Source: Bradyrhizobium sp. BTAi1 (GTDB taxonomy: Bacteria; Pseudomonadota; Alphaproteobacteria; Rhizobiales; Xanthobacteraceae). From it: 64,000 bases of DNA. Both the position numbers and the translations under genes were made by a program. Of the stretch, positions 1 through 64,000 are shown in pieces. The stretch is taken from the NCBI RefSeq assembly GCF_000015165.1, contig NC_009485.1, forward strand, positions 3,677,501 to 3,741,500, read 5' to 3'. The notes under the pieces were generated by a model, which made no database searches, was not told where the DNA came from, and saw nothing but the letters and a program-made list of their open reading frames with translations. Position 1 is the stretch's first letter, and each line of letters begins with the position of its first letter.

Positions 1-115
1 AGACGTTGGGCACGAAGCCGCTCTTCTCCTGCACCGCCAGGAGGCGGGTGCGGATGTCGTCGGGCAGCGCATCGATCGCGGGGACGGGGAAGCGGCTGAT
101 GGCAGGCTGCGTCAT
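1..115 (-). CDS. Peroxidase-related (AhpD-like) enzyme, N-terminal part only
   Basis: The minus strand from the ATG at 113-115 reads MTQPAISRFPVPAIDALPDD and continues to a VQEKSGFVPNV motif at the window edge. That opening is characteristic of the uncharacterised peroxidase-related branch of the carboxymuconolactone decarboxylase/AhpD superfamily, whose members reduce peroxides through a CxxC pair located further on. Only 38 codons are present, so the catalytic cysteines lie outside the window and activity cannot be judged. The start is the first ATG and no upstream in-frame start fits better. Confidence 0.6.
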   Translation of the reverse strand, partial: MTQPAISRFPVPAIDALPDDIRTRLLAVQEKSGFVPNV

Positions 116-187
116 GGCAACGGGTCCAGATTGGCGTTCGGGCGGCGAACCATAATCCATGACGGCGCGGGCGCAATGGCCGTCGGC

Positions 188-375
188 TCAGTTCATCACC
201 TCGACCGTCTCCGAGCGTCCCGCGACCAGGTCCCGACGCTCCGGCACGGCATCGAGCGCGATGCGGACCGGGGACGCGCTGCGCCAGCCGCACCCAGTTG
301 AAAGGTCGGATTGACGTTGGCCAGCAGGCTCGCACTCTCGGCGCGCTCGCGATCCTCGATGCCGGCGGCGATGCT
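188..375 (-). pseudogene. Remnant of an AaeA/HlyD-type efflux fusion protein, C-terminal end with two frameshifts
   Basis: Read on the minus strand, this stretch gives SIAAGIEDRERAESASLLAN then VNPTF. After dropping one T it continues NWVRLAQRV, and after dropping one C it gives PVRIALDAVPERRDLVAGRS and ends ETVEVMN-stop at 188. This matches the C-terminal end of p-hydroxybenzoate-efflux fusion proteins (AaeA type: SIAAG, then TWVRLAQRVPVRI). Two single-base insertions within about 30 bases break the frame, and nothing before residue SIAAG is recognisable, so it is a decayed gene end rather than a working gene. No start codon or ribosome site is associated with it. Confidence 0.55.
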
Positions 376-445
376 TTTGGATAAGGTCCTCCGTCCGTTG
401 CTGTCACGACAGGCACGGCAGGGGTCCGGGCAGGCGGCCGCGGGC

Positions 446-2197
446 TTAGCGCAGCGGCTTCTTCAGCAGGGAGAAGCGGTCGGGGTCGAGCCCCATGGAC
501 GGCTGCAGCATGGGGGCATCGAGCGCGGTCGCGAGACCGCCGCGATCGCCGCTGCTGATCGTGCCGCCGTCGCCGGCCGCATCACGGCTCGACGTGGCGC
601 CGCGCCAGCGTTCCAGAACGGCCGCGACGAAATGCATGTCATGGCCGGCATTGACGGAGCGCACGGTGGCGATCGTTGCCTCGCTGCGCGGCAATTGATG
701 CGGCGGCACTTCCTTGAAGCGCAGCCGCGTCGGCAGCGCCACGCCCTCACCGAACGCCAGCACCTCGCGGGTGCCGAGCGAGGGCACGAAGGACAGCAGG
801 TTGGCGGCGGCATCGGACACCGCGGAGCGCAGCAGCGACTGGTCGCGCTCGTTGGCGAGGCGCATCGTGAACAGCGTATTGCACTGGGAGATGATGGTCG
901 CGTCGAGCTCGGCCGGGCGCTGGGTGATCAGGCCGAGATAGACACCGTATTTGCGGCCTTCCTTGGCGATGCGCGAGATCGCCTTGCGGGTTGGGCCGAA
1001 CCCGATCGAGCGGTCGGCGGAGGCATAGCGATGCGCCTCCTCGCAGACGAACAATAGCGGCGAGACGCCGTCGCTCCACAGGCCGAAATCGAACGCCATG
1101 CGGCAGACCACGGAGACGACGGAATCGACCACCTCGGCCGGGAAGCCGGCGAGTTGCATCACCGTCATCGGCCGGCCGTTCGCCGGCAGGCGGAACAGAT
1201 GGCTGATGACCTCCGCCATGGTGTCGCCGCCGACATTGGCGTTGTCGAACATGAAGGCGTAGCGCGGGTCGTTGCGCACGGTCTCGATGCGCGAGATCAG
1301 CTTGTGATAGATGATGCGCGAGGAGCGGTTCTCCAGCTTGCCCATGCGCTCGTCGATCAGGCTGATCAGGTCGACGAGGCGATACGGCACCGGCGTATCG
1401 ACGGTGTAGCCGACGGTCTTGGGATCGATCCGCTTCAGCCCGATGCGGTCCGTATTCTGGTACTGGGTGTAGATGCCCTTCGCCAGCGGGATCACCTCGG
1501 CGAGAATATCGAGCTCCTCCGGCACGCCGGGGCGGCCGCCGAACAGGACGTCGACAATCTCCTCGAAATTGAACAGCCAGAACGGCAGCTTCAGATTGCG
1601 CGGGTTCAGCACCAGCGCGCGTTCGCCGAAGCAGCGGCCATATTCGTTGTGGACGTCGAGCAGGAAGATGCGCAGGTTCGGCCGGGCTTTGAGGATCTCG
1701 TTGAGCAGCAGCGACACGCCGGTCGATTTGCCGACGCCGGTCGATCCGAGCACCGCGAAATGCTTCGACAGCATTTCCTCGACATTGACGCAGGCGCGCA
1801 CGCTGGTGTCCTGCTGCAGGGCGCCGATGTCGATATGGTCGCCTGCCGTCGGCGTGTAGATCGTGCGCAGCTCCTGGCTGGTGATCATGTCGACGGCGTC
1901 GCCGATGGTCGGATAATGGGTGACGCCGCGCTGGAATTTCGGCCGCTCGGCGGGGCCGAGGATCTCGCCGAGCAGGTCCACCGACGCGGTCGCGACATAG
2001 TCGTGGGCCTGCGACAGGTCCTCACTGGTGACCTCGGTGATGATCGCGATGATCGTGGCGCTCGGGCAGCGGATGCTGATGAAGCGGCCGACTGTCGCGC
2101 GGATCTCGGAAACGGTCATCTGCTGGGTCGACAGAATGCCGACGCGGGCCTGGGAGCCTCGCACCGAGATTACGCGTCCGAAGGATGTCACGGTCAT
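446..2197 (-). CDS. HerA-family ATP-binding protein (DUF87-type ATPase)
   Basis: A 583-residue HerA/FtsK-superfamily ATPase. The first ~60 residues (FGRVISVRGSQARVGI) form the small beta-barrel HAS domain. The Walker A motif GSTGVGKS is at about residues 151-158, a Walker B-like LLFVCEEAHRY follows later, and the region KEGRKYGVYLGLITQRP is a typical sensor segment. HerA proteins form hexameric rings that move DNA; in archaea they work with NurA in end resection, and in bacteria some belong to defence systems. No nuclease or NurA gene lies beside it here. The frame is open to 2344, but the HAS domain begins at the ATG at 2197, which follows an AGGT-type ribosome site. It is transcribed away from hsp20 as a single gene. 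Confidence 0.85.
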   Translation of the reverse strand: MTVTSFGRVISVRGSQARVGILSTQQMTVSEIRATVGRFISIRCPSATIIAIITEVTSEDLSQAHDYVATASVDLLGEILGPAERPKFQRGVTHYPTIGDAVDMITSQELRTIYTPTAGDHIDIGALQQDTSVRACVNVEEMLSKHFAVLGSTGVGKSTGVSLLLNEILKARPNLRIFLLDVHNEYGRCFGERALVLNPRNLKLPFWLFNFEEIVDVLFGGRPGVPEELDILAEVIPLAKGIYTQYQNTDRIGLKRIDPKTVGYTVDTPVPYRLVDLISLIDERMGKLENRSSRIIYHKLISRIETVRNDPRYAFMFDNANVGGDTMAEVISHLFRLPANGRPMTVMQLAGFPAEVVDSVVSVVCRMAFDFGLWSDGVSPLLFVCEEAHRYASADRSIGFGPTRKAISRIAKEGRKYGVYLGLITQRPAELDATIISQCNTLFTMRLANERDQSLLRSAVSDAAANLLSFVPSLGTREVLAFGEGVALPTRLRFKEVPPHQLPRSEATIATVRSVNAGHDMHFVAAVLERWRGATSSRDAAGDGGTISSGDRGGLATALDAPMLQPSMGLDPDRFSLLKKPLR

Positions 2198-2714
2198 GAA
2201 ACCTGTGGTGAATGGTTGAGCCGACACCTTCACCGCTGGAACTGGAAAATCTGTTAAGCGATCCACAATTCGCGCGCCATTCCGCCATGATCGGGGCGCT
2301 GGAATGGCCGCCACAGGGCTGCCAGACTGCTCCATTTTCGTCACTTAACGCCTTGGAGCGCAAAGCTTTCTTCTGCCTGCCCTAAAGCAGGATGCGAGCT
2401 GCGCCGGTTTACGATGCATTCACCATCTTGCCCGCTCTTGAGAGGCGGGGAGCGCTTGGAACCGGCGCGCCGATGGCGGCCCGTGTCACGCCAAGGAGGT
2501 CCGTGCAGCGCCGCTTCCACCCGCACCGTTTGAAGGATCTCGGGACATCGGAGAGTGGGCTCATTTGATCGTGATCAATCTAAACCGCTGAGAGCTTCGG
2601 TATATGTTTCCCGTCAAGCGCGAGGGAGCGGATGCCGGCCGATCTCGTCAAGCGCGACGGTCGCGCCCGTGCCGCTAACGACATGATCCTCGCGTGAAAC
2701 AGGAGGATGAAGTC
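2198..2714. other. Intergenic region between herA-like gene and hsp20
   Basis: The half nearest the HerA gene shows no convincing coding frame. The half nearest hsp20 carries the FixK/FNR box, a -10 element, a 12-base direct repeat (CGTCAAGCGCGA at 2612-2623 and 2646-2657) and a hairpin over the ribosome site, each described separately. Confidence 0.6.
2565..2606 (+). promoter_or_regulatory. FixK/FNR-type promoter of hsp20
   Basis: TTGATCGTGATCAA at 2565-2578 is a perfect TTGAT-N4-ATCAA box, the FNR/FixK2 consensus. A TATATG -10 element lies at 2601-2606. If transcription starts near 2613 the box is centred at -41.5, the exact class II activator position. The predicted leader would be about 100 nt. 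This points to low-oxygen induction of the downstream chaperone gene. Seen: box, -10 and spacing. Inferred: FixK binding. Confidence 0.65.
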
Positions 2715-2716
2715 AT
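2682..2716 (+). promoter_or_regulatory. Hairpin covering the hsp20 ribosome site and start codon (candidate RNA thermometer)
   Basis: ATCCTC (2686-2691) can pair with GAGGAT (2703-2708), hiding the AGGAGG ribosome site. The flanking CATG at 2682-2685 can pair with CATG at 2713-2716, which contains the start codon, leaving a five-base bulge. The loop is 11 nt. Rhizobial small heat shock genes are commonly controlled by ROSE-type thermometers that mask this same site. This hairpin is not an obvious ROSE match, so the role is inferred. Confidence 0.45.
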
Positions 2717-3236
2717 GGCTGAACCCACCAAACTGCCCGTCAATACTGACAAAGCAACTGCGCCGTCCGTGCAGGGATGGCGGCCGTTCGAGAGCCTGCG
2801 CCGCGAGATCGACCGCGTGTTCGAGGATTTCCACAGCGGAATCTGGCGCACGCCGTCATTGTTCGATCAACTGCCGAGTCTTCCCCGGACGCGGTCCTTT
2901 GCGGTCGCGCCCGCCGTCGACGTGGCCGAGCACGACAATGCCTACGAGGTCTCGGCGGAACTGCCGGGGCTCGACGAGAAGAACGTCGAGGTGAAGGTCA
3001 CGAACGGCGTGCTGTCGATCAGGGGCGAGAAGCAGGAGGACAAGGAAGAGAAGAAGAAGGACTATTACGTCCGCGAGCGCAGCTTCGGTTCATTTGAACG
3101 CTCCTTCCAGATCCCGGACGGCGTGGATACCGACAAGATCGAGGCGGTGTTCAGGCAGGGCGTGCTCAAGGTCACGCTGCCCAAGAAGCCGGAGGTGCAG
3201 AAGGCCGCCAAGACCATCGACATCAAGGCGGCGTGA
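2715..3236 (+). CDS. Hsp20/alpha-crystallin family small heat shock protein
   Basis: A 173-residue ATP-independent holdase chaperone that binds unfolding proteins in the cytoplasm. The N-terminal arm (RPFESLRREIDRVFEDF) is followed by an alpha-crystallin domain from about residue 65 (PAVDVAEHDNAYEVSAELPG), the conserved GVLSIRGEK segment and the C-terminal GVLKVTLPKKPE that carries the A-x-x-x-n-G-V-L signature. The start is the ATG at 2715, eight bases after AGGAGG; a GTG at 2694 is in frame but precedes that ribosome site. It is a single gene with its own FixK-type promoter, a possible thermosensor leader and a strong terminator. Confidence 0.93.
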   Translation: MAEPTKLPVNTDKATAPSVQGWRPFESLRREIDRVFEDFHSGIWRTPSLFDQLPSLPRTRSFAVAPAVDVAEHDNAYEVSAELPGLDEKNVEVKVTNGVLSIRGEKQEDKEEKKKDYYVRERSFGSFERSFQIPDGVDTDKIEAVFRQGVLKVTLPKKPEVQKAAKTIDIKAA

Positions 3237-3249
3237 ACGCCGCGGTCCC

Positions 3250-3285
3250 CATGATCTTGTCGCGATGATCTTGTCCCATGATCTT
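3250..3285 (+). repeat. Three close copies of ATGATCTTG after hsp20
   Basis: The nonamer ATGATCTTG occurs three times within about 36 bases, spaced by 5-6 bases, between the hsp20 stop and its terminator. No function is evident; local duplication is the simplest explanation. Confidence 0.6.
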
Positions 3286-3312
3286 GGGACAGCAGATGGC
3301 TCGAATGCCGGA

Positions 3313-3338
3313 AGGGCCGCTGTCGCGGCCCTTTTTTT
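3313..3338 (+). terminator. Rho-independent terminator after hsp20
   Basis: AGGGCCGC-TGTC-GCGGCCCT forms an eight-pair stem with a four-base loop, followed directly by a run of T. This is the clearest intrinsic terminator in the window and closes the hsp20 unit before hpaD. Confidence 0.9.
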
Positions 3339-3420
3339 CGAGAGGCGGCCCGGCTAGTCTGTCGGCCAAGCAGACGGTCCGCCATGCCGGATCGTGAATG
3401 ATGGGAAGGGAGACGAGACA

Positions 3421-4338
3421 ATGGGCAAGCTCGCACTGGCGGCGAAGATCACACACGTGCCGTCGATGTATCTCAGCGAGCTCGATGGTCCGGCCAAGGG
3501 CAAGCGCCAGTCGGCGATCGATGGCCATATCGAGATCGGCCGGCGTTGCCGCGAGGCGGGCGTCGACACGATCGTCGTGTTCGACACCCACTGGCTGGTC
3601 AATGCGGGCTACCACATCAACTGCGCGCCGCATTTCCAGGGACTCTACACCTCCAACGAGCTGCCGCACTTCATTGCCAACATGACCTATGAGTATGACG
3701 GCAACCCGGAGCTTGGCCGCATCCTGGCCGAGGGGGCCAATGCCCATGGCATCGCCACCATGGCCCATGCGGCCACGTCGCTGGCGCTCGAATACGGGAC
3801 CCTGGTGCCGATGCGCTACATGAATGCCGATCGCCATTTCAAGGTGGTGTCGGTATCGGCGCTCTGCACCTCGCATTACCTCGCCGACAGCGCCAAGCTC
3901 GGCTGGGCATTCCGCCGTGCGGTCGAGGATCATTACGATGGCACGGTGGCCTTCTTCGCGTCGGGCTCCCTGAGCCACCGCTTCGCGCAGAACGGCACCG
4001 CCGACGAATATCGCGACAAGATGTTCAGCCCGTTCCTCGAGCGTCTCGACCACGAGGTGATCCAGATGTGGGAGCAGGGTGAATGGCCCGACTTCTGCGA
4101 CATGCTGCCGGAATATGCCAGCAAGGGTCATGGCGAGGGCTTCATGCACGACACCGCGATGCTGCTCGGTGCGCTCGGCTGGAACCATTACGACCGCGGC
4201 GTCGAGGTGGTCACGCCGTTCTTTCCCTCGTCGGGGACCGGTCAGATCAACGCGGTGTTTCCGGTGTCGCCGATGCCGCAGGCGCTCGCGGACATCGGCC
4301 GGCCGCGCGCCGCGGCGCTTGCGGGGGGACGGCTGTAG
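3421..4338 (+). CDS. hpaD: 3,4-dihydroxyphenylacetate (homoprotocatechuate) 2,3-dioxygenase
   Basis: A 305-residue class III (LigB-type) extradiol dioxygenase. It opens the ring of homoprotocatechuate next to the hydroxyl groups, with Fe(II), in 4-hydroxyphenylacetate breakdown. The product aligns by eye along its length with enterobacterial HpaD: MGKLALAAKITHVPSMYLSE at the N-terminus, FDTHWLVN, HFQGLYTSNELPHF, ASGSLSHRF and FPSSGTGQ(I)NAVFP at the end. His12 and His57 are the expected metal ligands, with a Glu in the GHGEGFMHD segment. The start is the ATG at 3421 behind a GGGAAGGGA ribosome site. The rest of an hpa pathway is not in the window, so the gene stands alone here. Confidence 0.9.
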   Translation: MGKLALAAKITHVPSMYLSELDGPAKGKRQSAIDGHIEIGRRCREAGVDTIVVFDTHWLVNAGYHINCAPHFQGLYTSNELPHFIANMTYEYDGNPELGRILAEGANAHGIATMAHAATSLALEYGTLVPMRYMNADRHFKVVSVSALCTSHYLADSAKLGWAFRRAVEDHYDGTVAFFASGSLSHRFAQNGTADEYRDKMFSPFLERLDHEVIQMWEQGEWPDFCDMLPEYASKGHGEGFMHDTAMLLGALGWNHYDRGVEVVTPFFPSSGTGQINAVFPVSPMPQALADIGRPRAAALAGGRL

Positions 4339-4353
4339 AGCGAGCGAGAGAGC

Positions 4354-4803
4354 CTACCAGGCTCCCGCTTTGTGCAGCATCGCCACGATGTCCTCGGGGT
4401 AGACCTGGTCGGTGGTCGCTGCCAGCTCCGCCGGGCGCCACCAGCGCTGGGCGGCGATGGCGGCGCGCTCCAGCGCGGTCCAATGTGTCGACGAAATCTC
4501 GGCGCTGCCGATCCTGATCAGGAAATAGCGCTCGTCCGAGCAGACCTGTTCGCCGTCCACCATCGTGAACGTGACCGATCGCCGCGCGATCTGCCGGCCT
4601 GGATCGGCGATGCGGATCCCGGTTTCCTCGAACATCTCGCGGCAGGCGGCGGCCTCGTAGCTCTCACCGGGGTCGAGCCCGCCGCCCGGCGTCGCCCAGA
4701 ACATCTCTCCCTGCAGCGCGCCGGCGAGGTGCACGAATTTGAACAGCAAGAGCCGGTCGAGCGCGTCGAGCAGCAGCAGGCGGGAGGAGGGGCGTTCACG
4801 CAT
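4354..4803 (-). CDS. Nudix hydrolase
   Basis: A protein of about 149 residues with a complete Nudix box, GGGLDPGESYEAAACREMFE then ETGI, which fits G-x5-E-x7-R-E-U-x-E-E-x-G-U and binds the metal for cleavage of a nucleoside diphosphate linked to another group. The substrate cannot be told from sequence. The ATG at 4803 (MRERPSSRLLLLD) follows a GGAAAG site; in-frame starts at 4827 and 4890 are possible. It lies downstream of the TIR-domain gene on the same strand with a 228-base gap, and its stop is 15 bases from the end of the convergent hpaD. If TIR makes ADP-ribose-type products, a Nudix enzyme could act on them; that link is only inference. Confidence 0.85.
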   Translation of the reverse strand: MRERPSSRLLLLDALDRLLLFKFVHLAGALQGEMFWATPGGGLDPGESYEAAACREMFEETGIRIADPGRQIARRSVTFTMVDGEQVCSDERYFLIRIGSAEISSTHWTALERAAIAAQRWWRPAELAATTDQVYPEDIVAMLHKAGAW

Positions 4804-5031
4804 CAGACGAAGCTTTCCGGTCGACATCGTTACGGCCGGCTGATGCGCTCTCGCATGATCATCTGGCCCGAGCCGCGCCAAGAGATCCACCCGCCTGCGC
4901 CCTCAAGCGGCTGCATGTCGATCCTGGACCGCTGCCTTCAGGTGTCATGAACTCTCCTTGTCGTCAATCGCGTCGCATCGCTGACGATCGTGGAGCGAGG
5001 CCGGCGCAGGACCGGTTCTTCCCGGCCGATG

Positions 5032-6594
5032 TCAGATCGCGAAGCTCTCCTTGAGATTCTCCAGCGCTTTCACAGTGACGGTCGAGTTGATCTGGCCCGA
5101 CGTCTCGCGGAACGCGCGCAGCGTTGCGATCCACTGCTCGGCGGCTGCCGGAAATGACGGGCTCGCGAGATCGGTGCCGAGGATCTTCTCGGCTGAAGCC
5201 ATCAATTGCGAACGGGCGTCGAACCATTGGTCCTGAAGCTTCTTGGCAAGCTGCAAATGTTCGCTGTCGGCACCGAAATACTGGCGAATGGCCGCGACCT
5301 GGTCGAGCTTCAGCGCACGCGCTTCCTCCTCGATCAGGAGCAGCTCGCGCACCAGCTGTCTCACCTTGTACTGCGTCTTGGCCGCCTCATGTTCGAGGAT
5401 GAAGGAGTCCACCGAGAGCGCGCTGTCGGGCTCCACGAAGATGAAGCGGTATTTGGCCGCGACGTTGATGAAGCCGAGGATGCAGGAGGTGGCGTTGTCG
5501 CCGAGCATCCGCGCCGACAGCCGCTTGATGAAGTAGACGTGCACCAGCTTCTGGCCGTTATAGTAGTCGAGTTGCCGGGTGACGATGACCCGGTAGATCT
5601 GGTCGTCCACGGACTTCAGGATCTGGTCGCTGTCGGTGGGCGTCTCTGACGAGATCGCGCTGATCACGGCCTGTTCGATCGCCACGAGGATGGAGGAGGC
5701 GCCGAGCGTGTCGCGGACCCGCATCTTTCTGCGAAACTCGCCCCATTTGAGCGTGTCGCGCGGCTCGGCGATGCCGAAGATCTCCAGCGCGCGCGAATGC
5801 GGGGTGAGGGTGGTGTCGTCCGGAATGGTGCTGATCGGCTGATCGCTGGGTGGCTTCGGCAGCAGGAACTCGATGAGCCGCTGTTCGACCGAGTGACGCG
5901 TGATGCGCATGCTCATGCTGTCGAACAGCTTGCCCTTCAAGGTCGGGATGATCTCGGTCGCGATCTGGCGTTTGCGCTTGGTGCGCAGCCGGTCCAAGGT
6001 GTCGCGGTCCTCGTTCAGCGGCGGCGGCAGGCGAACCTCGGCCCGTGCGGCGATGTCCAGCATCACGCGCGCCAGCGGATCGGGATCGTCGATCGATTGC
6101 GTGGATTTCTGCACATAGTCGGCGCGCGGCCCCGACAGGTCGTCGGTATCGACCTCCATGTTGATGCCGAGAATGCCCTCGCCCGTCGGCGGCGTCTCGC
6201 CGCAATACAGATAGATGATGCGGCGCGCGGTCTCGCCATCGCCCTGCTTCTTTTCTTCTTCCATCAGGGCTTCAAAGAAGCCGAGCTCCCAGCCGGTGTA
6301 ACCATGGCTCTTCTTGAGCTGGCCGGTATAGAGCACCACCAGGAAATCGGATTTGCGCAGGCCAGCGCGCAGGTCCTGGCGGATTTCGTCGCTGGCTTCG
6401 ATCGATTTGGAGTCGAGGAAGATCTTGACCCGATCGAAGATCGTCTCGCTCAGCGCCTGCAGGCTCTGATACACGGCCTGAGCGACGTCGTGATCTTCCG
6501 AGGCATAGGAAATGAAGACTCCGGCCGGGCGATAGGGACCGAGATCGTTGACGGACCTTGCCGCGGCGGCCATTGCAGCTGGAGCCAACGCCAT
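5032..6594 (-). CDS. TIR-domain protein with long uncharacterised C-terminal region
   Basis: A 520-residue protein. Residues ~24-150 form a TIR domain: GVFISYASEDHDVAQAVYQ is the first strand and BB-loop region, KSDFLVVLYTGQL a later strand, and GYTGWELGFFEALM carries a Trp-Glu pair (about residue 103) where NAD-cleaving TIR domains have their catalytic Glu. The remaining ~370 residues match no family I recognise; they hold charged helical stretches (LLIEEEARALKLDQVAAIRQ) and no transmembrane segment. Bacterial TIR proteins usually hydrolyse NAD or make cyclic ADP-ribose signals, often in antiphage defence, and some are virulence effectors. The ATG at 6594 is chosen because GGAG lies six bases upstream; a TTG at 6615 is also in frame. 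Confidence 0.8.
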   Translation of the reverse strand: MALAPAAMAAAARSVNDLGPYRPAGVFISYASEDHDVAQAVYQSLQALSETIFDRVKIFLDSKSIEASDEIRQDLRAGLRKSDFLVVLYTGQLKKSHGYTGWELGFFEALMEEEKKQGDGETARRIIYLYCGETPPTGEGILGINMEVDTDDLSGPRADYVQKSTQSIDDPDPLARVMLDIAARAEVRLPPPLNEDRDTLDRLRTKRKRQIATEIIPTLKGKLFDSMSMRITRHSVEQRLIEFLLPKPPSDQPISTIPDDTTLTPHSRALEIFGIAEPRDTLKWGEFRRKMRVRDTLGASSILVAIEQAVISAISSETPTDSDQILKSVDDQIYRVIVTRQLDYYNGQKLVHVYFIKRLSARMLGDNATSCILGFINVAAKYRFIFVEPDSALSVDSFILEHEAAKTQYKVRQLVRELLLIEEEARALKLDQVAAIRQYFGADSEHLQLAKKLQDQWFDARSQLMASAEKILGTDLASPSFPAAAEQWIATLRAFRETSGQINSTVTVKALENLKESFAI

Positions 6595-6797
6595 GACGCT
6601 CTCCAAACCTGGCAAAGGATCTAAGTATCAGCGGTGATCTTGAGTGCGTTTGTGCTCGATTGCAACTGTTGGGGGAGGTGTCCCGATACGCTTGCCGTGG
6701 GCTGCCCATGCCGGCCGTGCGGGAACCTGGCGGCGCGCCGGTTGAACTTCAAGGCGGCGCCCACGACTCATGCTGAAACGGCAAGGAGGTGGCGCGG

Positions 6798-7319
6798 GTG
6801 ACGACGATGCGAGTTCTGCTGCTGATCATGATCGTTGTGGCCTCAGGCGCTGCGTCCGCCCAAGCTCCCGACCGGAATGCCTGTAACGTCGAGGTCGTGG
6901 TCATCGATCCCGATCCCCGCGGCGCGAACGTGCGAGCGGAGCCTGGCGGCAGCATCGTCGCGACGCTGAAGAACCCGACCAGCGACGGCTGGATCCTCGT
7001 CCATCTCGCCGCCCAGCAGGGTGACTGGTTCGAGATCGACCGCGCGGTCCTGGTGGAGGCGGACCAGGACAAGCCGATAGTGATCTTCCACGGCAGGGGC
7101 TTCATGCACCGGAGCGTCGTCGGCGCCGGCGGCCTGCAGAACGGCACGGCGATCTATCGCGATCATGCCGCATCGAGCGCGAAGCTCGATCCGCATGCCG
7201 ATGGTGATCAGACGATCGAACTGCTCGGCTGCTTTGGGGAGTTCGCCAAGGTCCGCGCCAAGAAAGGCATTGGCTGGACCCGGCAGCTCTGCACCAACAT
7301 GGTCACGACATGCTCGTGA
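6798..7319 (+). CDS. Exported protein with bacterial SH3-like domain
   Basis: A 173-residue product with an N-terminal signal peptide (MRVLLLIMIVVASGAASAQA, probable cleavage after AQA), so it is likely periplasmic. The segment DPRGANVRAEPGGSIVATL is the usual opening of a bacterial SH3 domain, a fold that often binds peptidoglycan or peptides. A second half with FHGRGFMHRSVVG and four cysteines overall, including TRQLCTNMVTTCS at the end, may be disulphide linked. The GTG at 6798 is preferred because AAGGAGG ends eight bases before it; the ATG at 6807 would leave the site too distant. It is divergent from the TIR gene across about 200 bases. Function is unknown. Confidence 0.75.
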   Translation: MTTMRVLLLIMIVVASGAASAQAPDRNACNVEVVVIDPDPRGANVRAEPGGSIVATLKNPTSDGWILVHLAAQQGDWFEIDRAVLVEADQDKPIVIFHGRGFMHRSVVGAGGLQNGTAIYRDHAASSAKLDPHADGDQTIELLGCFGEFAKVRAKKGIGWTRQLCTNMVTTCS

Positions 7320-7361
7320 ACCGGCGCTTGCCGGTTGCTGCCGCGTTGGCCAAGACCCTTG

Positions 7362-7517
7362 TCAGGCGGCACAACGCGGGTGCTGCAGGCGCTCCAACTC
7401 GCGCCGGCACTCGGCCGCGAACTGCCGCAGGCGCTCGATCGTGAGCATGTCGGTGATGCTCCGCTCAAGCCGCTCGGCGCGCGCAATCTGGTCCTCGAGA
7501 TCCTGCTGCCTGCTCAT
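7362..7517 (-). CDS. Small helical hypothetical protein (51 aa)
   Basis: A short frame beginning MSRQQDLEDQIARAERLERS, nearly all charged and helix-forming, with heptad-like spacing that suggests a coiled coil. A GAGGAGA site lies six bases before the ATG at 7517, which supports translation. Small proteins of this kind are frequent in Bradyrhizobium-like genomes, but I cannot name a function. The frame continues upstream to 7550 without a better start. It is convergent with the SH3 gene. Confidence 0.6.
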   Translation of the reverse strand: MSRQQDLEDQIARAERLERSITDMLTIERLRQFAAECRRELERLQHPRCAA

Positions 7518-7631
7518 GTCCCGTCTCCTCGTATGAACAAGTTGATACAAATTGCATCGTTCCGGGGAGGGCAGGATCGTGGTGAATGGGAGGTAAATTG
7601 CAGGTGCGGCGCGGGCGCGGAGCTGCCAGTC

Positions 7632-7898
7632 TCACCTCTGCTCGATCTCGGCCACGGCACCGCCGGTGCGCGTGGCCGGCGCGGCTGGACCAGGATTTTG
7701 AACGGTTGGAGGTTTCTGAAAGGTCATGACGTCGACGGCTGACAAAGCAGGCCGCGATGGCTGGCAGCCCGCCGTCAAGGTTACGATCGATCCCTGCCGG
7801 CAAGCCCGCTGATCGTCATCCTTGTTGATCGCCGTCCAGATCAGTCCAGCGACACCCAAACAGAGCAGGGGCAATCCACCTAAAATCACCCAACGCAC
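7632..7898 (-). CDS. Small single-span membrane protein, hypothetical
   Basis: An 88-residue frame with one hydrophobic segment at the N-terminus (VILGGLPLLCLGVAGLIW) followed by a polar, proline-rich tail with two cysteines (RACRQ and TAGCQ). The start is uncertain: the GTG at 7898 has AAGGA nine bases upstream, while a TTG at 7907 has GGGAG six bases upstream. The tail would lie outside or inside the membrane depending on orientation. It is upstream of the 51-residue gene on the same strand with a 114-base gap. No family is recognised, and coding status rests on the ribosome site and the membrane segment. Confidence 0.5.
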   Translation of the reverse strand: MRWVILGGLPLLCLGVAGLIWTAINKDDDQRACRQGSIVTLTAGCQPSRPALSAVDVMTFQKPPTVQNPGPAAPATRTGGAVAEIEQR

Positions 7899-8283
7899 GA
7901 TCGGCAATCCTTACTCCCTCAGCACTCCTGTGTGGGTGGCATGGTGCGCTGATCGCTGCCAGCAACTTCCGCTGGCGTCCTTAACTGAAGGGAACTATGT
8001 GGCGACTTGGCCACGTTCTTATAACTTTTAGTAGTATCGTTCTTCGGCTTTAGTCATATCGGTTGAATCGGGCGCGGGCTGGGCGGATTTGCGACGGTGA
8101 TGGTCGTTCACCCGGCGTGGCTTGCGCGCACAGACTGTCCAGCCCGCGAACGCAATACGCGTGTAAGACGAATCTGTCGGATATTTACGCTACACGTGTG
8201 TTTGTTGTCTGCAGCTATGCCGTGTATGGGTCTGCGTGTCGCGATGCTCCGCAGTCGCCTTTCGCAGCCAGCGGCTGCAGACG
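7899..8283. other. Intergenic, no gene recognised
   Basis: This stretch is less GC-rich around 8010-8060 than its surroundings. Short open frames here have neither good ribosome sites nor family resemblance. It may hold the promoter for the minus-strand small gene; the large GT41 gene ends here, so no promoter is needed for it. Confidence 0.5.
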
Positions 8284-10512
8284 CTAGCGCCTCTGCGCCC
8301 TTGCACAATGGTCGTGCCAGAACGTCCGATAGGCCTTCTCGACATGCGCGGTGTAGAGCGCGCTGTTGCCGGCGGCCGAATTCAAAACGATTGCGGGCAG
8401 GGCGGCGCGGAGCGCCGCAAGCTCGTCAGGACGGGAGCAGAAGTTCAGCGCGGTTGCGAGATAGCCTTCATCATCGTCGGCGACCCATTCGTCGAGGCCG
8501 ATCGCCGTGAGGATCGCGCCGCCGGCGCGTGCGGCAGGGCCGCTGCCGAGCTTGGCGACGACGGGCACGCCCATCTGCAGCGACTCCCAGGTCGAGATGC
8601 CGCCATTTTGCGGGAACGGATCGAGCGAGATGTCGATCTCGGCGAACATCGCAAGGTGCTCCAGGCGCGTCGTCTTTCCTGCACAAATGACCCGGTCCGC
8701 GGCAATGCCGTGAGCGACGAAGCGAGCAATTAATCCGTCGCGCAGCAGGGCATCGCCCATCGAATGGTTCTTGACGACGATCATCGAGCCGGGCGTTGCA
8801 GCCATCAGCTTCGACCAGAGTCTGAGCGTAGGCTCAGACAGCTTGTCGATGCGATTGAACGCGCCGAAGGTGACGTGGCCGTTCCGAAGCATGGGCAGCG
8901 GCGACGGCGGAATTGGCGGCGGCGGTTCGATCGTGATGAGCGACGGCAGGTCGTAGATCCTTTCGGCAAACAGATGCCGGACCGTGGCCGGGATCACCAC
9001 CGGATCGGCCAGCAGATAGTCCATGACGGGGAGGCCTGTCCCGGTGACGCTGCCGACGGCGGAGACCTGGATGGGGGCGGGCTTGCGCGCAAACATCGTG
9101 AGCCGGTGGCCGGCGGAATGTCCCGAGAGGTCGACGAGGATGTCGACCTTGTCGGCCTGGATCTGATCGGCGAGCCTGTCGTCGCTCCACAGCGAGGCAT
9201 CGACCCAGCGATCGACCAGCGAGCGGCATAGCTCGGTCTTGGCGTCCTTCATCGGCGAACAGGAATACGCCAGGATTTCGAACTTCGTGCGGTCGTGGTG
9301 CTGCAGGATCGGCAGGAAGGCGAGCGCCGCCGAATGGTCGCGGAAATCGGACGAGACGTACCCCACGACAAGCCGCCGGTCCGGGTCGAGATCTCGCTTG
9401 CCGAGCGAGCGGCGTTCCAATCGCGAGCCGATCGCCTCCCACCAGTATCGCCGGACTTCCTGGAGATGTTCCACCCCGATATCGGGCATGAAATCCAGCG
9501 CAAAGATCTTCTTGGTGATCGCGTCCTCATGGTTCGGTCGGATCGCGAGCGCGCGGTCGTAATGTTCGATGGCCGTGGCGATGTCGCCCTGCATCGCAGA
9601 GCAGACGCCGAGCAGAGTCCAGGCGATTTCCGAATTCGGGTTCTGTGCCAGCACCTTGTTGATGACGGAGATCGCCAAAGCGAGATTGCCATTGGCGAGG
9701 GTCACCGTGGCCTTGCCGCAAAGTGCGGCGTCCAGCAGCGGTTCGAGGGCGAGTGCGGCGTCGAACTCGGCTTCCGCCTCGGTGAACCTGCCCAGCTCTT
9801 GATACACCCGCCCGCGCTGGGCGATCACGGCGGCCGCGTTCGGATTGATCGCCAGCGCCGTATTCAGCGCTGCCAGCGCAGCGTCGAAATCGCGCAGGTA
9901 CATGCTGGCCACGCCCTTGCCGAACAGGGCCGTCAGCAACCGCGGCTGCAGCGAGAGCGCGCGATCGAAGCTCTCGGCGGCCTCACCGTTGCGGCTCGTG
10001 AACATCAGCGCCATGCCGCGATTGGCATGGGCCTCGCCATAATCGGGCTTTAGCGCAATGGCGCGGTCATGCGCCGATATCGCCTCCTCGAAACGGAACA
10101 GGTTCATCAGCGTATTGCCGAGATGGGTGAGCGCTGCCGGGAAGTTCGGCCTGAGGGCGATGGCGCGCTCGTATCGGGCGCGGGCCTCCTCGTAGCGGCC
10201 GAGCCGGAACAGCGCCAGGCCGAGATCCGACTGGGCTTCGGCCGACCGCGGATCGCTCTCGATTGCGCGCGTCAGGACGAGCACCGCCTCGTCGAAACGG
10301 CCGCTGTCGCGTTCGGACACGCCGAGCAGATGCAGGGCGCCGAAATGAGAGGGCAGGTCCTGCAGGATCTGCTGGCACAGCGCCTGAGCTTCCGCCTGTC
10401 GGCCTTCCCGATAGGCCTTGATGGCGGCCGGCAACAGCGCGTCCGCCTGCTTCTTGGCCCGTTTTTGGAGCCGTGCGTTCTGAAAGGCCCGCGCCCCGAC
10501 GCTGCTTTGCAA
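8284..10512 (-). CDS. TPR-repeat O-GlcNAc transferase-like glycosyltransferase (GT41)
   Basis: A 742-residue soluble protein. The first ~370 residues are tandem tetratricopeptide repeats (for example LALFRLGRYEEARARYERAI). The rest is the SPINDLY/OGT catalytic region, with SSDFRDHSAALAFLPILQHH, DLSGHSAGHRLTMFA, GTGLPVMDYLLADPVV, GAFNRIDKLSEPTLRLWSKL and FPQNGGISTWESLQMGVPVV, the last being the UDP-sugar binding segment. Such enzymes attach a sugar from a UDP donor to Ser/Thr of proteins. I place the start at a TTG (10512) because GGAGG lies seven bases before it and the product then begins LQSSVGARAFQN; an ATG-type extension to 10560 lacks a site. No flagellin, sialic acid or other glycan genes are near, so the target is unknown. 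Confidence 0.85.
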   Translation of the reverse strand: MQSSVGARAFQNARLQKRAKKQADALLPAAIKAYREGRQAEAQALCQQILQDLPSHFGALHLLGVSERDSGRFDEAVLVLTRAIESDPRSAEAQSDLGLALFRLGRYEEARARYERAIALRPNFPAALTHLGNTLMNLFRFEEAISAHDRAIALKPDYGEAHANRGMALMFTSRNGEAAESFDRALSLQPRLLTALFGKGVASMYLRDFDAALAALNTALAINPNAAAVIAQRGRVYQELGRFTEAEAEFDAALALEPLLDAALCGKATVTLANGNLALAISVINKVLAQNPNSEIAWTLLGVCSAMQGDIATAIEHYDRALAIRPNHEDAITKKIFALDFMPDIGVEHLQEVRRYWWEAIGSRLERRSLGKRDLDPDRRLVVGYVSSDFRDHSAALAFLPILQHHDRTKFEILAYSCSPMKDAKTELCRSLVDRWVDASLWSDDRLADQIQADKVDILVDLSGHSAGHRLTMFARKPAPIQVSAVGSVTGTGLPVMDYLLADPVVIPATVRHLFAERIYDLPSLITIEPPPPIPPSPLPMLRNGHVTFGAFNRIDKLSEPTLRLWSKLMAATPGSMIVVKNHSMGDALLRDGLIARFVAHGIAADRVICAGKTTRLEHLAMFAEIDISLDPFPQNGGISTWESLQMGVPVVAKLGSGPAARAGGAILTAIGLDEWVADDDEGYLATALNFCSRPDELAALRAALPAIVLNSAAGNSALYTAHVEKAYRTFWHDHCARAQRR

Positions 10513-10726
10513 GTGCCGTCCTCCACACACGCGATCCATTGCTCGCAATGGTTGTTCCATTCTTGCCGATTCGCAATGAGCAGACGTTAACGCGCGGACA
10601 CGCGCGCTGAACGGCGAATGCGCCAGCGAATAAGCGCGCGAAGGGACGTGCTCGCGCCCGCGTCCCGGATCGTTTCATGTATCGAGAAAGCTGCCGCTCT
10701 TCAGCCCGGGGCGGCCGACATCAAAC

Positions 10727-10800
10727 TGGCTGGGGAACCTGGATTCGAACCAAGACAAACAGAGTCAGAGTCTGTTGTGCTACCGTTACACCATTCCCCA
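10727..10800 (-). tRNA. tRNA-Gln (anticodon CTG)
   Basis: The minus strand gives acceptor TGGGGAA pairing with TTCCCCA, discriminator G and an encoded CCA, a D arm with GGTAGCAC, a TTCGAATC T loop, and the anticodon loop CTCTGAC with anticodon CTG. All arms of the cloverleaf pair. Length 74 nt with CCA. Confidence 0.95.
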
Positions 10801-11056
10801 ACGGAATGCCCAGGAGTTTCAAGCAGTTGCTGAACTGTCTGGCACCGTTCTGCGAGCCGACCGGCGAAGCATCGCGGCGGCAGCGACGCGTCCTTCTACC
10901 CGCATGTCTCAGGCTTTGGCAAGCCGCTGGATGACGGATTTCCAACGCGTTTGACCGCGCGCGGGCCGGTGTCTCCGCGGGGGCGGGGCAGGATGGCTTC
11001 TGCGGCGGCCACCTGTGCCCGTGGGGACGTTGGGCGCGCCGCGTGAAACACCGCGC

Positions 11057-11776
11057 TTATCGAGCGCTTGCGGTCCCGCGCGGCTTGTGCCAGCGGCGCC
11101 GGGGCGCGGCGGTCCCGGGGGCGCCCAGCAAAAGGAGCAGGCAGGCGCCGAGCCGCTCCGCGATCTCGTCGTCATCGATCGACAGCGGGCCCGGGTCGTT
11201 GAGGATGGCATTCACCAAGGTGCCGAGCACGACCTGAATGCCGAAGGCGACGGTCCGCCGCTCCTGGGCGGTCGCCGCGCGCCGGCCCGGGGCGCGCGCG
11301 CCATGCAGCAAGGGCAGCAGCACCATGGCGGCCCGCTCCGACAGCGCCTGCGCCAGCTCCTTGAAGCCGGTCCAGTTGTTGGCGCCGCTCTCGCTGCGCA
11401 TCAGGGCGGCGCGCAGCACGCCCTTGTGGCGGCGCATCCACACCACGATGCCGCGGACGAGCTGCAGGCATTGGTCATCCGCCCCGCCGGGCCCGGGAGG
11501 GGCCGGCGGCAGCTTCAGCAACTGCTCCCGTCCGTCGCGCAGGGTGAGCGCGAGCAGCGCGTTGAAATAGGCCTCCTTGCTGTCGAACCGGCTGTAGAAG
11601 GCGCCGACGGTGGCGCCGATCTGCACGCAAAGCTCGCTAATCGACAACTCCGCCAGGGTGCGGCTGCACAACAGCTCCGCGCCGGCCGCGAGCAGGGCCT
11701 GCGTTGTCTCACGGCTGCGCTGCTGCCGCGACGGCGTGACGCCGGGCAGCTCGATCTGGGCGGTGCGGCGGGGCAT
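11057..11776 (-). CDS. TetR-family transcriptional regulator
   Basis: A 239-residue regulator. The N-terminal helix-turn-helix is plain: AGAELLCSRTLAELSISELC followed by IGATVGAFYSRFDSKEAYF. The C-terminal part is a helical ligand domain without a recognisable specificity. The ATG at 11776 follows a GAGAGGGG site; the open frame upstream of it is not needed. It is divergent from the arylsulfatase gene with 154 bases between starts, and a near-perfect palindrome at 11805-11818 lies in that gap, so it probably controls itself and the sulfatase. The last ~25 residues are rich in Arg and Pro and look unstructured. Confidence 0.88.
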   Translation of the reverse strand: MPRRTAQIELPGVTPSRQQRSRETTQALLAAGAELLCSRTLAELSISELCVQIGATVGAFYSRFDSKEAYFNALLALTLRDGREQLLKLPPAPPGPGGADDQCLQLVRGIVVWMRRHKGVLRAALMRSESGANNWTGFKELAQALSERAAMVLLPLLHGARAPGRRAATAQERRTVAFGIQVVLGTLVNAILNDPGPLSIDDDEIAERLGACLLLLLGAPGTAAPRRRWHKPRGTASAR

Positions 11777-11804
11777 ACCCCTCTCTCCATCTGGAATAAA
11801 AATA

Positions 11805-11818
11805 ATAATCATGGTTAT
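11805..11818. promoter_or_regulatory. Palindrome in the TetR/arylsulfatase divergent promoter
   Basis: ATAATCATGGTTAT is a palindrome of the form ATAA-N-CATG-N-TTAT with only the two N positions unmatched, in an AT-rich island 29 bases upstream of the TetR start. Position and symmetry suit a TetR operator. Binding is inferred. Confidence 0.4.
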
Positions 11819-11930
11819 CATCTGAGGCAAGCGCGTCCGTGCCGCTCGGTGCGGGCGTTGCCGACCGATGAAAACCTGAAACACAGCCCGCGACGTGCTG
11901 CGGCCGGATGCGGGCGAGGGAGGACGTGGC

Positions 11931-14210
11931 ATGAGTGAGGCAGCATTCGCCGGCGCCATCGGCAGAACCGTCGCGAGCTCCAAACCCTGGTGGCCCGCGC
12001 CGCCGCGGCCGCCGGCGGGCGCGCCGAACATCCTTGTGGTGCTGTTCGACGATGTCGGATTCTCCGATTTCGGCTGCTACGGCTCGCCGATCCGCACCCC
12101 TGCGATCGACGCGCTGGCCGCGCAGGGGCTGCGTTATTCCGGCTTCCACACCACGGCGATGTGCTCAACGACGCGGGCGGCGCTCCTGACAGGCCGCAAT
12201 CATCATTCGGTCGGCGTCGGCTGTCTCGCCAATTTCGACTCTGGGTATCCTGGTTATCGCGGCAAGATCGCGCGCGAGGCGGGGACCATCGCCGAGATGC
12301 TGCGTGCGCATGCCTATCGCAACTACATGGTCGGCAAGTGGCATGTGACGCCGTTGACCGAGAGCGGCGCGACCGGGCCGTTCGACGGCTGGCCGCTCGG
12401 CCGTGGCTTCGACCGCTTCTACGGCTTCCTCGATGCCGAGACCGATCAATATGCGCCGGAGCTCGTGCTCGACAACACGCATATCTCGCCGCCCGGCAGC
12501 TTCGCCGACGGCTATCATCTGACCGCCGACCTCATCGACCAGGCCATCCGCTTCATCGCCGACCACACGGCCGATCGGCCTGACCTGCCGTGGCTGACCT
12601 GGCTCGCCCTCGGCGCCTGCCACGCGCCGCACCAGGCGCCGCGCGACATCATCGAGAGCTATGATGCGGTCTTCGCGCATGGCTGGGACGTCGAGCGCGC
12701 GCAACGCCTGGCGCGGCAGAAGGCGATGGGGCTGGTGCCGGAGACGACGGACCTGCCGCCGCGCAATGACGGCGTGAAGGCCTGGGAGACGCATTCGGAC
12801 GAGGAGCGGCGCGTCTTCACCCGGCTGCAATCGGCCTTCGCCGGCATGCTCGATCATGCCGACCAGCATCTGGCGCGGTTGCTGGCGTTCCTCGACAGGA
12901 CCGGCCAACGTGACAACACGCTGGTGATCGTGATGTCCGACAATGGCGCCAGCCAGGAGGGCGGACCGCTCGGCTTCGTCAACGCCATGGGACCGTTCAA
13001 CTTCAAGCCGGAGCCGATCGCCGAGAAACTCGCCCGCATCGACGACATCGGCGGCCCCGACACCCATTCGAATTTCCCGCATGGCTGGGCGATGGCGTCC
13101 AACACGCCGCTCCGGCGCTACAAGCAGAACACCCATGGCGGCGGCATCCGCGATCCCTTCATCCTGTCATGGCCGCAACGCATCGCCGCGCAGGGCGAAT
13201 TGCGCCACCAATTCGTCCATGCCAGCGACCTGGTGCCGACCCTGCTCGACCTGATCGGCATCGCGGCGCCGGCCACGATCGCAGGCGTGCCGCAGATGCC
13301 GCTGGAGGGCGTCAGCTTCGCGGCGTCGATCGCGGATGCGACGGCGCCATCGAAGCCGGTGCCGCAATATTTCGAGATGTTCGGGCATCGCGGCCTCTGG
13401 CACGACGGCTGGAAGGCGGTCGCCTTTCATCCCCCGGGCACGCCGTTCGACAACGACAAATGGGAGCTGTTTCATCTCGCCGAGGATTTCTCCGAGACGC
13501 ATGATCTCGCCGCCGCCGAGCCGGAGCGGCTCGCGGCGCTGGTCAAGCTGTGGTGGGAGCAGGCGGAGGCGCATCAGGTGCTGCCGCTCGATGACCGCTT
13601 CGGCCCGCGTTTCGCCGAGAACGCCGCACGCTTCCACGGCGCCCGCACGCGCTTCGTGTTTCACGCCGGCATGGGCCATGTGCCGACCGACGTCGCACCC
13701 GACGTGCGCAGCCGCGACTACCTGATCGAGGCCCATGTCGAGATCGGACCGGAGGGCGCCGAGGGCGTCCTGATCGCGCATGGCGATGCCACATCGGGCT
13801 ACAGCCTCTACGTCAAGGACGGCCATCTCGTGCACGATCTCAACATCGGTGGCCGGCACGAGATCGTCAGCTCGACTCGCGCGGTGCCGGCGGGAGCGCA
13901 TCGCCTCGGCCTGCGGGTCGAGCGTCTCCGGCGCGAGAGCGAGCCTGCCAAGGGCGCGCGCACCGGCTTCAGCCAATACACCTTGCTGATCGACGGCGAA
14001 GAGGTCGGCGCGCTGACGACGCAGCTCGCCTTTCACACGCTGATCTCATGGTCGGGACTCGACATCGGCCATGACCGCGGCAGCCCGGTGTCAGACTACA
14101 CGGCGCCGTTCGCGTTCACCGGCCGGCTGTCGCATGTGACCGTTACAATGCAGAACGAGCAGAGCCTGGATGGCGACAGTGTGGGGCGGGCCGAGATGGC
14201 GCGGCAATAA
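11931..14210 (+). CDS. Arylsulfatase (sulfatase family, formylglycine type)
   Basis: A 759-residue sulfatase that should hydrolyse sulfate esters. Metal ligands are seen in VVLFDDVGFSDFGCYGSP (Asp40-Asp41). The active-site motif is CSTTRAALLTGRNHHS with Cys78 as the residue converted to formylglycine; the third position is Thr where most have Pro or Ala. VGKWHVTPL, VIVMSDNGASQEGG and the RRYKQNTHGGG segment complete the site. Residues beyond ~560 form an extra beta-rich domain found in long members. No signal peptide is visible, so it is probably cytoplasmic. The ATG at 11931 follows GAGGGAGG. It is divergent from a TetR regulator. Confidence 0.9.
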   Translation: MSEAAFAGAIGRTVASSKPWWPAPPRPPAGAPNILVVLFDDVGFSDFGCYGSPIRTPAIDALAAQGLRYSGFHTTAMCSTTRAALLTGRNHHSVGVGCLANFDSGYPGYRGKIAREAGTIAEMLRAHAYRNYMVGKWHVTPLTESGATGPFDGWPLGRGFDRFYGFLDAETDQYAPELVLDNTHISPPGSFADGYHLTADLIDQAIRFIADHTADRPDLPWLTWLALGACHAPHQAPRDIIESYDAVFAHGWDVERAQRLARQKAMGLVPETTDLPPRNDGVKAWETHSDEERRVFTRLQSAFAGMLDHADQHLARLLAFLDRTGQRDNTLVIVMSDNGASQEGGPLGFVNAMGPFNFKPEPIAEKLARIDDIGGPDTHSNFPHGWAMASNTPLRRYKQNTHGGGIRDPFILSWPQRIAAQGELRHQFVHASDLVPTLLDLIGIAAPATIAGVPQMPLEGVSFAASIADATAPSKPVPQYFEMFGHRGLWHDGWKAVAFHPPGTPFDNDKWELFHLAEDFSETHDLAAAEPERLAALVKLWWEQAEAHQVLPLDDRFGPRFAENAARFHGARTRFVFHAGMGHVPTDVAPDVRSRDYLIEAHVEIGPEGAEGVLIAHGDATSGYSLYVKDGHLVHDLNIGGRHEIVSSTRAVPAGAHRLGLRVERLRRESEPAKGARTGFSQYTLLIDGEEVGALTTQLAFHTLISWSGLDIGHDRGSPVSDYTAPFAFTGRLSHVTVTMQNEQSLDGDSVGRAEMARQ

Positions 14211-14222
14211 GCCCTGGACCGG

Positions 14223-14244
14223 AGCGGCGGATTATTCCGCCGCT
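14223..14244. terminator. Hairpin between convergent arylsulfatase and RND permease genes
   Basis: AGCGGCGGA-TTAT-TCCGCCGCT is a perfect nine-pair stem with a four-base loop spanning the stop of the RND permease gene. It lacks a T run on either side, so it may act as a weak bidirectional terminator or an mRNA-stabilising end. Confidence 0.4.
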
Positions 14245-17200
14245 TCCTTGACCGGGCCGGCCGCCGCAGCATCCGGCTCGTGGTCGATATGCGTGCGGCC
14301 CCAGCGGGCGAAGGCGTTGTTGACCTTGTCGAGATACAGATAGACGACCGGCGTCGTGAACAGGGTCAGCATCTGGCTGACGATCAGGCCGCCGACCATG
14401 GCATAGCCGAGCGGTTGGCGGATCTCCGAGCCGGTGCCGTTGCCGAGCATCAAGGGCACGCCGCCGAGCAGCGCGGCCATCGTCGTCATCATGATCGGGC
14501 GGAAGCGGAGCAGGGCGGCCTGGCGGATCGACTGCTCCGGTGGCAGATGCTGGTCGCGCTCGGCGGCGATGGCGAAGTCGACCATCATGATGCCGTTCTT
14601 CTTCACGATGCCAATCAGCAGAATGACGCCGATCAGGGCGATCAGGCTGAAATCGTAGCCGAACGCCATCAGGATCGCGAGCGCGCCGACGCCGGCCGAG
14701 GGCAGGGTCGACAGGATCGTGATCGGATGGATGTAGCTCTCGTAGAGGATGCCGAGGATCAGATAGACGACAACGAGCGCTGCAAGGATCAGCAGCGGCA
14801 CGGTCGACAGCGACTGCTGGAAGGCCTGCGCGGTGCCCTGGAAGCTCGAGTTCAGTGTCGAGGGCGCGCCGAGCTCGACCATCGCGCGCTGCACCGCGTC
14901 CGTTGCCTGGCCGAGCGCCACGCCCTGGGCGAGATTGAAGCTGATCGTGATCGACGGGAACTGGCCCTGATGGCTGATCGACAGCGGCCTCACCGGCGCG
15001 GTGGTCCAGCTGGCGAAGGTCGAGAGCGGCACCTGGTCGCCGGTGGTCGGCGATTTCACATACAGCTTGTTCAGAGTGTCGAGACTGCCCTGCAGCTCCG
15101 GCAGGATCTCCAGGATCACGCGGTAGGAGTTGAGCTGGGTGAAGTACTGCGCCACCTGACGCTGCCCGAACGCATCATAGAGCGTATCGTCGATCAGCTG
15201 CGGCGTGATGCCGTAGCGTGAGGCGGTGTCGCGGTTGATCGCGAGCTGCACGGTGGTGCCGTCGGCCTGCTGGTCGGTGGCGACGTCGCGCAGTTGCGGC
15301 AGCGAGCGCATCTTCTCCAGGATCTTCGGCGCCCATTCGTTGAGCTCAGCGAGGTTCGGGTCCTGCAAGGTGAACTCGAATTGGGTCCGGGACGGCCGGC
15401 CGCCGAGCCGGATGTCCTGTGCCGCCTGCATATAGAGCCGCGCGCCCTCGACCTTCTCGAGCTGCGGCCGGAGGCGGGCGATGATCTGCTGTGCCGTCGC
15501 GTCGCGCTCCTCACGCGGCTTCAGGGTGATGAACATGTTGCCGTTGTTGCCGGCGCGGCCGGAGCCGCCAATGTTCATCGCGAGGCTGGCGACGTCATGA
15601 TCGGCCATCACGATCTTGGCGAGCGCCTCCTGGCGCGACTGCATCGCCTTGAACGAGATGTCCTGCGAGGCTTCCGAGGTCGCGGTGATCAGGCCGACGT
15701 CCTGCTGCGGGAAGAAGCCCTTCGGGATCAGGATGAACAGATAGACCGAGAGCCCGAGCGTGGCGAAGAACACCATCAAGGTCGCAAAGCGCCAGCGCAG
15801 TGCCAGGTCGAGGCCCTTCTCATAGGCGCGCAGCATCGCGTCGAACGCGGCCTCGCTCCATTGATAGAACTTGCCGTGCTGCGCGGCGTGCTCGTTGCGC
15901 AGGAAGCGCGAGGCCATCATCGGCGTGAGCGTCAGCGACACGAACATCGAGACGAAGATGGTCATGGCCAGCACGACCGCGAATTCACGGAACAGGCGGC
16001 CGATGATGCCGCCCATCAGCAAAAGCGGGATCAGCACCGCTACCAGCGAGATCGAGATCGAGACAATGGTGAAGCCGATCTCCTTGGCGCCCTTGTAGGC
16101 GGCCGCCATCGGCGTCTCGCCCTCCTCCACATAGCGCGAGATGTTCTCGAGCATCACGATGGCGTCGTCGACCACGAAGCCGACGGCAATGGTCAGCGCC
16201 ATCAGCGAGAGATTGTCCAGCGTATAGCCGACGCCCCACATCATGGCGCAGGCGCCGAGCAGCGCCAGCGGCACCGTGATGGTCGGGATCACGGTGGCCC
16301 AGAAGCTGCGCAGGAAGATGAAGATCACCATCACGACCAGGAAAATGGTCAGGATCAAGGTGAACTGGACGTCCTCGACCGCGGCGCGGATCGTGGTGGT
16401 GCGGTCGGAGATGACATCGATCTTGATCGCCGGCGGGATTGCCGCGACCAGCCGCGGCAGCAGCCCCTTGATGCGGTCGACGGTCTCGATGACGTTCGCG
16501 CCGGGTTGCTTGAAGATCACCAGGAACACGCCGCGCTGGCCGTTGGCCCAGGCCGCCTGCTTGGCATCCTCGGCCGCGGACACCGCCTGTCCGATGTCGC
16601 GGATCCGCAGCGGGCCGCCATTGCGGTAGGCGATGATGACGTCGTTCCAGTCCTTCGAGTCGGTCAGCTGGTCGTTGGCGTAGATGGTGTAGGCGCGCCG
16701 CTCTCCATCGATATTGCCCTTGGGGGCGTCGACCGTGGTGATCGCGATCTGGCTGCGCACGTCCTCGAGCGACAGGCCCTTGGCGACCAGCTTGGCCGGG
16801 TCGATCTGGATGCGGATCGAGGGCTTCTGCTGACCGCCGATGATGACCTGGGCGACGCCCGAAATCTGGCTGATCTGCTGGGCGAGGCCGGCGTCGACCG
16901 CGTCGCTGACGGTGGTCAGCGGCAGCGTCTCCGAGGTCGCCGACAAGAGCAGGATCGGGGAATCAGCCGGATTGACCTTGCGATAGGTCGGTGGCGACGG
17001 CAGGTTCTTCGGCAACTGGCCTGAGGCGGCGTTGATCGCGCCCTGGACGTCGTTGGCGGCGCCGTCGATGTTGCGGTTGAGGTCGAACTGGATCGTGATC
17101 GCAGCGGTGCCCAGGTAGCTGGTCGAGGTCATCTGGGCGATGCCGGGGATCTGGGCGAACTGCCGCTCCAGCGGCTGGGCGACCGAGGTCGCCATGGTCT

Positions 17201-17378
17201 CGGGGCTGCCGCCGGGCAAATTGGCCGTGACCTGGATGGTCGGGAAGTCGACCTGCGGCAGCGGCGCGACCGGCAGCAGCGGATAGGCGACGAGGCCAAT
17301 GAACAGGATGCCCGCCATCAGCAGCGAGGTGCCGATGGGGTATTTGATGAAGGGTGCCGAAATGCCGCCGCCGTTCAT
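14232..17378 (-). CDS. RND efflux permease (HAE1 family, MdtB/MdtC-like)
   Basis: A 1048-residue inner-membrane proton-driven pump subunit. It shows the usual RND layout: an N-terminal transmembrane helix (YPIGTSLLMAGILFIGLVAY), a large periplasmic loop, a helix bundle with the proton-relay segment VGFVVDDAIVMLENISRYVE, then the second half repeating the pattern (GIVKKNGIMMVDFAIAAE). The sequence LPLLPVAPLPQVDFPTIQV style opening places it in the hydrophobe/amphiphile exporters. It overlaps the fusion-protein gene by four bases (ATGA), so the two are co-translated. No outer-membrane channel gene is present, so a shared TolC-like channel must be used. Substrates are unknown. Confidence 0.92.
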   Translation of the reverse strand: MNGGGISAPFIKYPIGTSLLMAGILFIGLVAYPLLPVAPLPQVDFPTIQVTANLPGGSPETMATSVAQPLERQFAQIPGIAQMTSTSYLGTAAITIQFDLNRNIDGAANDVQGAINAASGQLPKNLPSPPTYRKVNPADSPILLLSATSETLPLTTVSDAVDAGLAQQISQISGVAQVIIGGQQKPSIRIQIDPAKLVAKGLSLEDVRSQIAITTVDAPKGNIDGERRAYTIYANDQLTDSKDWNDVIIAYRNGGPLRIRDIGQAVSAAEDAKQAAWANGQRGVFLVIFKQPGANVIETVDRIKGLLPRLVAAIPPAIKIDVISDRTTTIRAAVEDVQFTLILTIFLVVMVIFIFLRSFWATVIPTITVPLALLGACAMMWGVGYTLDNLSLMALTIAVGFVVDDAIVMLENISRYVEEGETPMAAAYKGAKEIGFTIVSISISLVAVLIPLLLMGGIIGRLFREFAVVLAMTIFVSMFVSLTLTPMMASRFLRNEHAAQHGKFYQWSEAAFDAMLRAYEKGLDLALRWRFATLMVFFATLGLSVYLFILIPKGFFPQQDVGLITATSEASQDISFKAMQSRQEALAKIVMADHDVASLAMNIGGSGRAGNNGNMFITLKPREERDATAQQIIARLRPQLEKVEGARLYMQAAQDIRLGGRPSRTQFEFTLQDPNLAELNEWAPKILEKMRSLPQLRDVATDQQADGTTVQLAINRDTASRYGITPQLIDDTLYDAFGQRQVAQYFTQLNSYRVILEILPELQGSLDTLNKLYVKSPTTGDQVPLSTFASWTTAPVRPLSISHQGQFPSITISFNLAQGVALGQATDAVQRAMVELGAPSTLNSSFQGTAQAFQQSLSTVPLLILAALVVVYLILGILYESYIHPITILSTLPSAGVGALAILMAFGYDFSLIALIGVILLIGIVKKNGIMMVDFAIAAERDQHLPPEQSIRQAALLRFRPIMMTTMAALLGGVPLMLGNGTGSEIRQPLGYAMVGGLIVSQMLTLFTTPVVYLYLDKVNNAFARWGRTHIDHEPDAAAAGPVKEAAE

Positions 17379-18544
17379 TCCTGCCGGACCTTAGCTGGTG
17401 CCTGCTCCGAGCTGGCCACCGCAGTGGTCACGACCGAGCCTGGCTGCACTTTGAACTGACCGCCGGTGATCACCTGCTGGCCGGGGGTCAGCCCCTCCTC
17501 GATGACCGTGCGGCCATCGATCGACGCGCCGACCTTCACCTTGCGCAGCTCGGCCTTGTTGTCCGGGCTCACCGTGTACGAATACAGCCCGCTGGTGGAA
17601 TGCTGGACCGCGTCATCGGGGACCACCGTCGCGTCCTTGAGCGTCCGCACCAGCAGTCGCGTGGAGACCGATTGACCCGGCCACAGCGCGTGGTCCTTGT
17701 TGTCGAACACCGCCTTGAGCCGGATCGTTCCACTTGACGTGTCGACCTGGTTGTTCACGACCATCAGCTTGCCCTCGGCGAGCTGCTTCTTGCCGTCGGT
17801 GGTGAACGCGATCACCTTCAAGGGCGCGACCTTCTGCGCCTCGTTGATGTAGGGCAGCTCCCCTTCGGGCGCCGTGAAGATCACCGCGATCGGCTCGATC
17901 TGCGCGATCGATACGATCCCCGTCTGGCTCGAGGCGTTGACGATGTTGCCGATATCGACCTGGCGCAGGCCGGCAACGCCGGAGATCGGCGCCTTGACCT
18001 GGGTGTAGCTGAGCTGGGTCTGGGCATTGGCGATCGCAGCTTCGTCAGCCGAGATCTGGGCGGTGAGCTGCGCCACGGTGGCGCGCTGGGTATCGGTCTG
18101 CTGCCGCGTCGCGAACTCGCCGAGCTTGGTGTAGCGCTGCAGATCGAGATTGGCGTTGTTGAGATTGGCCTCGTCCTGGGCTCGCTTGGCCTTGGCCTGG
18201 TCCAATGCAGCCTGGAACGGCCGCGGATCGATCTCGACCAGCAGATCGCCTTCCTTGACGAGCTGGCCCTCGGTGAACCCGATCTTGTCGATCTGGCCGT
18301 CGACGCGGGTGCGGACCTGGACGGTATTGAAACCCTGCACGGTGCCCAGGCCGGTCAGGAACACTGGAAAATCGATCCTCTCGACCGGCGCGGTCGATAC
18401 CCGAACGGCCGGCGGTCGCGCCGATTTCTGTGCCGATGTCTTCTTCGCCGACTCGGCATCCTGATAGCGTTGCCAGCCATAATAGCCGGCGCCGCCGACG
18501 GCCGCGACCAGCAGGATCCAGACGATGGTTCGTGATGTCTTCAT
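17375..18544 (-). CDS. RND efflux periplasmic adaptor (membrane fusion protein)
   Basis: A 389-residue adaptor linking the RND permease to an outer-membrane channel. An N-terminal anchor helix (TIVWILLVAAVGGAGYYGW) is followed by a lipoyl-type barrel (VRTRVDGQIDKIGFTEGQLV), a long alpha hairpin (residues ~100-170, rich in A, Q and K), VKAPISGVAGLRQVDIGNIV, and C-terminal beta domains ending GQQVITGGQFKVQPGSVV. The ATG at 18544 gives the anchor helix; an upstream extension of the frame crosses the promoter region. It is the first gene of the efflux operon and is divergent from a MarR regulator, a usual arrangement for drug-inducible pumps. Confidence 0.9.
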   Translation of the reverse strand: MKTSRTIVWILLVAAVGGAGYYGWQRYQDAESAKKTSAQKSARPPAVRVSTAPVERIDFPVFLTGLGTVQGFNTVQVRTRVDGQIDKIGFTEGQLVKEGDLLVEIDPRPFQAALDQAKAKRAQDEANLNNANLDLQRYTKLGEFATRQQTDTQRATVAQLTAQISADEAAIANAQTQLSYTQVKAPISGVAGLRQVDIGNIVNASSQTGIVSIAQIEPIAVIFTAPEGELPYINEAQKVAPLKVIAFTTDGKKQLAEGKLMVVNNQVDTSSGTIRLKAVFDNKDHALWPGQSVSTRLLVRTLKDATVVPDDAVQHSTSGLYSYTVSPDNKAELRKVKVGASIDGRTVIEEGLTPGQQVITGGQFKVQPGSVVTTAVASSEQAPAKVRQE

Positions 18545-18627
18545 GCTGGCCCGTATGCTGAGATGAACATGATAACCGGTCTTTAAAACCAATCCCAGCG
18601 GCCCAGATATAGTATGCACGCACTTAA

Positions 18628-18639
18628 TGTGTAAACACA
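18628..18639. promoter_or_regulatory. Inverted repeat between efflux operon and MarR gene
   Basis: TGTGT-AA-ACACA is a perfect short inverted repeat in the 157-base gap between the divergent starts, 62 bases before the MarR ATG. The position suits a MarR operator that controls both directions. Arms are only five bases, so chance is possible. Confidence 0.35.
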
Positions 18640-18701
18640 CGAGGGCGTGGAGAAACCTAAACAATTCGCAAGCTTTCGAGGGACCCGAGGACCGCACGGC
18701 C

Positions 18702-19163
18702 ATGCCGCTCGACGAAAGACGTCAGCTCGTTACGCAGCTTGTCGAAAGCTCGCGCATTCTGCGCAACTATATTGATCATCGTGCCAAGCAGCGCGGCACG
18801 ACGCGCGCGCAATGGGTGGTGCTGTTCCGGCTGCGCGCGCAAGAGGGGCTGTCTCAGGTCGATCTTGCGGATGTGCTGGAGCTGCAGCCGATTTCGCTCG
18901 TGCGCCTCTTGGACCGTCTGGTCGAGCAGGGGCTCCTGGAACGGCGTCACGATCCCAAGGATCGGCGTGCGAATCGCGTCTATCTGACCGCGGCCGGCCG
19001 CAAGCTCGTCGACGATCTCGACGGTCTGCGCGATGCCATTGCGGCGGACGTGCTGCACGGCATCCCCGACGAGGCCGTCGCGACCAGCCTCGCCACGTTG
19101 CGAGAGCTCAAGGAGCGGATCAAACTGCTCTCGGACATCGGCGCGGGAGCCGCCGCCAAATAG
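18702..19163 (+). CDS. MarR-family transcriptional regulator
   Basis: A 153-residue winged helix-turn-helix regulator. GTTRAQWVVLFRLRAQEGLS and VDLADVLELQPISLVRLLDR form the DNA-binding helices, and LERRHDPKDRRANRVYLTAA is the wing with the conserved D-x-R-D/A-x-R residues. MarR dimers are released from DNA by small phenolic or drug-like ligands. The ATG at 18702 is the first start after the likely operator; GAGG lies 11 bases upstream. It probably represses the divergent RND operon. Confidence 0.88.
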   Translation: MPLDERRQLVTQLVESSRILRNYIDHRAKQRGTTRAQWVVLFRLRAQEGLSQVDLADVLELQPISLVRLLDRLVEQGLLERRHDPKDRRANRVYLTAAGRKLVDDLDGLRDAIAADVLHGIPDEAVATSLATLRELKERIKLLSDIGAGAAAK

Positions 19164-19557
19164 CTGAGGTGCGCCGGCCTTCCTGATCTTGAGTTGCCGC
19201 GTACCGCAAAAACATCCTGTGTGCGAAGCGCGCTTTGGCCTGATGAGGCGCCGGCATCCGACCGGCCTCGCGCTCCTCCGTTCGGGCCAGACTAGCTGCC
19301 ACCATGCGATCGCTGATCCCCGGCGGACGCCCGGCGTCGGAGATCCGCACCCGGCCGCCCGTCTTGCGCTGTGTCTGCCGTCGCCCTTGCGCGCCTCCGA
19401 CCTATTATCGCCGTCTTGTCCCGCCCGATGGGAGCTGATTAGAAGCGGAACGCTCCGGCGGCCGTCGCGGCGCCGTGGGGACCAACCAGAGCAGGGCTTG
19501 CGTCGTCCGGACATCCGACGATGCACCATGCAACGACAATCGGATGTGGAGCTGACG
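19164..19557 (+). other. Intergenic, no gene recognised
   Basis: A reading frame is open through this stretch into the following small gene, but its translation is rich in Arg, Pro and Cys in a non-protein-like way and has no ribosome site, so I do not treat it as coding. No clear promoter or repeat is seen. Confidence 0.5.
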
Positions 19558-19818
19558 ATGGAAGAGTTGAACGGGAAGATGCTCGCGTGCCAGATCCTGG
19601 TCACCGGGCTGATCGCGCGGGTTGCCAACGAGCAGCGCGATCCCCTGCGCTTTCTCACCGATTTCCGCGACGAGATCAGGGCCGTCGTCAAGGGCGTGCG
19701 GATCGCGGGCATCGATGATTCCGAGCGCGTGCGCCACATCGCGGTGCAGACCGTCGACGAGCTGTTCTCGCTGATGAAGCCGCCGAGCAGTGACGAATCG
19801 GCGGGACCTGCGATCTGA
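19558..19818 (+). CDS. Small hypothetical protein (86 aa)
   Basis: The product begins MEELNGKMLACQILVTGLIA and contains FLTDFRDEIRAVVKGVRIAG and VQTVDELFSLMKPPSS. It is soluble, helical and acidic at the end. The ATG at 19558 has GGAG six bases upstream; an ATG at 19528 is also in frame and would add ten residues. The even composition and amphipathic helices look like a real protein, and similar short proteins seem common in Bradyrhizobium, but no function is known to me. It stands alone between the MarR gene and the iron-uptake operon. Confidence 0.6.
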   Translation: MEELNGKMLACQILVTGLIARVANEQRDPLRFLTDFRDEIRAVVKGVRIAGIDDSERVRHIAVQTVDELFSLMKPPSSDESAGPAI

Positions 19819-19872
19819 GGCGCGGACATCCGCGATCAGAGATTCTCCGACAGCGCGAGTCCCCTCGCGCTG

Positions 19873-19922
19873 TTTTAGAACGATTTCAAGTTACGCCCTG
19901 TTGTTAGTTTGGCTTTTTAGAA
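19873..19922 (+). promoter_or_regulatory. Two TTTTAGAA octamers upstream of the iron-uptake operon
   Basis: TTTTAGAA occurs at 19873-19880 and 19915-19922, exactly 42 bases (four helical turns) apart, in an AT-rich stretch upstream of the TonB-dependent receptor gene. The octamer resembles half of the rhizobial Irr (iron control element) site, TTTAGAA with its inverted partner. No complete inverted site or classical Fur box is visible, so iron control is only a suggestion. Confidence 0.3.
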
Positions 19923-20040
19923 TTGTTTTGATCTGGAACTATTCAAGGCCAGATTAGGGCTCCTCAAATTGACCCTCTGAAACGCGCCCGATACCAACGA
20001 TACATTGTCGCAACGCGAATGATCCGCGTTCGCGATGTGA

Positions 20041-22488
20041 ATGAAGAAATTTGGGGCGCGTGAAAACAACATGGGACAGGTGAGAGCACCGCGTTCGCTG
20101 CGGGCAGGCGCAGCGTTGAAGTTCATTGACGGACGGGGAGAGGGGCCGTTCGTCACCAAAGTATCGGCCGTCGCTGGATTGATGGCGGTGGCGTCGGTGT
20201 CGTCGGCCGAGGCGCAGCCCGCATCCGATCTGCCGCCGGTCAATGTCGATGCGCCGATCGCGCGCGCCAAGCCGACCGCCTCCAAGCCGACCGCCGAGCA
20301 GGTCCGCGCGCGCAATGCCCTGCGCCGCGCGGCGCGTCAGCAGGGCGCGCAGCAGGCGGCCGTGGCGTTCCCGAACGCCGGCGGGCTCGCCGCGCCCGAT
20401 GCCAACCCCTATGCGGACGCGGCCGAGCCCTACAAGGTCAACCGCGTCCAGGCGTCGGGCAAGTTTCCCGAACCGCTCCTCAACACGCCGAAGACCATCA
20501 CGGTGATGAGCAAGGAAGTTCTGCAGGACAAGCACGTTACCGCGCTGAAGGAGATCGGCCGTTCGACGGCCGGCGTCACGCTCGGCTCGGGCGAGGGCGG
20601 CAACGCATTCGGCGACCGCTTCTTCATCCGTGGTTTCGATGCCCGCAATGACGTCTTCATCGACGGCATCCGCGATCCCGCAGTGTCGATCCGCGAGAAC
20701 TTCTTCACCGAGCAGATCGAGATCCTGCGCGGCCCGGCCTCGTCCTATGCCGGACGCGGCACCGCCGGCGGCGCCATCAACATCGTCACCAAGCAGGCCG
20801 GCGACACCAACTTCAAGCGGATGGATACCGAGTTCGGCACCGACCAGCAGAAGCGGGTGACGCTGGATGTCAACCAGACGATCTCGCCGACCTTCTCGGT
20901 GCGCACCGGCGGGCTGTTCCAGGACTCCAACGTCGCGGGCCGCAACTACGTCACCGATGATCGCTGGGGCGCCTTCCTCTCGACCAAGTGGACCCCGATC
21001 GACGATCTCAAGATCACGACGAACTACGTCCACACCGATCTTTCCGGTTATCCCGATTTCGGCGTGCCCTATTACAAGCAGGGCAATGTGCCGGTGACCT
21101 CGGCCGGCATTCCGCGCGGTACATGGTACGGCTTCCTCAACCGCGACTTCCAGACGGCCCGGCAGGATTTCGGCACGGCCGCGGCTGAGTACAAGGTCAA
21201 CGAGGCGATCACTCTCACGAGCAAGTTCCGCGGCGAGCACTCGCTGCTCAACTATATCGGTACGCTGCCACAGAACCCGAACACGACCAGCCCGAACCCG
21301 CTGCTCTGGACGACGACGGCGAGCGCGCAGAGCCGCTATCAGACCGTCGACGTCTGGGCCAACCAGAACGACGCGACGTTCAAGCTCGATACCGGCGGCA
21401 TCAAGCACACCGCGGTGCTCGGCACCGAGTTCTCCAACGAGAACATCTCGATTGATCGCTACACCGGCCTGTCGTCCGAATTGTTCGGCGGCGGCTCGAC
21501 CAGCACGGGTGCGGTCACCGGCGTCAACGTCTATTCGCCGCAGTACACCAACATCCCGTTCAGCATCACGCCGTCGCTGGTCGGCAATCCCACCCGGTAC
21601 GGGGTCAACACCAACAGTGTCTATGTGATGGACACGGCGAACTGGCGGGACACGCTCATCCTGAACGGCGGCGTACGCTATGACGGCTACAACATGAGCT
21701 CGTCGACCAATTCGCCGAAATACCTCAAGATGAATGCCGATCTGGTCAACTACAATGTCGGCCTGGTCTACAAGCCGATGCCGATCGGCAGCCTCTATGC
21801 GGCCTATGCGACCTCGGCCAATCCGTTCGGCTCCGAGCTCGACGCCACCGGCACCGATTATGGCGGTGTGCCGGCCAATACCGCGATCCTGCTCGGGCCG
21901 GAGCGCAACAAGGCGGCCGAGCTCGGCACCAAATGGGAGCTCGTCGATCGTCATCTGCTGGTCTCGGCGGCGCTGTTCCAGACCACCAAGGACAATGCCC
22001 GCGAGACCGTCAACGGCCTGCTCACCTCGGGCGCGGCCTACCGCATCCAGGGCATCGACATCGAGGCGGAAGGCAAGCTTACCGACCGCTGGAGCATCTT
22101 CGGCGGCCTGGTGCTGATGCAGTCGAAGGTCACGCAGAGCGGCGTCGCCTCGAATATCGGCCTGCAACTCGCCAACATCGCGCACCAGTCCTTCAGCATG
22201 CTATCGAAATACAAGCTCGACAGCGGCTGGGAGATCGGCGGCCAGGCGGTCTACCGCTCCAAGGTCTATGGCGGCACCTTCGCGGCCAACACCGGCAACG
22301 AGCTGCCGAGCTACTGGCGCTTCGACGCCTTCGTCGAGAAGCAGATCGACAAGAACTGGACGATGAAGCTCTACGCGCAGAACCTGACCAACAAGCTGTA
22401 TTACGACACGCTGTATCGGAGCGCGGTGCCGTTCGTCGCCGTCGCGCCGGGCCGCGCCTTCTACATCATCACGACTGCGAAGTTCTGA
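20041..22488 (+). CDS. TonB-dependent siderophore receptor (Fiu-like)
   Basis: An 815-residue outer-membrane receptor. A long N-terminal leader ends in a signal segment ([14 protein letters not shown], cleavage after AEA). A plug domain follows (~140-260, with [32 protein letters not shown] and [20 protein letters not shown]), then a 22-strand barrel ending in the expected terminal Phe (YIITTAKF). The family imports ferric siderophores using energy from TonB. It is followed two bases later by a PiuC/YbiX hydroxylase gene, the pairing seen with catecholate receptors Fiu and PiuA, so a catecholate substrate is likely. The ATG at 20041 is the first start; 20071 is an alternative, neither with a strong ribosome site. 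Confidence 0.92.
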
Positions 22489-22490
22489 TC

Positions 22491-23180
22491 ATGCTGATCT
22501 GCATCCCCGACGTTCTGTCCAAGGACGAGGTCGCCGAGTTCCGCCGCATCATGGATGCGGCGGAGTGGGAGGACGGCCGGTCGACCGCCGGGGCGCAATC
22601 GGCCATGGTCAAGCGCAACGAGCAGTTGCCACCCGACGGCGAGGCGGCGCGGATGCTGGGCCAGCGCATCATCACGGCGCTGACCAGGAATCCGCGCTTC
22701 CTCTCGGCGGCGGTCCCGCTGCAGATCTTTCCGCCCTTGTTCAATCGCTATACCGCCTCGCGCGGCGACCATTTCGGCATCCATGTCGACAATGCCGTGC
22801 GCGGCGATCCGTTGACGGGGCTGCGCATCCGCACCGACCTGTCAATGACCTTGTTCCTGGCCGAGCCCGACACCTATGACGGTGGCGAACTCGTGATCGA
22901 GGACACTTACGGCTCGCACGAAGTCAAGTTGCCGGCCGGGCACGCGGTGCTGTATCCGTCATCGAGCCTTCACATGGTCACGCCGGTGACGCGCGGCGCC
23001 CGGGTCGCCTCTTTTTTCTGGATGCAGAGCATGATACGGGATGCCCACGTCCGGAGCATGATCTTCGATCTGGACACGGCGATCCAGAGTTTGACGGAAC
23101 GCCTCGGGAGGGACGATCCCGATGCGGTCAAGCTCACCGGCATCTACCACAATCTGATCCGGCAATGGGCCGAGGTTTAG
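22491..23180 (+). CDS. piuC: PKHD-type Fe(II)/2-oxoglutarate hydroxylase (PiuC/YbiX)
   Basis: A 229-residue cytoplasmic dioxygenase. The iron-binding triad is visible as [12 protein letters not shown] (His-x-Asp) and the later His in [20 protein letters not shown], where the Arg should bind 2-oxoglutarate. [13 protein letters not shown] and [10 protein letters not shown] are family signatures. It starts two bases after the receptor stop, so it is in the same operon. Homologues accompany catecholate siderophore receptors in enterobacteria and pseudomonads; the substrate is not settled, though a role in handling the imported siderophore is commonly proposed. The length is normal. Confidence 0.9.
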
Positions 23181-23191
23181 CGGGCCGAGAT

Positions 23192-24133
23192 ATGATGACA
23201 TCGTTCCTCGTTAGGTTTGCAATCGTCCTGTCATTTCTGACTGTGTCAGCCGTGGCGCCCGCGGGCGCCCAGCAGGTCACCCAGCCCCCGGCGGCATCGA
23301 CCGATGTGTCTGTCCAGGCGCCGACCACGCCACAGCCTGCCGCGATGCAGGCGGCCACGGCGCCGTCCGCCACGGCGGTGACCGGCGAGGGCGCACGGGG
23401 TGGTAAGGCGATTGCCACCGGTCTCGACGAGTTGTCGCCCTGGGGCATGTTCCTCAAGGCCGACATTGTCGTCAAAGCGGTCATGATCGCGCTGGCGCTG
23501 GCGTCGGTCGCGAGCTGGACCATCCTGATCGCGAAAAGCATCGAGTTCTCCATCTTGCGCCGCAAGCTCGGCGGCGCCCTGCGCAAGCTCACGGCGGCGA
23601 AGTCGCTGGCCGAGGCGCAGCTTGCGCTTGGCAATGGCAGGAACGTCGCCGCGGTGCTGCTTCAGGCGGCACTGACCGAGGCGCGTCTGTCGGCCGGGCT
23701 CGGCAGCGACGAGGGCATCAAGGAGCGGGCGGCCTCGAGCTTCGCCGAGATCGTCCGCGCCGAGGGGCGGCGGGTGCGCACCGGCATGGGTCTGCTCGCG
23801 ACGGTCGGTGCGATCTCGCCCTTCGTCGGTCTGTTCGGCACCGTCTGGGGCATCATGAACAGCTTCATCGGCATTTCCAAATCGCAGACCACCAATCTCG
23901 CGGTGGTCGCGCCGGGCATTGCCGAGGCGCTGCTGGCGACCGCGATCGGCCTTGCCGCCGCGATCCCCGCCGTCATCATCTACAATCACTTTTCGCGCGT
24001 CACGAAGGGCTATCTCGAGCTGGTGAGCCGCGCCTCGGGCGCTGCCGGCCGGCTGCTGTCGCGCGATCTCGATCGCGACTCCCGCGATCTCGATCGCAGC
24101 CACATCAGCGTCCACGCGCGTGCGGCGGAGTAG
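23192..24133 (+). CDS. exbB: TonB-system energiser ExbB
   Basis: A 313-residue inner-membrane protein that forms the proton channel powering TonB. It has an N-terminal signal-like helix (FAIVLSFLTVSAVAPAGA), an Ala/Pro/Thr-rich periplasmic stretch, a first core helix (AVMIALALASVASWTILIAK), a cytoplasmic loop, and two further helices with the MotA/TolQ/ExbB signature (GLLATVGAISPFVGLFGTVW and GIAEALLATAIGLAAAIPAV). The N-terminal extension is typical of alphaproteobacterial ExbB. The start is one of two adjacent ATGs at 23192 and 23195. It sits 11 bases after piuC in the iron-uptake operon. Confidence 0.92.
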   Translation: MMTSFLVRFAIVLSFLTVSAVAPAGAQQVTQPPAASTDVSVQAPTTPQPAAMQAATAPSATAVTGEGARGGKAIATGLDELSPWGMFLKADIVVKAVMIALALASVASWTILIAKSIEFSILRRKLGGALRKLTAAKSLAEAQLALGNGRNVAAVLLQAALTEARLSAGLGSDEGIKERAASSFAEIVRAEGRRVRTGMGLLATVGAISPFVGLFGTVWGIMNSFIGISKSQTTNLAVVAPGIAEALLATAIGLAAAIPAVIIYNHFSRVTKGYLELVSRASGAAGRLLSRDLDRDSRDLDRSHISVHARAAE

Positions 24134-24139
24134 CAGGCG

Positions 24140-24610
24140 ATGGCCGTCTCGCTCTCCGAAGGCGATCTCGACGACGATTTCGACGAGACCCACGACATCA
24201 ACGTGACGCCCTTCATCGACGTCATCCTGGTGCTGCTCATCATCTTCATGGTGGCGGCGCCACTGTCGACCGTCGATCTGCCGATCGACCTGCCGTCGTC
24301 GAGCGCGCAGCCGCAGAAGAAGCCGGACAAGCCGACTTATGTGTCGATCAAGCCGGATCTGGGCCTTGCGATCGGAGAAAATCTCGTCAAGCGGGTCGAT
24401 CTCGTGCGTGAGCTCGATGCGATGCCGGAGGCGAGCAAGGACCGTCCGATCTTCCTGCGCGCCGACAAGCAGGTGCCCTATGGCGAGCTGATGGGGGTGC
24501 TGGAGCTGCTGCGGGCCGGCGGCTACACCAAGATCAAGCTGGTGGCCTTGGAAGCGCCGCCGGCCGCGGCGACCGGACTGCCGGCCGCGACACCGCCCGC
24601 CCAGCCGTGA
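24140..24610 (+). CDS. exbD: TonB-system energiser ExbD
   Basis: A 156-residue partner of ExbB. A single transmembrane helix with the essential Asp is seen in INVTPFIDVILVLLIIFMVA; the periplasmic domain follows (LPIDLPSSSAQPQKKPDKPT, then IFLRADKQVPYGELMGVLEL). It starts six bases after exbB and overlaps the start of tonB by four bases, so the three are tightly coupled. The Ala/Pro-rich end (PAAATGLPAATPPAQP) is slightly longer than usual. Confidence 0.93.
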   Translation: MAVSLSEGDLDDDFDETHDINVTPFIDVILVLLIIFMVAAPLSTVDLPIDLPSSSAQPQKKPDKPTYVSIKPDLGLAIGENLVKRVDLVRELDAMPEASKDRPIFLRADKQVPYGELMGVLELLRAGGYTKIKLVALEAPPAAATGLPAATPPAQP

Positions 24611-25416
24611 GGATCGAGACGGCAGCCATGAGCGATCTCGACACCGGACATGCCAGCTCGAGCCGCCTGTGGCTGCTTGCGACCGTCGCCGCCGTGGCGC
24701 TGCATCTCGGCGGAGCCGCGCTCGCGCTCACCAGTTTCAAGAACGACGAGGATGCGGGCGGCCTGGGCGCGGCGGGCGCGGAGGTCATCGACATCGACAT
24801 GGGCTCGCCGAAGGTCGACAACGACGAGGTGCCGGTCGGACAGGACGCTCCGTTACAGAACGCCGCTCCGGAGATGCAGGAGCAGAAGGCCGAGGTCGAG
24901 CAGACCGACCTGCCGAAGGACGTGCCGACCACGACCGAGGAGGCGGACCGCGAGGTCACAACCTCCGACGTGAAGAAGCCGACCGAGGAGCAGAAGGTCG
25001 CGACAGTCCAGACCCAAGCGTCTGAAGCGCAGGAGTCTTCGCAGGAAAGTGCGCGCAAGTCGCTCGACGATAAGGCGCCGGAGTCCGAGAAGACCAAGGC
25101 GCCCAATGTCGGTATCGGCAAGGACCGCGACAAGCTGACGGCGAATTGGGGCCGCAAGATCAGCGCCTATTTCGAGCTGCACAAGAAGTATCCTGCCGGA
25201 AGGAAGAGCGCGGCGCAGCTCAAGCTCTCGGTCCTGCTCAATCGGCTGGGTCGCGTCGTGACCGTCGATGTGAAGGAATCGTCCGGGGATGCCGAGTTCG
25301 ATCAGGCGGCCATCGCGATGGTTCGTCGGTCCGACCCCGTGCCGCGTCCGCCGGCCGGGCTGACCGACGACGAATTTGCGTTCACCTTGCCGGTGAAGTT
25401 CAATCCGCCTAAATGA
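24607..25416 (+). CDS. tonB: TonB energy-transducing protein
   Basis: A 269-residue protein that carries the energy of ExbBD to the outer-membrane receptor. The N-terminal anchor is RLWLLATVAAVALHLGGAAL (with the conserved His), followed by a long acidic and charged linker (EQKAEVEQTDLPKDVPTT style) in place of the usual Pro-Lys spacer, and a C-terminal TonB domain (YFELHKKYPAGRKSAAQLKL, VVTVDVKESSGDAEFDQAAI, VRRSDPVPRPP). The GTG at 24607 overlaps exbD by four bases; an ATG at 24628 would remove seven residues and is equally plausible. It is the last gene of the operon. Confidence 0.9.
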   Translation: MRIETAAMSDLDTGHASSSRLWLLATVAAVALHLGGAALALTSFKNDEDAGGLGAAGAEVIDIDMGSPKVDNDEVPVGQDAPLQNAAPEMQEQKAEVEQTDLPKDVPTTTEEADREVTTSDVKKPTEEQKVATVQTQASEAQESSQESARKSLDDKAPESEKTKAPNVGIGKDRDKLTANWGRKISAYFELHKKYPAGRKSAAQLKLSVLLNRLGRVVTVDVKESSGDAEFDQAAIAMVRRSDPVPRPPAGLTDDEFAFTLPVKFNPPK

Positions 25417-25420
25417 GCTG

Positions 25421-25435
25421 GCCGGCTCGGCCGGC
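25421..25435. terminator. GC-rich hairpin between convergent tonB and downstream gene
   Basis: GCCGGC-TCG-GCCGGC lies in the 21-base gap between the tonB stop and the stop of the convergent gene. It could terminate both transcripts, but there is no T run. Confidence 0.35.
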
Positions 25436-25437
25436 TG

Positions 25438-25860
25438 CTACGGCCAGTACAGTTTGATCCCGACAAACAGCACGCAGAGCGCGATGAAGATCAGCGCCAC
25501 CGGCATCTTTCGCGGCGTGGACCGACCGGTCTGCGCCGTCTTTGGCTTGGGCGGGAGCCTGCGGAAGGCGGTCACATTGTCGGTGACGGGCTCGGCCTTG
25601 ACCGGCTTCACCTCCGGCGGTGCGCCGCCGCCGCCCATCTCGGCATAATAGGCCTTGTACATCTCGCGGATGGTGGCCTCGGTCGCCTCGTGCTCCGACA
25701 TCTCGTTGAGGCGAGTCTTGTAGCTCGCCAGGAATTCCTGCGCGGCCGGCGGCAGGCCGGAGGCGCCGTTCAGCTTGGCGATCATCTTCCAGGTCGCGAA
25801 ATCGGCGCGGGCGCGCGTGTCGGCACGGCGCGCAATCATCATGTCAGCGGCTTTGACCAA
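25438..25860 (-). CDS. Hypothetical protein with C-terminal membrane anchor
   Basis: A 140-residue protein. The first ~75 residues are helical and charged (RRADTRARADFATWKMIAKL), a Pro/Lys-rich linker follows, and the C-terminus is one hydrophobic helix (MPVALIFIALCVLFVGIKLY) directly before the stop, so the body is expected in the cytoplasm, tail-anchored. The TTG at 25860 has GAGG five bases upstream; in-frame ATGs at 25842 and 25839 are alternatives. No function is recognised. It is convergent with tonB and 40 bases downstream of the M50 protease gene on the same strand. Confidence 0.65.
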   Translation of the reverse strand: MVKAADMMIARRADTRARADFATWKMIAKLNGASGLPPAAQEFLASYKTRLNEMSEHEATEATIREMYKAYYAEMGGGGAPPEVKPVKAEPVTDNVTAFRRLPPKPKTAQTGRSTPRKMPVALIFIALCVLFVGIKLYWP

Positions 25861-25900
25861 GACTGCCTCGGAGCTCGTTTACCATCCCTGATGCGGAGAC

Positions 25901-26581
25901 TTATGCATTGCCTGTCAATAACAGAAGCAGCTGCTTGAGAGAATCGGTCGTGGCGCGGAGCAGCCCTGACACAAGATCAAGATTAAGACCGAACTGGGAG
26001 CCCGCGAGCGGCAGCAGGATCAGAAAACCGATCAGAATCAGCATGCCATAGGGTTCCAGGCGGGCAAACGGGCGCGCCAGCACCGCTGGCAGCAGGCCGA
26101 CCGCCACCCGGCCGCCGTCGAGCGGCGGTATCGGCAGCATATTGAAAACCGCGAGCAGGATGTTGAACGAAAAGGCATTGAGCAGATTATGGGCAACCCA
26201 TTGCGCGCCAGCCGCCGGGACCAGTGGCAGCACGTGGAATGCCAGCGCCGCGGCCAGCGCCAGCGCGATATTGGTCGCCGGGCCGGCCAGCGCGACCATG
26301 ACCATGCCGGCGCGCAGCGGCTGAAGATTGCGGAAATTGACCGGGACCGGCTTGGCGTAGCCGAACAGGAAGGGGGAGCCGGAGAGCAACAGCATCCCTG
26401 GCAGCAGGATCGTCCCGAACGGATCGATGTGCTTCAGCGGGTTGAAGCTGACGCGACCGAGTCGCAATGCGGTCTCGTCGCCGAAGCGCCAGGCCACGAA
26501 GGCGTGGGCGGCCTCATGAAAGGTGATGGCGACGATGATCGGCAGGATCCAGACGGAGACGCCGTAAAGGGAGATGTTCAA
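25901..26581 (-). CDS. Site-2 protease family (M50) membrane metalloprotease
   Basis: A 226-residue polytopic protein. The zinc site HEAAH is in ITFHEAAHAFVAWRFGD, NPLKHIDPFGT follows, and the second ligand segment is FNMLPIPPLDGGR. This short SpoIVFB/Rv-type branch lacks a PDZ domain. Enzymes of the group cut transmembrane substrates inside the bilayer. At least four hydrophobic segments are visible. The start appears to be a TTG at 26581 (product MNISLYGVSVWILP), with no strong ribosome site, and I found no better start. The substrate is unknown. Confidence 0.88.
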   Translation of the reverse strand: MNISLYGVSVWILPIIVAITFHEAAHAFVAWRFGDETALRLGRVSFNPLKHIDPFGTILLPGMLLLSGSPFLFGYAKPVPVNFRNLQPLRAGMVMVALAGPATNIALALAAALAFHVLPLVPAAGAQWVAHNLLNAFSFNILLAVFNMLPIPPLDGGRVAVGLLPAVLARPFARLEPYGMLILIGFLILLPLAGSQFGLNLDLVSGLLRATTDSLKQLLLLLTGNA

Positions 26582-26635
26582 TGAGAGGGTTCCGGAGGGA
26601 CTTTTCCCTTAAATAGGGATTGCGGTTCCCCGATG

Positions 26636-27025
26636 CTACGCAGGATTCTCCGGAAATTGCGGCAGGCCGTCATTGAGCGAGACCCAGCCGATCTTGGCCG
26701 ATACCCAGATGTGCTCCGTGGGCGCGAAGACATTGGGATCGTCGAAGCAGGCCAGCGCGACCCCGACCACCGGGCGGGTGTTGCGCCAGGAGAACAGCCG
26801 AGTGCCGCAACGCGGGCAGAACATCCGGTCGAGCGCGTCGGAGGAGGGGAAGCGCGCGGCTTCACCCTGGATCGTCAGCGCATCGTGGGCAAACAGTGCG
26901 CGGGCGAAGAAGGGCGATCCCATCGCCTTCTGGCAGTTGCGGCAGTGGCAGACGCGCACATTGATCGGCTCGCCCTCGCAGGCAAAGCGCACCGCTCCGC
27001 AGAGGCAGCCGCCGTAATGGATCAT
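26636..27025 (-). CDS. GFA-family (Mss4-fold) zinc protein
   Basis: A 129-residue protein with the zinc-binding cysteines of the glutathione-dependent formaldehyde-activating family: GGCLCGAVRFAC, VCHCRNCQKAMGSPF and MFCPRCGTRLFSW. The fold is well established, but most members lack a proven reaction. WVSAKIGWVSLNDGLPQFPE at the end is the usual C-terminal signature. It lies 54 bases upstream of the M50 gene on the same strand. A second GFA gene is at 44754. Confidence 0.9.
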   Translation of the reverse strand: MIHYGGCLCGAVRFACEGEPINVRVCHCRNCQKAMGSPFFARALFAHDALTIQGEAARFPSSDALDRMFCPRCGTRLFSWRNTRPVVGVALACFDDPNVFAPTEHIWVSAKIGWVSLNDGLPQFPENPA

Positions 27026-27160
27026 CGTGAGAGCATCCTCTTACACCAGTCCCTGGACGACCGCGTCGCGCGAGGGCGGGGCGCCGGCCGCAGCGAACGA
27101 GCCTTCGGACCACGATCTTCGGAAAGCCGCCTCCCACGGATCCGGATCATGCCCGTGGCT

Positions 27161-27907
27161 CTAATACGTCGCCCGCCCGCCGGAAATGTCGAACACGGCG
27201 CCGGTCGAGAACGAGCACTCGTCCGAGGCGAGCCACGCCACCAGCGCCGCGAGCTCTTCGACCAGGACGAACCGGCCCTTCGGAATCTTGGACAGCATGA
27301 AATTGATGTGCGCTTCGGTCATCTGGTCGAAGATCGCCGTCTTCGCCGCGGCCGGCGTCACCGCGTTCACCGTGATGTTCTGCTGCGCCAGCTCCTTGCC
27401 GAGCGACTTGGTCAGCGCGATCAGTCCCGCTTTCGACGCCGAATAATGCGCGGCGTTCGGGTTGCCTTCCTTGCCGGCGATCGAGGCGATGTTGACGATG
27501 CGGCCATAGCCCTGCTTCAGCATGACCGGCACGATCGCCTTGGCGCAGATGAAGGGGCCGTCGAGATTGATGCGCAGCACCTTGCGCCATTCCTCGAGGT
27601 CAGTCTCCCATACCGTCTTGTTGACCCCGGCGATGCCGGCATTGTTGACCAGGATGTCGATGGTGCCGAACGCGGCCAGCGTGGCGTCGCGGGCCTTCTC
27701 CACCGCTGCTGGATCAGTGACGTCGACCTGCAGCGCCAGCACCTCGGGGCCGATCTCCTTCGCCGTCTTTTCGGCCAGCGCGATATCATGGTCCCAGATC
27801 GCGACCTTGGCGCCGGACGCCTTGAAGCGCTCGGTGATCGCGCGACCGAATCCTTGCGCGCCACCCGTGACCACGGCGCAGCGATGGGCGAGGTCGATGT
27901 GGTTCAT
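27161..27907 (-). CDS. SDR-family NAD(P)-dependent dehydrogenase (FabG-like)
   Basis: A 248-residue short-chain dehydrogenase. The cofactor motif is VVTGGAQGFGRAI (TGGxxGxG), NNAG is at ILVNNAGIAG, the catalytic Ser and Tyr-x-x-x-Lys are in IVNIASIAG and YSASKAGLIALTKSL. An Asp in IWDHD at the end of strand two suggests NAD rather than NADP. The end ISGGRATY is a slightly altered form of the usual DGG. It is the last gene of a minus-strand group with a second SDR and an aldonate dehydratase, so it probably oxidises a sugar, sugar acid or related intermediate. Confidence 0.88.
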   Translation of the reverse strand: MNHIDLAHRCAVVTGGAQGFGRAITERFKASGAKVAIWDHDIALAEKTAKEIGPEVLALQVDVTDPAAVEKARDATLAAFGTIDILVNNAGIAGVNKTVWETDLEEWRKVLRINLDGPFICAKAIVPVMLKQGYGRIVNIASIAGKEGNPNAAHYSASKAGLIALTKSLGKELAQQNITVNAVTPAAAKTAIFDQMTEAHINFMLSKIPKGRFVLVEELAALVAWLASDECSFSTGAVFDISGGRATY

Positions 27908-27927
27908 CGTTAGACTCCCGTTTTACT

Positions 27928-28028
27928 CCTCATGGTGAGGAGCGCGTGAGCGTGTCTCGAACCATAAGGCCCCGAGACATCCGGGCCTCATCCTTCGAGA
28001 CGCCGCTGCGCGGCTCCTCAGGATGAGG
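27928..28028. repeat. Palindromic intergenic repeat, CCTCATGGTGAGGAG family
   Basis: The element starts CCTCATGGTGAGGAGCGCG, continues with GTCTCGAACCAT and CCTCATCCTTCGAGACGC, and ends GCTCCTCAGGATGAGG. It has internal inverted repeats. This pattern is one of the common short dispersed elements of Bradyrhizobium-type genomes. It fills the gap between the two SDR genes. Confidence 0.7.
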
Positions 28029-28033
28029 AGAAG

Positions 28034-28768
28034 CTACAACGTCCAGCCGCCGTCGATCGTATGCGCCACGCCGGTCGTGAACGCGCTCTCGTCGCTGGCG
28101 AGATAGACAGCGAGATGCGCGATCTCCTCGGCGGTGCCGAGCCGGCCCATCGGCTGGCGCGAGATGAACATATCGAGCCCGTTCGGCCCGGCCGACGCGG
28201 CGCGACCGAGCATCGATGGCGTTTCGATCGTGCCCGGGCAGATGCAGTTGCAGCGGATCTTCTTGGCCACGAAATCCGCCGCGACCGAGCGCGTCAATGC
28301 CGCAACGGCGGCCTTGGTCGCGCCATAGACGTAGCGGTTCGGTGCCGCCTTGAACACACCGGCGGCGGAGGCGATGTTGACGATGGCGCCGCCGCCCTGG
28401 TCGAGCATCTTCGGCAGGAAGGCGCGGATGGTGCGATGCATCGACTTGACGTTCAGGTCGAAGGAGAAGTCCCAGTCATCGTCGGAGCAGTCGAGAATGG
28501 TGCCGTTGTGCACGAAGCCGGCGGCATTGAGCAGGATCTCGACCTTGCCGACCCGATCGGCCATCGCATTGACCGCCGCCGTGCTGCGAACGTCGAGCGT
28601 CGCCACCTCGGCGATGCCCTCGCTCTTCAGCGTCGCAAGACCCTTCTCGTCGATGTCGGTGGCGAACACGGTCGCGCCTTGCCGCGCGAAGGCGATCGCG
28701 CAGGCGCGACCGATGCCGGCAGCAGCGGCGGTGACGAAGGCGCGTTTGCCCTTGAGGCGGTCGGACAT
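28034..28768 (-). CDS. SDR-family dehydrogenase, DHRS6/2-keto-3-deoxy-sugar-acid dehydrogenase type
   Basis: A 244-residue short-chain dehydrogenase. The nucleotide motif is TAAAAGIGRACAIAFARQGA instead of TGxxxGIG, a feature of the DHRS6 branch, which includes 2-keto-3-deoxy-L-fuconate dehydrogenase and hydroxybutyrate dehydrogenase type 2. VFATDIDEKGL ends strand two with Asp, favouring NAD. NAAG, IVNIASAAG and YGATKAAVAALTRS supply the catalytic residues, and NCICPGTIETPSM is characteristic of the branch. Beside an aldonate dehydratase the best guess is oxidation of the 2-keto-3-deoxy acid it forms. Confidence 0.88.
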   Translation of the reverse strand: MSDRLKGKRAFVTAAAAGIGRACAIAFARQGATVFATDIDEKGLATLKSEGIAEVATLDVRSTAAVNAMADRVGKVEILLNAAGFVHNGTILDCSDDDWDFSFDLNVKSMHRTIRAFLPKMLDQGGGAIVNIASAAGVFKAAPNRYVYGATKAAVAALTRSVAADFVAKKIRCNCICPGTIETPSMLGRAASAGPNGLDMFISRQPMGRLGTAEEIAHLAVYLASDESAFTTGVAHTIDGGWTL

Positions 28769-28802
28769 GGGGTCTCCCTGAGATGGCTTGGTGTCTCGGC
28801 TT

Positions 28803-28880
28803 CATTGCGAGGAGCGAAGCGACGAAGCAATCCAGAGTCTTTTACGCAAGCCCTGGATTGCGTCGCTCCGCTCGCAATGA
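28803..28880. repeat. Palindromic repeat, CATTGCGAGGAGCGAAGC family, copy 1
   Basis: One of six copies in the window of an imperfect palindrome of about 80 bases with ends CATTGCGAG and CTCGCAATG, and inner arms CAATCCAG and CTGGATTG. This copy lies between the SDR gene and the dehydratase gene. Inner loop sequence differs between copies. Confidence 0.85.
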
Positions 28881-28891
28881 GTGTGGTTCGT

Positions 28892-30715
28892 TCAATGATT
28901 ATGCCGTGCCACGCCGACAGTGCCAGCGATATTCTGATACCGCGTGGCGAGCTCCATGCAGGCACCGGTGGCCTGCTGGCCCACAGTGTTGCGATAGAGC
29001 TCCTGCCATGGCGTCTGATTGGCGGGATACGGGAAGCCGCCCTTGGCCTTCAACTCGGCGTGGCGCTTCGCAACCTCCTCGTCGGAGATCAGGATGTTGG
29101 CCGAGCCCTTGTTGAGGTCGATGCGCACCTTGTCGCCGGTCCTGAGGATGGCGAGCCCGCCATCGGCGGCTGCTTCCGGCGAGGCGTTGAGGATCGAGGG
29201 CGAGCCCGAGGTGCCGGACTGCCGGCCGTCGCCGATGCAGGGCAGGGACAGGATCCCGCGTTTGATCAGCGCGGCCGGTGGCTGCATGTTCACCACCTCG
29301 GCGCCGCCGGGATAGCCGATCGGGCCGGCGCCGCGGATGAACAGAACGCAGTGCTCGTCGATGGCGAGCGCGGGATCGTCGATGCGGTCGTGGTAGTCCT
29401 CCGGCCCCTCGAACACGATGGCGCGGCCTTCGAAGGCATTCGGGTCCTTCGGGTTGCTGAGATAGCGGTCGCGGAATTCCTTGGAGATCACGCTGGTCTT
29501 CATGATCGCGGAATCGAACAGATTGCCGCGCAGCACCAGGAAGCCGGCGTCCTTCACCAGCGGCTTGTCGTAGGACCAGATCACGTCATTGTCCGGCTTC
29601 GGCGCCGCGCGGCAATTGTCGCCCATGCTGCGGCCGTTGACGGTGATGACGTCCTCATGGATGCGCTTGTGCCGCATCAACTCGCCGATCACGGCCGGCA
29701 CGCCGCCGGCGCGGTGGAATTCCTCGCCGAGATAGAAGCCTGCCGGCTGCATGTTGACCAGCAGCGGCACGTCGTGGCCGACCTTCTGCCAGTCGTCGAT
29801 ATCGAGCTCGACGCCGACATGGCGCGCCAGCGCGTTGATGTGGATCGGCGCATTGGTCGAGCCACCGATCGCGGAGTTCGCCACGATGCAGTTCTCGAAC
29901 GCCTTGCGGGTGAGGATGTCCGACGGCTTCAGATCTTCCCAGACCATGTCGACGATGCGCTTGCCCGTCTCATAGGCGATCTGGCCGCGCTCGCGATACG
30001 GCGCGGGGATCGCGGCGCAGCCGGGCAGGGACATGCCGAGCGCCTCGGCGAGCGCGTTCATGGTCGAGGCGGTGCCCATGGTGTTGCAGTGGCCGACCGA
30101 CGGCGCCGACGACGCCACGATCTGCATGAACTCCTCATAGTCGATCTCGCCGGCGGCGAGCCGCTCGCGCGATTTCCAGACCACGGTGCCGGAGCCGGTG
30201 CGCTGGCCCTCGTGCCAGCCATTCAGCATCGGCCCGCCCGACAGCACGATCGCGGGGATGTTCACGGTCGCCGCCGCCATCAGGCAGGCGGGCGTCGTCT
30301 TGTCGCAGCCGGTGGTCAGCACCACGCCATCGAGCGGATAGCCGAACAGGATTTCCACAAGTCCGAGATAAGCGAGGTTGCGGTCGAGTGCCGCGGTCGG
30401 CCGCTTGCCGGTCTCCTGGATCGGGTGTGTCGGAAACTCCATCGCGATGCCGCCGGCTTCGCGGATGCCTTCGCGCACGCGATGCGCCAATTCGATGTGG
30501 TGGCGGTTGCAGGGCGACAGGTCGTTGCCCGTCTGGGCAATGCCGATGATCGGCTTGCCCGATTGCAGCTCGGCACGGGTCAAGCCGAAATTGAGATAGC
30601 GCTCGAGATACAGCGCCGTCATGCCCGGATTGTGCGGATCGTTGAACCAGGCCTGCGAGCGCAGCTTGCGGCCCTTGTCAGCGCCGTTGCCGGCATGTCC
30701 GTTGGATTTTGTCAT
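28892..30715 (-). CDS. IlvD/Edd-family dehydratase, probably an aldonate (pentonate) dehydratase
   Basis: A 607-residue iron-sulfur dehydratase that removes water from a sugar acid to give a 2-keto-3-deoxy acid. Cluster cysteines are visible in [36 protein letters not shown] and [20 protein letters not shown]. The segment [20 protein letters not shown] matches L-arabinonate/D-xylonate dehydratases better than dihydroxyacid dehydratase. [20 protein letters not shown] is the C-terminal swivelling domain signature. The ATG at 30715 follows GGGAGG. It is first in a minus-strand group with two SDRs and lies beside a LacI regulator and a sugar ABC importer. Confidence 0.9.
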
Positions 30716-30894
30716 TCGTTTCCTCCCGCAGTGCAACGTGGCGACGCCGGCTTGGCTCATGTGCGCCCCGTCGCATGGATGGTGCTCAGCGCGCGCCCCG
30801 GTCAGGGTGCAATCGGCCGGTGTCGAGATCGCCTACGTCTTTCGTTCAAGTCGTTGTCGCTCGTCGTGGTTCTAGTTCAGCCTTTTTGGTTGCG

Positions 30895-31965
30895 CTACCA
30901 TTTTGTTCCTGAGACGCGATCTGCCGCCGGTGCGACGGCGTGGCGCTGCTGCGAGCTCTGCCGCTCCATGACCTGGAAGCCGAGATCGACGACGCGCTCG
31001 GTGACCGGGCGGCCCTCGATCTCGTCCATGATCATGGTCGCGGCCCGCAGACCCATCTCGTAGCGATTGGTCCTCACGCTGGTCAGCGACGGAACCGCCG
31101 AGGCCATGAACTCCATGTCGTTGAAGCCGACGATGGCGATCTGCTCGGGCACCGCGATGTGCCGGCGCTGGCATTCGAAAAGGACGCCGAGCGCAAGATC
31201 GTCATTAGCGCAGAACACGGCATCCACGTCCGGTGCCCTCAGCATGAGATCCGAGAACAGGCTGCCGCCCATGGTCGTCGAGGTCGGCACCGCCGTTGTG
31301 ACGATCAGTCGCGGATCGAACAGGCCAGCGATCTTCATCGCGTTCTGATAGCCCTGCAGGCGGCGCTGCACCCTTGGGTCCATGCGTGCGCCGAGAAAGC
31401 CGATGCGGCGGCAGCCCTGGGCGAGAAGGTGGGAAATCGCGGCGAAACAGGCGTCCACATGGGAGAAACCGATCATCATGTCGATCGGATCGGGGCCGAG
31501 CTCCATGATCTGCACCACCGGGCAGTCGGCCGCCTGCACGATGGCGCGGCCTTCGGCCGTCTGGTCGACGCCAGTGACGATCATGCCCGCCGGCTTCTGC
31601 ATCAGGAACAGCCGCAGCAGGCGCTCCTCCTGCAGCACGCTGTAACGGGTGTTGGCCAGCTGGATGCTGTAGCGGCTGCCTTCGAAGGCGTCGTAGATGC
31701 CGCGCAGCACGTCGGAGAACACGTTGTTGGTGAGCGACGGTATCAGCACGCCGATCACTTCGGTGCGCTGCGACGCGAGCGCGCGCGCGGCGAGGTTGGG
31801 AACGTAGCCGAGATCCTTGGCGGCGCTCTCGATGCGCAATCGGCGTCCGGGCGAGACGGTGTCGGGATTACGGAAGAAGCGCGACACCGTGATCGGGCTG
31901 ACGCCCGCCAGTGCCGCAACCTCGGTCAGCCGGACTTTGCCCGGCTTGATATGTTTCCGTCCCAT
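30895..31965 (-). CDS. LacI-family transcriptional regulator
   Basis: A 356-residue sugar-responsive regulator. The N-terminal helix-turn-helix is VRLTEVAALAGVSPITVSRF followed by FRNPDTVSPGRRLRIESAAK and the hinge LGYVPNLAARALASQRT. The rest is a periplasmic-binding-protein fold (VIGVLIPSLTNNVFSDVLRG). It is divergent from the ABC importer genes; a strong palindrome at 32007-32020 lies in the gap, so it should control the importer and perhaps the dehydratase group downstream of it. The effector is not evident, probably a sugar or sugar acid. Confidence 0.92.
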   Translation of the reverse strand: MGRKHIKPGKVRLTEVAALAGVSPITVSRFFRNPDTVSPGRRLRIESAAKDLGYVPNLAARALASQRTEVIGVLIPSLTNNVFSDVLRGIYDAFEGSRYSIQLANTRYSVLQEERLLRLFLMQKPAGMIVTGVDQTAEGRAIVQAADCPVVQIMELGPDPIDMMIGFSHVDACFAAISHLLAQGCRRIGFLGARMDPRVQRRLQGYQNAMKIAGLFDPRLIVTTAVPTSTTMGGSLFSDLMLRAPDVDAVFCANDDLALGVLFECQRRHIAVPEQIAIVGFNDMEFMASAVPSLTSVRTNRYEMGLRAATMIMDEIEGRPVTERVVDLGFQVMERQSSQQRHAVAPAADRVSGTKW

Positions 31966-32006
31966 CCGTCGCTCATAGCATAGGCGGTCTGGTACACAAG
32001 CGATAT

Positions 32007-32020
32007 TGACAGCGCTATCA
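32007..32020. promoter_or_regulatory. LacI-type operator
   Basis: TGACAGCGCTATCA is a 14-base palindrome with the central CG typical of LacI/GalR sites and one unmatched pair (TGAy-AGCGCT-rTCA). It lies 41 bases upstream of the lacI-type start and about 190 bases upstream of the ATPase start. Confidence 0.65.
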
Positions 32021-32212
32021 CGTGGTTGCTAAGCGAAGCATTGCGAAAGAGAATTAAACTGCGGACAATGCGTGCTGAGCTGTCGTCCCGTCACACAGCT
32101 TGAACGATCAAAAGACTACATAACGATAAGCGGTCAGATCAATCGGCCGCAAGCAACGGTCAGAATGCCGCCGATCTGCAGCCAATGCAGTCGGTCTATG
32201 AGGAGGAAATTG

Positions 32213-33274
<1,062 letters not shown>

Positions 33275-33370
33275 TCCGGCCGCGCGAGGCCGAACCAACG
33301 AACGAATAAAAAGAACAAGAAACTGCCAACAAACAAAACAAGCAAAATATTCAACGGGAGAAAACTTCAG

Positions 33371-34693
33371 ATGACTTATTTCCCTACGGATCGACGGTCT
33401 CTGCTCAAGGGTGGCGCGACCTTGCTGGCGGCCGCGGCGACGATGTCGGCCGAGGATCTGCTCGGCTACGCCAAGGCCTGGGCGCAGACCTCGCCCTGGA
33501 AGCCGGAGCCGGGCGCAAAGGTCAACATGATGCGCTGGAAGCGCTTCGTCGAGGCCGAGGACGTGGCCTTCATGAAGATCGTCGACGCCTTCCAGAAGGC
33601 CAACAACGTCACCATCAACATCTCCAACGAATCCTATGACGATGTCCAGCCCAAGGCCTCGGTCGCGGCCAATACAGGGCAGGGGCTCGACATGGTGTGG
33701 GGCCTCTACACGCTGCCCTTCCTGTTCTCCAACAAATGCGTCGACATGACCGACGTCGCCGACTACCTCGGCAAGAAGTGCGGCGGCTGGACCGACTCCG
33801 GCAAGGCCTATGGCATGCTCGACGGCAAGTGGATCGGCATCCCGGTGGCGGCCACCGGCGGCCTGATCAACTATCGCATCTCGGCGGCCGAGAAGGCCGG
33901 CTTCAAGCAGTTCCCGAAGGACCTTGCCGGCATGGCCGAGTTCTTCAAGGCCATGAACAAGAACGGCACGCCAGGCGGCATGGCGCTCGGCCACGCCTCG
34001 GGTGACGCCAATGGCTGGGTGCACTGGGCGCTGTGGGCGCATGGCGGCAATCTCATCGACAAGGACAACAAGGTCGTCATCAACTCGCCGGAGACCGCCA
34101 AGGCGCTCGAATACGTCAAGGGCCTGTACGACAATTTCGTGCCGGGCACCGCGTCGTGGAACGACTCGTCCAACAACAAGGCGTTCCTGGCCGGCCAGCT
34201 CTACGCGACCGTCAACGGCATCTCGATTTACGTGACCGCCAAGAAGGAGGCGCCGCAGATCGCCGAGGACATGAACCACGCGCATCTGCCGCCCGGCATC
34301 GACGGCAAGACCCGCGAGATGCATCTGGGCTTCCCGATCCTGGTGTTCAACTTCTCCAAGTACCCGCAGACCTGCAAGGCGTTCACCGCCTTCATGCTGG
34401 AGCCGGAGCAGTTCAACCCGTGGATCGAGGCGGCGCAGGGCTATCTGTCGCACTTCCTCAAAGGCTACGACGCCAATCCGATCTGGACGGCCGATCCGAA
34501 AAACACGCCGTACCGCGACGTTGCGGCAACCGCCACCACGCCGGCCGGACTCGGCAAGCTCGGCGAAGCGGCCGCGGCTGCGATCGCCGATTTCGTGCTG
34601 GTCGACATGTTCGCGAACTACTGCACCGGCCGCGAGGACGTGAAGACGGCGATGGCCAGCGCCGAGCGCTCGGCCAAGCGCATCTTCCGCTAG
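33371..34693 (+). CDS. ABC sugar importer substrate-binding protein (Tat-exported)
   Basis: A 440-residue periplasmic binding protein of the CUT1 family. The N-terminus has a twin-arginine signal, TDRRSLLKGGATLLAAAATM, with probable cleavage after AWA before QTSPWKPE. The two-lobed fold is seen in NVTINISNESYDDVQPKASV and GLDMVWGLYTLPFLF. Export in folded form is unusual for sugar-binding proteins in enterobacteria but frequent in rhizobia. The gene is 96 bases after the ATPase gene behind an A-rich leader with GGGAG. The ligand cannot be told from sequence; neighbours suggest a sugar or sugar acid. Confidence 0.9.
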   Translation: MTYFPTDRRSLLKGGATLLAAAATMSAEDLLGYAKAWAQTSPWKPEPGAKVNMMRWKRFVEAEDVAFMKIVDAFQKANNVTINISNESYDDVQPKASVAANTGQGLDMVWGLYTLPFLFSNKCVDMTDVADYLGKKCGGWTDSGKAYGMLDGKWIGIPVAATGGLINYRISAAEKAGFKQFPKDLAGMAEFFKAMNKNGTPGGMALGHASGDANGWVHWALWAHGGNLIDKDNKVVINSPETAKALEYVKGLYDNFVPGTASWNDSSNNKAFLAGQLYATVNGISIYVTAKKEAPQIAEDMNHAHLPPGIDGKTREMHLGFPILVFNFSKYPQTCKAFTAFMLEPEQFNPWIEAAQGYLSHFLKGYDANPIWTADPKNTPYRDVAATATTPAGLGKLGEAAAAAIADFVLVDMFANYCTGREDVKTAMASAERSAKRIFR

Positions 34694-34743
34694 GGCGGGA
34701 CTCGACCGTGTAGGGTGGGCAAAGGCGCTAGCGCCATGCTCAC

Positions 34744-34825
34744 CGTCATTGCGAGCGAAGCGAAGCAATCCAGGGCCGCGCATACGACTCTGGATTGCTT
34801 CGTCGCTTCGCTCCTCGCAATGACG
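34744..34825. repeat. Palindromic repeat, CGTCATTGCGAG family, copy 2
   Basis: Same family as copy 1: ends CGTCATTGCGAGCG and CTCGCAATGACG, inner CAATCCAG and CTGGATTG. It sits within the importer operon between the binding protein gene and the first permease gene. Confidence 0.88.
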
Positions 34826-34900
34826 GAGTCGCTCAATCGGTCCCGAACGCCGCCGGGCATGCGTCATCCATGCGCCAGTTCGAAGGGAGCTGCTGGATAA

Positions 34901-35854
34901 ATGAGTACCATTCAGACCTCGTTGCCTCAGGCTGCGGCCATCGGCGAGCCCTCGGCGTGGGTGCGGCTCAAGACCAACCGCAACGTCATCGCGCTGTGGT
35001 TCATGCTGCCGGCGGCGGCGTTCCTGATCCTGTTCCTGGCCTATCCGCTGGGCTTGGGCGTCTGGATGAGCTTCACCGACGAGAAGATCGGCCGCAGCGG
35101 CGTTTTCGTCGGCATCGAGAACTACGAATGGCTGTGGGACGACTCGATCTTCTGGCTGTCGGTATTCAACACGCTGCTCTACACGATCGTGGCTTCGGCC
35201 ATCAAATTTGCTATCGGACTTTACCTCGCGCTGCTGTTGAACCGGCACATGCCGTTCAAGGCGATGATCCGCGCGATCGTGCTGATCCCCTTCATCGTGC
35301 CCACCGTGCTGTCGGCGATCGCGTTCTGGTGGATCTATGACGCGCAGTTCTCGATCATCTCCTGGTCGCTGATCAAGCTCGGCATCATCACCCAGAACAT
35401 CAACTTCCTCGGCGATACTTCCTGGGCGCGCGCGAGCGTTATCATCGCCAACATCTGGCGCGGCGTGCCGTTCGTCGCGATCACTCTGCTGGCCGGCCTG
35501 CAGACCGTGTCGCCCTCGCTCTATGAGGCCGCAACGCTCGACGGCGCCACCAGCTGGCAGCGTTTCCGCTACATCACCTATCCGCTGCTGACGCCGATCA
35601 TCGCCGTCGTCATGACCTTCTCGGTGTTGTTCACCTTCACCGACTTCCAGTTGATCTGGGCGCTGACCCGCGGCGGCCCGGTCAATGCCACCCATCTGAT
35701 GGCGACGCTCAGCTATCAGCGCGGCATCATCTCCGGCCGGCTCGGCGAGGGGGCGGCAATCGCCACCGCCATGATCCCGTTCCTGATGGCGGCCATCGCG
35801 ATTTCCTGGTTCGGCATGCAACGGCGCAAATGGCAGCAAGGATCCGACCAATGA
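34901..35854 (+). CDS. ABC sugar importer permease (MalF/UgpA type)
   Basis: A 317-residue inner-membrane subunit with six hydrophobic segments (for example VIALWFMLPAAAFLILFLAY) and the EAA loop contacting the ATPase: SPSLYEAATLDGATSWQRFR. It carries the short N-terminal cytoplasmic tail usual for rhizobial CUT1 permeases rather than the long one of MalF. The ATG at 34901 follows GGAG after a 207-base gap that holds a palindromic repeat. It overlaps the second permease gene by four bases. Confidence 0.92.
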   Translation: MSTIQTSLPQAAAIGEPSAWVRLKTNRNVIALWFMLPAAAFLILFLAYPLGLGVWMSFTDEKIGRSGVFVGIENYEWLWDDSIFWLSVFNTLLYTIVASAIKFAIGLYLALLLNRHMPFKAMIRAIVLIPFIVPTVLSAIAFWWIYDAQFSIISWSLIKLGIITQNINFLGDTSWARASVIIANIWRGVPFVAITLLAGLQTVSPSLYEAATLDGATSWQRFRYITYPLLTPIIAVVMTFSVLFTFTDFQLIWALTRGGPVNATHLMATLSYQRGIISGRLGEGAAIATAMIPFLMAAIAISWFGMQRRKWQQGSDQ

Positions 35855-36759
35855 CCGACACCGCGCTGCAAGCCAAGGCGCCCACCACGGCGGGCTCCGA
35901 CGAATCCGAGGGCATGAGCTACCTGGAGTCGCTGCCGCGGCGGCTGGTCACGCTCTATTTGCCGCTGTTCATCATTCTCGTGGTGCTGCTGTTCCCGTTC
36001 TACTGGATGGGGCTGACGTCGATCAAACCCGACGAGCAGCTGATCGACATGGAGAAGTACAACCCGTTCTGGGTGGTGCATCCGACCTTCAAGCACATCT
36101 CCAAGCTGCTGTTCGAGACGCAATATCCGCGCTGGCTGTGGAACACGATGTATGTCGCGGTCGGCGCCACCACGCTGTCGATCTTCGCCTCGGTGCTCGC
36201 CGCCTATGCCATCGTTCGGCTGCGCTTCAAGGGCGCCGACACGGTGGGTGTGCTGATCTTCTTCGCGTACTTGGTGCCGCCGTCGATCCTGTTCATCCCG
36301 TTGGCCTCGGTGATCCAGGCCTATGGCCTGTTCGACTCGCCGCTGTCGCTGATCCTGGTCTATCCGACCCTGCTGATCCCGTTCTCGACCTGGCTCTTGA
36401 TGGGCTACTTCAAGACGATCCCGTTCGAGCTCGAGGAATGTGCCCTGATCGACGGCGCCAACCGCTGGCAGATCCTGGTCAAGATCGTGGTGCCGCTTGC
36501 GGTCCCCGGCCTGATCTCGGCCTTCATTTTCTCGTTCACCCTGTGCTGGAACGAGTTCATCTACGCGCTGACCTTCCTGCAATCGACCCCGAACAAGACC
36601 GTGCCGGTCGCGATCGTCAACGAGTTCGTCGACGGCGACATCTACAAATGGGGATCGCTGATGGCCGGCGCCCTGGTCGGCTCGCTGCCGCTCGTGATCC
36701 TTTACGCCTTCTTCGTCGAGCATTATGTGTCGGCCATGACCGGCGCAGTGAAGGAGTAG
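35851..36759 (+). CDS. ABC sugar importer permease (MalG/UgpE type)
   Basis: A 302-residue second permease. Six membrane segments are visible (LPLFIILVVLLFPFYWMGLT first) and the EAA loop is IPFELEECALIDGANRWQIL. The ATG at 35851 overlaps the preceding stop by four bases (ATGA), indicating coupled translation of the two membrane subunits. The C-terminus ends FVEHYVSAMTGAVKE, the normal end for this subunit type. Confidence 0.92.
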   Translation: MTDTALQAKAPTTAGSDESEGMSYLESLPRRLVTLYLPLFIILVVLLFPFYWMGLTSIKPDEQLIDMEKYNPFWVVHPTFKHISKLLFETQYPRWLWNTMYVAVGATTLSIFASVLAAYAIVRLRFKGADTVGVLIFFAYLVPPSILFIPLASVIQAYGLFDSPLSLILVYPTLLIPFSTWLLMGYFKTIPFELEECALIDGANRWQILVKIVVPLAVPGLISAFIFSFTLCWNEFIYALTFLQSTPNKTVPVAIVNEFVDGDIYKWGSLMAGALVGSLPLVILYAFFVEHYVSAMTGAVKE

Positions 36760-36820
36760 GGCGGCTTTGCCCGTGAGCCGGGTTAAGGTGTCGCCGATTG
36801 CTCACGTGGATCTCAACTCT

Positions 36821-36902
36821 CGTCATTGCGAGGAGCGAAGCGACGAAGCAATCCAGAGCCATTCCGATGCCTCTGGATTGCTTTGCTTCGCTCGCAATGA
36901 CG
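36821..36902. repeat. Palindromic repeat, CGTCATTGCGAG family, copy 3
   Basis: Ends CGTCATTGCGAGGAGCG and CGCTCGCAATGACG. It lies between the second permease gene and the denD-like gene, 62 bases after the permease stop. Confidence 0.88.
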
Positions 36903-36946
36903 GAAGTTAAGACCGCGCCCAACCGTTGCATTTGAAGGAGCATCCC

Positions 36947-37930
36947 TTGCATATTCTCGTTCTCGGCGCCGCCGGCATGGTCGGGCGCAAGCTGGTGGAG
37001 CGGCTGGTCCGCGACGGTCGTCTCGGCGAGGCCGCCATCACCCGCATGACCCTGCAGGACATTGTCGCGCCGGCGAAGCCGGACACCAGCCTCAAGGTCG
37101 AGACCATCGCCGGCGATTTCGCGGTCGCCGGCTTTGCCGAGAAGCTGGTTGCTGATCGTCCCGACGTGATCTTCCACCTCGCCGCCATCGTCTCGGGCGA
37201 GGCCGAGCTCGATTTCGACAAGGGCTACCGCATCAATCTCGACGGCACCCGGATGCTGTTCGACGCGGTCAGGTTGATCGGTGACGGCTACAAGCCGCGG
37301 CTGGTCTTCACCTCGTCGATCGCGGTGTTTGGCGCGCCGTTCCCCGACGCCATCGGCGACGAGTTCGTCAATGCGCCGCTGTTGAGCTACGGCACACAGA
37401 AGGCGATCGGCGAGCTGCTGCTGGCCGATTACAGCCGCCGCGGCTTCTTCGACGGCGTCGGCATCCGCCTGCCCACCATCTGTGTCCGCCCCGGCGCGCC
37501 CAACAAGGCGGCCTCCGGCTTCTTCTCCAACATCCTGCGCGAGCCGCTGGCCGGCAAGGAGGCGGTGCTGCCGGTGTCCGAGGACGTCCGCCATTGGCAC
37601 GCCACCCCGCGCTCGGCGGTCGGCTTCCTCCTGCATGCCGCGACCATGGACACCGCGAAGATCGGTCCGCGCCGCAACCTGACCATGCCCGGCCTGTCGG
37701 CGACCGTCGGCGAGCAGATCGCCGCGCTCCGGCGCGTCGCCGGCGACAACGTCGCCAATCGCATCAAGCGGGTTCCCGATCCCTTCATCGTCGGCATCGT
37801 CGACGGCTGGCCGCGGAATTTCGAGGCCAAGCGGGCCCGCGAGCTCGGCTTCACCACCGAGGAAAAGAGCTTCGACGACATCATCCGGATTCACATCGAG
37901 GATGAACTTGATGGTAAGTTCGTTGCTTGA
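36947..37930 (+). CDS. denD: NAD-dependent D-erythronate dehydrogenase-like (DenD) epimerase-family protein
   Basis: A 327-residue extended-SDR protein. HILVLGAAGMVGRKLVERLV is the Rossmann motif, IFHLAAIVSGEAELDFDKGY, LVFTSSIAVFGAP and YGTQKAIGELLLADYSRRGF hold the catalytic Ser and Tyr-x-x-x-Lys. The last two segments and RLPTICVRPGAPNKAASGFF are characteristic of DenD, which oxidises D-erythronate to the 2-keto acid; the related uronate dehydrogenases are an alternative. I choose the TTG at 36947 because AAGGAG lies six bases before it and the product then starts at the Rossmann strand. It follows the importer permeases, so it may act on the imported compound. Confidence 0.82.
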   Translation: MHILVLGAAGMVGRKLVERLVRDGRLGEAAITRMTLQDIVAPAKPDTSLKVETIAGDFAVAGFAEKLVADRPDVIFHLAAIVSGEAELDFDKGYRINLDGTRMLFDAVRLIGDGYKPRLVFTSSIAVFGAPFPDAIGDEFVNAPLLSYGTQKAIGELLLADYSRRGFFDGVGIRLPTICVRPGAPNKAASGFFSNILREPLAGKEAVLPVSEDVRHWHATPRSAVGFLLHAATMDTAKIGPRRNLTMPGLSATVGEQIAALRRVAGDNVANRIKRVPDPFIVGIVDGWPRNFEAKRARELGFTTEEKSFDDIIRIHIEDELDGKFVA

Positions 37931-38003
37931 GAACGCCACTTGAGCCCTGGACCTGGATGGCGCGCGTCGCCATCTGGGCGGAAACATATTCGGGAGAGAG
38001 ATC

Positions 38004-39173
38004 ATGACCGCCAGCATCGTCGGATGGGCGCATACGCCGTTTGGAAAGTTCGACGCCGAGACCGTCGAGAGCCTCGTCGTCAAGGTCGCCAATGAGGCGA
38101 TCGCCGACGCCGGCATTTCGGCCGGGGACGTCGACGAGATCGTGCTCGGCCATTTCAATGCCGGCTTCTCAGCCCAGGACTTCACCGCCTCGCTGGTGCT
38201 GCAGGCCGATCCGGCGCTGCGCTTCAAGCCGGCGACCCGGGTGGAGAACGCTTGCGCGACCGGCTCGGCCGCCGTGCACCAGGGCATTCGCGCCATCGCC
38301 GCCGGGGCCGCCAAGATCGTCCTCGTCGTCGGCGTCGAGCAGATGACGCGCACGCCGGGACCGGAGATCGGCAAGAACCTGCTCAAGGCGTCCTACCTGC
38401 CGGAGGACGGCGACACGGTTGGCGGCTTCGCCGGCGTGTTCGGCAAGATCGCGCAAGGCTATTTCCAGAAATACGGCGACCAGTCGGACGCGCTGGCGCT
38501 GATCGCCGCCAAGAACCACAAGAACGGCGTCGCCAATCCCTATGCGCAGATGCGCAAGGATTTCGGCTTCGAGTTCTGCCGCTCCGAGAGCGAGAAGAAC
38601 CCGTATGTCGCCGGCCCCCTGAAGCGCACCGATTGCTCGCTGGTGTCGGACGGCGCCGCCGCTTTGGTGCTGACCGACAGCGAGACCGCCAAGTCGTTCG
38701 CCAAGGCGGTCAATGTCCGTGCCACGGCCCATGCGCAGGACTTCCTGCCGATGTCCAAGCGCGACATCCTCGCCTTCGAGGGCTGCACGGTGGCCTGGCA
38801 GCGCGCGCTGGAGAAGGCCGGTGTCACGCTGTCCGATCTCTCTTTCGTCGAGACCCATGACTGCTTCACGGTCGCCGAGCTGATCGAGTACGAAGCAATG
38901 GGTCTGACGCCCAGGGGACAGGGCGCTCGCGCGATCAAAGAGGGCTGGACGCTCAAGGACGGCAAGCTGCCGGTCAATCCGTCCGGCGGCCTGAAGGCCA
39001 AGGGCCACCCGATCGGCGCCACCGGCGTCTCCATGCATGTGATGACCGCCATGCAGCTCACTGGCACGGCGCCGGAAGGCATGCAGCTCCCCAACGCCAA
39101 GCTCGGCGGCATCTTCAACATGGGCGGCGCCGCAGTGGCGAACTACGTGTCGATTCTGGAGCCGGCGAAGTAG
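38004..39173 (+). CDS. Thiolase-family acetyl-CoA acetyltransferase
   Basis: A 389-residue thiolase of the SCP-x-like branch. The nucleophile Cys is in VENACATGSAAVHQGIRA, and the C-terminal catalytic His segment is GGLKAKGHPIGATGVSMH. The usual second Cys region (CxGGG) is NMGGAAVANY here, as is common in this branch. It should cleave or form 3-ketoacyl-CoA. It lies 73 bases after denD on the same strand, though the metabolic link with sugar uptake is unclear. Start ATG 38004 with GGGAGAGA upstream. Confidence 0.88.
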   Translation: MTASIVGWAHTPFGKFDAETVESLVVKVANEAIADAGISAGDVDEIVLGHFNAGFSAQDFTASLVLQADPALRFKPATRVENACATGSAAVHQGIRAIAAGAAKIVLVVGVEQMTRTPGPEIGKNLLKASYLPEDGDTVGGFAGVFGKIAQGYFQKYGDQSDALALIAAKNHKNGVANPYAQMRKDFGFEFCRSESEKNPYVAGPLKRTDCSLVSDGAAALVLTDSETAKSFAKAVNVRATAHAQDFLPMSKRDILAFEGCTVAWQRALEKAGVTLSDLSFVETHDCFTVAELIEYEAMGLTPRGQGARAIKEGWTLKDGKLPVNPSGGLKAKGHPIGATGVSMHVMTAMQLTGTAPEGMQLPNAKLGGIFNMGGAAVANYVSILEPAK

Positions 39174-39201
39174 GAAGCGCTTCAAGTGAAACTCCATCCT
39201 C

Positions 39202-39283
39202 CGTCATTGCGAGCGAAGCGACGCAATCCAGGGCCGAGTGCTCGACTCTGGATTGCTTCGTCGCTTCGCTCCTCGCAATGACG
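39202..39283. repeat. Palindromic repeat, CGTCATTGCGAG family, copy 4
   Basis: Ends CGTCATTGCGAGCG and CTCGCAATGACG. The final ATG of this copy (39278-39280) is the only good start of the following acetyltransferase frame. Confidence 0.88.
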
Positions 39284-39808
39284 GTGATCGGCGTCTTACC
39301 GAGCCCGCCATCACGCAGCCCGGATGAGGCCGATGTCCGCGCGCTTCTGAACGAGGCCTATCCGGAAGGCGCGCCCGACGAGCTTGGTCTTTACTACGGC
39401 AAGCACGGTCCTCCCGACGCGACGGTGCTGCTGCGCCTCGCACAGCGGATTGTCGGCCATCTCTCGATCTACGAGAGTCGCATCAAGGTCGGTTCCGACG
39501 AGGTGATGGCTGGTCTGGTGGGGGAGGTGGCGGTCGCCGTCGATCAGCGCGGATGGGGTCACGTCCGCGCGCTGATGGGCAGGGCGCATCAGCACCTGCG
39601 CGAGCGATCGATCCCCTTCTCGATCCTGTTCGCGTTCGAGCCTCCTGTCTACATGTCCAGCGGCTATCGCTCGATGACGAACGAGATGCTGTTTCTCGAC
39701 AAGGACCGCACTTGGAAAACCCTGGTCTACCGCGGCGGCATGGTCGCCGAACTGCTCGGACGACCCTGGCCGGATGGGCCCGTCGATCTCTGCGGCGAGA
39801 CGGTGTAG
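39278..39808 (+). CDS. GNAT-like N-acetyltransferase, start inside a repeat element
   Basis: A 176-residue protein with GNAT-like features: ADVRALLNEAYPEGAPDELG at the start, VGHLSIYESRIKVGSDEVMA, GLVGEVAVAVDQRGWGHVRA (the acetyl-CoA binding region; a classic R/Q-x-x-G-x-G/A is reduced to QRGWGHV) and FEPPVYMSSGYRS. The substrate is unknown. The ATG at 39278 belongs to the end of the palindromic repeat and has no ribosome site. The first ~14 residues look unlike the rest, so the native start may have been lost when the repeat inserted, or translation starts elsewhere. Confidence 0.65.
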   Translation: MTVIGVLPSPPSRSPDEADVRALLNEAYPEGAPDELGLYYGKHGPPDATVLLRLAQRIVGHLSIYESRIKVGSDEVMAGLVGEVAVAVDQRGWGHVRALMGRAHQHLRERSIPFSILFAFEPPVYMSSGYRSMTNEMLFLDKDRTWKTLVYRGGMVAELLGRPWPDGPVDLCGETV

Positions 39809-39843
39809 CGAGAGGCGCGGATGTCGCCACGGCTTTCGGCCGC

Positions 39844-39922
39844 AGCCCGGATGAGCGCAGCGACATCCGGGTTCATCGCAGCATGTCGTGTGACCCCGGA
39901 TATCGCTGCGCTCATCCGGGCT
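39844..39922. repeat. Palindromic repeat, AGCCCGGATGAGCGCAGCG family, copy 1
   Basis: AGCCCGGATGAGCGCAGCG at one end and CGCTGCGCTCATCCGGGCT at the other are inverted copies. The element is about 79 bases. Two relatives are at 42105 and 44674. It directly abuts a copy of the other repeat family at 39933. Confidence 0.85.
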
Positions 39923-39932
39923 GCGAAACTCT

Positions 39933-40014
39933 CGTCATTGCGAGCGAAGCGACGCAATCCAGAGCCGAGTGCTCGACTCTGGATTGCTTCGTCGCTTCGC
40001 TCCTCGCAATGACG
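39933..40014. repeat. Palindromic repeat, CGTCATTGCGAG family, copy 5
   Basis: Ends CGTCATTGCGAGCG and CTCGCAATGACG, with inner arms as in copy 4, to which it is nearly identical. It lies between the acetyltransferase and the convergent Lon-N/Clp-N gene. Confidence 0.88.
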
Positions 40015-40039
40015 ATCGTGGGCGGGGAGCGACGCCGGC

Positions 40040-41269
40040 TCACGCCTCCTCCTTGCCAACGCCGTCGGCCACCGCCTTGGCGGCGCGCACCAGGGTCACG
40101 CCGTGCTCGGCGAGCAGGCGCGCGGCGGGGCTACGCGTCTCCGGAAACAGCGCGAGCAGCGTATTCGCCCCGGTGATCATGGGATAGCCGACCTCCTGGG
40201 CGGCCAGCGCGGCACGGTCGCTGACGCGCAGGAACGCCGGCGACGGCTGCGCGATCTCGCCATCCTCGGCCGCGAGGTGGGCGAGATCAGTGTCGACATA
40301 GGCGAGGGTCTTCGTCCGCAGCTGCTTCAGGCTGGCACGGCAGCTCTTCATCACCGCAGCGGCGCTGTCGTCATCGACCAGCGCGAGCAGCAGATGCTCG
40401 AGGGTGGCATGGCGATGCCGGCGGTCGCGCGCGCTTGCGATCGCACGCTGTCGTGTCGCCTGCAGCGCGGATGACAGCGGCCGCGCCGTGACGTCCAGCA
40501 GTGCCTCGACCAGCTCCAGGCGCTTGATCGGATCGAGCACCGCCAGCAGCTCGTATTTGTGAGCGAGCGGCAGCAGCACCTGCGCGGCGATCGTGTCGGC
40601 CACGGTGCCCGGCTGTCGTCCCTGACCGAACGGCGGCCAGCTCTCGGGCATGCGGCTGTTGCGGATCGCGGCGTAGCGCTCGAAGCGCGTCACGGCGCGC
40701 AGGATCAGATCCGGCGCATCGGCAGCCCCGTCCTCGGCGATGTCGGACACCTCCGCCTCATAGGCGCTGCCGTCGTTGCTGAACGCTCTGATGAGGACGC
40801 GCCGGCCGATGCGCACCTGAACCTTCAGCGTGCCATCCGGCAGCGGCGAGAGTTCCATTAGGTCGGCGCGCAGCCCGATCTCGTGCAGGTCAGCGAAGCC
40901 GGGCTCGTCGACGGCGCGCTGCTTCTGCAGTGCAATCACGAGGTCGGTCTGTCGGGCAAAGGCGTCGTTCAGCGCATTGATCGTCTTGGCGCGCCCGACA
41001 AACAGCGGGTAGGTGGCGCCAGGGAACGGAACGAGGTCGCGCAACGGAATGGCGGGACGCCGGACCGTTGTGGTCTGAATGACAGGTGCTCGCTGCGGCT
41101 TGGTGCCATCGCCGCTCTTGATCAGCGCCGACAGCGTATTCCAGTCGGCCACGCCGAACATCCGCGAGACCAGCTCCAGGCTCTGACTGTGGCTGATGGT
41201 GATGGACTTCGTAGTCAGGGAGTCGCGCAGGGTCTGCGCCATAAGCTTGGCATCGCGAAAATCGCGCAT
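40040..41269 (-). CDS. Lon N-terminal plus Clp N-terminal domain fusion without ATPase or protease
   Basis: A 409-residue protein with three parts. Residues 1-55 (MRDFRDAKLMAQTLRDSL, ending DWNTLSALIKS) resemble the small N-terminal domain of glyoxalase-superfamily-like proteins. Residues ~70-265 are a Lon substrate-binding domain: RPAIPLRDLVPFPGATYPLF, ALQKQRAVDEPGFADLHEIG, LMELSPLPDGTLKVQVRIGR. Residues ~280-405 are a double Clp-N motif: RHRHATLEHLLLALVDDDSA and GYPMITGANTLLALFPETRS. No Walker motifs or Ser-Lys dyad exist. It may be an adaptor that binds proteins for a protease encoded elsewhere. The start ATG at 41269 gives a normal domain beginning. Confidence 0.85.
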   Translation of the reverse strand: MRDFRDAKLMAQTLRDSLTTKSITISHSQSLELVSRMFGVADWNTLSALIKSGDGTKPQRAPVIQTTTVRRPAIPLRDLVPFPGATYPLFVGRAKTINALNDAFARQTDLVIALQKQRAVDEPGFADLHEIGLRADLMELSPLPDGTLKVQVRIGRRVLIRAFSNDGSAYEAEVSDIAEDGAADAPDLILRAVTRFERYAAIRNSRMPESWPPFGQGRQPGTVADTIAAQVLLPLAHKYELLAVLDPIKRLELVEALLDVTARPLSSALQATRQRAIASARDRRHRHATLEHLLLALVDDDSAAAVMKSCRASLKQLRTKTLAYVDTDLAHLAAEDGEIAQPSPAFLRVSDRAALAAQEVGYPMITGANTLLALFPETRSPAARLLAEHGVTLVRAAKAVADGVGKEEA

Positions 41270-41405
41270 CGCTTGATCCTCTGCAGGAGCGAACCAGGCA
41301 TGTCAGGTGGCTGCGTTGCTGACCCGGTCGCTCGGGCAAAGGGGGAGGCCGTAAGGGCTCGATACGTTCACCATTCCCAGGAGAGGGCGCAACCGGCAGG
41401 TCGTA

Positions 41406-41425
41406 TCAACCTACCGACAGGTTGA
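41406..41425. promoter_or_regulatory. Orphan operator-like palindrome
   Basis: TCAACCT-ACCGAC-AGGTTGA is a perfect seven-base inverted repeat with a six-base spacer in the gap between the Lon-N/Clp-N gene and a divergent acetyltransferase gene. ACCTACCG-type palindromes are frequent operators of TetR-family repressors, yet no regulator gene is beside it. Confidence 0.45.
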
Positions 41426-41537
41426 CGCAGGCCGCGACGTCTGTCAATCGCCGCAGCAGGTGGAGGAGGCCGCGACGGGCCGCGACTGTCGTGCCGCCGC
41501 CAAGGCATCCGTCTGCCCGCGGAAGGAGTGACACGCC

Positions 41538-42092
41538 ATGATCCTCGCAACCGACCGGCTGGCCCTGCGCGAATGGCGCGATGACGACCGTGCGCCGTTT
41601 GCTGCGATGTCGGCCGATCCGGAGGTGATGAAGTTCCTCCGCGCGCTGCCAACGCGCGAGGCGTGTGACCAATGGATCGACTTCCAGATCGCGCATCAGG
41701 CCGAGCACGGCTTCTGCTTCTGGGTCGTCGAGTCCCGGGCCACCGGTGCATTCCTCGGCGCGACAGGATTATTCAGGGTGTTCTTCGACGCACCGTTCAC
41801 GCCGGCGGTCGAGATCGGCTGGCGGCTCGCGCGCGCCACCTGGGGGCAGGGCATCGCCACGGAGGCGGCGCGCGCCGCGCTGGACTTCGGCTTCGACAAA
41901 CTGAATCTCGACGAGATCGTCGCCTATGCCGCGCCGGCCAACGCGGCCTCGCAGAAGGTCATGCGCAAGCTCGGCATGATCAGGGACGAAGCCTCGGATT
42001 TCGATCATCCGCGCGTCGAGGAGGGCAGCCCGCTGCGGCGGCAGGTCATGTACCGGCTCGCGCGACAGGCGTGGGTCGATGCTTCGCGCTGA
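41538..42092 (+). CDS. GNAT N-acetyltransferase (RimJ/RimL type)
   Basis: A 184-residue acetyltransferase. The opening MILATDRLALREWRDDDRAP is typical of the RimJ/RimL branch; the acetyl-CoA loop is WRLARATWGQGIATEAARAA and the end of the fold is YAAPANAASQKVMRKLGMIR. Members acetylate protein N-termini or small amines. The ATG at 41538 follows GGAAGGAG. A palindromic repeat follows the stop by 12 bases. Confidence 0.88.
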   Translation: MILATDRLALREWRDDDRAPFAAMSADPEVMKFLRALPTREACDQWIDFQIAHQAEHGFCFWVVESRATGAFLGATGLFRVFFDAPFTPAVEIGWRLARATWGQGIATEAARAALDFGFDKLNLDEIVAYAAPANAASQKVMRKLGMIRDEASDFDHPRVEEGSPLRRQVMYRLARQAWVDASR

Positions 42093-42104
42093 AAGTGAGT
42101 GCGT

Positions 42105-42183
42105 AGCCCGAATGAGCACAGCGACATCCGGGACCATCGCCGCTGTTTGTGTGATCCCGGATATCGCTGCGCTCATCCGGGCT
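42105..42183. repeat. Palindromic repeat, AGCCCGGATGAGCGCAGCG family, copy 2
   Basis: Slightly diverged at the left end (AGCCCGAATGAGCACAGCG), right end CGCTGCGCTCATCCGGGCT. It lies in the gap between convergent genes and may end both transcripts. Confidence 0.82.
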
Positions 42184-42189
42184 CCACGT

Positions 42190-42753
42190 TCAGCTCCGCC
42201 ACACCTTCTCTTCGCTGAAGCCGAGTTCGGCGAAATCCTTCGTCCGCAGCGCCGCATCGTCCGCCGGAAAGAACTCGTCCAGTTGTGGCGGCTTGGTTGA
42301 TGTGGCTGACAGCATCGCATGGGCCTGGCCGCGGTGATGGATATCGTGCTGGAACAGATGCAGCAGCAGCCGGTCGCAGCGTTCGTTTTGCACCCGGCTC
42401 TCGCGGTTGATGCGGACGGTCTCGTCGAGCCGTGCCGGCGTCAGCGCCTCGCAGAACGCGATCAGCCGGCGGTCCATCGCGCTCTGCGCCTTCACGAGGT
42501 CGGAGAGGCGCGGGAACGGCACCTCGTTCTGCCACGCCATCGGGCCGAGCCAGCCGCCTTCCAGCGCGTCGATATAGAACAGGTCGATGATGTAGATGTG
42601 GTTCAGCGTCTTCTGCAGGCTGGGAAAGAAGCCGGTGCGCGCAGCCGCGAAGTCGTCGGCGCTGAGCTCGCCGCAGGCGGTCAGCAGGCGATGGTTGGCC
42701 CAGGCATTGTTGTAGGCGAAGGCACGAAAGGTCTGGACGAGATCGGCGGGCAT
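42190..42753 (-). CDS. DinB-family protein
   Basis: A 187-residue four-helix-bundle protein. The three metal-binding His are likely in LNHIYIIDLFY and HLFQHDIHHRGQAHAM. YNNAWANHRLLTACGELSAD is the usual opening. DinB-fold proteins include thiol-dependent S-transferases, but most members are not characterised. The end FSEEKVWRS is normal. It is divergent from the YbaL-type antiporter. Confidence 0.88.
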   Translation of the reverse strand: MPADLVQTFRAFAYNNAWANHRLLTACGELSADDFAAARTGFFPSLQKTLNHIYIIDLFYIDALEGGWLGPMAWQNEVPFPRLSDLVKAQSAMDRRLIAFCEALTPARLDETVRINRESRVQNERCDRLLLHLFQHDIHHRGQAHAMLSATSTKPPQLDEFFPADDAALRTKDFAELGFSEEKVWRS

Positions 42754-42917
42754 TGTGTCTGATCACCCCGTGATGGCTCGTCGCCGATCATACGGAACGG
42801 ATCGCGTCATTCACCACAGATTTCGGCTGTCCCTCGCGCATCGTCCCCATCCGCGTGGCGGAACTCTGCCACAATTGGTCGCGGTGCATCTGATGGCCGC
42901 CTGTGCAACAAGTCGAG

Positions 42918-44660
42918 ATGCCGCACGAAACACCTCTCATTGCGACCATCGTCGCCGGCCTTGGATTGGCCTTCGTCTTCGGAGCCCTTGCGCAGCGGTT
43001 CCGGTTCCCGCCGCTGGTCGGCTATCTCCTGGCCGGCGTCGCCGTCGGCCCGTTCACGCCGGGCTTCGTCGCCGACCAGGCGTTGGCGACCGAGCTCGCC
43101 GAGCTCGGCATCATCCTCTTGATGTTCGGTGTCGGCCTGCATTTCTCGCTGAAGGATCTGATGTCAGTGCGCGCCATCGCCGTGCCCGGCGCGATCGTGC
43201 AGATCACGGTGGCGACCCTGATGGGGATGGCTTTGAGCTGGGCGATGGGATGGTCGCTCGGCGGCGGCCTCGTCTTCGGCCTCGCGCTTTCGGTCGCCAG
43301 CACGGTGGTGCTGCTGCGCGCGCTGCAGGAGCGGCGGCTGATGGACACCGAGCGCGGCCGCATCGCAGTCGGCTGGCTGATCGTCGAGGACCTCGCGATG
43401 GTGCTGGCGCTGGTGCTGATCCCGGCCTTCGCCAGCCTGCAGAATGGCGACGGCGCGGCGGTCGCGGCCGATCCGCTGGCGGCACGCTTCGGCCTCGGGC
43501 TCACGGGCGTGCTGCTGCTGACCTTCGTCAAGATCGGCGTGTTCATGGCGCTGATGCTCGTGGTCGGCCGCCGGCTGATCCCGTGGATCCTGCACTACAT
43601 TGCCCATACCGGCTCGCGCGAGCTGTTTCGGCTGGCGGTGCTCGCGATCGCGCTCGGCGTCGCCTTCGGCTCGACCAAGCTGTTCGGGGTGTCGCTGGCG
43701 CTCGGCGCCTTCTTCGCCGGCATGATGCTCGGCGAGTCGCCGCTGAGCCAGCGCGCCGCACAGGAATCGCTGCCGCTGCGCGATGCCTTCGCGGTGCTGT
43801 TCTTCGTCTCGGCGGGCATGCTGTTCGATCCCGCCAGCATCATCCGCGAGCCCTGGCCGCTGCTTGCGACCCTTTTCATCATCCTGTTCGGCAAGTCGCT
43901 CGCCGCGTTCCTGATCGTGGTCGCGTTCCGGCATCCGGTCTCGACCGCGCTCACCATTTCCGCCAGTCTTGCCCAGATCGGCGAGTTCTCCTTCATCCTC
44001 GCCGAGATCGGCGGCGCCACGAACCTGCTGCCGAAGGCCGGCCGCGACCTGATCCTGGCCGGTGCCATCATCTCGATCATGCTCAATCCGCTGCTGTTCG
44101 CGGGCCTCGACTGGCTGCTGCCGCGGCTGGAGCGCCGCCGCAATGATCCAGCCACGCCGGCGGCGGCGCCGCCGGCCGAGATCCCGGCGACCGCGCTCAC
44201 CGAGCACACGATCATCGTCGGCTATGGCCGCGTCGGCCGGCTGGTCGGCGAGGCCCTCCGGCAGCGCGGCCACGCTTTGCTGGCCGTGGAGACGTCGGAC
44301 GACATCCTCAAGCCATTGAAGGACGAGGGCGTCGAGACCATCACGGGCAATGCCGCGGCCAGCCACGTGCTGCGCGCAACCAATCCAGCCGGCGCCCATG
44401 CGCTCGTCATCGCCATCCCCGAGGCGTTCGAGGCCGGGCAGATCGTCGAGCAGGCGCGCGCCGCCAACCCCGCGCTGCACATCGTGGCGCGGGCGCATTC
44501 CGACGCCGAGGTCGAGCATCTCAAGTCGCTCGGCGCCGACGTCGTCATCATGGGCGAGCGCGAGATCGCACGCGGCATGATCGAGGAGCTGGGCACCAGG
44601 CCGCCCGACGCCGCGCCCGCGCTGGTGCCGCACCGGCCGGCGGAGCAGGTGCAGGTGTGA
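42918..44660 (+). CDS. ybaL: Cation:proton antiporter with RCK/TrkA-N domain (YbaL type)
   Basis: A 580-residue CPA2-family protein. Residues 1-390 form about 12 membrane helices with PLVGYLLAGVAVGPFTPGFV, ELGIILLMFGVGLHFSLKDL, VGWLIVEDLAMVLALVLIPA and GALFAGMMLGES-like GAFFAGMMLGESPLSQRAAQ. Residues ~415-540 are a TrkA-N domain (IIVGYGRVGRLVGEALRQRG) that binds NAD(H) or nucleotides. It follows E. coli YbaL closely through the whole length. It exports K+ or Na+ in exchange for protons. The ATG at 42918 is taken by comparison with YbaL; a GTG at 42903 is in frame. Confidence 0.92.
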   Translation: MPHETPLIATIVAGLGLAFVFGALAQRFRFPPLVGYLLAGVAVGPFTPGFVADQALATELAELGIILLMFGVGLHFSLKDLMSVRAIAVPGAIVQITVATLMGMALSWAMGWSLGGGLVFGLALSVASTVVLLRALQERRLMDTERGRIAVGWLIVEDLAMVLALVLIPAFASLQNGDGAAVAADPLAARFGLGLTGVLLLTFVKIGVFMALMLVVGRRLIPWILHYIAHTGSRELFRLAVLAIALGVAFGSTKLFGVSLALGAFFAGMMLGESPLSQRAAQESLPLRDAFAVLFFVSAGMLFDPASIIREPWPLLATLFIILFGKSLAAFLIVVAFRHPVSTALTISASLAQIGEFSFILAEIGGATNLLPKAGRDLILAGAIISIMLNPLLFAGLDWLLPRLERRRNDPATPAAAPPAEIPATALTEHTIIVGYGRVGRLVGEALRQRGHALLAVETSDDILKPLKDEGVETITGNAAASHVLRATNPAGAHALVIAIPEAFEAGQIVEQARAANPALHIVARAHSDAEVEHLKSLGADVVIMGEREIARGMIEELGTRPPDAAPALVPHRPAEQVQV

Positions 44661-44673
44661 GGTCGTTGTCTTG

Positions 44674-44733
44674 TAGCCCGGATGAGCAGATGCCTGCGCC
44701 CTTGCGGGCGCAGGCTGTCGCTCATCCGGGCTA
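44674..44733. repeat. Short palindromic repeat, AGCCCGGATGAG family, copy 3
   Basis: TAGCCCGGATGAGC and GCTCATCCGGGCTA are inverted ends, and an inner hairpin GCCTGCGCCC/GGGCGCAGGC is present. The whole folds as one long stem between convergent genes, so it may act as a terminator for both. Confidence 0.8.
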
Positions 44734-44753
44734 GATGAGGAGCGACCTCGCGC

Positions 44754-45179
44754 TCACTCCGGCATCATCGCGCCGGAGCCGCCGAACTCGGCCGGAAAGT
44801 CCTTCAGCTTCGGCAGGCCGTCTTTGATCGGCAGTACGCTCTCCGCATAGTTGACATGGACTCCCGGCGTGAACTTCAAGGTCGGGATGGTCGCGGCATA
44901 GACGTCGATCATGCCGAGCGGCGGGTGGTCGGTCATCAGATGCCCGCCACACTTGGTGCAGTATTTGCGGTGGCTCATGTCGGTCTTGTGATAGGTACCG
45001 ATCGCATCCGCGCCCTTGGTCACGCGGACATTCGCCGGCTTCCACAAGGTGAAAGCATTGACCGGGCCCGCCGACCACGAGCGGCAGGACGAGCAATGGC
45101 AATAGCCCATCGCCTCCGGCTCGCCATCGGCCTCGAGCTCGACCGCGCCGCAGAAGCATTTGCCCTGATAGAGCGTCAT
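44754..45179 (-). CDS. GFA-family (Mss4-fold) zinc protein
   Basis: A 141-residue protein. Zinc cysteines are in GKCFCGAVELEADGEPEAMG, YCHCSSCRSWSAGPVNAF and KYCTKCGGHLMTDHPPLG. It differs from the GFA protein at 26636 in length and C-terminus (AEFGGSGAMMPE), so it is a separate subfamily and not a recent duplicate. The ATG at 45179 has GGAG nine bases upstream. No reaction can be assigned. Confidence 0.9.
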   Translation of the reverse strand: MTLYQGKCFCGAVELEADGEPEAMGYCHCSSCRSWSAGPVNAFTLWKPANVRVTKGADAIGTYHKTDMSHRKYCTKCGGHLMTDHPPLGMIDVYAATIPTLKFTPGVHVNYAESVLPIKDGLPKLKDFPAEFGGSGAMMPE

Positions 45180-45561
45180 GACAGCGTTCTCCCTGTGTGT
45201 TGTTTTTGGATCTTGGGCGGACATGCTGACACAGCTCGGCGGCGAAAGGGAATCGCAGAATGCGCGTCAGCGCAGGGAACATCTGGTGCAGCGCAGCGGC
45301 TGACGTCGCTGATCGTCCGCACGGCGGAATGTGGCTTGAGTAACTCCGTCATGCGCGGGCTTGTCCCGCGCATCCACGTCGTTCCTCGGGGGAGGACGGA
45401 CGTAGATGGCACGAGCCCGGCCATACGAGGAGGGGGACATCTGTCGTGACGTCGGAAGGCCGTATGCGCTGCGCATGGCCCCATACGCGCACGCCGCTTG
45501 CCCCGGAACCCGGGTGCCGTTAGCTCCTGGCACAACAACGAACGAGGGAGACGGCGCCGCG
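45180..45561. other. Intergenic with a short palindromic repeat
   Basis: No gene is recognised. Positions 45347-45380 carry CGTCATGCGCGGGCTTGTCC followed by CGCGCATCCACG, a small dispersed hairpin element common in Bradyrhizobium-type genomes. The ribosome site GAGGGAG of the CoA-transferase gene lies at the right end. Confidence 0.55.
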
Positions 45562-46767
45562 ATGGGACCGCTTGCGGGCATCAAGGTCATCGACATGACC
45601 ACCGTGCTGATGGGGCCGTATGCCGCCCAGACGCTTGGCGATTACGGCGCCGACGTCATCAAGGTGGAATCGCCCGAGGGCGACGTCACCCGCAAGATCG
45701 GTCCATGGCACCATCCCGGCATGGGACCGGTGTTCCTCAACACCAACCGCAGCAAGCGCGTGATCTGCCTCGACCTGAAGAAGCCGGCCGGCCGAGAGGC
45801 CGTGCTGCGCATGGTCAAGGACGCCGACGTGCTCCTCTATAACATCCGTCCCCAGGCGATGGCGCGGCTGAACCTCGGCTACGACGTGGTGTCTGCGCTC
45901 AATCCGCGGCTGGTCTATGCCGGCGTGTTCGGCTTTGGTCAGGACGGACCCTATGCGGCAAAACCGGCCTATGACGATCTGATCCAGGGCGGGGCGGCTT
46001 TGTCGCATCTGATGGCGGTGGCCGGCGACGGCACGCCGCGCTATGTGCCGAATGCGCTGGTGGACCGCATCGTCGGGCTCACCGCCGTCGGCGCGATCTG
46101 CGCCAGCCTCGTGCATCGCGACCGCAACGGACGCGGCCAGCGCCTGGACGTGCCGATGTTCGAAACCATGTCGGCTTTCATCATGGGCGATCACATGGGC
46201 GGGCTGACCTACGCCCCGCCGCTCGACCGCGGTGGCTATGCCCGGCATCTGTCGCCGGACCGCCGGCCTTACAAGACCGCCGACGGCTACATCTGCGTCA
46301 TCGTCTACAACGACAAGCAATGGGACGCGTTCTTCACTGCGTCAGGCCGCCCCGACCTGCGCGCCGACGACCGCTTCAACAGCTTTGCCCGGCGTGCCGC
46401 GAATATCGACCTCGTCTATGCCGAGCTCGCCCGCATCTTCGAAACGCGCAGCACGGCCGAATGGACTGATCTGCTGGATGCGGCCGACATCCCGGTCATG
46501 CCGATGCACGACCTCGAGAGCCTGCTGCACGATCCGCATCTTGTCGCGACTGATTTCTTTCCTATCGTCCAGCATCCCACCGAAGGCCAGATCCGCAGCA
46601 CCCGCGTCTCGGCGACCTGGTCGGAAACCAAGGCTGAGCCGCAGCGTCTGGCGGCGCGGCCGAACGAGCATGGCGAGGAGATCCTGCGCGAGCTGGGTTT
46701 CTCGCATGACGAGATCGTCGCAATGATCCGCGACGGCGCAACGACCCCGCCGCCTGCAAAGGAGTGA
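45562..46767 (+). CDS. CaiB/BaiF-type CoA-transferase
   Basis: A 401-residue class III CoA-transferase that moves CoA from one carboxylic acid thioester to another. LAGIKVIDMTTVLMGPYAAQ and TLGDYGADVIKVESPEGDVT are the opening signatures; the catalytic Asp is expected in AYDDLIQGGAALSHLMA, and QRLDVPMFETMSAFIMGDHM is also characteristic. It begins a four-gene group with only 4-base gaps or overlaps around the next gene, and likely activates a free acid for oxidation by the following acyl-CoA dehydrogenase. Confidence 0.9.
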   Translation: MGPLAGIKVIDMTTVLMGPYAAQTLGDYGADVIKVESPEGDVTRKIGPWHHPGMGPVFLNTNRSKRVICLDLKKPAGREAVLRMVKDADVLLYNIRPQAMARLNLGYDVVSALNPRLVYAGVFGFGQDGPYAAKPAYDDLIQGGAALSHLMAVAGDGTPRYVPNALVDRIVGLTAVGAICASLVHRDRNGRGQRLDVPMFETMSAFIMGDHMGGLTYAPPLDRGGYARHLSPDRRPYKTADGYICVIVYNDKQWDAFFTASGRPDLRADDRFNSFARRAANIDLVYAELARIFETRSTAEWTDLLDAADIPVMPMHDLESLLHDPHLVATDFFPIVQHPTEGQIRSTRVSATWSETKAEPQRLAARPNEHGEEILRELGFSHDEIVAMIRDGATTPPPAKE

Positions 46768-46771
46768 CCCG

Positions 46772-47938
46772 ATGGATTTCGCGCTCTCCGCCAACCAGGA
46801 CTCGATCCGCGATGCGGTGGCCAGGATCTGTGCCCGGTTCGACGACGCCTACTGGCTGAAGAAGGACAAGGAGGGCGGCTTTCCCGCCGACTTCCACAAG
46901 GCGCTGGCCGACGCCGGCTGGCTCGGCATCTGCATTCCGGAAGCGTATGGCGGTTCCGGTCTCGGCATTCTCGATGCCGCGATCATGATGCGCACGATCG
47001 CGGAGTCCGGCGCCGGCATGAGCGGCGCCTCGGCGATCCACATGAACGTGTTCGGGCTCAATCCGGTCGTCGTGTTCGGCACCAAGGAGCAGTGCGCGCG
47101 GATGCTGCCGGGCATCGTCGATGGCAGCGAGAAGGCGTGCTTCGCGGTGACCGAGCCGAACACCGGCCTCAATACGACGCAGCTGAAGACCCGCGCGGTG
47201 CGCAAGGGCGACCGCTACGTTGTCAATGGCCAAAAGGTATGGATCTCGACCGCGCAGGTCGCCGAGAAGATCCTGCTGCTCGCGCGCACCACGCCGCTCG
47301 AGGAGGTCAAGCGCCCGACTCACGGACTGAGCCTGTTCTACACGGATTTCGACCGCAGCCGCATCAAGGTGCACGAGATCGAGAAGATGGGCCGCAAGCC
47401 GGTCGACTCCAACGAGCTGTTCTTCGAAGATTTCGAGATTCCGGTCGAGGATCGCTTGGGCGAGGAGGGGCGGGGCTTCGACTACATCCTGCACGGCATG
47501 AACCCCGAGCGTATCCTCATTGCTGCAGAGGCCGTCGGTCTCGGCCATCTCGCGCTGTCGCGCGCCTCGGCCTATGCGCGGACGCGTAACGTGTTCAACC
47601 GGCCGATCGGCCAGAACCAGGGCATCCAGCATCCTCTGGCAAAGAACTGGATGGAGCTGGAAGCGGCGTGGCTGATGGTGCTGCAGGCCGGCTGGCAATA
47701 CGACCAGGGCATGGCCTGCGGGCCGGCGGCGAATGCCGCGAAGTATCTCGCCGCCGAGGCCGGCTTCCACGCCTGCGAGCAGGCGGTCATGACCCATGGC
47801 GGCTTCGGCTACGCGCGTGAGTATCATGTCGAGCGATACCTCCGCGAATCCCTGATCCCCCGCATCGCCCCGATCAGCCCGCAGCTGATCTTGGCCTTCA
47901 TCGCCGAGAAGGTCCTCGGTATGCCAAAATCGTATTGA
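46772..47938 (+). CDS. Acyl-CoA dehydrogenase
   Basis: A 388-residue FAD enzyme that introduces a 2,3-double bond into an acyl-CoA. FAD and substrate segments are CFAVTEPNTGLNTTQLKTRA and VVNGQKVWISTAQVAEKILL; the C-terminal helix QAVMTHGGFGYAREYHVERY is clear. The usual EGTNE segment that carries the catalytic Glu is PRIAPISPQLI here, a known variant branch in which the base lies elsewhere. It starts four bases after the CoA-transferase stop. Confidence 0.9.
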   Translation: MDFALSANQDSIRDAVARICARFDDAYWLKKDKEGGFPADFHKALADAGWLGICIPEAYGGSGLGILDAAIMMRTIAESGAGMSGASAIHMNVFGLNPVVVFGTKEQCARMLPGIVDGSEKACFAVTEPNTGLNTTQLKTRAVRKGDRYVVNGQKVWISTAQVAEKILLLARTTPLEEVKRPTHGLSLFYTDFDRSRIKVHEIEKMGRKPVDSNELFFEDFEIPVEDRLGEEGRGFDYILHGMNPERILIAAEAVGLGHLALSRASAYARTRNVFNRPIGQNQGIQHPLAKNWMELEAAWLMVLQAGWQYDQGMACGPAANAAKYLAAEAGFHACEQAVMTHGGFGYAREYHVERYLRESLIPRIAPISPQLILAFIAEKVLGMPKSY

Positions 47939-48341
47939 GATGAGTTCTTGCTGAGATGTTGAGCGCAATCATCAGGGACGCACGATACCCGTATTCCCTC
48001 CCTTGTGGGGGAGGGACAGGGAGGGCGGTCCCCTACGGGGACTCGTCGTATGAGGATACCGGCGTCGGTCGATTTTCCGGACTGGCCGACGTGAGCACAT
48101 GCCCCGGGGCTCGCGGGGGGCTCGCCTCTCCCCGCGTGCGGGGAGAGGCCGGATTGCATCGAAGATGCAATCCGGGTGAGGGGAACTCTCCACGCACTGA
48201 ACTCGTGGAGAGTTCTCCTCTCCCCGCGCACGGAGAGAGGGGGCGCACCGCCCGCGTCGCACAATCTCGGGTCAAGCTACAGGGGGCCGACACGACCCTG
48301 TGCGCAGTGAGGGAAGCGCAGCGGCACTCGGGGCTGGCGCC
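47939..48341. other. Intergenic with repeated palindromic elements
   Basis: The gap holds CTCCCTTGTGGGGGAGGGAC near 47998, then from 48125 a composite of hairpins: CCTCTCCCCGCGTGCGGGG with GGATTGCATC/GATGCAATCC and a CTCTCCACG/CGTGGAGAG stem to about 48240. These blocks are of the kind dispersed between genes in Bradyrhizobium-type chromosomes. No coding frame is credible. They separate the acyl-CoA dehydrogenase from the thiolase-like gene. Confidence 0.65.
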
Positions 48342-49478
48342 ATGACCTACATCACCGGCACCGGCCTCACCGCGTTTGGCAAGCACGATGGGCGCTCGTC
48401 GCTCGATTTGATGAGCATGGCAGCACAGCTCGCGCTCGACGATGCCGGGCTCACGCGGCGCGACATTGACGGCATCCTGTGCGGATACTCCACCGTGTCG
48501 CCGCACATCATGCTCGCGACCGTGTTCGCCGAGCATTTCGGCATCACGCCGTCCTATGCTCACGCCGTGCAGGTCGGCGGCGCCACCGGGCTCGCAATGG
48601 TGATGCTGGCGCATCATCTGGTCGAGGCCGGCGTGGTCAGGCACATGCTCGTCGTCGCTGGCGAGAACCGCCTCACCGGGCAGAGCCGCGATGCGTCGAT
48701 CCAGGCTTTGGCGCAGGTCGGGCATCCCGTCTACGAACTGCCGCTGGGACCGACCATCCCCGCATATTACGGTCTCGTCGCCTCGCGTTACATGCATGAA
48801 CATGGCGTCACCGAGCAGGACCTTGCCGAATTCGCGGTGCTGATGCGCACGCATGCGCTCGACCATCCCGGCGCCCAGTTCCATGATCCGATCACGGTGG
48901 CTGACGTCATGGCATCCAAGCCGGTGGCGCGGCCCCTGAAGCTGCTCGACTGCTGCCCGGTGTCCGATGGCGGCGCGGCCACCATCGTCAGCCGCGAACC
49001 GACCGGAGCCGCAGCGGTGCGTGTGCGCGGCTGTGCCCAGGCGCACACGCATCAACACATCACGGCGGCGCCGGCGCTGAGCAACCTCGGGGCCGAGATC
49101 GCGATCACGAAGGCCAAAGCCGCTGCCGGGGTCGAGATCGTCGATGTCGACTACGCGGCGGTCTATGACAGTTTCACGATCACGCTCTGCATGCTGCTCG
49201 AGGATCTCGGTCTGGCCGGCCGTGGCGAGGCGGCTGCGCGTGTCAGGGCCGGCCATTTTGGCCGTGCGGGCGCGGTGCCGCTCAACACCCATGGCGGGCT
49301 GTTGAGCTATGGCCATTGCGGCGTCGGCGGCGCGATGGCGCATCTCAACGAGGCGCATCTGCAAATGACGGGACGGGCCGGCCACCGGCAGGTGCGCGAG
49401 GCGTCGCTGTCGCTGCTGCATGGCGATGGCGGCGTGCTGTCGTCGCATGTCAGCATGTTCTGGGAGCGGGTGCGATGA
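48342..49478 (+). CDS. Thiolase-like protein lacking the nucleophilic Cys (Ltp/SCP-x type)
   Basis: A 378-residue thiolase-fold protein. The fold is clear: YITGTGLTAFGKHDGRSSLD, ALDDAGLTRRDIDGILCGYS, and a C-terminal GLLSYGHCGVGGAMAHLNEA in place of the GHPxGxTG segment. At the nucleophile position it reads QVGGATGLAMV, where active thiolases have C-A-S/T-G, so the Cys is replaced by Gly. Ltp2-type proteins with this loss act as retro-aldolases on steroid or other side-chain CoA thioesters, together with a DUF35 partner; the next gene is such a partner and overlaps by four bases. The start ATG is at 48342. Confidence 0.82.
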   Translation: MTYITGTGLTAFGKHDGRSSLDLMSMAAQLALDDAGLTRRDIDGILCGYSTVSPHIMLATVFAEHFGITPSYAHAVQVGGATGLAMVMLAHHLVEAGVVRHMLVVAGENRLTGQSRDASIQALAQVGHPVYELPLGPTIPAYYGLVASRYMHEHGVTEQDLAEFAVLMRTHALDHPGAQFHDPITVADVMASKPVARPLKLLDCCPVSDGGAATIVSREPTGAAAVRVRGCAQAHTHQHITAAPALSNLGAEIAITKAKAAAGVEIVDVDYAAVYDSFTITLCMLLEDLGLAGRGEAAARVRAGHFGRAGAVPLNTHGGLLSYGHCGVGGAMAHLNEAHLQMTGRAGHRQVREASLSLLHGDGGVLSSHVSMFWERVR

Positions 49479-49831
49479 GCGAGGCGGCTGACTGGACCCG
49501 GGGTGAGGCCGTGATTCGCTACCAGCGCTGCGAGTCGTGCTCTCACCTGCAGTACTTCCGGCGCAGCTTCTGTTCGGCCTGCGGCTCGGCGGCCGTCACC
49601 GACCACCAGGCGAGCGGTATGGGCACCGTCTACGCGACATCATCGGTCTGCCGGGCTGCAACGCCGGAGACGCGCGCCCATGTGCCTTACAACATCGTGC
49701 TCGTGGATATGCGCGAGGGCTTTCGGATGATGGCCCATGGCGACCATGATCTTGCGATCGGCGACGGGGTCGAAGTCCGCTTCGTCGCCTTCGCAGGCGG
49801 CACCGTGCCATATTTCGGCAAAACGGAATGA
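49475..49831 (+). CDS. Zn-ribbon OB-fold protein (DUF35), partner of the thiolase-like protein
   Basis: A 118-residue protein with a four-Cys zinc ribbon (RCESCSHLQYFRRSFCSACG) followed by an OB-fold domain (GMGTVYATSSVCRAA, IVLVDMREGFRMMAHGDHDL, VEVRFVAFAGGTVPYF). DUF35 proteins bind acyl-CoA thioesters and assemble with thiolase-like enzymes or hydratases. The ATG overlaps the stop of the thiolase-like gene by four bases (ATGA), so a stable complex is likely. Confidence 0.9.
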   Translation: MSEAADWTRGEAVIRYQRCESCSHLQYFRRSFCSACGSAAVTDHQASGMGTVYATSSVCRAATPETRAHVPYNIVLVDMREGFRMMAHGDHDLAIGDGVEVRFVAFAGGTVPYFGKTE

Positions 49832-50066
49832 GGTTGTGCGGCCGATGCACATCCGGACGGGCCGACCGCGGGCGGCCGAGGCGGGAACGATACGCAATAC
49901 AGTTATTTCGTCCCGACCCGGATCGCCGCGCGATTGACGCAAAACGCTTACGCTACGCCTACCAACTCAAACGCAACTCAACTCGGTCGTTCGCGTGAGC
50001 AATCAAGCCCACATTCCTATCGACGGGCGATGAAGCAGCTGCGACGCAGAACCTCCAGACAGCCCT

Positions 50067-50168
50067 TCATCGCCCGTAGAACAGGACGCTGGCGATGACG
50101 ATCATCGAGGTCACCGCCAGCATGTGTGCAAGTGCTTCCGATGTCGCCCTCTTTGTGGCTTCCTTCAT
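50067..50168 (-). CDS. Small membrane peptide (33 aa)
   Basis: A short frame, MKEATKRATSEALAHMLAVT then SMIVIASVLFYGR, with a basic N-terminus and one hydrophobic helix. GGGAGGAAACGGC precedes the ATG at 50168 with good spacing, which is the main support. It stands alone in a 660-base gap. It could be a regulatory membrane peptide or a toxin-like peptide; nothing distinguishes these. Confidence 0.45.
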   Translation of the reverse strand: MKEATKRATSEALAHMLAVTSMIVIASVLFYGR

Positions 50169-50495
50169 GCCGTTTCCTCCCTGGACACTGGACACGACTC
50201 TCCGTTGCGCAAATACACACGCGACGGTCGGCTGGAATTTACTCGGAACACCCCACGTCGACGTCCGCTTCGCGAGTCCCCACTCGGCGTCGATCGACAC
50301 TAGGGAACATCGTCGGCCAATGCGGCGCGAATTGGGCTCGCTTATGGTTGTCCTGCGACCGAGTCCCGGTAACGTTTGGGCGAGGCCGTACAAATACGAG
50401 TCATGAAAATCGGCCTTCAGAGACCATCCGGCGGCACGAGCCGCCATTCCAGGTCCAGGCGAAGCCTGCCGTCGCGTGACGTTTCGATGACGGAC
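50169..50495. other. Intergenic, no gene recognised
   Basis: Between the small membrane peptide and the end of the glutaminase gene. Probably contains the promoter of the small peptide gene; no convincing -35/-10 pair, repeat or T-rich terminator is visible. Confidence 0.45.
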
Positions 50496-52358
50496 CTAGT
50501 CGGCCGCGAGCAGATTGAGGCGCGCATTGGCCACCGTCAGGCGGTCCGCCAGCAGCTGCGCGAGATTGCGCATGATGCAGGCGCCCGCGTGCGGGTGAGA
50601 GCTGCGGAAGCGCTCGAAATCCGGAAGCGTGATTTCGAAGGCGCTGGCCGAGAAGTCGGCGACGACATCGGCGGAGCGCACCGGTTCCAGCAGCGCCATC
50701 TCGCCGAAACATTGCCCGGCCGTCAGGGTCGCCAGCCGGATGCCATCGGGCAAAGTGACATGGACGACGCCCGAGCGCAGGAAGAACAGCGATGTCGCCG
50801 CGTCCCCGGCGCTGAGAATCCGTTCGCCCTGTCGATATTGCCTGATGGTCGCCAACGCGGCGAGCTCATCGCGCTCGCCCTCCGTGAGGCCGGCGAGCAG
50901 TGGCTGCTCCGCAAGCTCCGTGGTTTCGAGGAAGTCGATCGCGCCGCCATGACGATAGACGATCTGATCCTCGGCCCATTCGATCGCCGTATCGAGCAGA
51001 TAGAAATCGCGCACGTTCCGGATGTCGCCGGTGCGCGCCGTGATCTCCTGCCATTCCGGCGAACTGCGCCGAATCCCGGACAGCACCACCGTGACGTGGA
51101 AATCTGCCAGCTCGTGAAACAGCTCGGCCAGCAGGCGCAGGCCTGCTTGTGTCATGGCGTTGACGCGGTGGAGATCGAAGATGACGAATTGCGGGCGCGC
51201 GCGCCCCGCAAGCTGACGCGAGACATAGTCGACGTTGGAGAACGACAGCGTGCCGACCAGCTCGAGCACGCGCACGGCATCGGGATGAGCGGCGAGGATC
51301 TTCCGCTCCTGCGCCCGACGGCTGCGCCGCGACGGGTTGGCGCCGATGTCGTAGTCGGCGATGATCGAGGCGCGCGCATCGTCCGAGCGGTTCAGCATGT
51401 GCAGTCCGTAGTGCGCCGACAGCGCTTCGCAGACCTTGATGCCACGCACGCTGTTGCCGTGGCTGTCGAGCCGGGGCGAGTAGCTGCCGAGCCCGAGTCG
51501 CGCCGGCAGGCTCGCCAGGATGCCGCCGCCGACGCCGCTCTTGGCTGGAATGCCGACTCGGTAGATCCATTCGCCGGCGAAATCATACATGCCCGAAGAC
51601 GTCATCACGGACAGCGTCCGTGACACCGCATAGGGTGTCACGACCTGCTCGCCGGTGACCGGATTGACGCCGCGATTGGCCAGCGTCGCCGCCATCACCG
51701 CGCAGTCGCGCGCAGTCACGAGCACGGCGCATTGCCGAAAATAGACCGCGAGCACATCCTCGACCGGTTCCTTGATCACATGGGATGTCCGCAGGAGATA
51801 GGCGATGGCGCGGTTGCGGTCCCCGGTCGCGGCCTCCGATGCGAACACCGCATCGTCGACGTCGAGCCTGCGACCGGCGAAGCGGCCCAGCGCGTCGCGG
51901 ATGGACTCGAAGGCATCGGCGCCCCTGGCCTTCAGGATGAGGCCGCTACAGGCGATCGCACCGGCATTGACCATCGCATTGAACGGATGGTTGTTGGCAT
52001 TGAGCCGGATCGAGTTGAAGGGGTCTCCCGACGGCTCGACGCCGATGACCTGTTCGACTGCGTCGGAGCCGAGCGTGTCCAGCGCGAGCGCGAAGACGAA
52101 CGGCTTCGACATCGACTGGATCGTAAATGGCACGCGGCTGTCGCCGACCTCGTAGACGTGGCCATCGAGTGCCGCGAGGCTGATGCCGAAATGCACGGGG
52201 TCGGCCTTGCCGAGCTCCGGAATGTAGTTGGCGACCGTGCCGTCATGGTCGGGCCCAAAATCGGCGTGGCAGGCGGCGAGGAAGCGCTGCAGCGGCGGCA
52301 TCGCCGCGGACGCCCAATGTTGCGGATTGCGGATGGGCCGCTTGTGGTCGGTGGTCAT
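50496..52358 (-). CDS. glsA: Glutaminase fused to STAS and cyclic-nucleotide-binding domains
   Basis: A 620-residue protein. Residues ~20-325 are a serine-type glutaminase that hydrolyses glutamine to glutamate and ammonia: VPFTIQSMSKPFVFALALDT carries Ser82-x-x-Lys85, with LNANNHPFNAMVNAGAIACS and IPAKSGVGGGILASLPARLG. Residues ~365-465 are a STAS domain (RARPQFVIFDLHRVNAMTQA). Residues ~480-605 are a cyclic-nucleotide-binding domain (IRQYRQGERILSAGDAATSL, GQCFGEMALLEPVRSADVVA with the phosphate-binding cassette). Typical GlsA has only the first part (~310 residues). The fusion suggests control of glutamine breakdown by cAMP or cGMP. Monocistronic. Confidence 0.92.
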   Translation of the reverse strand: MTTDHKRPIRNPQHWASAAMPPLQRFLAACHADFGPDHDGTVANYIPELGKADPVHFGISLAALDGHVYEVGDSRVPFTIQSMSKPFVFALALDTLGSDAVEQVIGVEPSGDPFNSIRLNANNHPFNAMVNAGAIACSGLILKARGADAFESIRDALGRFAGRRLDVDDAVFASEAATGDRNRAIAYLLRTSHVIKEPVEDVLAVYFRQCAVLVTARDCAVMAATLANRGVNPVTGEQVVTPYAVSRTLSVMTSSGMYDFAGEWIYRVGIPAKSGVGGGILASLPARLGLGSYSPRLDSHGNSVRGIKVCEALSAHYGLHMLNRSDDARASIIADYDIGANPSRRSRRAQERKILAAHPDAVRVLELVGTLSFSNVDYVSRQLAGRARPQFVIFDLHRVNAMTQAGLRLLAELFHELADFHVTVVLSGIRRSSPEWQEITARTGDIRNVRDFYLLDTAIEWAEDQIVYRHGGAIDFLETTELAEQPLLAGLTEGERDELAALATIRQYRQGERILSAGDAATSLFFLRSGVVHVTLPDGIRLATLTAGQCFGEMALLEPVRSADVVADFSASAFEITLPDFERFRSSHPHAGACIMRNLAQLLADRLTVANARLNLLAAD

Positions 52359-52742
52359 GGCAAGCTCGGCGGGGGAGTCGATCGCGCGCCGGTTATGTCG
52401 CAGCTGCGTTGCAGCAGCCAGCCCACACTTGGTGCAAGTCTGGTCAAATGTTGCTGCTGCTCATGAATTGAGCTGCCGCGCGCACGCAGAGATGCGGTCG
52501 GGGGCTGCCGGGAGGCGGGGACGATCGGGCTGAGGCGAGGGCGGTGCGGTGCGACAGCACCGTCGCCAAAATGAATGCCTGCCATGCCATTGCGAATTGC
52601 GCTGACAGGCCGCGTCTTGTGCCAACACGCTGAACAACGGTGGGTTTTAGAAACGCTCTGCTGTTGTGAGGGAAAAACGGCTGGGCTAGCTTGTTCTGCA
52701 AGCGGAATTTAATTCCGCACCATGGAATTGAGTGGAACGCGC
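52359..52742. other. Intergenic region between divergent glsA and iclR-type genes
   Basis: No gene is recognised. The right end carries the IclR-type palindrome at 52702-52718. The rest has no clear repeat or promoter. Confidence 0.5.
52702..52718. promoter_or_regulatory. IclR-type operator
   Basis: GCGGAATT-T-AATTCCGC is a perfect 17-base palindrome immediately before the IclR gene. GGAAT/ATTCC arms are typical of IclR-family sites. Its position implies autoregulation, perhaps together with the downstream carboxyltransferase gene. Confidence 0.6.
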
Positions 52743-53729
52743 ATGGGACGACGGTCTGAGCGATTGAGCAGGGTGGGGATGCTGCCTGGAGATCTCGCCG
52801 GTGACGGCGAGGTGATTCAGGTGGTGTCGCGGGCGTTCGACGTACTTCGTTGCTTCGAGGGGCACGAGGCGCGGCTGGGCAATTTAGAGATCTCGAACCG
52901 CTGTGGTCTGCCGCGGTCGACGGTGTCTCGGCTGACGCACACGCTGACCCGGATGGGCCAACTGGTGTATCTGCCGCGCGATCAGAAGTACCGGATCGGC
53001 CCGAGCGCGGTGGCCATGAGCACGTCGATGACGCGGGGCTTGCAGCTGCGCAACCTGATCCGCCAGCGCCTGCAGGACGTCGCGGAGCAGTTGCCGGGGA
53101 CGGTCGGTTTCGTCATTCCCGATCGCTTCCACCTCGTCTATCTGGAGTTCGGCCGTGCTGCGAATGCGCTCGGGCTGCACGAGACCACCGGCAGCCGGAT
53201 CTCGATGGCGTCGACCGCGGCTGGCCACGCTTATGTCGCAGCCCTCGAGCCCGAGGTCGGCGATGCCCTGCTGACCGAGATGGAACGCGAGCTGCCGGAT
53301 GCGGCGAGGCTGCTGCGGCCGCGGCTGGAGCACAACAGGCAGTTCCTCAAGGAGCATGGCTATGTGGTGGCCTGCGGCCTGTGGAGCCCGCATATCAACG
53401 GTGTCGCGCTGCCGCTGTGGTCGCCGCAGTACCAGACCTATGTCGTGCTCACGATCGGGCTGCTGTCCGCGATGTATGACGAGCAACGCCTGCATGACGA
53501 GGTGGCGCAGCCGATGCTCGAACTCGGCCGCAGCGTCGCTGCGCTGCTGCAGGGGGCCGAGGCCGACGTCTTCAACAGCCGGATGGAAAGAAAGCCGCTG
53601 CCTGTGACCACGAAGACCAACCACAAGAACAAGACCATCACCGGGGCAGGGGGAACGAATGAGTTGGCAGCCGGAGCTCGAGGAACTGGCCCGGCGCGAA
53701 GCCTTCGCGCGGGAGATGGGCGGGCCTGA
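52743..53729 (+). CDS. IclR-family transcriptional regulator
   Basis: A 328-residue regulator (335 if translation starts at the ATG at 52722). The helix-turn-helix is FEGHEARLGNLEISNRCGLP followed by RSTVSRLTHTLTRMGQLVYL; the effector domain runs from ~100 to ~275 (GRAANALGLHETTGSRISMA, STAAGHAYVAALEPE). The C-terminal ~45 residues (KTNHKNKTITGAGGTNELAA and on) are low-complexity and run 71 bases into the next gene in another frame, so that tail may be non-functional. GAGTGGA lies before the ATG at 52743. It likely controls the carboxyltransferase gene. Confidence 0.85.
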   Translation: MGRRSERLSRVGMLPGDLAGDGEVIQVVSRAFDVLRCFEGHEARLGNLEISNRCGLPRSTVSRLTHTLTRMGQLVYLPRDQKYRIGPSAVAMSTSMTRGLQLRNLIRQRLQDVAEQLPGTVGFVIPDRFHLVYLEFGRAANALGLHETTGSRISMASTAAGHAYVAALEPEVGDALLTEMERELPDAARLLRPRLEHNRQFLKEHGYVVACGLWSPHINGVALPLWSPQYQTYVVLTIGLLSAMYDEQRLHDEVAQPMLELGRSVAALLQGAEADVFNSRMERKPLPVTTKTNHKNKTITGAGGTNELAAGARGTGPARSLRAGDGRA

Positions 53730-55218
53730 CAAGGTCAAGCGTCAGCACGACCAGGGCCGCCTGACTGTCCGCGAGCGCATCGACGGCGTCGTCGATGCCG
53801 GCAGCTTCCACGAGATCGGCGCCGTCGCCGGTCTCGGCGAATATGACGAGCAGGGCGAGCTGAAACATGTGACGCCCGCCAATTGCGTGTTCGGACGTGC
53901 CCGCATCGACGGCCGCACCGTCGTCGTGGTCGGCGACGATTTCACTGTGCGCGGCGGCTCGGCCGATGCGTCGATCGCCGCCAAGCCGCTGATGGCGGAG
54001 GAGATGGCGCACGATTTCCGTCTGCCCATCATCCGCATCATCGAGGGCTCCGGCGGCGGCGGCTCGGTCAAGACGATCGAGACCAAGGGCGCGGCCAATC
54101 TGCCCGGCGGCATCGGCGGCAATCGCTGGTATCGCTACACGACCGAGAACATGTCGCTGGTGCCGGTGGTCGCGCTCGGCCTCGGCTCGGTCGCAGGCCT
54201 CGGCGCCGCGCGGCTTGCCGCCAGCCACTATTCGGTGATGACCAAGCAATCGGCGATGTTCGTCGCCGGTCCCCCGGTGGTGAAGCGGCTCGGCCAGGAC
54301 CTCGGCAAGATGGAGCTCGGCGGCGCCGACATCCAGACCCGCGCCGGCGGCGTCGATCATGCGGTCGACACCGAGGCGGAAGCCTTCGCCTGCGCGCGCC
54401 GCTTCCTGTCGTATCTGCCGTCGTCGGTGTACGAACTGCCGCCGACCTTGCCCTGCACCGACGATCCGCAGCGCACCGACGAGCAGTTGATCAGCGCCGT
54501 GCCGCGGGATCGCCGTCGGGTCTACAAGATGCGGCCGATCATCGAGTCCGTGGTCGACAGCGGCTCGTTCTTCGAGGTGGCGCAGAACTACGGCCGCCCG
54601 ATCATCATCGGACTCGCGCGTCTCGAAGGCCGCGCGGTGATGGTGCTCGCGAGCGATCCCTATCACTATGGTGGCTCATGGACGGCGGATGCCTGCCAGA
54701 AGGTGATCCGCTGGGTCGACTTTGCCGAGACGTTCCATCTGCCGATCGTCTATCTGATGGATTGCCCGGGCTTCATGGTCGGTCTCGAGGCCGAGAAGGC
54801 GGCGACGATTCGCCACGGTGTGCGCGCGATGGCGGCGGTCAACCAGTCGACGGTACCGTGGTGCACGGTGATCGTACGCAACTCGTTCGGTGTTGCGGGC
54901 GTCGTGCATCAGCCGGCCGACCGCTTCTCGATCCGTTACGCCTGGCCATCGGCCTATTGGGGCTCGCTGCCGCTCGAAGGCGGCATCGAGGCCGCCTATC
55001 GTGCCGAGATCGATGCCGCGCCGGATCCGAAGGCCAAGCTCAAGGAGATCGAGGAGCGGCTGAACAAGCTGCGCTCGCCGTTCCGCTCGGCCGAGAAGTT
55101 CTGGGTCGAGGAGATCATCGACCCGCGCAAGACGCGCGCGCTGCTCTGCGAGTTCGCGCGCCTCGCCGAGCCGTTGCGGACGGTCGGTCCGCCGACCGCG
55201 ATGACGACGCGGCCATGA
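53659..55218 (+). CDS. Acyl-CoA carboxylase, carboxyltransferase (beta) subunit
   Basis: A 519-residue biotin-dependent carboxyltransferase. Two crotonase-like halves are visible: HDQGRLTVRERIDGVVDAGS, IIRIIEGSGGGGSVKTIETK (glycine-rich acyl-CoA site) and, in the second half, FAETFHLPIVYLMDCPGFMV and GSLPLEGGIEAAYRAEIDAA. It resembles propionyl- or methylcrotonyl-type subunits, but the specificity is not clear. No biotin carboxylase (alpha) gene is nearby, so the partner is encoded elsewhere. A GGGGG site precedes the ATG at 53659. It overlaps the IclR gene by 71 bases. Confidence 0.88.
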   Translation: MSWQPELEELARREAFAREMGGPDKVKRQHDQGRLTVRERIDGVVDAGSFHEIGAVAGLGEYDEQGELKHVTPANCVFGRARIDGRTVVVVGDDFTVRGGSADASIAAKPLMAEEMAHDFRLPIIRIIEGSGGGGSVKTIETKGAANLPGGIGGNRWYRYTTENMSLVPVVALGLGSVAGLGAARLAASHYSVMTKQSAMFVAGPPVVKRLGQDLGKMELGGADIQTRAGGVDHAVDTEAEAFACARRFLSYLPSSVYELPPTLPCTDDPQRTDEQLISAVPRDRRRVYKMRPIIESVVDSGSFFEVAQNYGRPIIIGLARLEGRAVMVLASDPYHYGGSWTADACQKVIRWVDFAETFHLPIVYLMDCPGFMVGLEAEKAATIRHGVRAMAAVNQSTVPWCTVIVRNSFGVAGVVHQPADRFSIRYAWPSAYWGSLPLEGGIEAAYRAEIDAAPDPKAKLKEIEERLNKLRSPFRSAEKFWVEEIIDPRKTRALLCEFARLAEPLRTVGPPTAMTTRP

Positions 55219-55285
55219 GAGAGGGCGAATGGCGAGTAGCGAATAAGGGAAAAGGGTGGCGAATCGAGATCGCCGGACCCATCTC

Positions 55286-55341
55286 CTACTCGCTACTCGC
55301 TACTCGCTACTCGCTACTCGCTACTCGCTACTCGCTACTCG
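55286..55341. repeat. Eight tandem copies of CTACTCG
   Basis: The heptamer CTACTCG is repeated eight times without interruption at 55286-55341, just before the stop of the convergent MFS gene. An inverted match, GCGAGTAGCG, lies at 55232-55241, so transcripts can fold. Short tandem arrays of this sort change copy number by slippage. Confidence 0.92.
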
Positions 55342-55347
55342 CCCGTT

Positions 55348-56625
55348 TCACGCCGGCTTCGGTTGTCGCGCGATCGCCAGCGCCAGCAGCGCCGCCAGGA
55401 CGCAGAGCGCGCCTGCGGTGAAGAAGGCCGGCAGATAGCTCTGCAGCAGGGTGCGTGACAGGCCGGCGCCGAATGCGGCGGTCCCCGCGCCGAGCTGATG
55501 TGCGGCGAACACCCAGCCGAACACCAGGTTGGCCCGCTCCGTGCCGAAGCGCTGCGCCGTCAGCCGCACCGTTGGTGGCACGGTGGCAATCCAGTCGAGA
55601 CCGTAGAACATCGCGAACAGCGACAGGCCGTAGAACGAGAAATCCGTGAACGGCAGGAAGAGGAGCGAAAGCCCACGCAGGCCGTAGTACCAGAACAGCA
55701 GCCAGCGATTATCGTAGCGGTCCGACAGCCAGCCCGAAACGATGGTGCCGAAGAAATCGAAGATCCCCATCGCGGCGAGCAGGCTCGCGGCCTGTACCTG
55801 CGGAATGCCAAAGTCGAGGCACATCGGGATCAGGTGCACCTGGATGAGGCCGTTGGTCGAGGCGCCGCAGATGAAGAAGGTCGCGAACAGCATCCAGAAC
55901 ACCGGCACTCGCGCTGCATCGCGCAGGGTGCCGAGCGCGGCGGCAAGAATCGGCGTGGTGACCGGCGCGGGCGCCGTGATCGGCTCGCTGCCCTTGTCGC
56001 CGAACGGGCGCAGGCCGAGGTCGCTCGGCCGGTCGCGCATCAGGAGCAGCACGGCCGTGGCCGAGACGGCGAGGGCGCAGCAAACCAGCGCGAGCGCCGT
56101 GCGCCAGCCGAGCCGTTCGGTGAGGCTGGCGAGCAGCGGCAGGAACACCAACTGTCCGGTCGCCGTGCTCGCGGTGAGCACGCCGACCACGAGGCCGCGC
56201 CGCGCCACGAACCAGCGCGTGGCGATGGTCGCGCCGAGCACCAGCGCCGTCATGCCGGTGCCGATGCCGATCACGAAGCCCCACAGCAGCACGAGGTGCC
56301 AGATCTGCGTCATGGCCAGCGACGCCAGCAGCGCCGACACCACGATCACCTGGGCCAGCAAGGTGATGTTGCGCAGCCCGTAGCGGTTGAGCAGGGCTGC
56401 GGCGAACGGCGCCATCAGCCCGAACAGCACGAAGCGGATGGACAGCGCAGAGGAGATCTCTGCGGTGCTCCAGCCGAATTCCTGCTGCAGCGGCACGATG
56501 AACACGCCAGGCGCGCCGACCGTGCCAGCCGTGACCAGGGCCGTGAAGAAGGTCACGGCGACCATGACCCATCCGTAATGGATGTTGCGCCGTCCGAGGG
56601 CTGCTGCGATCTGGTTCGATATCAT
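55348..56625 (-). CDS. MFS transporter
   Basis: A 425-residue major facilitator protein with about 12 membrane helices. HYGWVMVAVTFFTALVTAGT is the first helix, FAAALLNRYGLRNITLLAQV includes the loop 2-3 region, and WLSDRYDNRWLLFWYYGL the equivalent in the second half. It belongs to the oxalate/formate-antiporter-like or monocarboxylate-type group by overall look; the substrate is unknown. The ATG at 56625 has GAGG six bases upstream; a longer frame to 56682 lacks support. Seven-base tandem repeats lie just past its stop. Confidence 0.88.
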   Translation of the reverse strand: MISNQIAAALGRRNIHYGWVMVAVTFFTALVTAGTVGAPGVFIVPLQQEFGWSTAEISSALSIRFVLFGLMAPFAAALLNRYGLRNITLLAQVIVVSALLASLAMTQIWHLVLLWGFVIGIGTGMTALVLGATIATRWFVARRGLVVGVLTASTATGQLVFLPLLASLTERLGWRTALALVCCALAVSATAVLLLMRDRPSDLGLRPFGDKGSEPITAPAPVTTPILAAALGTLRDAARVPVFWMLFATFFICGASTNGLIQVHLIPMCLDFGIPQVQAASLLAAMGIFDFFGTIVSGWLSDRYDNRWLLFWYYGLRGLSLLFLPFTDFSFYGLSLFAMFYGLDWIATVPPTVRLTAQRFGTERANLVFGWVFAAHQLGAGTAAFGAGLSRTLLQSYLPAFFTAGALCVLAALLALAIARQPKPA

Positions 56626-56711
56626 GCGAGGCCTCGCCAGTGTGTGCCACCGCGCCATTGTGGCAGGCGGCGCGGGTGACATAAACGACGAAGTTCCCTC
56701 ATTTCACGACA

Positions 56712-57899
56712 TCACGGACGCTCCACCGCGATGGCGGTCGCCTCACCGCCGCCGATGCACAGCGATGCCACGCCGCGCTTGAGGCCGCGGGCCTCCATCG
56801 CATGCAGCAGCGTCACGATCAGGCGTGCGCCGGTGGCGCCGATCGGGTGGCCGAGCGCGCAGGCGCCGCCATTGACGTTCAGACGGTCGCGGGGGATGCC
56901 GAGATCGCGCTGCGCTGCCATCGCGACGACGGCAAAGGCCTCGTTGATTTCGAACAGATCGACGTCCTCGACGCGCCAGCCGACCTTGTCGAGCAGCTTC
57001 CGGATCGCGGGGATCGGCGCCGTCGTGAACCATTGCGGCTCCTGGCTGTGCGTCGCATGACCCTTGATCTCGGCGATGACAGGCAGTCCGTCGCGCACGG
57101 CGCGGGATCGGGTCGCGAGCACGAGCGCTGCGGCGCCGTCGGCATTGGCCGAGGAGGCCGCTGGCGTGATCGTGCCGTCCTTGCGGAACGCCGGCTTCAG
57201 CGTCGGGATTTTCGCGGGATCGACCTTGAGCGGGTGTTCGTCATTGGCGATCAGGCGAGGGCCGGCTTTCTCCGTCAGGGTGATCGGTGCGATCTCGGCC
57301 TTGAATGCGCCGCTCTCGACGGCCTGGCGCGCTCGTGTCAGGGTCTCGATCGCGTAGGCATCCTGATCGGCGCGGCTGAACTGGTAGGCTTCTGCCGTCG
57401 CCTCGCCGAAATCGCCCATCGAGCGCCCGGACTCGTAGGCGTCCTCAAGTCCGTCCAGCAGCATGTGGTCGAGGATGCGATCGTGCCCCGCGCGATAGCC
57501 GCTGCGGGCCTTGGTCAGCAGATAGGGAGCATTGCTCATGCTCTCCATGCCGCCGGACACGACGATCTCGGCCGAGCCGGCCGTGATGATGTCGTGCGCC
57601 AGCATAGTCGCCTTCATGCCGGAGCCGCAGACCTTGTTGATCGTCGTAGCGCCCGTCGCATCCGGCAGGCCGGCGCCGCGCGCCGCCTGTCGCGCTGGAG
57701 CCTGGCCCTGACCGGCGGGCAGGACGTTGCCCATGAAGATCTCCTGGACCGCGTCGGGCGCAATGGTCGCGCGTTCGATCGCGGCTCGGATCACATGCGC
57801 ACCGAGCTTGTGCGCGCTCAGCGGGGACAACTCGCCGATGAAGCGGCCGAGCGGGGTACGAGCGGCAGACAGGATCACGACGGGATCGGACGAGGCCAT
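56712..57899 (-). CDS. Acetyl-CoA C-acyltransferase (thiolase)
   Basis: A 395-residue classic thiolase. The nucleophile is in TINKVCGSGMKATMLAHDII, NGGACALGHPIGATGARLIV holds the catalytic His, and VASLCIGGGEATAIAVERP the second Cys. The composition and length match the AtoB/PhaA group, which makes or cleaves acetoacetyl-CoA and other 3-ketoacyl-CoAs. A perfect palindrome lies 20 bases upstream of the start at 57899. The gene lies downstream of an enoyl-CoA hydratase on the same strand, 139 bases apart. Confidence 0.92.
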   Translation of the reverse strand: MASSDPVVILSAARTPLGRFIGELSPLSAHKLGAHVIRAAIERATIAPDAVQEIFMGNVLPAGQGQAPARQAARGAGLPDATGATTINKVCGSGMKATMLAHDIITAGSAEIVVSGGMESMSNAPYLLTKARSGYRAGHDRILDHMLLDGLEDAYESGRSMGDFGEATAEAYQFSRADQDAYAIETLTRARQAVESGAFKAEIAPITLTEKAGPRLIANDEHPLKVDPAKIPTLKPAFRKDGTITPAASSANADGAAALVLATRSRAVRDGLPVIAEIKGHATHSQEPQWFTTAPIPAIRKLLDKVGWRVEDVDLFEINEAFAVVAMAAQRDLGIPRDRLNVNGGACALGHPIGATGARLIVTLLHAMEARGLKRGVASLCIGGGEATAIAVERP

Positions 57900-57918
57900 G
57901 ACAGGTTTCCTGAATTGA

Positions 57919-57936
57919 ATATGATGGTCATCATAT
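57919..57936. promoter_or_regulatory. Palindrome upstream of the thiolase gene
   Basis: ATATGATG-GT-CATCATAT has perfect eight-base arms with a two-base centre, in an AT-rich stretch ending 20 bases before the thiolase start. This is strongly operator-like. The regulator is not identified. Confidence 0.55.
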
Positions 57937-58038
57937 AATAACGGATCCCAAAAGCAAATCCCGGCGATCTCGGCTCAACGGTGTCGTGATGCGGGAGGCG
58001 AGGCGGCCGCGGGACTCGGCGCAGAACGTGGCGAATTG

Positions 58039-58809
58039 CTATCGCTTGCGGTCGATGAACCCCTGCATCAGCCGCTTCGGCTCGTCGGTGAGGAACGCGC
58101 GTCCGAAGGTGCCGACCGACAGTTCGATCGCATCCTTCAACGGCAGATCCTCCCATTGCCGCAGCAGGGCCTTCTGCGCCCGGAGCGCGTGCGGGCCGCA
58201 GGCGAGCAGCGACGCCACGGCCTTTTCCACCGCCGCATCCAATTCTCCTGCCAACGCCACGGCATCGACGAGACCCCAGGCGAGCGCGGTCGGCGCATCG
58301 ACCGTCTCGGCCGTCAGCAGCAGCCAGCGGGTGCGGCCCCAGCCGATCAGCCGGGGCAGCAGCGCGGCATGAATCACCGAGGGAATGCCGACGCGTACTT
58401 CTGGCATACCGAATTTGGCATCATGTGCTGCAACGCGAAGATCGCAGGCGGCCGCCACCTCCAGCCCGCCGCCCAGGCACCAGCCGGGTAGCCGGGCGAT
58501 CACGGGGGCCGGAAATGTTCGCACCGCGTCGCAAAGTTCAGCGAGGCGGGTGATGAAAGCCTCTGCGGAGGCCTGGTCGAGCGTCGCCATCTCCTTGATG
58601 TCGGCGCCGCCGATCATGCTCTTTTCGCTTGCTCCGGCGAAGAGGAGGACGCGAATGCTCTCGTCTGCGGCGAGCGACTGCAGTCCTTCTTTGATGCCGG
58701 CGATTGCGCTTGAGCCGAGAATGTTGAGCGTCCCGGCGTTGCAGATCGTCAGCCGGGCCACCCCACGGCCGTCGCGGCTGACGCCGCAGTATGGATTGAG
58801 CATGTCCAT
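58039..58809 (-). CDS. Enoyl-CoA hydratase/isomerase family protein
   Basis: A 256-residue crotonase-fold protein. The oxyanion-hole segments are SEKSMIGGADIKEMATLDQA and ARLPGWCLGGGLEVAAACDL; the latter ends with the conserved LGGGLE. The Glu pair of hydratases is partly visible in FGMPEVRVGIPSVIHAALLP. It probably hydrates or isomerises an enoyl-CoA. The ATG at 58809 has GAGG six bases upstream. It is divergent from a TetR regulator that may control it. Confidence 0.88.
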   Translation of the reverse strand: MDMLNPYCGVSRDGRGVARLTICNAGTLNILGSSAIAGIKEGLQSLAADESIRVLLFAGASEKSMIGGADIKEMATLDQASAEAFITRLAELCDAVRTFPAPVIARLPGWCLGGGLEVAAACDLRVAAHDAKFGMPEVRVGIPSVIHAALLPRLIGWGRTRWLLLTAETVDAPTALAWGLVDAVALAGELDAAVEKAVASLLACGPHALRAQKALLRQWEDLPLKDAIELSVGTFGRAFLTDEPKRLMQGFIDRKR

Positions 58810-58923
58810 GGCCGGCCTCGTAAGGTTGTCGTGTTCATGAAGCGCGCCGAGCCTGAACGGCATCGAGCCTTAGATCAACTCGAATTCATCAAATTGCTGC
58901 GGCGATCCGCGCGCGGAGCTGCT

Positions 58924-58947
58924 ATTGTATGACCGCAGACATTCAAT
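58924..58947. promoter_or_regulatory. Inverted repeat before the TetR gene
   Basis: ATTGTATG-ACCGCAGA-CATTCAAT: eight-base arms with one mismatch and an eight-base spacer, nine bases upstream of the TetR ATG, in the gap shared with the divergent enoyl-CoA hydratase gene. This is a reasonable TetR operator. Confidence 0.45.
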
Positions 58948-58956
58948 GGGACGGCA

Positions 58957-59613
58957 ATGCGCTACTCTCCGGAACACAAGGCGGAAACCCACGCGCGAAT
59001 CGTACGCAAGGCGTCGGTGCGGCTCCGCGAGAAAGGGGCTCATGGGGTCGGCGTCGCCGACCTGATGAAGGAAGCGGGGCTGACACACGGCGGATTCTAC
59101 GCGCATTTCGAATCGCGCGAGGCGCTTGTCGTCGAGGCGTTTGGTTATGCCATGGACCGCTCGGTGGCGCGGTGGCGCAAGCTGCTGGACGAACTGCCGC
59201 CGCAAAAGCGGCTCGCCGCGATCGTCGACGGTTACCTTTCGCGGCAGCATCGCGACGACCTTGGCCACGGCTGCGCGGTTCCCGCGCTTGGCGCCGAGAT
59301 CGCGCGCGAGAGCGCCAAGACCCGCAAGGCGTTTGCGGCGAAGCAGGAGGATCTGATCCAGCTGTTCGCCGGATACATCGTTGATGTGCCGCCCAAGATC
59401 GCCCGAAAGCGGGCGTCGGCGATGCTCGCGACCCTGATGGGGACGTTGGTCATGGCACGGGTGACCGGCAGTGGGGATGCGTCCGACGAGATTCTCGGCG
59501 CAGGCCGCGAGGCGGCTCTCGCCATCGCGACAGGACTCGGTCCGGCGGGCAAGACGTCGGCACGCCCGGCGGCGAAGCCGCGCGTGAGCAAGGCGCCCAC
59601 CGCCCGAGGCTGA
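58957..59613 (+). CDS. TetR-family transcriptional regulator
   Basis: A 218-residue regulator. The DNA-binding helices are GAHGVGVADLMKEAGLTHGG and FYAHFESREALVVEAF. The C-terminal half (HGCAVPALGAEIARESAKTR) carries the segment typical of the NemR-like TetR branch with HGCAVPALG. The final ~20 residues are Lys/Ala/Pro-rich and flexible. It is divergent from the enoyl-CoA hydratase and 180 bases before mmsA; an inverted repeat lies just upstream of its start. Confidence 0.88.
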   Translation: MRYSPEHKAETHARIVRKASVRLREKGAHGVGVADLMKEAGLTHGGFYAHFESREALVVEAFGYAMDRSVARWRKLLDELPPQKRLAAIVDGYLSRQHRDDLGHGCAVPALGAEIARESAKTRKAFAAKQEDLIQLFAGYIVDVPPKIARKRASAMLATLMGTLVMARVTGSGDASDEILGAGREAALAIATGLGPAGKTSARPAAKPRVSKAPTARG

Positions 59614-59793
59614 CCCCTTGGGCCCGCGGGCCTCAGCGCAAGGTCGTAAGGACCGAGAAGGGGAGCGGGTTTGACCGCGACGGAGGGGCGGCAATTTCGC
59701 AGCGCCGATCAGCGCTTAGACCCTTCCCAAACGCCGCAAAGACTGCAAGATGCCGGCCAAATCGGCACTGCTTACCCCTGCGGAGGATACCCC

Positions 59794-61290
59794 ATGCGTT
59801 CGATCGGTCATTTCATTGGCGGCAAAGAGGTCAAGGGCACGTCTGGTCGGACGGCCGATGTCTTTGAGCCGATGACCGGCGACGTTCAGGCCAAGGTCGC
59901 GCTGGCGTCGCGGGCCGAATTGCGGGCGGCCGTGGAAAATGCCAAGGCGGCCCAGCCGGCCTGGGCTGCCACCAATCCGCAGCGCCGGGCGCGGGTGATG
60001 ATGAAGTTTCTGGAACTCGCGCAGCGCGACTACGACCAACTCGCCGAGTTGCTCGCCCGCGAGCACGGCAAGACCGTTCCGGATGCCAAGGGCGACATCC
60101 AGCGCGGCCTCGAAGTGGTCGAGTTCGCCTGCGGCATCCCGCATTTGATGAAGGGCGAGTACACCGAAGGCGCCGGCCCCGGTATCGACATCTATTCGAT
60201 GCGCCAGCCGCTCGGTGTCGTTGCCGGCATCACGCCGTTCAATTTCCCGGCGATGATTCCGATGTGGAAATTCGCTCCCGCCATCGCCTGCGGTAACGCC
60301 TTCATCCTGAAGCCGTCGGAGCGCGATCCCGGCGTGCCGATGAAGCTCGCCGAGCTGATGATCGAGGCGGGCCTGCCGGCCGGCATCCTCAACGTCGTCA
60401 ACGGCGACAAGGAGGCCGTCGACGCCATCCTGGAGGATCCGGACATCATGGCGGTGGGCTTCGTCGGCTCGTCGCCGATCGCGCAATACATCTATGAGCG
60501 CGCGGCCGCCCACGGCAAGCGCTGCCAGTGCTTCGGCGGCGCCAAGAACCACGCCATCGTGATGCCCGACGCCGACCTCGACCAGGCCGTCGATGCGCTG
60601 ATCGGTGCCGGCTATGGCTCGGCCGGCGAGCGCTGCATGGCGGTTTCGGTGGCGGTGCCCGTCGGCAAGACCACCGCCGACCGGCTGATGGAGAAGCTGA
60701 TCCCGCGCGTCGAGTCCCTGAAGATCGGCACTTCGATCGATCCGTCGGCCGATTACGGCCCGCTGGTCACCCGCGAGGCGGTCGAGCGCGTGAAGAACTA
60801 TGTCGACATCGGCGTCAAGGAAGGCGCGACGCTGGCCGTCGACGGCCGCGGCTTCAAGATGCAGGGCTACGAGAACGGCTTCTACATGGGCGGCTGCTTG
60901 TTCGACAACGTCACCAAGGACATGCGGATCTACAAGGAAGAGATCTTCGGTCCGGTGCTGTCGGTCGTCCGCGCCAAGGATTACGCCGAAGCGCTGGCGC
61001 TGCCGTCGGAGCATGATTACGGCAACGGCGTTGCCATCTTCACCCGCGATGGCGACGCGGCGCGCGACTTCGCCGCCAAGGTCAATGTCGGAATGGTCGG
61101 CATCAACGTGCCGATCCCGGTGCCGATCGCCTACTACACGTTCGGCGGTTGGAAGAAGTCCGGCTTCGGCGACCTCAACCAGCACGGCCCGGATTCGATC
61201 CGCTTCTACACCAAGACCAAGACGGTCACCTCGCGCTGGCCGTCCGGCGTCAAGGAAGGCGCAGAGTTCTCGATCCCGCTGATGAAGTGA
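59794..61290 (+). CDS. mmsA: CoA-acylating methylmalonate-semialdehyde dehydrogenase
   Basis: A 498-residue aldehyde dehydrogenase that turns methylmalonate semialdehyde into propionyl-CoA with NAD and CoA, the last step of valine breakdown, and also handles malonate semialdehyde. The catalytic Cys is in GYGSAGERCMAVSVAVPVGK; ITPFNFPAMIPMWKFAPAIA and FGGAKNHAIVMPDADLDQAV are characteristic of MmsA rather than other ALDHs. The ATG at 59794 follows GGAGG by eight bases. It is the first of a co-directional valine pathway set with mmsB at the far end. Confidence 0.95.
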   Translation: MRSIGHFIGGKEVKGTSGRTADVFEPMTGDVQAKVALASRAELRAAVENAKAAQPAWAATNPQRRARVMMKFLELAQRDYDQLAELLAREHGKTVPDAKGDIQRGLEVVEFACGIPHLMKGEYTEGAGPGIDIYSMRQPLGVVAGITPFNFPAMIPMWKFAPAIACGNAFILKPSERDPGVPMKLAELMIEAGLPAGILNVVNGDKEAVDAILEDPDIMAVGFVGSSPIAQYIYERAAAHGKRCQCFGGAKNHAIVMPDADLDQAVDALIGAGYGSAGERCMAVSVAVPVGKTTADRLMEKLIPRVESLKIGTSIDPSADYGPLVTREAVERVKNYVDIGVKEGATLAVDGRGFKMQGYENGFYMGGCLFDNVTKDMRIYKEEIFGPVLSVVRAKDYAEALALPSEHDYGNGVAIFTRDGDAARDFAAKVNVGMVGINVPIPVPIAYYTFGGWKKSGFGDLNQHGPDSIRFYTKTKTVTSRWPSGVKEGAEFSIPLMK

Positions 61291-61307
61291 CGAGATGAGT
61301 TGACGAG

Positions 61308-61333
61308 AGTGGGAGCCCTTAAGGGCTCCCACT
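61308..61333. terminator. Perfect palindrome after mmsA
   Basis: AGTGGGAGCCCTT followed by its exact complement AAGGGCTCCCACT, 13-base arms with no spacer, 17 bases after the mmsA stop. The folded RNA would be a strong stem, but only a weak T-rich stretch follows, so termination is probably partial. Confidence 0.6.
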
Positions 61334-61348
61334 TGCGTCATTGTTGGC

Positions 61349-61434
61349 CGTCATTGCGAGGAGCGAAGCGACGAAGCAATCCAGGCTGCCTCCGCGGAAA
61401 GACTCTGGATTGCTTCGTTTCGCTCGCAATGACG
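61349..61434. repeat. Palindromic repeat, CGTCATTGCGAG family, copy 6
   Basis: Ends CGTCATTGCGAGGAGCG and CGCTCGCAATGACG. It lies between mmsA and the acyl-CoA dehydrogenase gene, right after the terminator-like palindrome. Confidence 0.88.
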
Positions 61435-61489
61435 GAGTGTGAAGAAGCGCCACGGCCAAGATAACAAACCAGGGAAACGCGGAGAACGG

Positions 61490-62635
61490 ATGCATTTCGC
61501 TCTCGACGAGGAACAGATCGCGGTGCGCGACATGGCGCGCGCCTTCGCGGCCGAGAAGATCGCCCCGCATGCGTTGCGCTGGGACGAGGAGAAGCACTTT
61601 CCCGTCGACGTGATGCGCCAAGCCGCGGCGCTCGGCATGGGCGGCATCTACATCCGCGATGATGTCGGCGGCTCGGGCCTGACCCGTCTCGACGCGGCGC
61701 TGATCTTCGAGGCCCTGGCGACCGGCTGTCCGACGGTCTCGGCCTTCATTTCGATCCACAACATGGCGTCGTGGATGATCGACACGTTCGGCACCGAGGC
61801 GCAGCGTCAGGCCTATCTGCCGAAGCTTTGCGCCATGGATCTGATCGCGAGCTATTGCCTGACCGAGCCGGGCGCCGGCTCGGACGCCGCCGCGCTGCGC
61901 ACCCGCGCGGTGCGCGACGGCGACGACTACGTCCTCAACGGCCAGAAGCAGTTCATCTCCGGCGCCGGCGCGACCGACATTCTCGTCGCGATGGTGCGCA
62001 CCGGTGCCGATGGCCCCGGCGGCATCTCGACCCTGGTGATCGATGCGAAGACCCCGGGCGTGTCGTTCGGCGCCAATGAGCGCAAGATGGGCTGGAACGC
62101 GCAGCCGACCCGCGCCGTGATCTTCGAGAATGCGCGCGTGCCCGTCGCCAACCGGCTCGGCGAGGAAGGCATCGGCTTCAAGATCGCGATGGCCGGCCTC
62201 GACGGCGGTCGGCTCAACATCGCGGCGTGCTCGCTCGGAGGCGCGCAGAGCGCGCTCGACAAGACCCTTGCCTACACGAAGGAGCGCAAGGCCTTCGGCA
62301 AGCGGCTCGACGAATTCCAGGCGCTGCAGTTTCGCATCGCCGACATGGCAATCGAGCTGGAAGCGGCACGCACCTTCGTCTGGCGTGCCGCCGCCGCGCT
62401 CGACCGCAAGGATGCTGACGCCACCATGCTGTGCGCGATGGCCAAGCGCTTCGGCACCGATGTCGGCTTCGAGGTCGCCAACCAGGCGCTGCAGCTGCAT
62501 GGCGGCTACGGCTATCTGAGCGAATACGGCATCGAGAAGATCGTGCGCGATCTGCGCGTGCACCAGATCCTCGAAGGGACCAACGAGATCATGCGTCTGA
62601 TCGTGTCCCGCAAGCTGATCGAGGGCGCGCGATGA
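61490..62635 (+). CDS. Acyl-CoA dehydrogenase, probably isobutyryl-CoA dehydrogenase
   Basis: A 381-residue FAD enzyme. CLTEPGAGSDAAALRTRAVR and GGYGYLSEYGIEKIVRDLRV are diagnostic; the catalytic Glu is in HQILEGTNEIMRLIVSRKLI. Placement between mmsA and a 3-hydroxyisobutyryl-CoA hydrolase makes isobutyryl-CoA (or 2-methylbutyryl-CoA) the likely substrate. The ATG at 61490 follows GGAGAAC. It overlaps the next gene by four bases. Confidence 0.92.
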   Translation: MHFALDEEQIAVRDMARAFAAEKIAPHALRWDEEKHFPVDVMRQAAALGMGGIYIRDDVGGSGLTRLDAALIFEALATGCPTVSAFISIHNMASWMIDTFGTEAQRQAYLPKLCAMDLIASYCLTEPGAGSDAAALRTRAVRDGDDYVLNGQKQFISGAGATDILVAMVRTGADGPGGISTLVIDAKTPGVSFGANERKMGWNAQPTRAVIFENARVPVANRLGEEGIGFKIAMAGLDGGRLNIAACSLGGAQSALDKTLAYTKERKAFGKRLDEFQALQFRIADMAIELEAARTFVWRAAAALDRKDADATMLCAMAKRFGTDVGFEVANQALQLHGGYGYLSEYGIEKIVRDLRVHQILEGTNEIMRLIVSRKLIEGAR

Positions 62636-63708
62636 GCGAATTGGTCGAAGGCGATCTGATCGTTCGCCGCGAGGGCTCGGCCGGCATCATCCGACTCAAT
62701 CGTCCGAAGGCGATCAACGCGATGACCTTGGAGATGTCGATGGGCATCGACGCCGCGCTGGATCGGTTCGAGGCCGATCCCGCCGTGGCCGTCGTGGTGC
62801 TCGAAGGCGCCGGAGAGCGTGGGCTCTGTGCCGGCGGCGACATCCGCGGGCTCTACGAGAGCTCGAAGGTGAATGGTGACCTGGGCAAGGTGTTCTGGCG
62901 CCAGGAATACATCATGAATGCGCGCATCGCGGCGTTCGGCAAGCCCTATATCGCCTATATGGACGGCCTGGTGATGGGCGGCGGCGTCGGGCTGTCGGCG
63001 CATGGCCGCCATCGCATCGTCACCGAGAAGACCAGACTCGCGATGCCCGAAGTCGGCCTCGGCTTCTTCCCCGATGTCGGCGGCACCTGGCTGTTGTCGC
63101 GCGCACCCGGCGAGCTCGGCGCCTATTTCGGTCTGACCGGACAGACGATGAATGGGCCGGACGCGATTCATGCCCGTTTTGCCGATGCAGTGGTGCCGAC
63201 GGAGAGATGGCCGGCGCTGCGCGAGGTTCTGACAAAGGTCAGGCCCGGAGCGGTGTCCCTTGAGATTGACCAGCTCATTGCAGGTTTTGCCACCGGCGAG
63301 ACCGCCGGGCCGGTGGCCGCGCAGCAGGCGAAGATCGATGCGTGGTTCGCTCATGATCGCATGCATGATATCTTCGTGGCGCTCGAAGCCGATGGTTCGG
63401 AGCTGGCGCTGGCGACCCTGAAGACGCTGAAGGAGAAGTCGCCGCGCGGCATGGTCGTGACGTTGAAGCTGCTGCGGCTGGCGCGCAAGGCGACATCGCT
63501 GCAGGAATGCCTGGTGCGTGAGTATCGTGCGGCGCTCGAAGTGTTCCGCAGCGATGATTTTCGCGAAGGCGTGCGCGCCGCGATCATCGACAAGGACCGC
63601 AATCCCAGCTGGTCGCCGCCGAATGTCGATCAGGTGACGCCGGAGATGCTGGAGCGCTATCTTGCCGAGATCGGCGCCGACGAGCTGACATTTCCGCAAA
63701 CGAGATAA
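62632..63708 (+). CDS. 3-hydroxyisobutyryl-CoA hydrolase
   Basis: A 358-residue crotonase-fold thioesterase that releases 3-hydroxyisobutyrate from its CoA ester in valine breakdown. AINAMTLEMSMGIDAALDRF, RGLCAGGDIRGLYESSKVNG and YIAYMDGLVMGGGVGLSAHG are the fold signatures; MPEVGLGFFPDVGGTWLLSR carries the catalytic Glu and Asp typical of this hydrolase. The ATG overlaps the preceding stop by four bases (ATGA). The C-terminal half (LKTLKEKSPRGMVVTLKLLR) is normal for the family, longer than enoyl-CoA hydratases. Confidence 0.93.
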   Translation: MSELVEGDLIVRREGSAGIIRLNRPKAINAMTLEMSMGIDAALDRFEADPAVAVVVLEGAGERGLCAGGDIRGLYESSKVNGDLGKVFWRQEYIMNARIAAFGKPYIAYMDGLVMGGGVGLSAHGRHRIVTEKTRLAMPEVGLGFFPDVGGTWLLSRAPGELGAYFGLTGQTMNGPDAIHARFADAVVPTERWPALREVLTKVRPGAVSLEIDQLIAGFATGETAGPVAAQQAKIDAWFAHDRMHDIFVALEADGSELALATLKTLKEKSPRGMVVTLKLLRLARKATSLQECLVREYRAALEVFRSDDFREGVRAAIIDKDRNPSWSPPNVDQVTPEMLERYLAEIGADELTFPQTR

Positions 63709-63736
63709 CAAGCAGGTCGAGGGGAGACAACGAACC

Positions 63737-64000
63737 ATGGCAACGATCGCATTCATCGGCCTCGGCAACATGGGCGGTCCGATGGCCGCCAACCTCGTCA
63801 AGGCCGGCCACAAGGTGGTCGCGTTCGATCTGGTCGAGGCGTCCAGGGCGCAGGCCAAGACCGATGGCGCCGAGATCGCCGCCAGCGCGTTGGCTGCGGC
63901 GAAGGGGGCAGATGCCGTGGTCACCATGCTGCCGGCCGGCAAGCATGTGCTGGCGGTCTGGAACGAGGTCGTGCCGGCAATGGCCAAGGGGGCGCTGATC
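63737..64000 (+). CDS. mmsB: 3-hydroxyisobutyrate dehydrogenase, N-terminal part
   Basis: The gene runs off the window after 88 codons. ATIAFIGLGNMGGPMAANLV is the NAD-binding signature of 3-hydroxyisobutyrate dehydrogenase, followed by GADAVVTMLPAGKHVLAVWN. The enzyme oxidises 3-hydroxyisobutyrate to methylmalonate semialdehyde, the substrate of MmsA encoded upstream, completing the four-step valine set. A GGGGAGA site precedes the ATG at 63737 by eight bases, 28 bases after the previous stop. Confidence 0.93.
   Translation, partial: MATIAFIGLGNMGGPMAANLVKAGHKVVAFDLVEASRAQAKTDGAEIAASALAAAKGADAVVTMLPAGKHVLAVWNEVVPAMAKGALI

Follow-up and report, generated by a model that had tools for sequence, protein, structure and literature searches.

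A Cys-less thiolase-like protein and its DUF35 partner in Bradyrhizobium: a probable retro-aldol CoA-lyase placed by sequence outside the steroid side-chain aldolases

The closest described systems to the gene pair analysed here are Ltp2-ChsH1-ChsH2 (TcLtp2, PDB 6ok1), the bile acid aldolase Sal-Shy (CtSal, PDB 9myr) and IpfD-IpfE. In Ltp2 and Sal a conserved Tyr is the catalytic base, and replacing Cys304 of CtSal by Ser left no activity that could be detected, according to the available sections of PMC12329534. The DUF35 protein is fused to MaoC in the Ltp2 system and in Shy; in the former, the accessible text of PMC11321319 describes ChsH1 as active and ChsH2 as inert. IpfDE splits ring-dihydroxylated ibuprofen-CoA without a hydratase, as given in the available part of PMC9195938.

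We have compared with these systems a locus in a window of 64,000 nucleotides from Bradyrhizobium sp. BTAi1 (NC_009485.1, positions 3,677,501 to 3,741,500), for which the original prediction had described a thiolase-like protein reading GGATG in place of CASG, overlapped by four bases by a DUF35 gene and preceded by genes for a CaiB-type CoA-transferase and an acyl-CoA dehydrogenase. All of these elements were confirmed, every gene lying on the + strand, and the nucleophile motif reads QVGGATG:

45562..46767, + strand, CaiB/BaiF (family III) CoA-transferase, P0003 (Pfam CoA_transf_3, 354 bits)
46772..47938, + strand, acyl-CoA dehydrogenase (ACAD), P0004 (Pfam Acyl-CoA_dh N, M and 1)
47985..48260, strand not assigned, dispersed palindromic repeat DNA in the interval between the ACAD and thiolase-like genes (genome matches and inverted repeats)
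48342..49478, ATG start, + strand, Cys-less thiolase-like protein, proposed CoA-lyase, P0005 (Pfam Thiolase_N, Thiolase_C_1)
49475..49831, + strand, DUF35 partner gene (Pfam zf-ChsH2, OB_ChsH2_C)

The thiolase-like stop and the DUF35 start share the sequence ATGA, an overlap retained in 79/80 Bradyrhizobium relatives. The 403-bp gap between the ACAD and thiolase-like genes contains the repeat, which has 31 matches in the genome, its own site counted, carries inverted repeats and is no part of the mechanism. A scan for promoters and terminators found none. The DenD, KDG-kinase and KDPG-aldolase genes upstream are syntenic, yet look like a separate sugar-acid cluster and were set aside.

The hallmark of Cys-type thiolases, the nucleophilic Cys in CASG/CATG, is absent from P0005. 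In alignments to 7yvy and 6esq, Gly80 falls opposite the Cys of their EAACASG motif, whereas an SCPx-type protein encoded in the same window at 38004 carries ENACATG and HDCFT. Because Gly80 occupies the place of the nucleophile, thiolysis is not expected. Gly80, Tyr275-Asp-Ser277-Phe278, His317, His325, His360 and Asp362, within the motifs YDSF, GHxG and HxDGG, are identical in 80/80 Bradyrhizobium relatives and the two sets compared gave median dN/dS values of 0.07-0.09, indicating that the residue pattern is not due to chance. The gene is present, at 82-86% identity, in 55 of the 59 other genomes of the genus searched. Gly likewise occupies the Cys place in all 20 rows of clade A, the clade of P0005, as in Ltp2 and Sal, and the Tyr serving as base in those enzymes is retained. 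P0005 thus combines the thiolase family, Gly for Cys, a Tyr in the YD motif and an adjacent DUF35 gene. The nearest NCBIfam model, 'acetyl-CoA acetyltransferase', was matched below its cut-off, and structure prediction from 20 Bradyrhizobium sequences gave a mean pLDDT of 43.9 and no usable model.

The DUF35 protein consists of 118 aa comprising a zinc ribbon and an OB fold, without a MaoC domain, so the hydratase part is absent, as originally proposed. Its zinc ribbon, C19-x2-C22-x10-C33-x2-C36, is of the C4 type with all four Cys present in 80/80 relatives, in contrast to the C3H1 zinc finger of Shy (PMC12329534, available sections). The DUF35 gene adjoins the thiolase-like gene at every one of the 70 Bradyrhizobium loci whose flanks are complete and at all 14 clade A loci from other genera, three of which come from one genus. 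By analogy with Ltp2 and Sal, we infer that the two proteins form a complex.

The Ltp2-ChsH2-type arrangement that had been proposed is retained in so far as a Cys-less protein is tied to a DUF35 protein, but membership of the Ltp2 family is not. In the phylogeny with Ltp2, which had been suggested as a check, P0005 falls in a clade of its own (support 100/100) outside the Ltp2 and Sal clades, all Cys-less rows being split from three Cys thiolases (100/100). Joining it to the Ltp2-IpfD clade was rejected (p-AU 0.000489), as was joining it to the Sal clade (p-AU 0.000773). Second catalytic residues differ correspondingly. All four Ltp2-type rows carry YDHF and GEAY/GEGY, with the catalytic Tyr344 of Ltp2 at the place where P0005, with YDSF, has His325 (GHC); Sal has YDCY and Gln352 at that place. 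When solved structures are ranked by sequence match to P0005, Sal comes second and Ltp2 fourth. The closest is 4u4e (3.3e-55), a 'Thiolase' for which no function was found, which has the same Tyr/Ser/His/His set but, unlike P0005, sits with those two enzymes in the other large clade. IpfD-IpfE shares with our pair a Cys-less thiolase-like protein, a separate small DUF35 protein and CoA activation; it performs retro-aldol cleavage, which is only proposed here. A hypothetical-protein record on pIBU218, adjoined by OB-fold, AMP-ligase and ring-dioxygenase genes and identified from gene order as the likely IpfD, clusters with Ltp2, although its branch is long, and differs in having YDAF, a Tyr in the position of Ltp2 Tyr344 and a substrate derived from a ring dioxygenase. 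By sequence, then, the pair belongs to a branch separate from the known steroid side-chain enzymes.

CaiB lies upstream of and close to the pair, DUF35 included, in 70/70 Bradyrhizobium loci with full flanks. Its closest PDB entries are 4ed9 and succinate-hydroxymethylglutarate CoA-transferase 9br7, and Asp168 in NALVDRIVGL is presumably the catalytic Asp of the family. In the ACAD, aligned to 1ukw and 5lnx, Pro replaces the Glu of the 1ukw motif IYEGT; a different residue, Glu246, was read in NPERIL and, we assume, resembles the isovaleryl-CoA dehydrogenase base. ACAD is present at only 12/70 loci. Its loss was dropped as proof of a hydroxy-acid substrate because all seven genomes tested without it at the locus hold a close copy (82-86%) elsewhere, which may be a moved gene or an old paralogue, as judged from a quick tree with a very distant outgroup. 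In 7/7 this copy lies near hydratase and C-C-lyase genes resembling RipB and RipC, matches that score below curated cut-offs, and in three of the seven a 60-61% CaiB is also nearby. The step order is the one proposed here, and the itaconate route (RipB hydratase, RipC lyase) follows the same pathway logic; the C-C lyase concerned is, however, CitE-like (HpcH_HpaI) and outside the thiolase family. A CMD gene is found downstream in 61/70 Bradyrhizobium loci and in 13/13 loci of another set; it is not needed, as this genome holds only matches of 24-30%.

Partners for hydration are seen in relatives. In 2/14 clade A and 4/7 clade B loci the gene has beside it a MaoC protein together with a companion termed MaoCa, the D-x4-H hydratase dyad occurring in both MaoC proteins read and in neither MaoCa, a division that recalls active ChsH1 and inert ChsH2. 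MaoCa is called a MaoC protein from record labels in L167 and L169; a Pfam match was absent in 3/3 MaoCa proteins and one compared with the PDB gave no MaoC match, two being mutually related (31%, 1e-14). If MaoCa is an inert MaoC, the substrate in those relatives could even be bulky. Of the 14 clade A loci from other genera, 11 have an NDP-forming acyl-CoA synthetase within 3 kb. Neither this type of synthetase nor the relatives' type of MaoC was present at any of the 70 fully flanked Bradyrhizobium loci, and a MaoCa query of the whole genome, a search run without a positive control, found no similar protein. The window holds a crotonase-type gene at 58039-58863, which could serve as the hydratase. 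AtuA genes in 2/14 clade A loci, a split transketolase in L166 and L168, and importers of Tct, TRAP or LivK type near the relatives' genes give no single answer as to the substrate.

Taken with the residues and gene neighbours, these comparisons lead us to favour, with somewhat better than even confidence, a retro-aldol CoA-lyase that splits a β-hydroxyacyl-CoA, with CaiB, ACAD and a hydratase acting earlier in the route. CaiB would put CoA onto a carboxylic acid, ACAD would introduce a double bond and a hydratase encoded elsewhere would add water. Tyr275 would then take the proton of the β-hydroxyl, the C-C bond would break with release of an aldehyde or ketone, and acetyl- or propionyl-CoA would leave as an enolate that then picks up a proton. 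P0005 has Ser at the place of Sal Cys304 and the corresponding CtSal variant is inactive, so that another residue must give this proton; our guess is His325 or His360. Of the route as first predicted (activation, desaturation, hydration, retro-aldol cleavage), the last step is supported as the likeliest chemistry by the residues and the relatives' partners, while ACAD is not a fixed part of the locus. A substrate smaller than a steroid is likelier, since the CaiB relatives include succinate-hydroxymethylglutarate CoA-transferase and the ACAD copy lies near itaconate-route-like genes. Searches of the open-licence literature found no member of clades A or B whose activity had been assayed.

The strongest of the rivals, though an unlikely one, is a retro-aldol-like lyase whose substrate does not come from β-oxidation, CaiB activating an already hydroxylated acid. 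The constant set of CaiB, thiolase-like protein and DUF35, the inconstancy of ACAD, the missing MaoC and the IpfDE precedent, with ring-dioxygenase genes near the likely IpfD, are consistent with this, whereas the ACAD copies kept elsewhere and the MaoC genes beside some relatives argue against it. It is improbable that the pair is instead a decarboxylase or a condensing enzyme, of the malonyl-CoA type or running the aldol reaction forward: fold and enolate chemistry are shared and the available sections of PMC12329534 report weak malonyl-CoA decarboxylation by a trypanosome thiolase-like protein, but report none by CtSal, and the neighbours here and in relatives (CoA-transferase, ACAD, importers) look catabolic. 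Slighter still is the chance of a thiolase that relies on a Cys elsewhere, be it Cys204/Cys205 (in LDCCPVSDG) or Cys326 (in GHC). All eight rows of A1 keep both Cys204 and Cys205, but the pair is no argument for thiolysis because TcLtp2, a proven aldolase, and 4u4e also have it; Cys326 is replaced by Ser or Pro in some relatives, and Gly80 is fixed. A true Ltp2/Sal-type aldolase removing the side chain of a steroid acid, the substrate first suggested, is scarcely credible despite the shared family, Gly, Tyr, DUF35 partner and database ranking, as tree, motifs, zinc finger and neighbours, with MaoC neither fused nor adjacent, give it no support.

The retro-aldol reading thus stands as preferred, and with it a broader proposal that we hold tentatively, at a little under even chances: retro-aldol CoA-lyases of the thiolase fold may include a third lineage, clades A and B, which has specialised separately and works with a Tyr/His/His set, as opposed to Tyr/Tyr in Ltp2 or Tyr/Cys in Sal, acting on non-steroid acids supplied through CaiB, an NDP-forming synthetase or a MaoC pair according to the host, and serving an unnamed acid-degrading route in most Bradyrhizobium. 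The proposed catalytic set is checkable by a few point changes. In the literature searched, such lyases were met in the steroid and ibuprofen cases only; if the proposal is true, they would extend to other soil carboxylic acids, and a gene set kept by most genomes of the genus searched would gain a function.

The four-gene set noted at first reading was borne out, gene coordinates and Pfam families being in agreement for the following members:

45562-46767, CaiB-type CoA-transferase (CaiB)
46772-47938, acyl-CoA dehydrogenase (ACAD)
48342-49478, thiolase-like gene
49475-49831, DUF35 gene

The 4-base overlap between the thiolase-like and DUF35 genes was likewise confirmed, ATGA being common to the end of the former and the start of the latter. 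Among NCBIfam models, PRK06158 fits the thiolase-like protein best, with 283.8 bits against a cut-off of 421 bits, far short of a match. Palindromic repeat DNA (47985-48260), belonging to a dispersed family matched 31 times across the genome, itself included, lies between ACAD and the thiolase-like gene. An SCPx-type thiolase with an intact Cys (ENACATG) and HDCFT is encoded 6.4 kb away in the window (38004-39173), and such a thiolase precedes the pair at 71 of the 72 Bradyrhizobium loci with enough DNA. The window also contains a match to the D-erythronate dehydrogenase model NF043036 (36926-37930; 365.4 bits, above the cut-off of 325) and an IclR regulator with a carboxyltransferase subunit (52722-55218). 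A protein of 73-112 residues occurs nearby in 9/13 same-genus loci, one of these reading as a biotin carrier.

Within the thiolase-like protein, Gly80 aligns with the Cys of CASG in PDB entries 7yvy and 6esq, and His360, found within HGDGG, occupies what we take to be the position of Cys378 of classical thiolases. Tyr275 (YDSF) is located at the position of Tyr294 (YDHF) in the steroid side-chain aldolase Ltp2 and Tyr302 (YDCY) in the bile acid aldolase Sal, residues identified as the base in PMC12329534. Two other positions differ: opposite Ser277, Ltp2 has His and Sal has Cys, and opposite His325 (GHC) they have Tyr344 and Gln352, respectively. Gly80, Tyr275, Ser277, His325 and His360 are identical in 80/80 Bradyrhizobium loci (the best 80 of 517 relatives), and YDSF, GHxGV and H(G/A)DGG are present in all 20 aligned rows of clade A, the protein's own clade. 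The base Tyr is thus retained, but the second half of the active site is the protein's own. As the Cys304Ser change abolished activity of the Sal enzyme CtSal (PMC12329534), Ser277 can be no simple substitute for the Sal Cys, which counts against a ready carry-over of the Sal mechanism.

A tree of 54 rows splits 51 Cys-less proteins from three Cys thiolases (support 100/100). The protein falls in clade A (20 rows, 100/100); clade A and the seven rows of clade B together form a group of 27 rows (100/99). A separate clade of 15 rows (98/97) contains Ltp2, Sal, 4u4e, the likely IpfD of ibuprofen degradation and four more DUF35-linked BTAi1 proteins; Ltp2 groups with the likely IpfD (99/95). Placement of the likely IpfD, L004 and the window's SCPx protein is unsure, all three having long branches. 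The kinship with Ltp2 originally predicted did not hold, a tree constrained to join clade A to Ltp2-IpfD being rejected (p-AU 0.000489; two trees, one model). Joining clade A to Sal was also rejected (p-AU 0.000773; two trees, one model). The clade B count leaves out L082, placed elsewhere in the tree, and L049, L079-L081 and L170, first labelled B, which fall in a third group showing YDCF and HNEGG/HTEGG.

The thiolase-like gene is present in 55/59 other same-genus genomes at 82-86% identity; beyond the genus, one further genus of the family (G703) gave an 82% match and two other genera of the family that were looked at gave none. The nearest named loci, among the best 80 of 517 relatives, are those of Bradyrhizobium sp. 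SRS-191, STM 3809 and B. aeschynomenes (91-93% in this protein); all but a few of the 80 carry Bradyrhizobium titles. Of these 80 loci, 70 have flanks that reach 4.5 kb or more upstream and 4 kb or more downstream, and in them DUF35 and CaiB occur in 70 each, CMD in 61 and ACAD in 12; 13 further same-genus loci contain CaiB and DUF35 in 13/13, CMD in 13/13 and ACAD in 6/13. In the same 70 loci a weak crotonase match was observed in two, and an NDP-forming CoA synthetase or a MaoC resembling that of relatives in none. The 12 rows that include ACAD have a median dN/dS of 0.09, and for 25 rows in which ACAD was not counted the median is 0.07.

ACAD copies of 82-86% identity reside elsewhere in the genome in 7/7 genomes without ACAD at the locus. 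At seven of eight ACAD sites read, all in Bradyrhizobium (L221, 13732-16281; likewise L216, L217, L218, L219, L222, L223), RipB-like MaoC and RipC/CitE-like lyase genes share the same 20-kb stretch, directly adjoining ACAD at some sites and a few genes off at others. The eighth, L220, has surroundings resembling mobile elements and a 72% match to the window's CaiB; at 3/8 sites TRAP importer genes occur together with a CaiB sharing 60-61% identity with that of the window. Neither the RipB model (133.6 bits, cut-off 340) nor the RipC model (180.4 bits, cut-off 375) reaches its threshold; the closest solved sequences are beta-methylmalyl-CoA dehydratase and citrate-lyase-like proteins. These surroundings suggest that ACAD may handle a smaller acid. 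At E 1e-60 a RipC/CitE-like lyase was found in 7/10 genomes queried and not in that of BTAi1. Solved relatives closest to CaiB include succinate-hydroxymethylglutarate CoA-transferase. In ACAD (46772-47938), Pro aligns with the Glu of IYEGT in PDB entry 1ukw; Glu246 (NPERIL) may be the catalytic base, as in isovaleryl-CoA dehydrogenase.

Outside Bradyrhizobium, clade A comprises 14 loci, three from one genus, exemplified by Methylobacterium aquaticum (65%), Comamonas endophytica (59%), a Paracoccaceae strain (56%) and, in Actinomycetota, Cnuibacter physcomitrellae (49%). DUF35 adjoins the thiolase-like gene in 14/14, and an NDP-forming acyl-CoA synthetase is present in 11 (ten downstream, one upstream), MaoC plus companion in two, AtuA genes in two and CaiB in one. 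The G703 locus (AMP-ligase-like, CaiB, ACAD, thiolase-like, DUF35, CoA synthetase) joins the Bradyrhizobium-type and outside-genus gene sets. In a Paracoccaceae strain and an actinobacterium (L166, L168) the pair adjoins a split transketolase, 63% identical between the two loci in each part, as well as a glycerol dehydrogenase at 44% identity and SDR genes, and AtuA (76% identical), AtuA_ferredoxin and Tct importer genes lie near it in L164 and L165. Of the 60 plasmid rows among the matches listed, 7 were read. Plasmid pIBU218 (L203, 4621-9783; L199, 2516-6134) carries a likely IpfD, recorded as 'hypothetical protein' and a candidate picked out by gene order, and also a second, Ltp2-like protein whose surroundings include CaiB and genes of enoyl-CoA hydratase-related and OB-fold type. 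Rhodococcus plasmids L200 and L205 carry modules that combine two CaiB with two MaoC-labelled proteins and an OB-fold protein, plus an Ltp2-like protein in L200 and a Sal-like one in L205.

MaoC plus companion also occurs in 4/7 clade B loci. D-x4-H is present in both MaoC proteins read and missing from both companions read, a likeness to ChsH1 and ChsH2, active and inert respectively in PMC11321319. Two companions are mutually related (31% identity). Because Pfam matched 0/3 companions and a PDB sequence search gave no MaoC match for the one compared, their designation as 'MaoC' proteins rests on record labels. The proposed hydrate-and-cleave logic is thus found in relatives and not at the window locus.

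From the observed genes and residues we infer each chemical step: CaiB would activate an acid with CoA, ACAD would desaturate the acyl-CoA, an enzyme encoded away from the locus would hydrate it, and retro-aldol cleavage would follow, in which Tyr275 would serve as the base and either His325 or His360 as the acid. Hydration might be provided by the crotonase-type gene at 58039-58863, 8 kb from the pair (PRK06143 'enoyl-CoA hydratase', 431 bits, above the cut-off of 283). Alternatively, the substrate may be hydroxylated beforehand, so that hydration is dispensed with; IpfDE, a DUF35-linked retro-aldolase acting without a hydratase step (PMC9195938), provides a precedent. Among open-licence PMC papers none on this clade was found, the Sal paper being the only relevant match. 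Clade A would be a further variant beside the known Cys-less thiolase-like aldolases.
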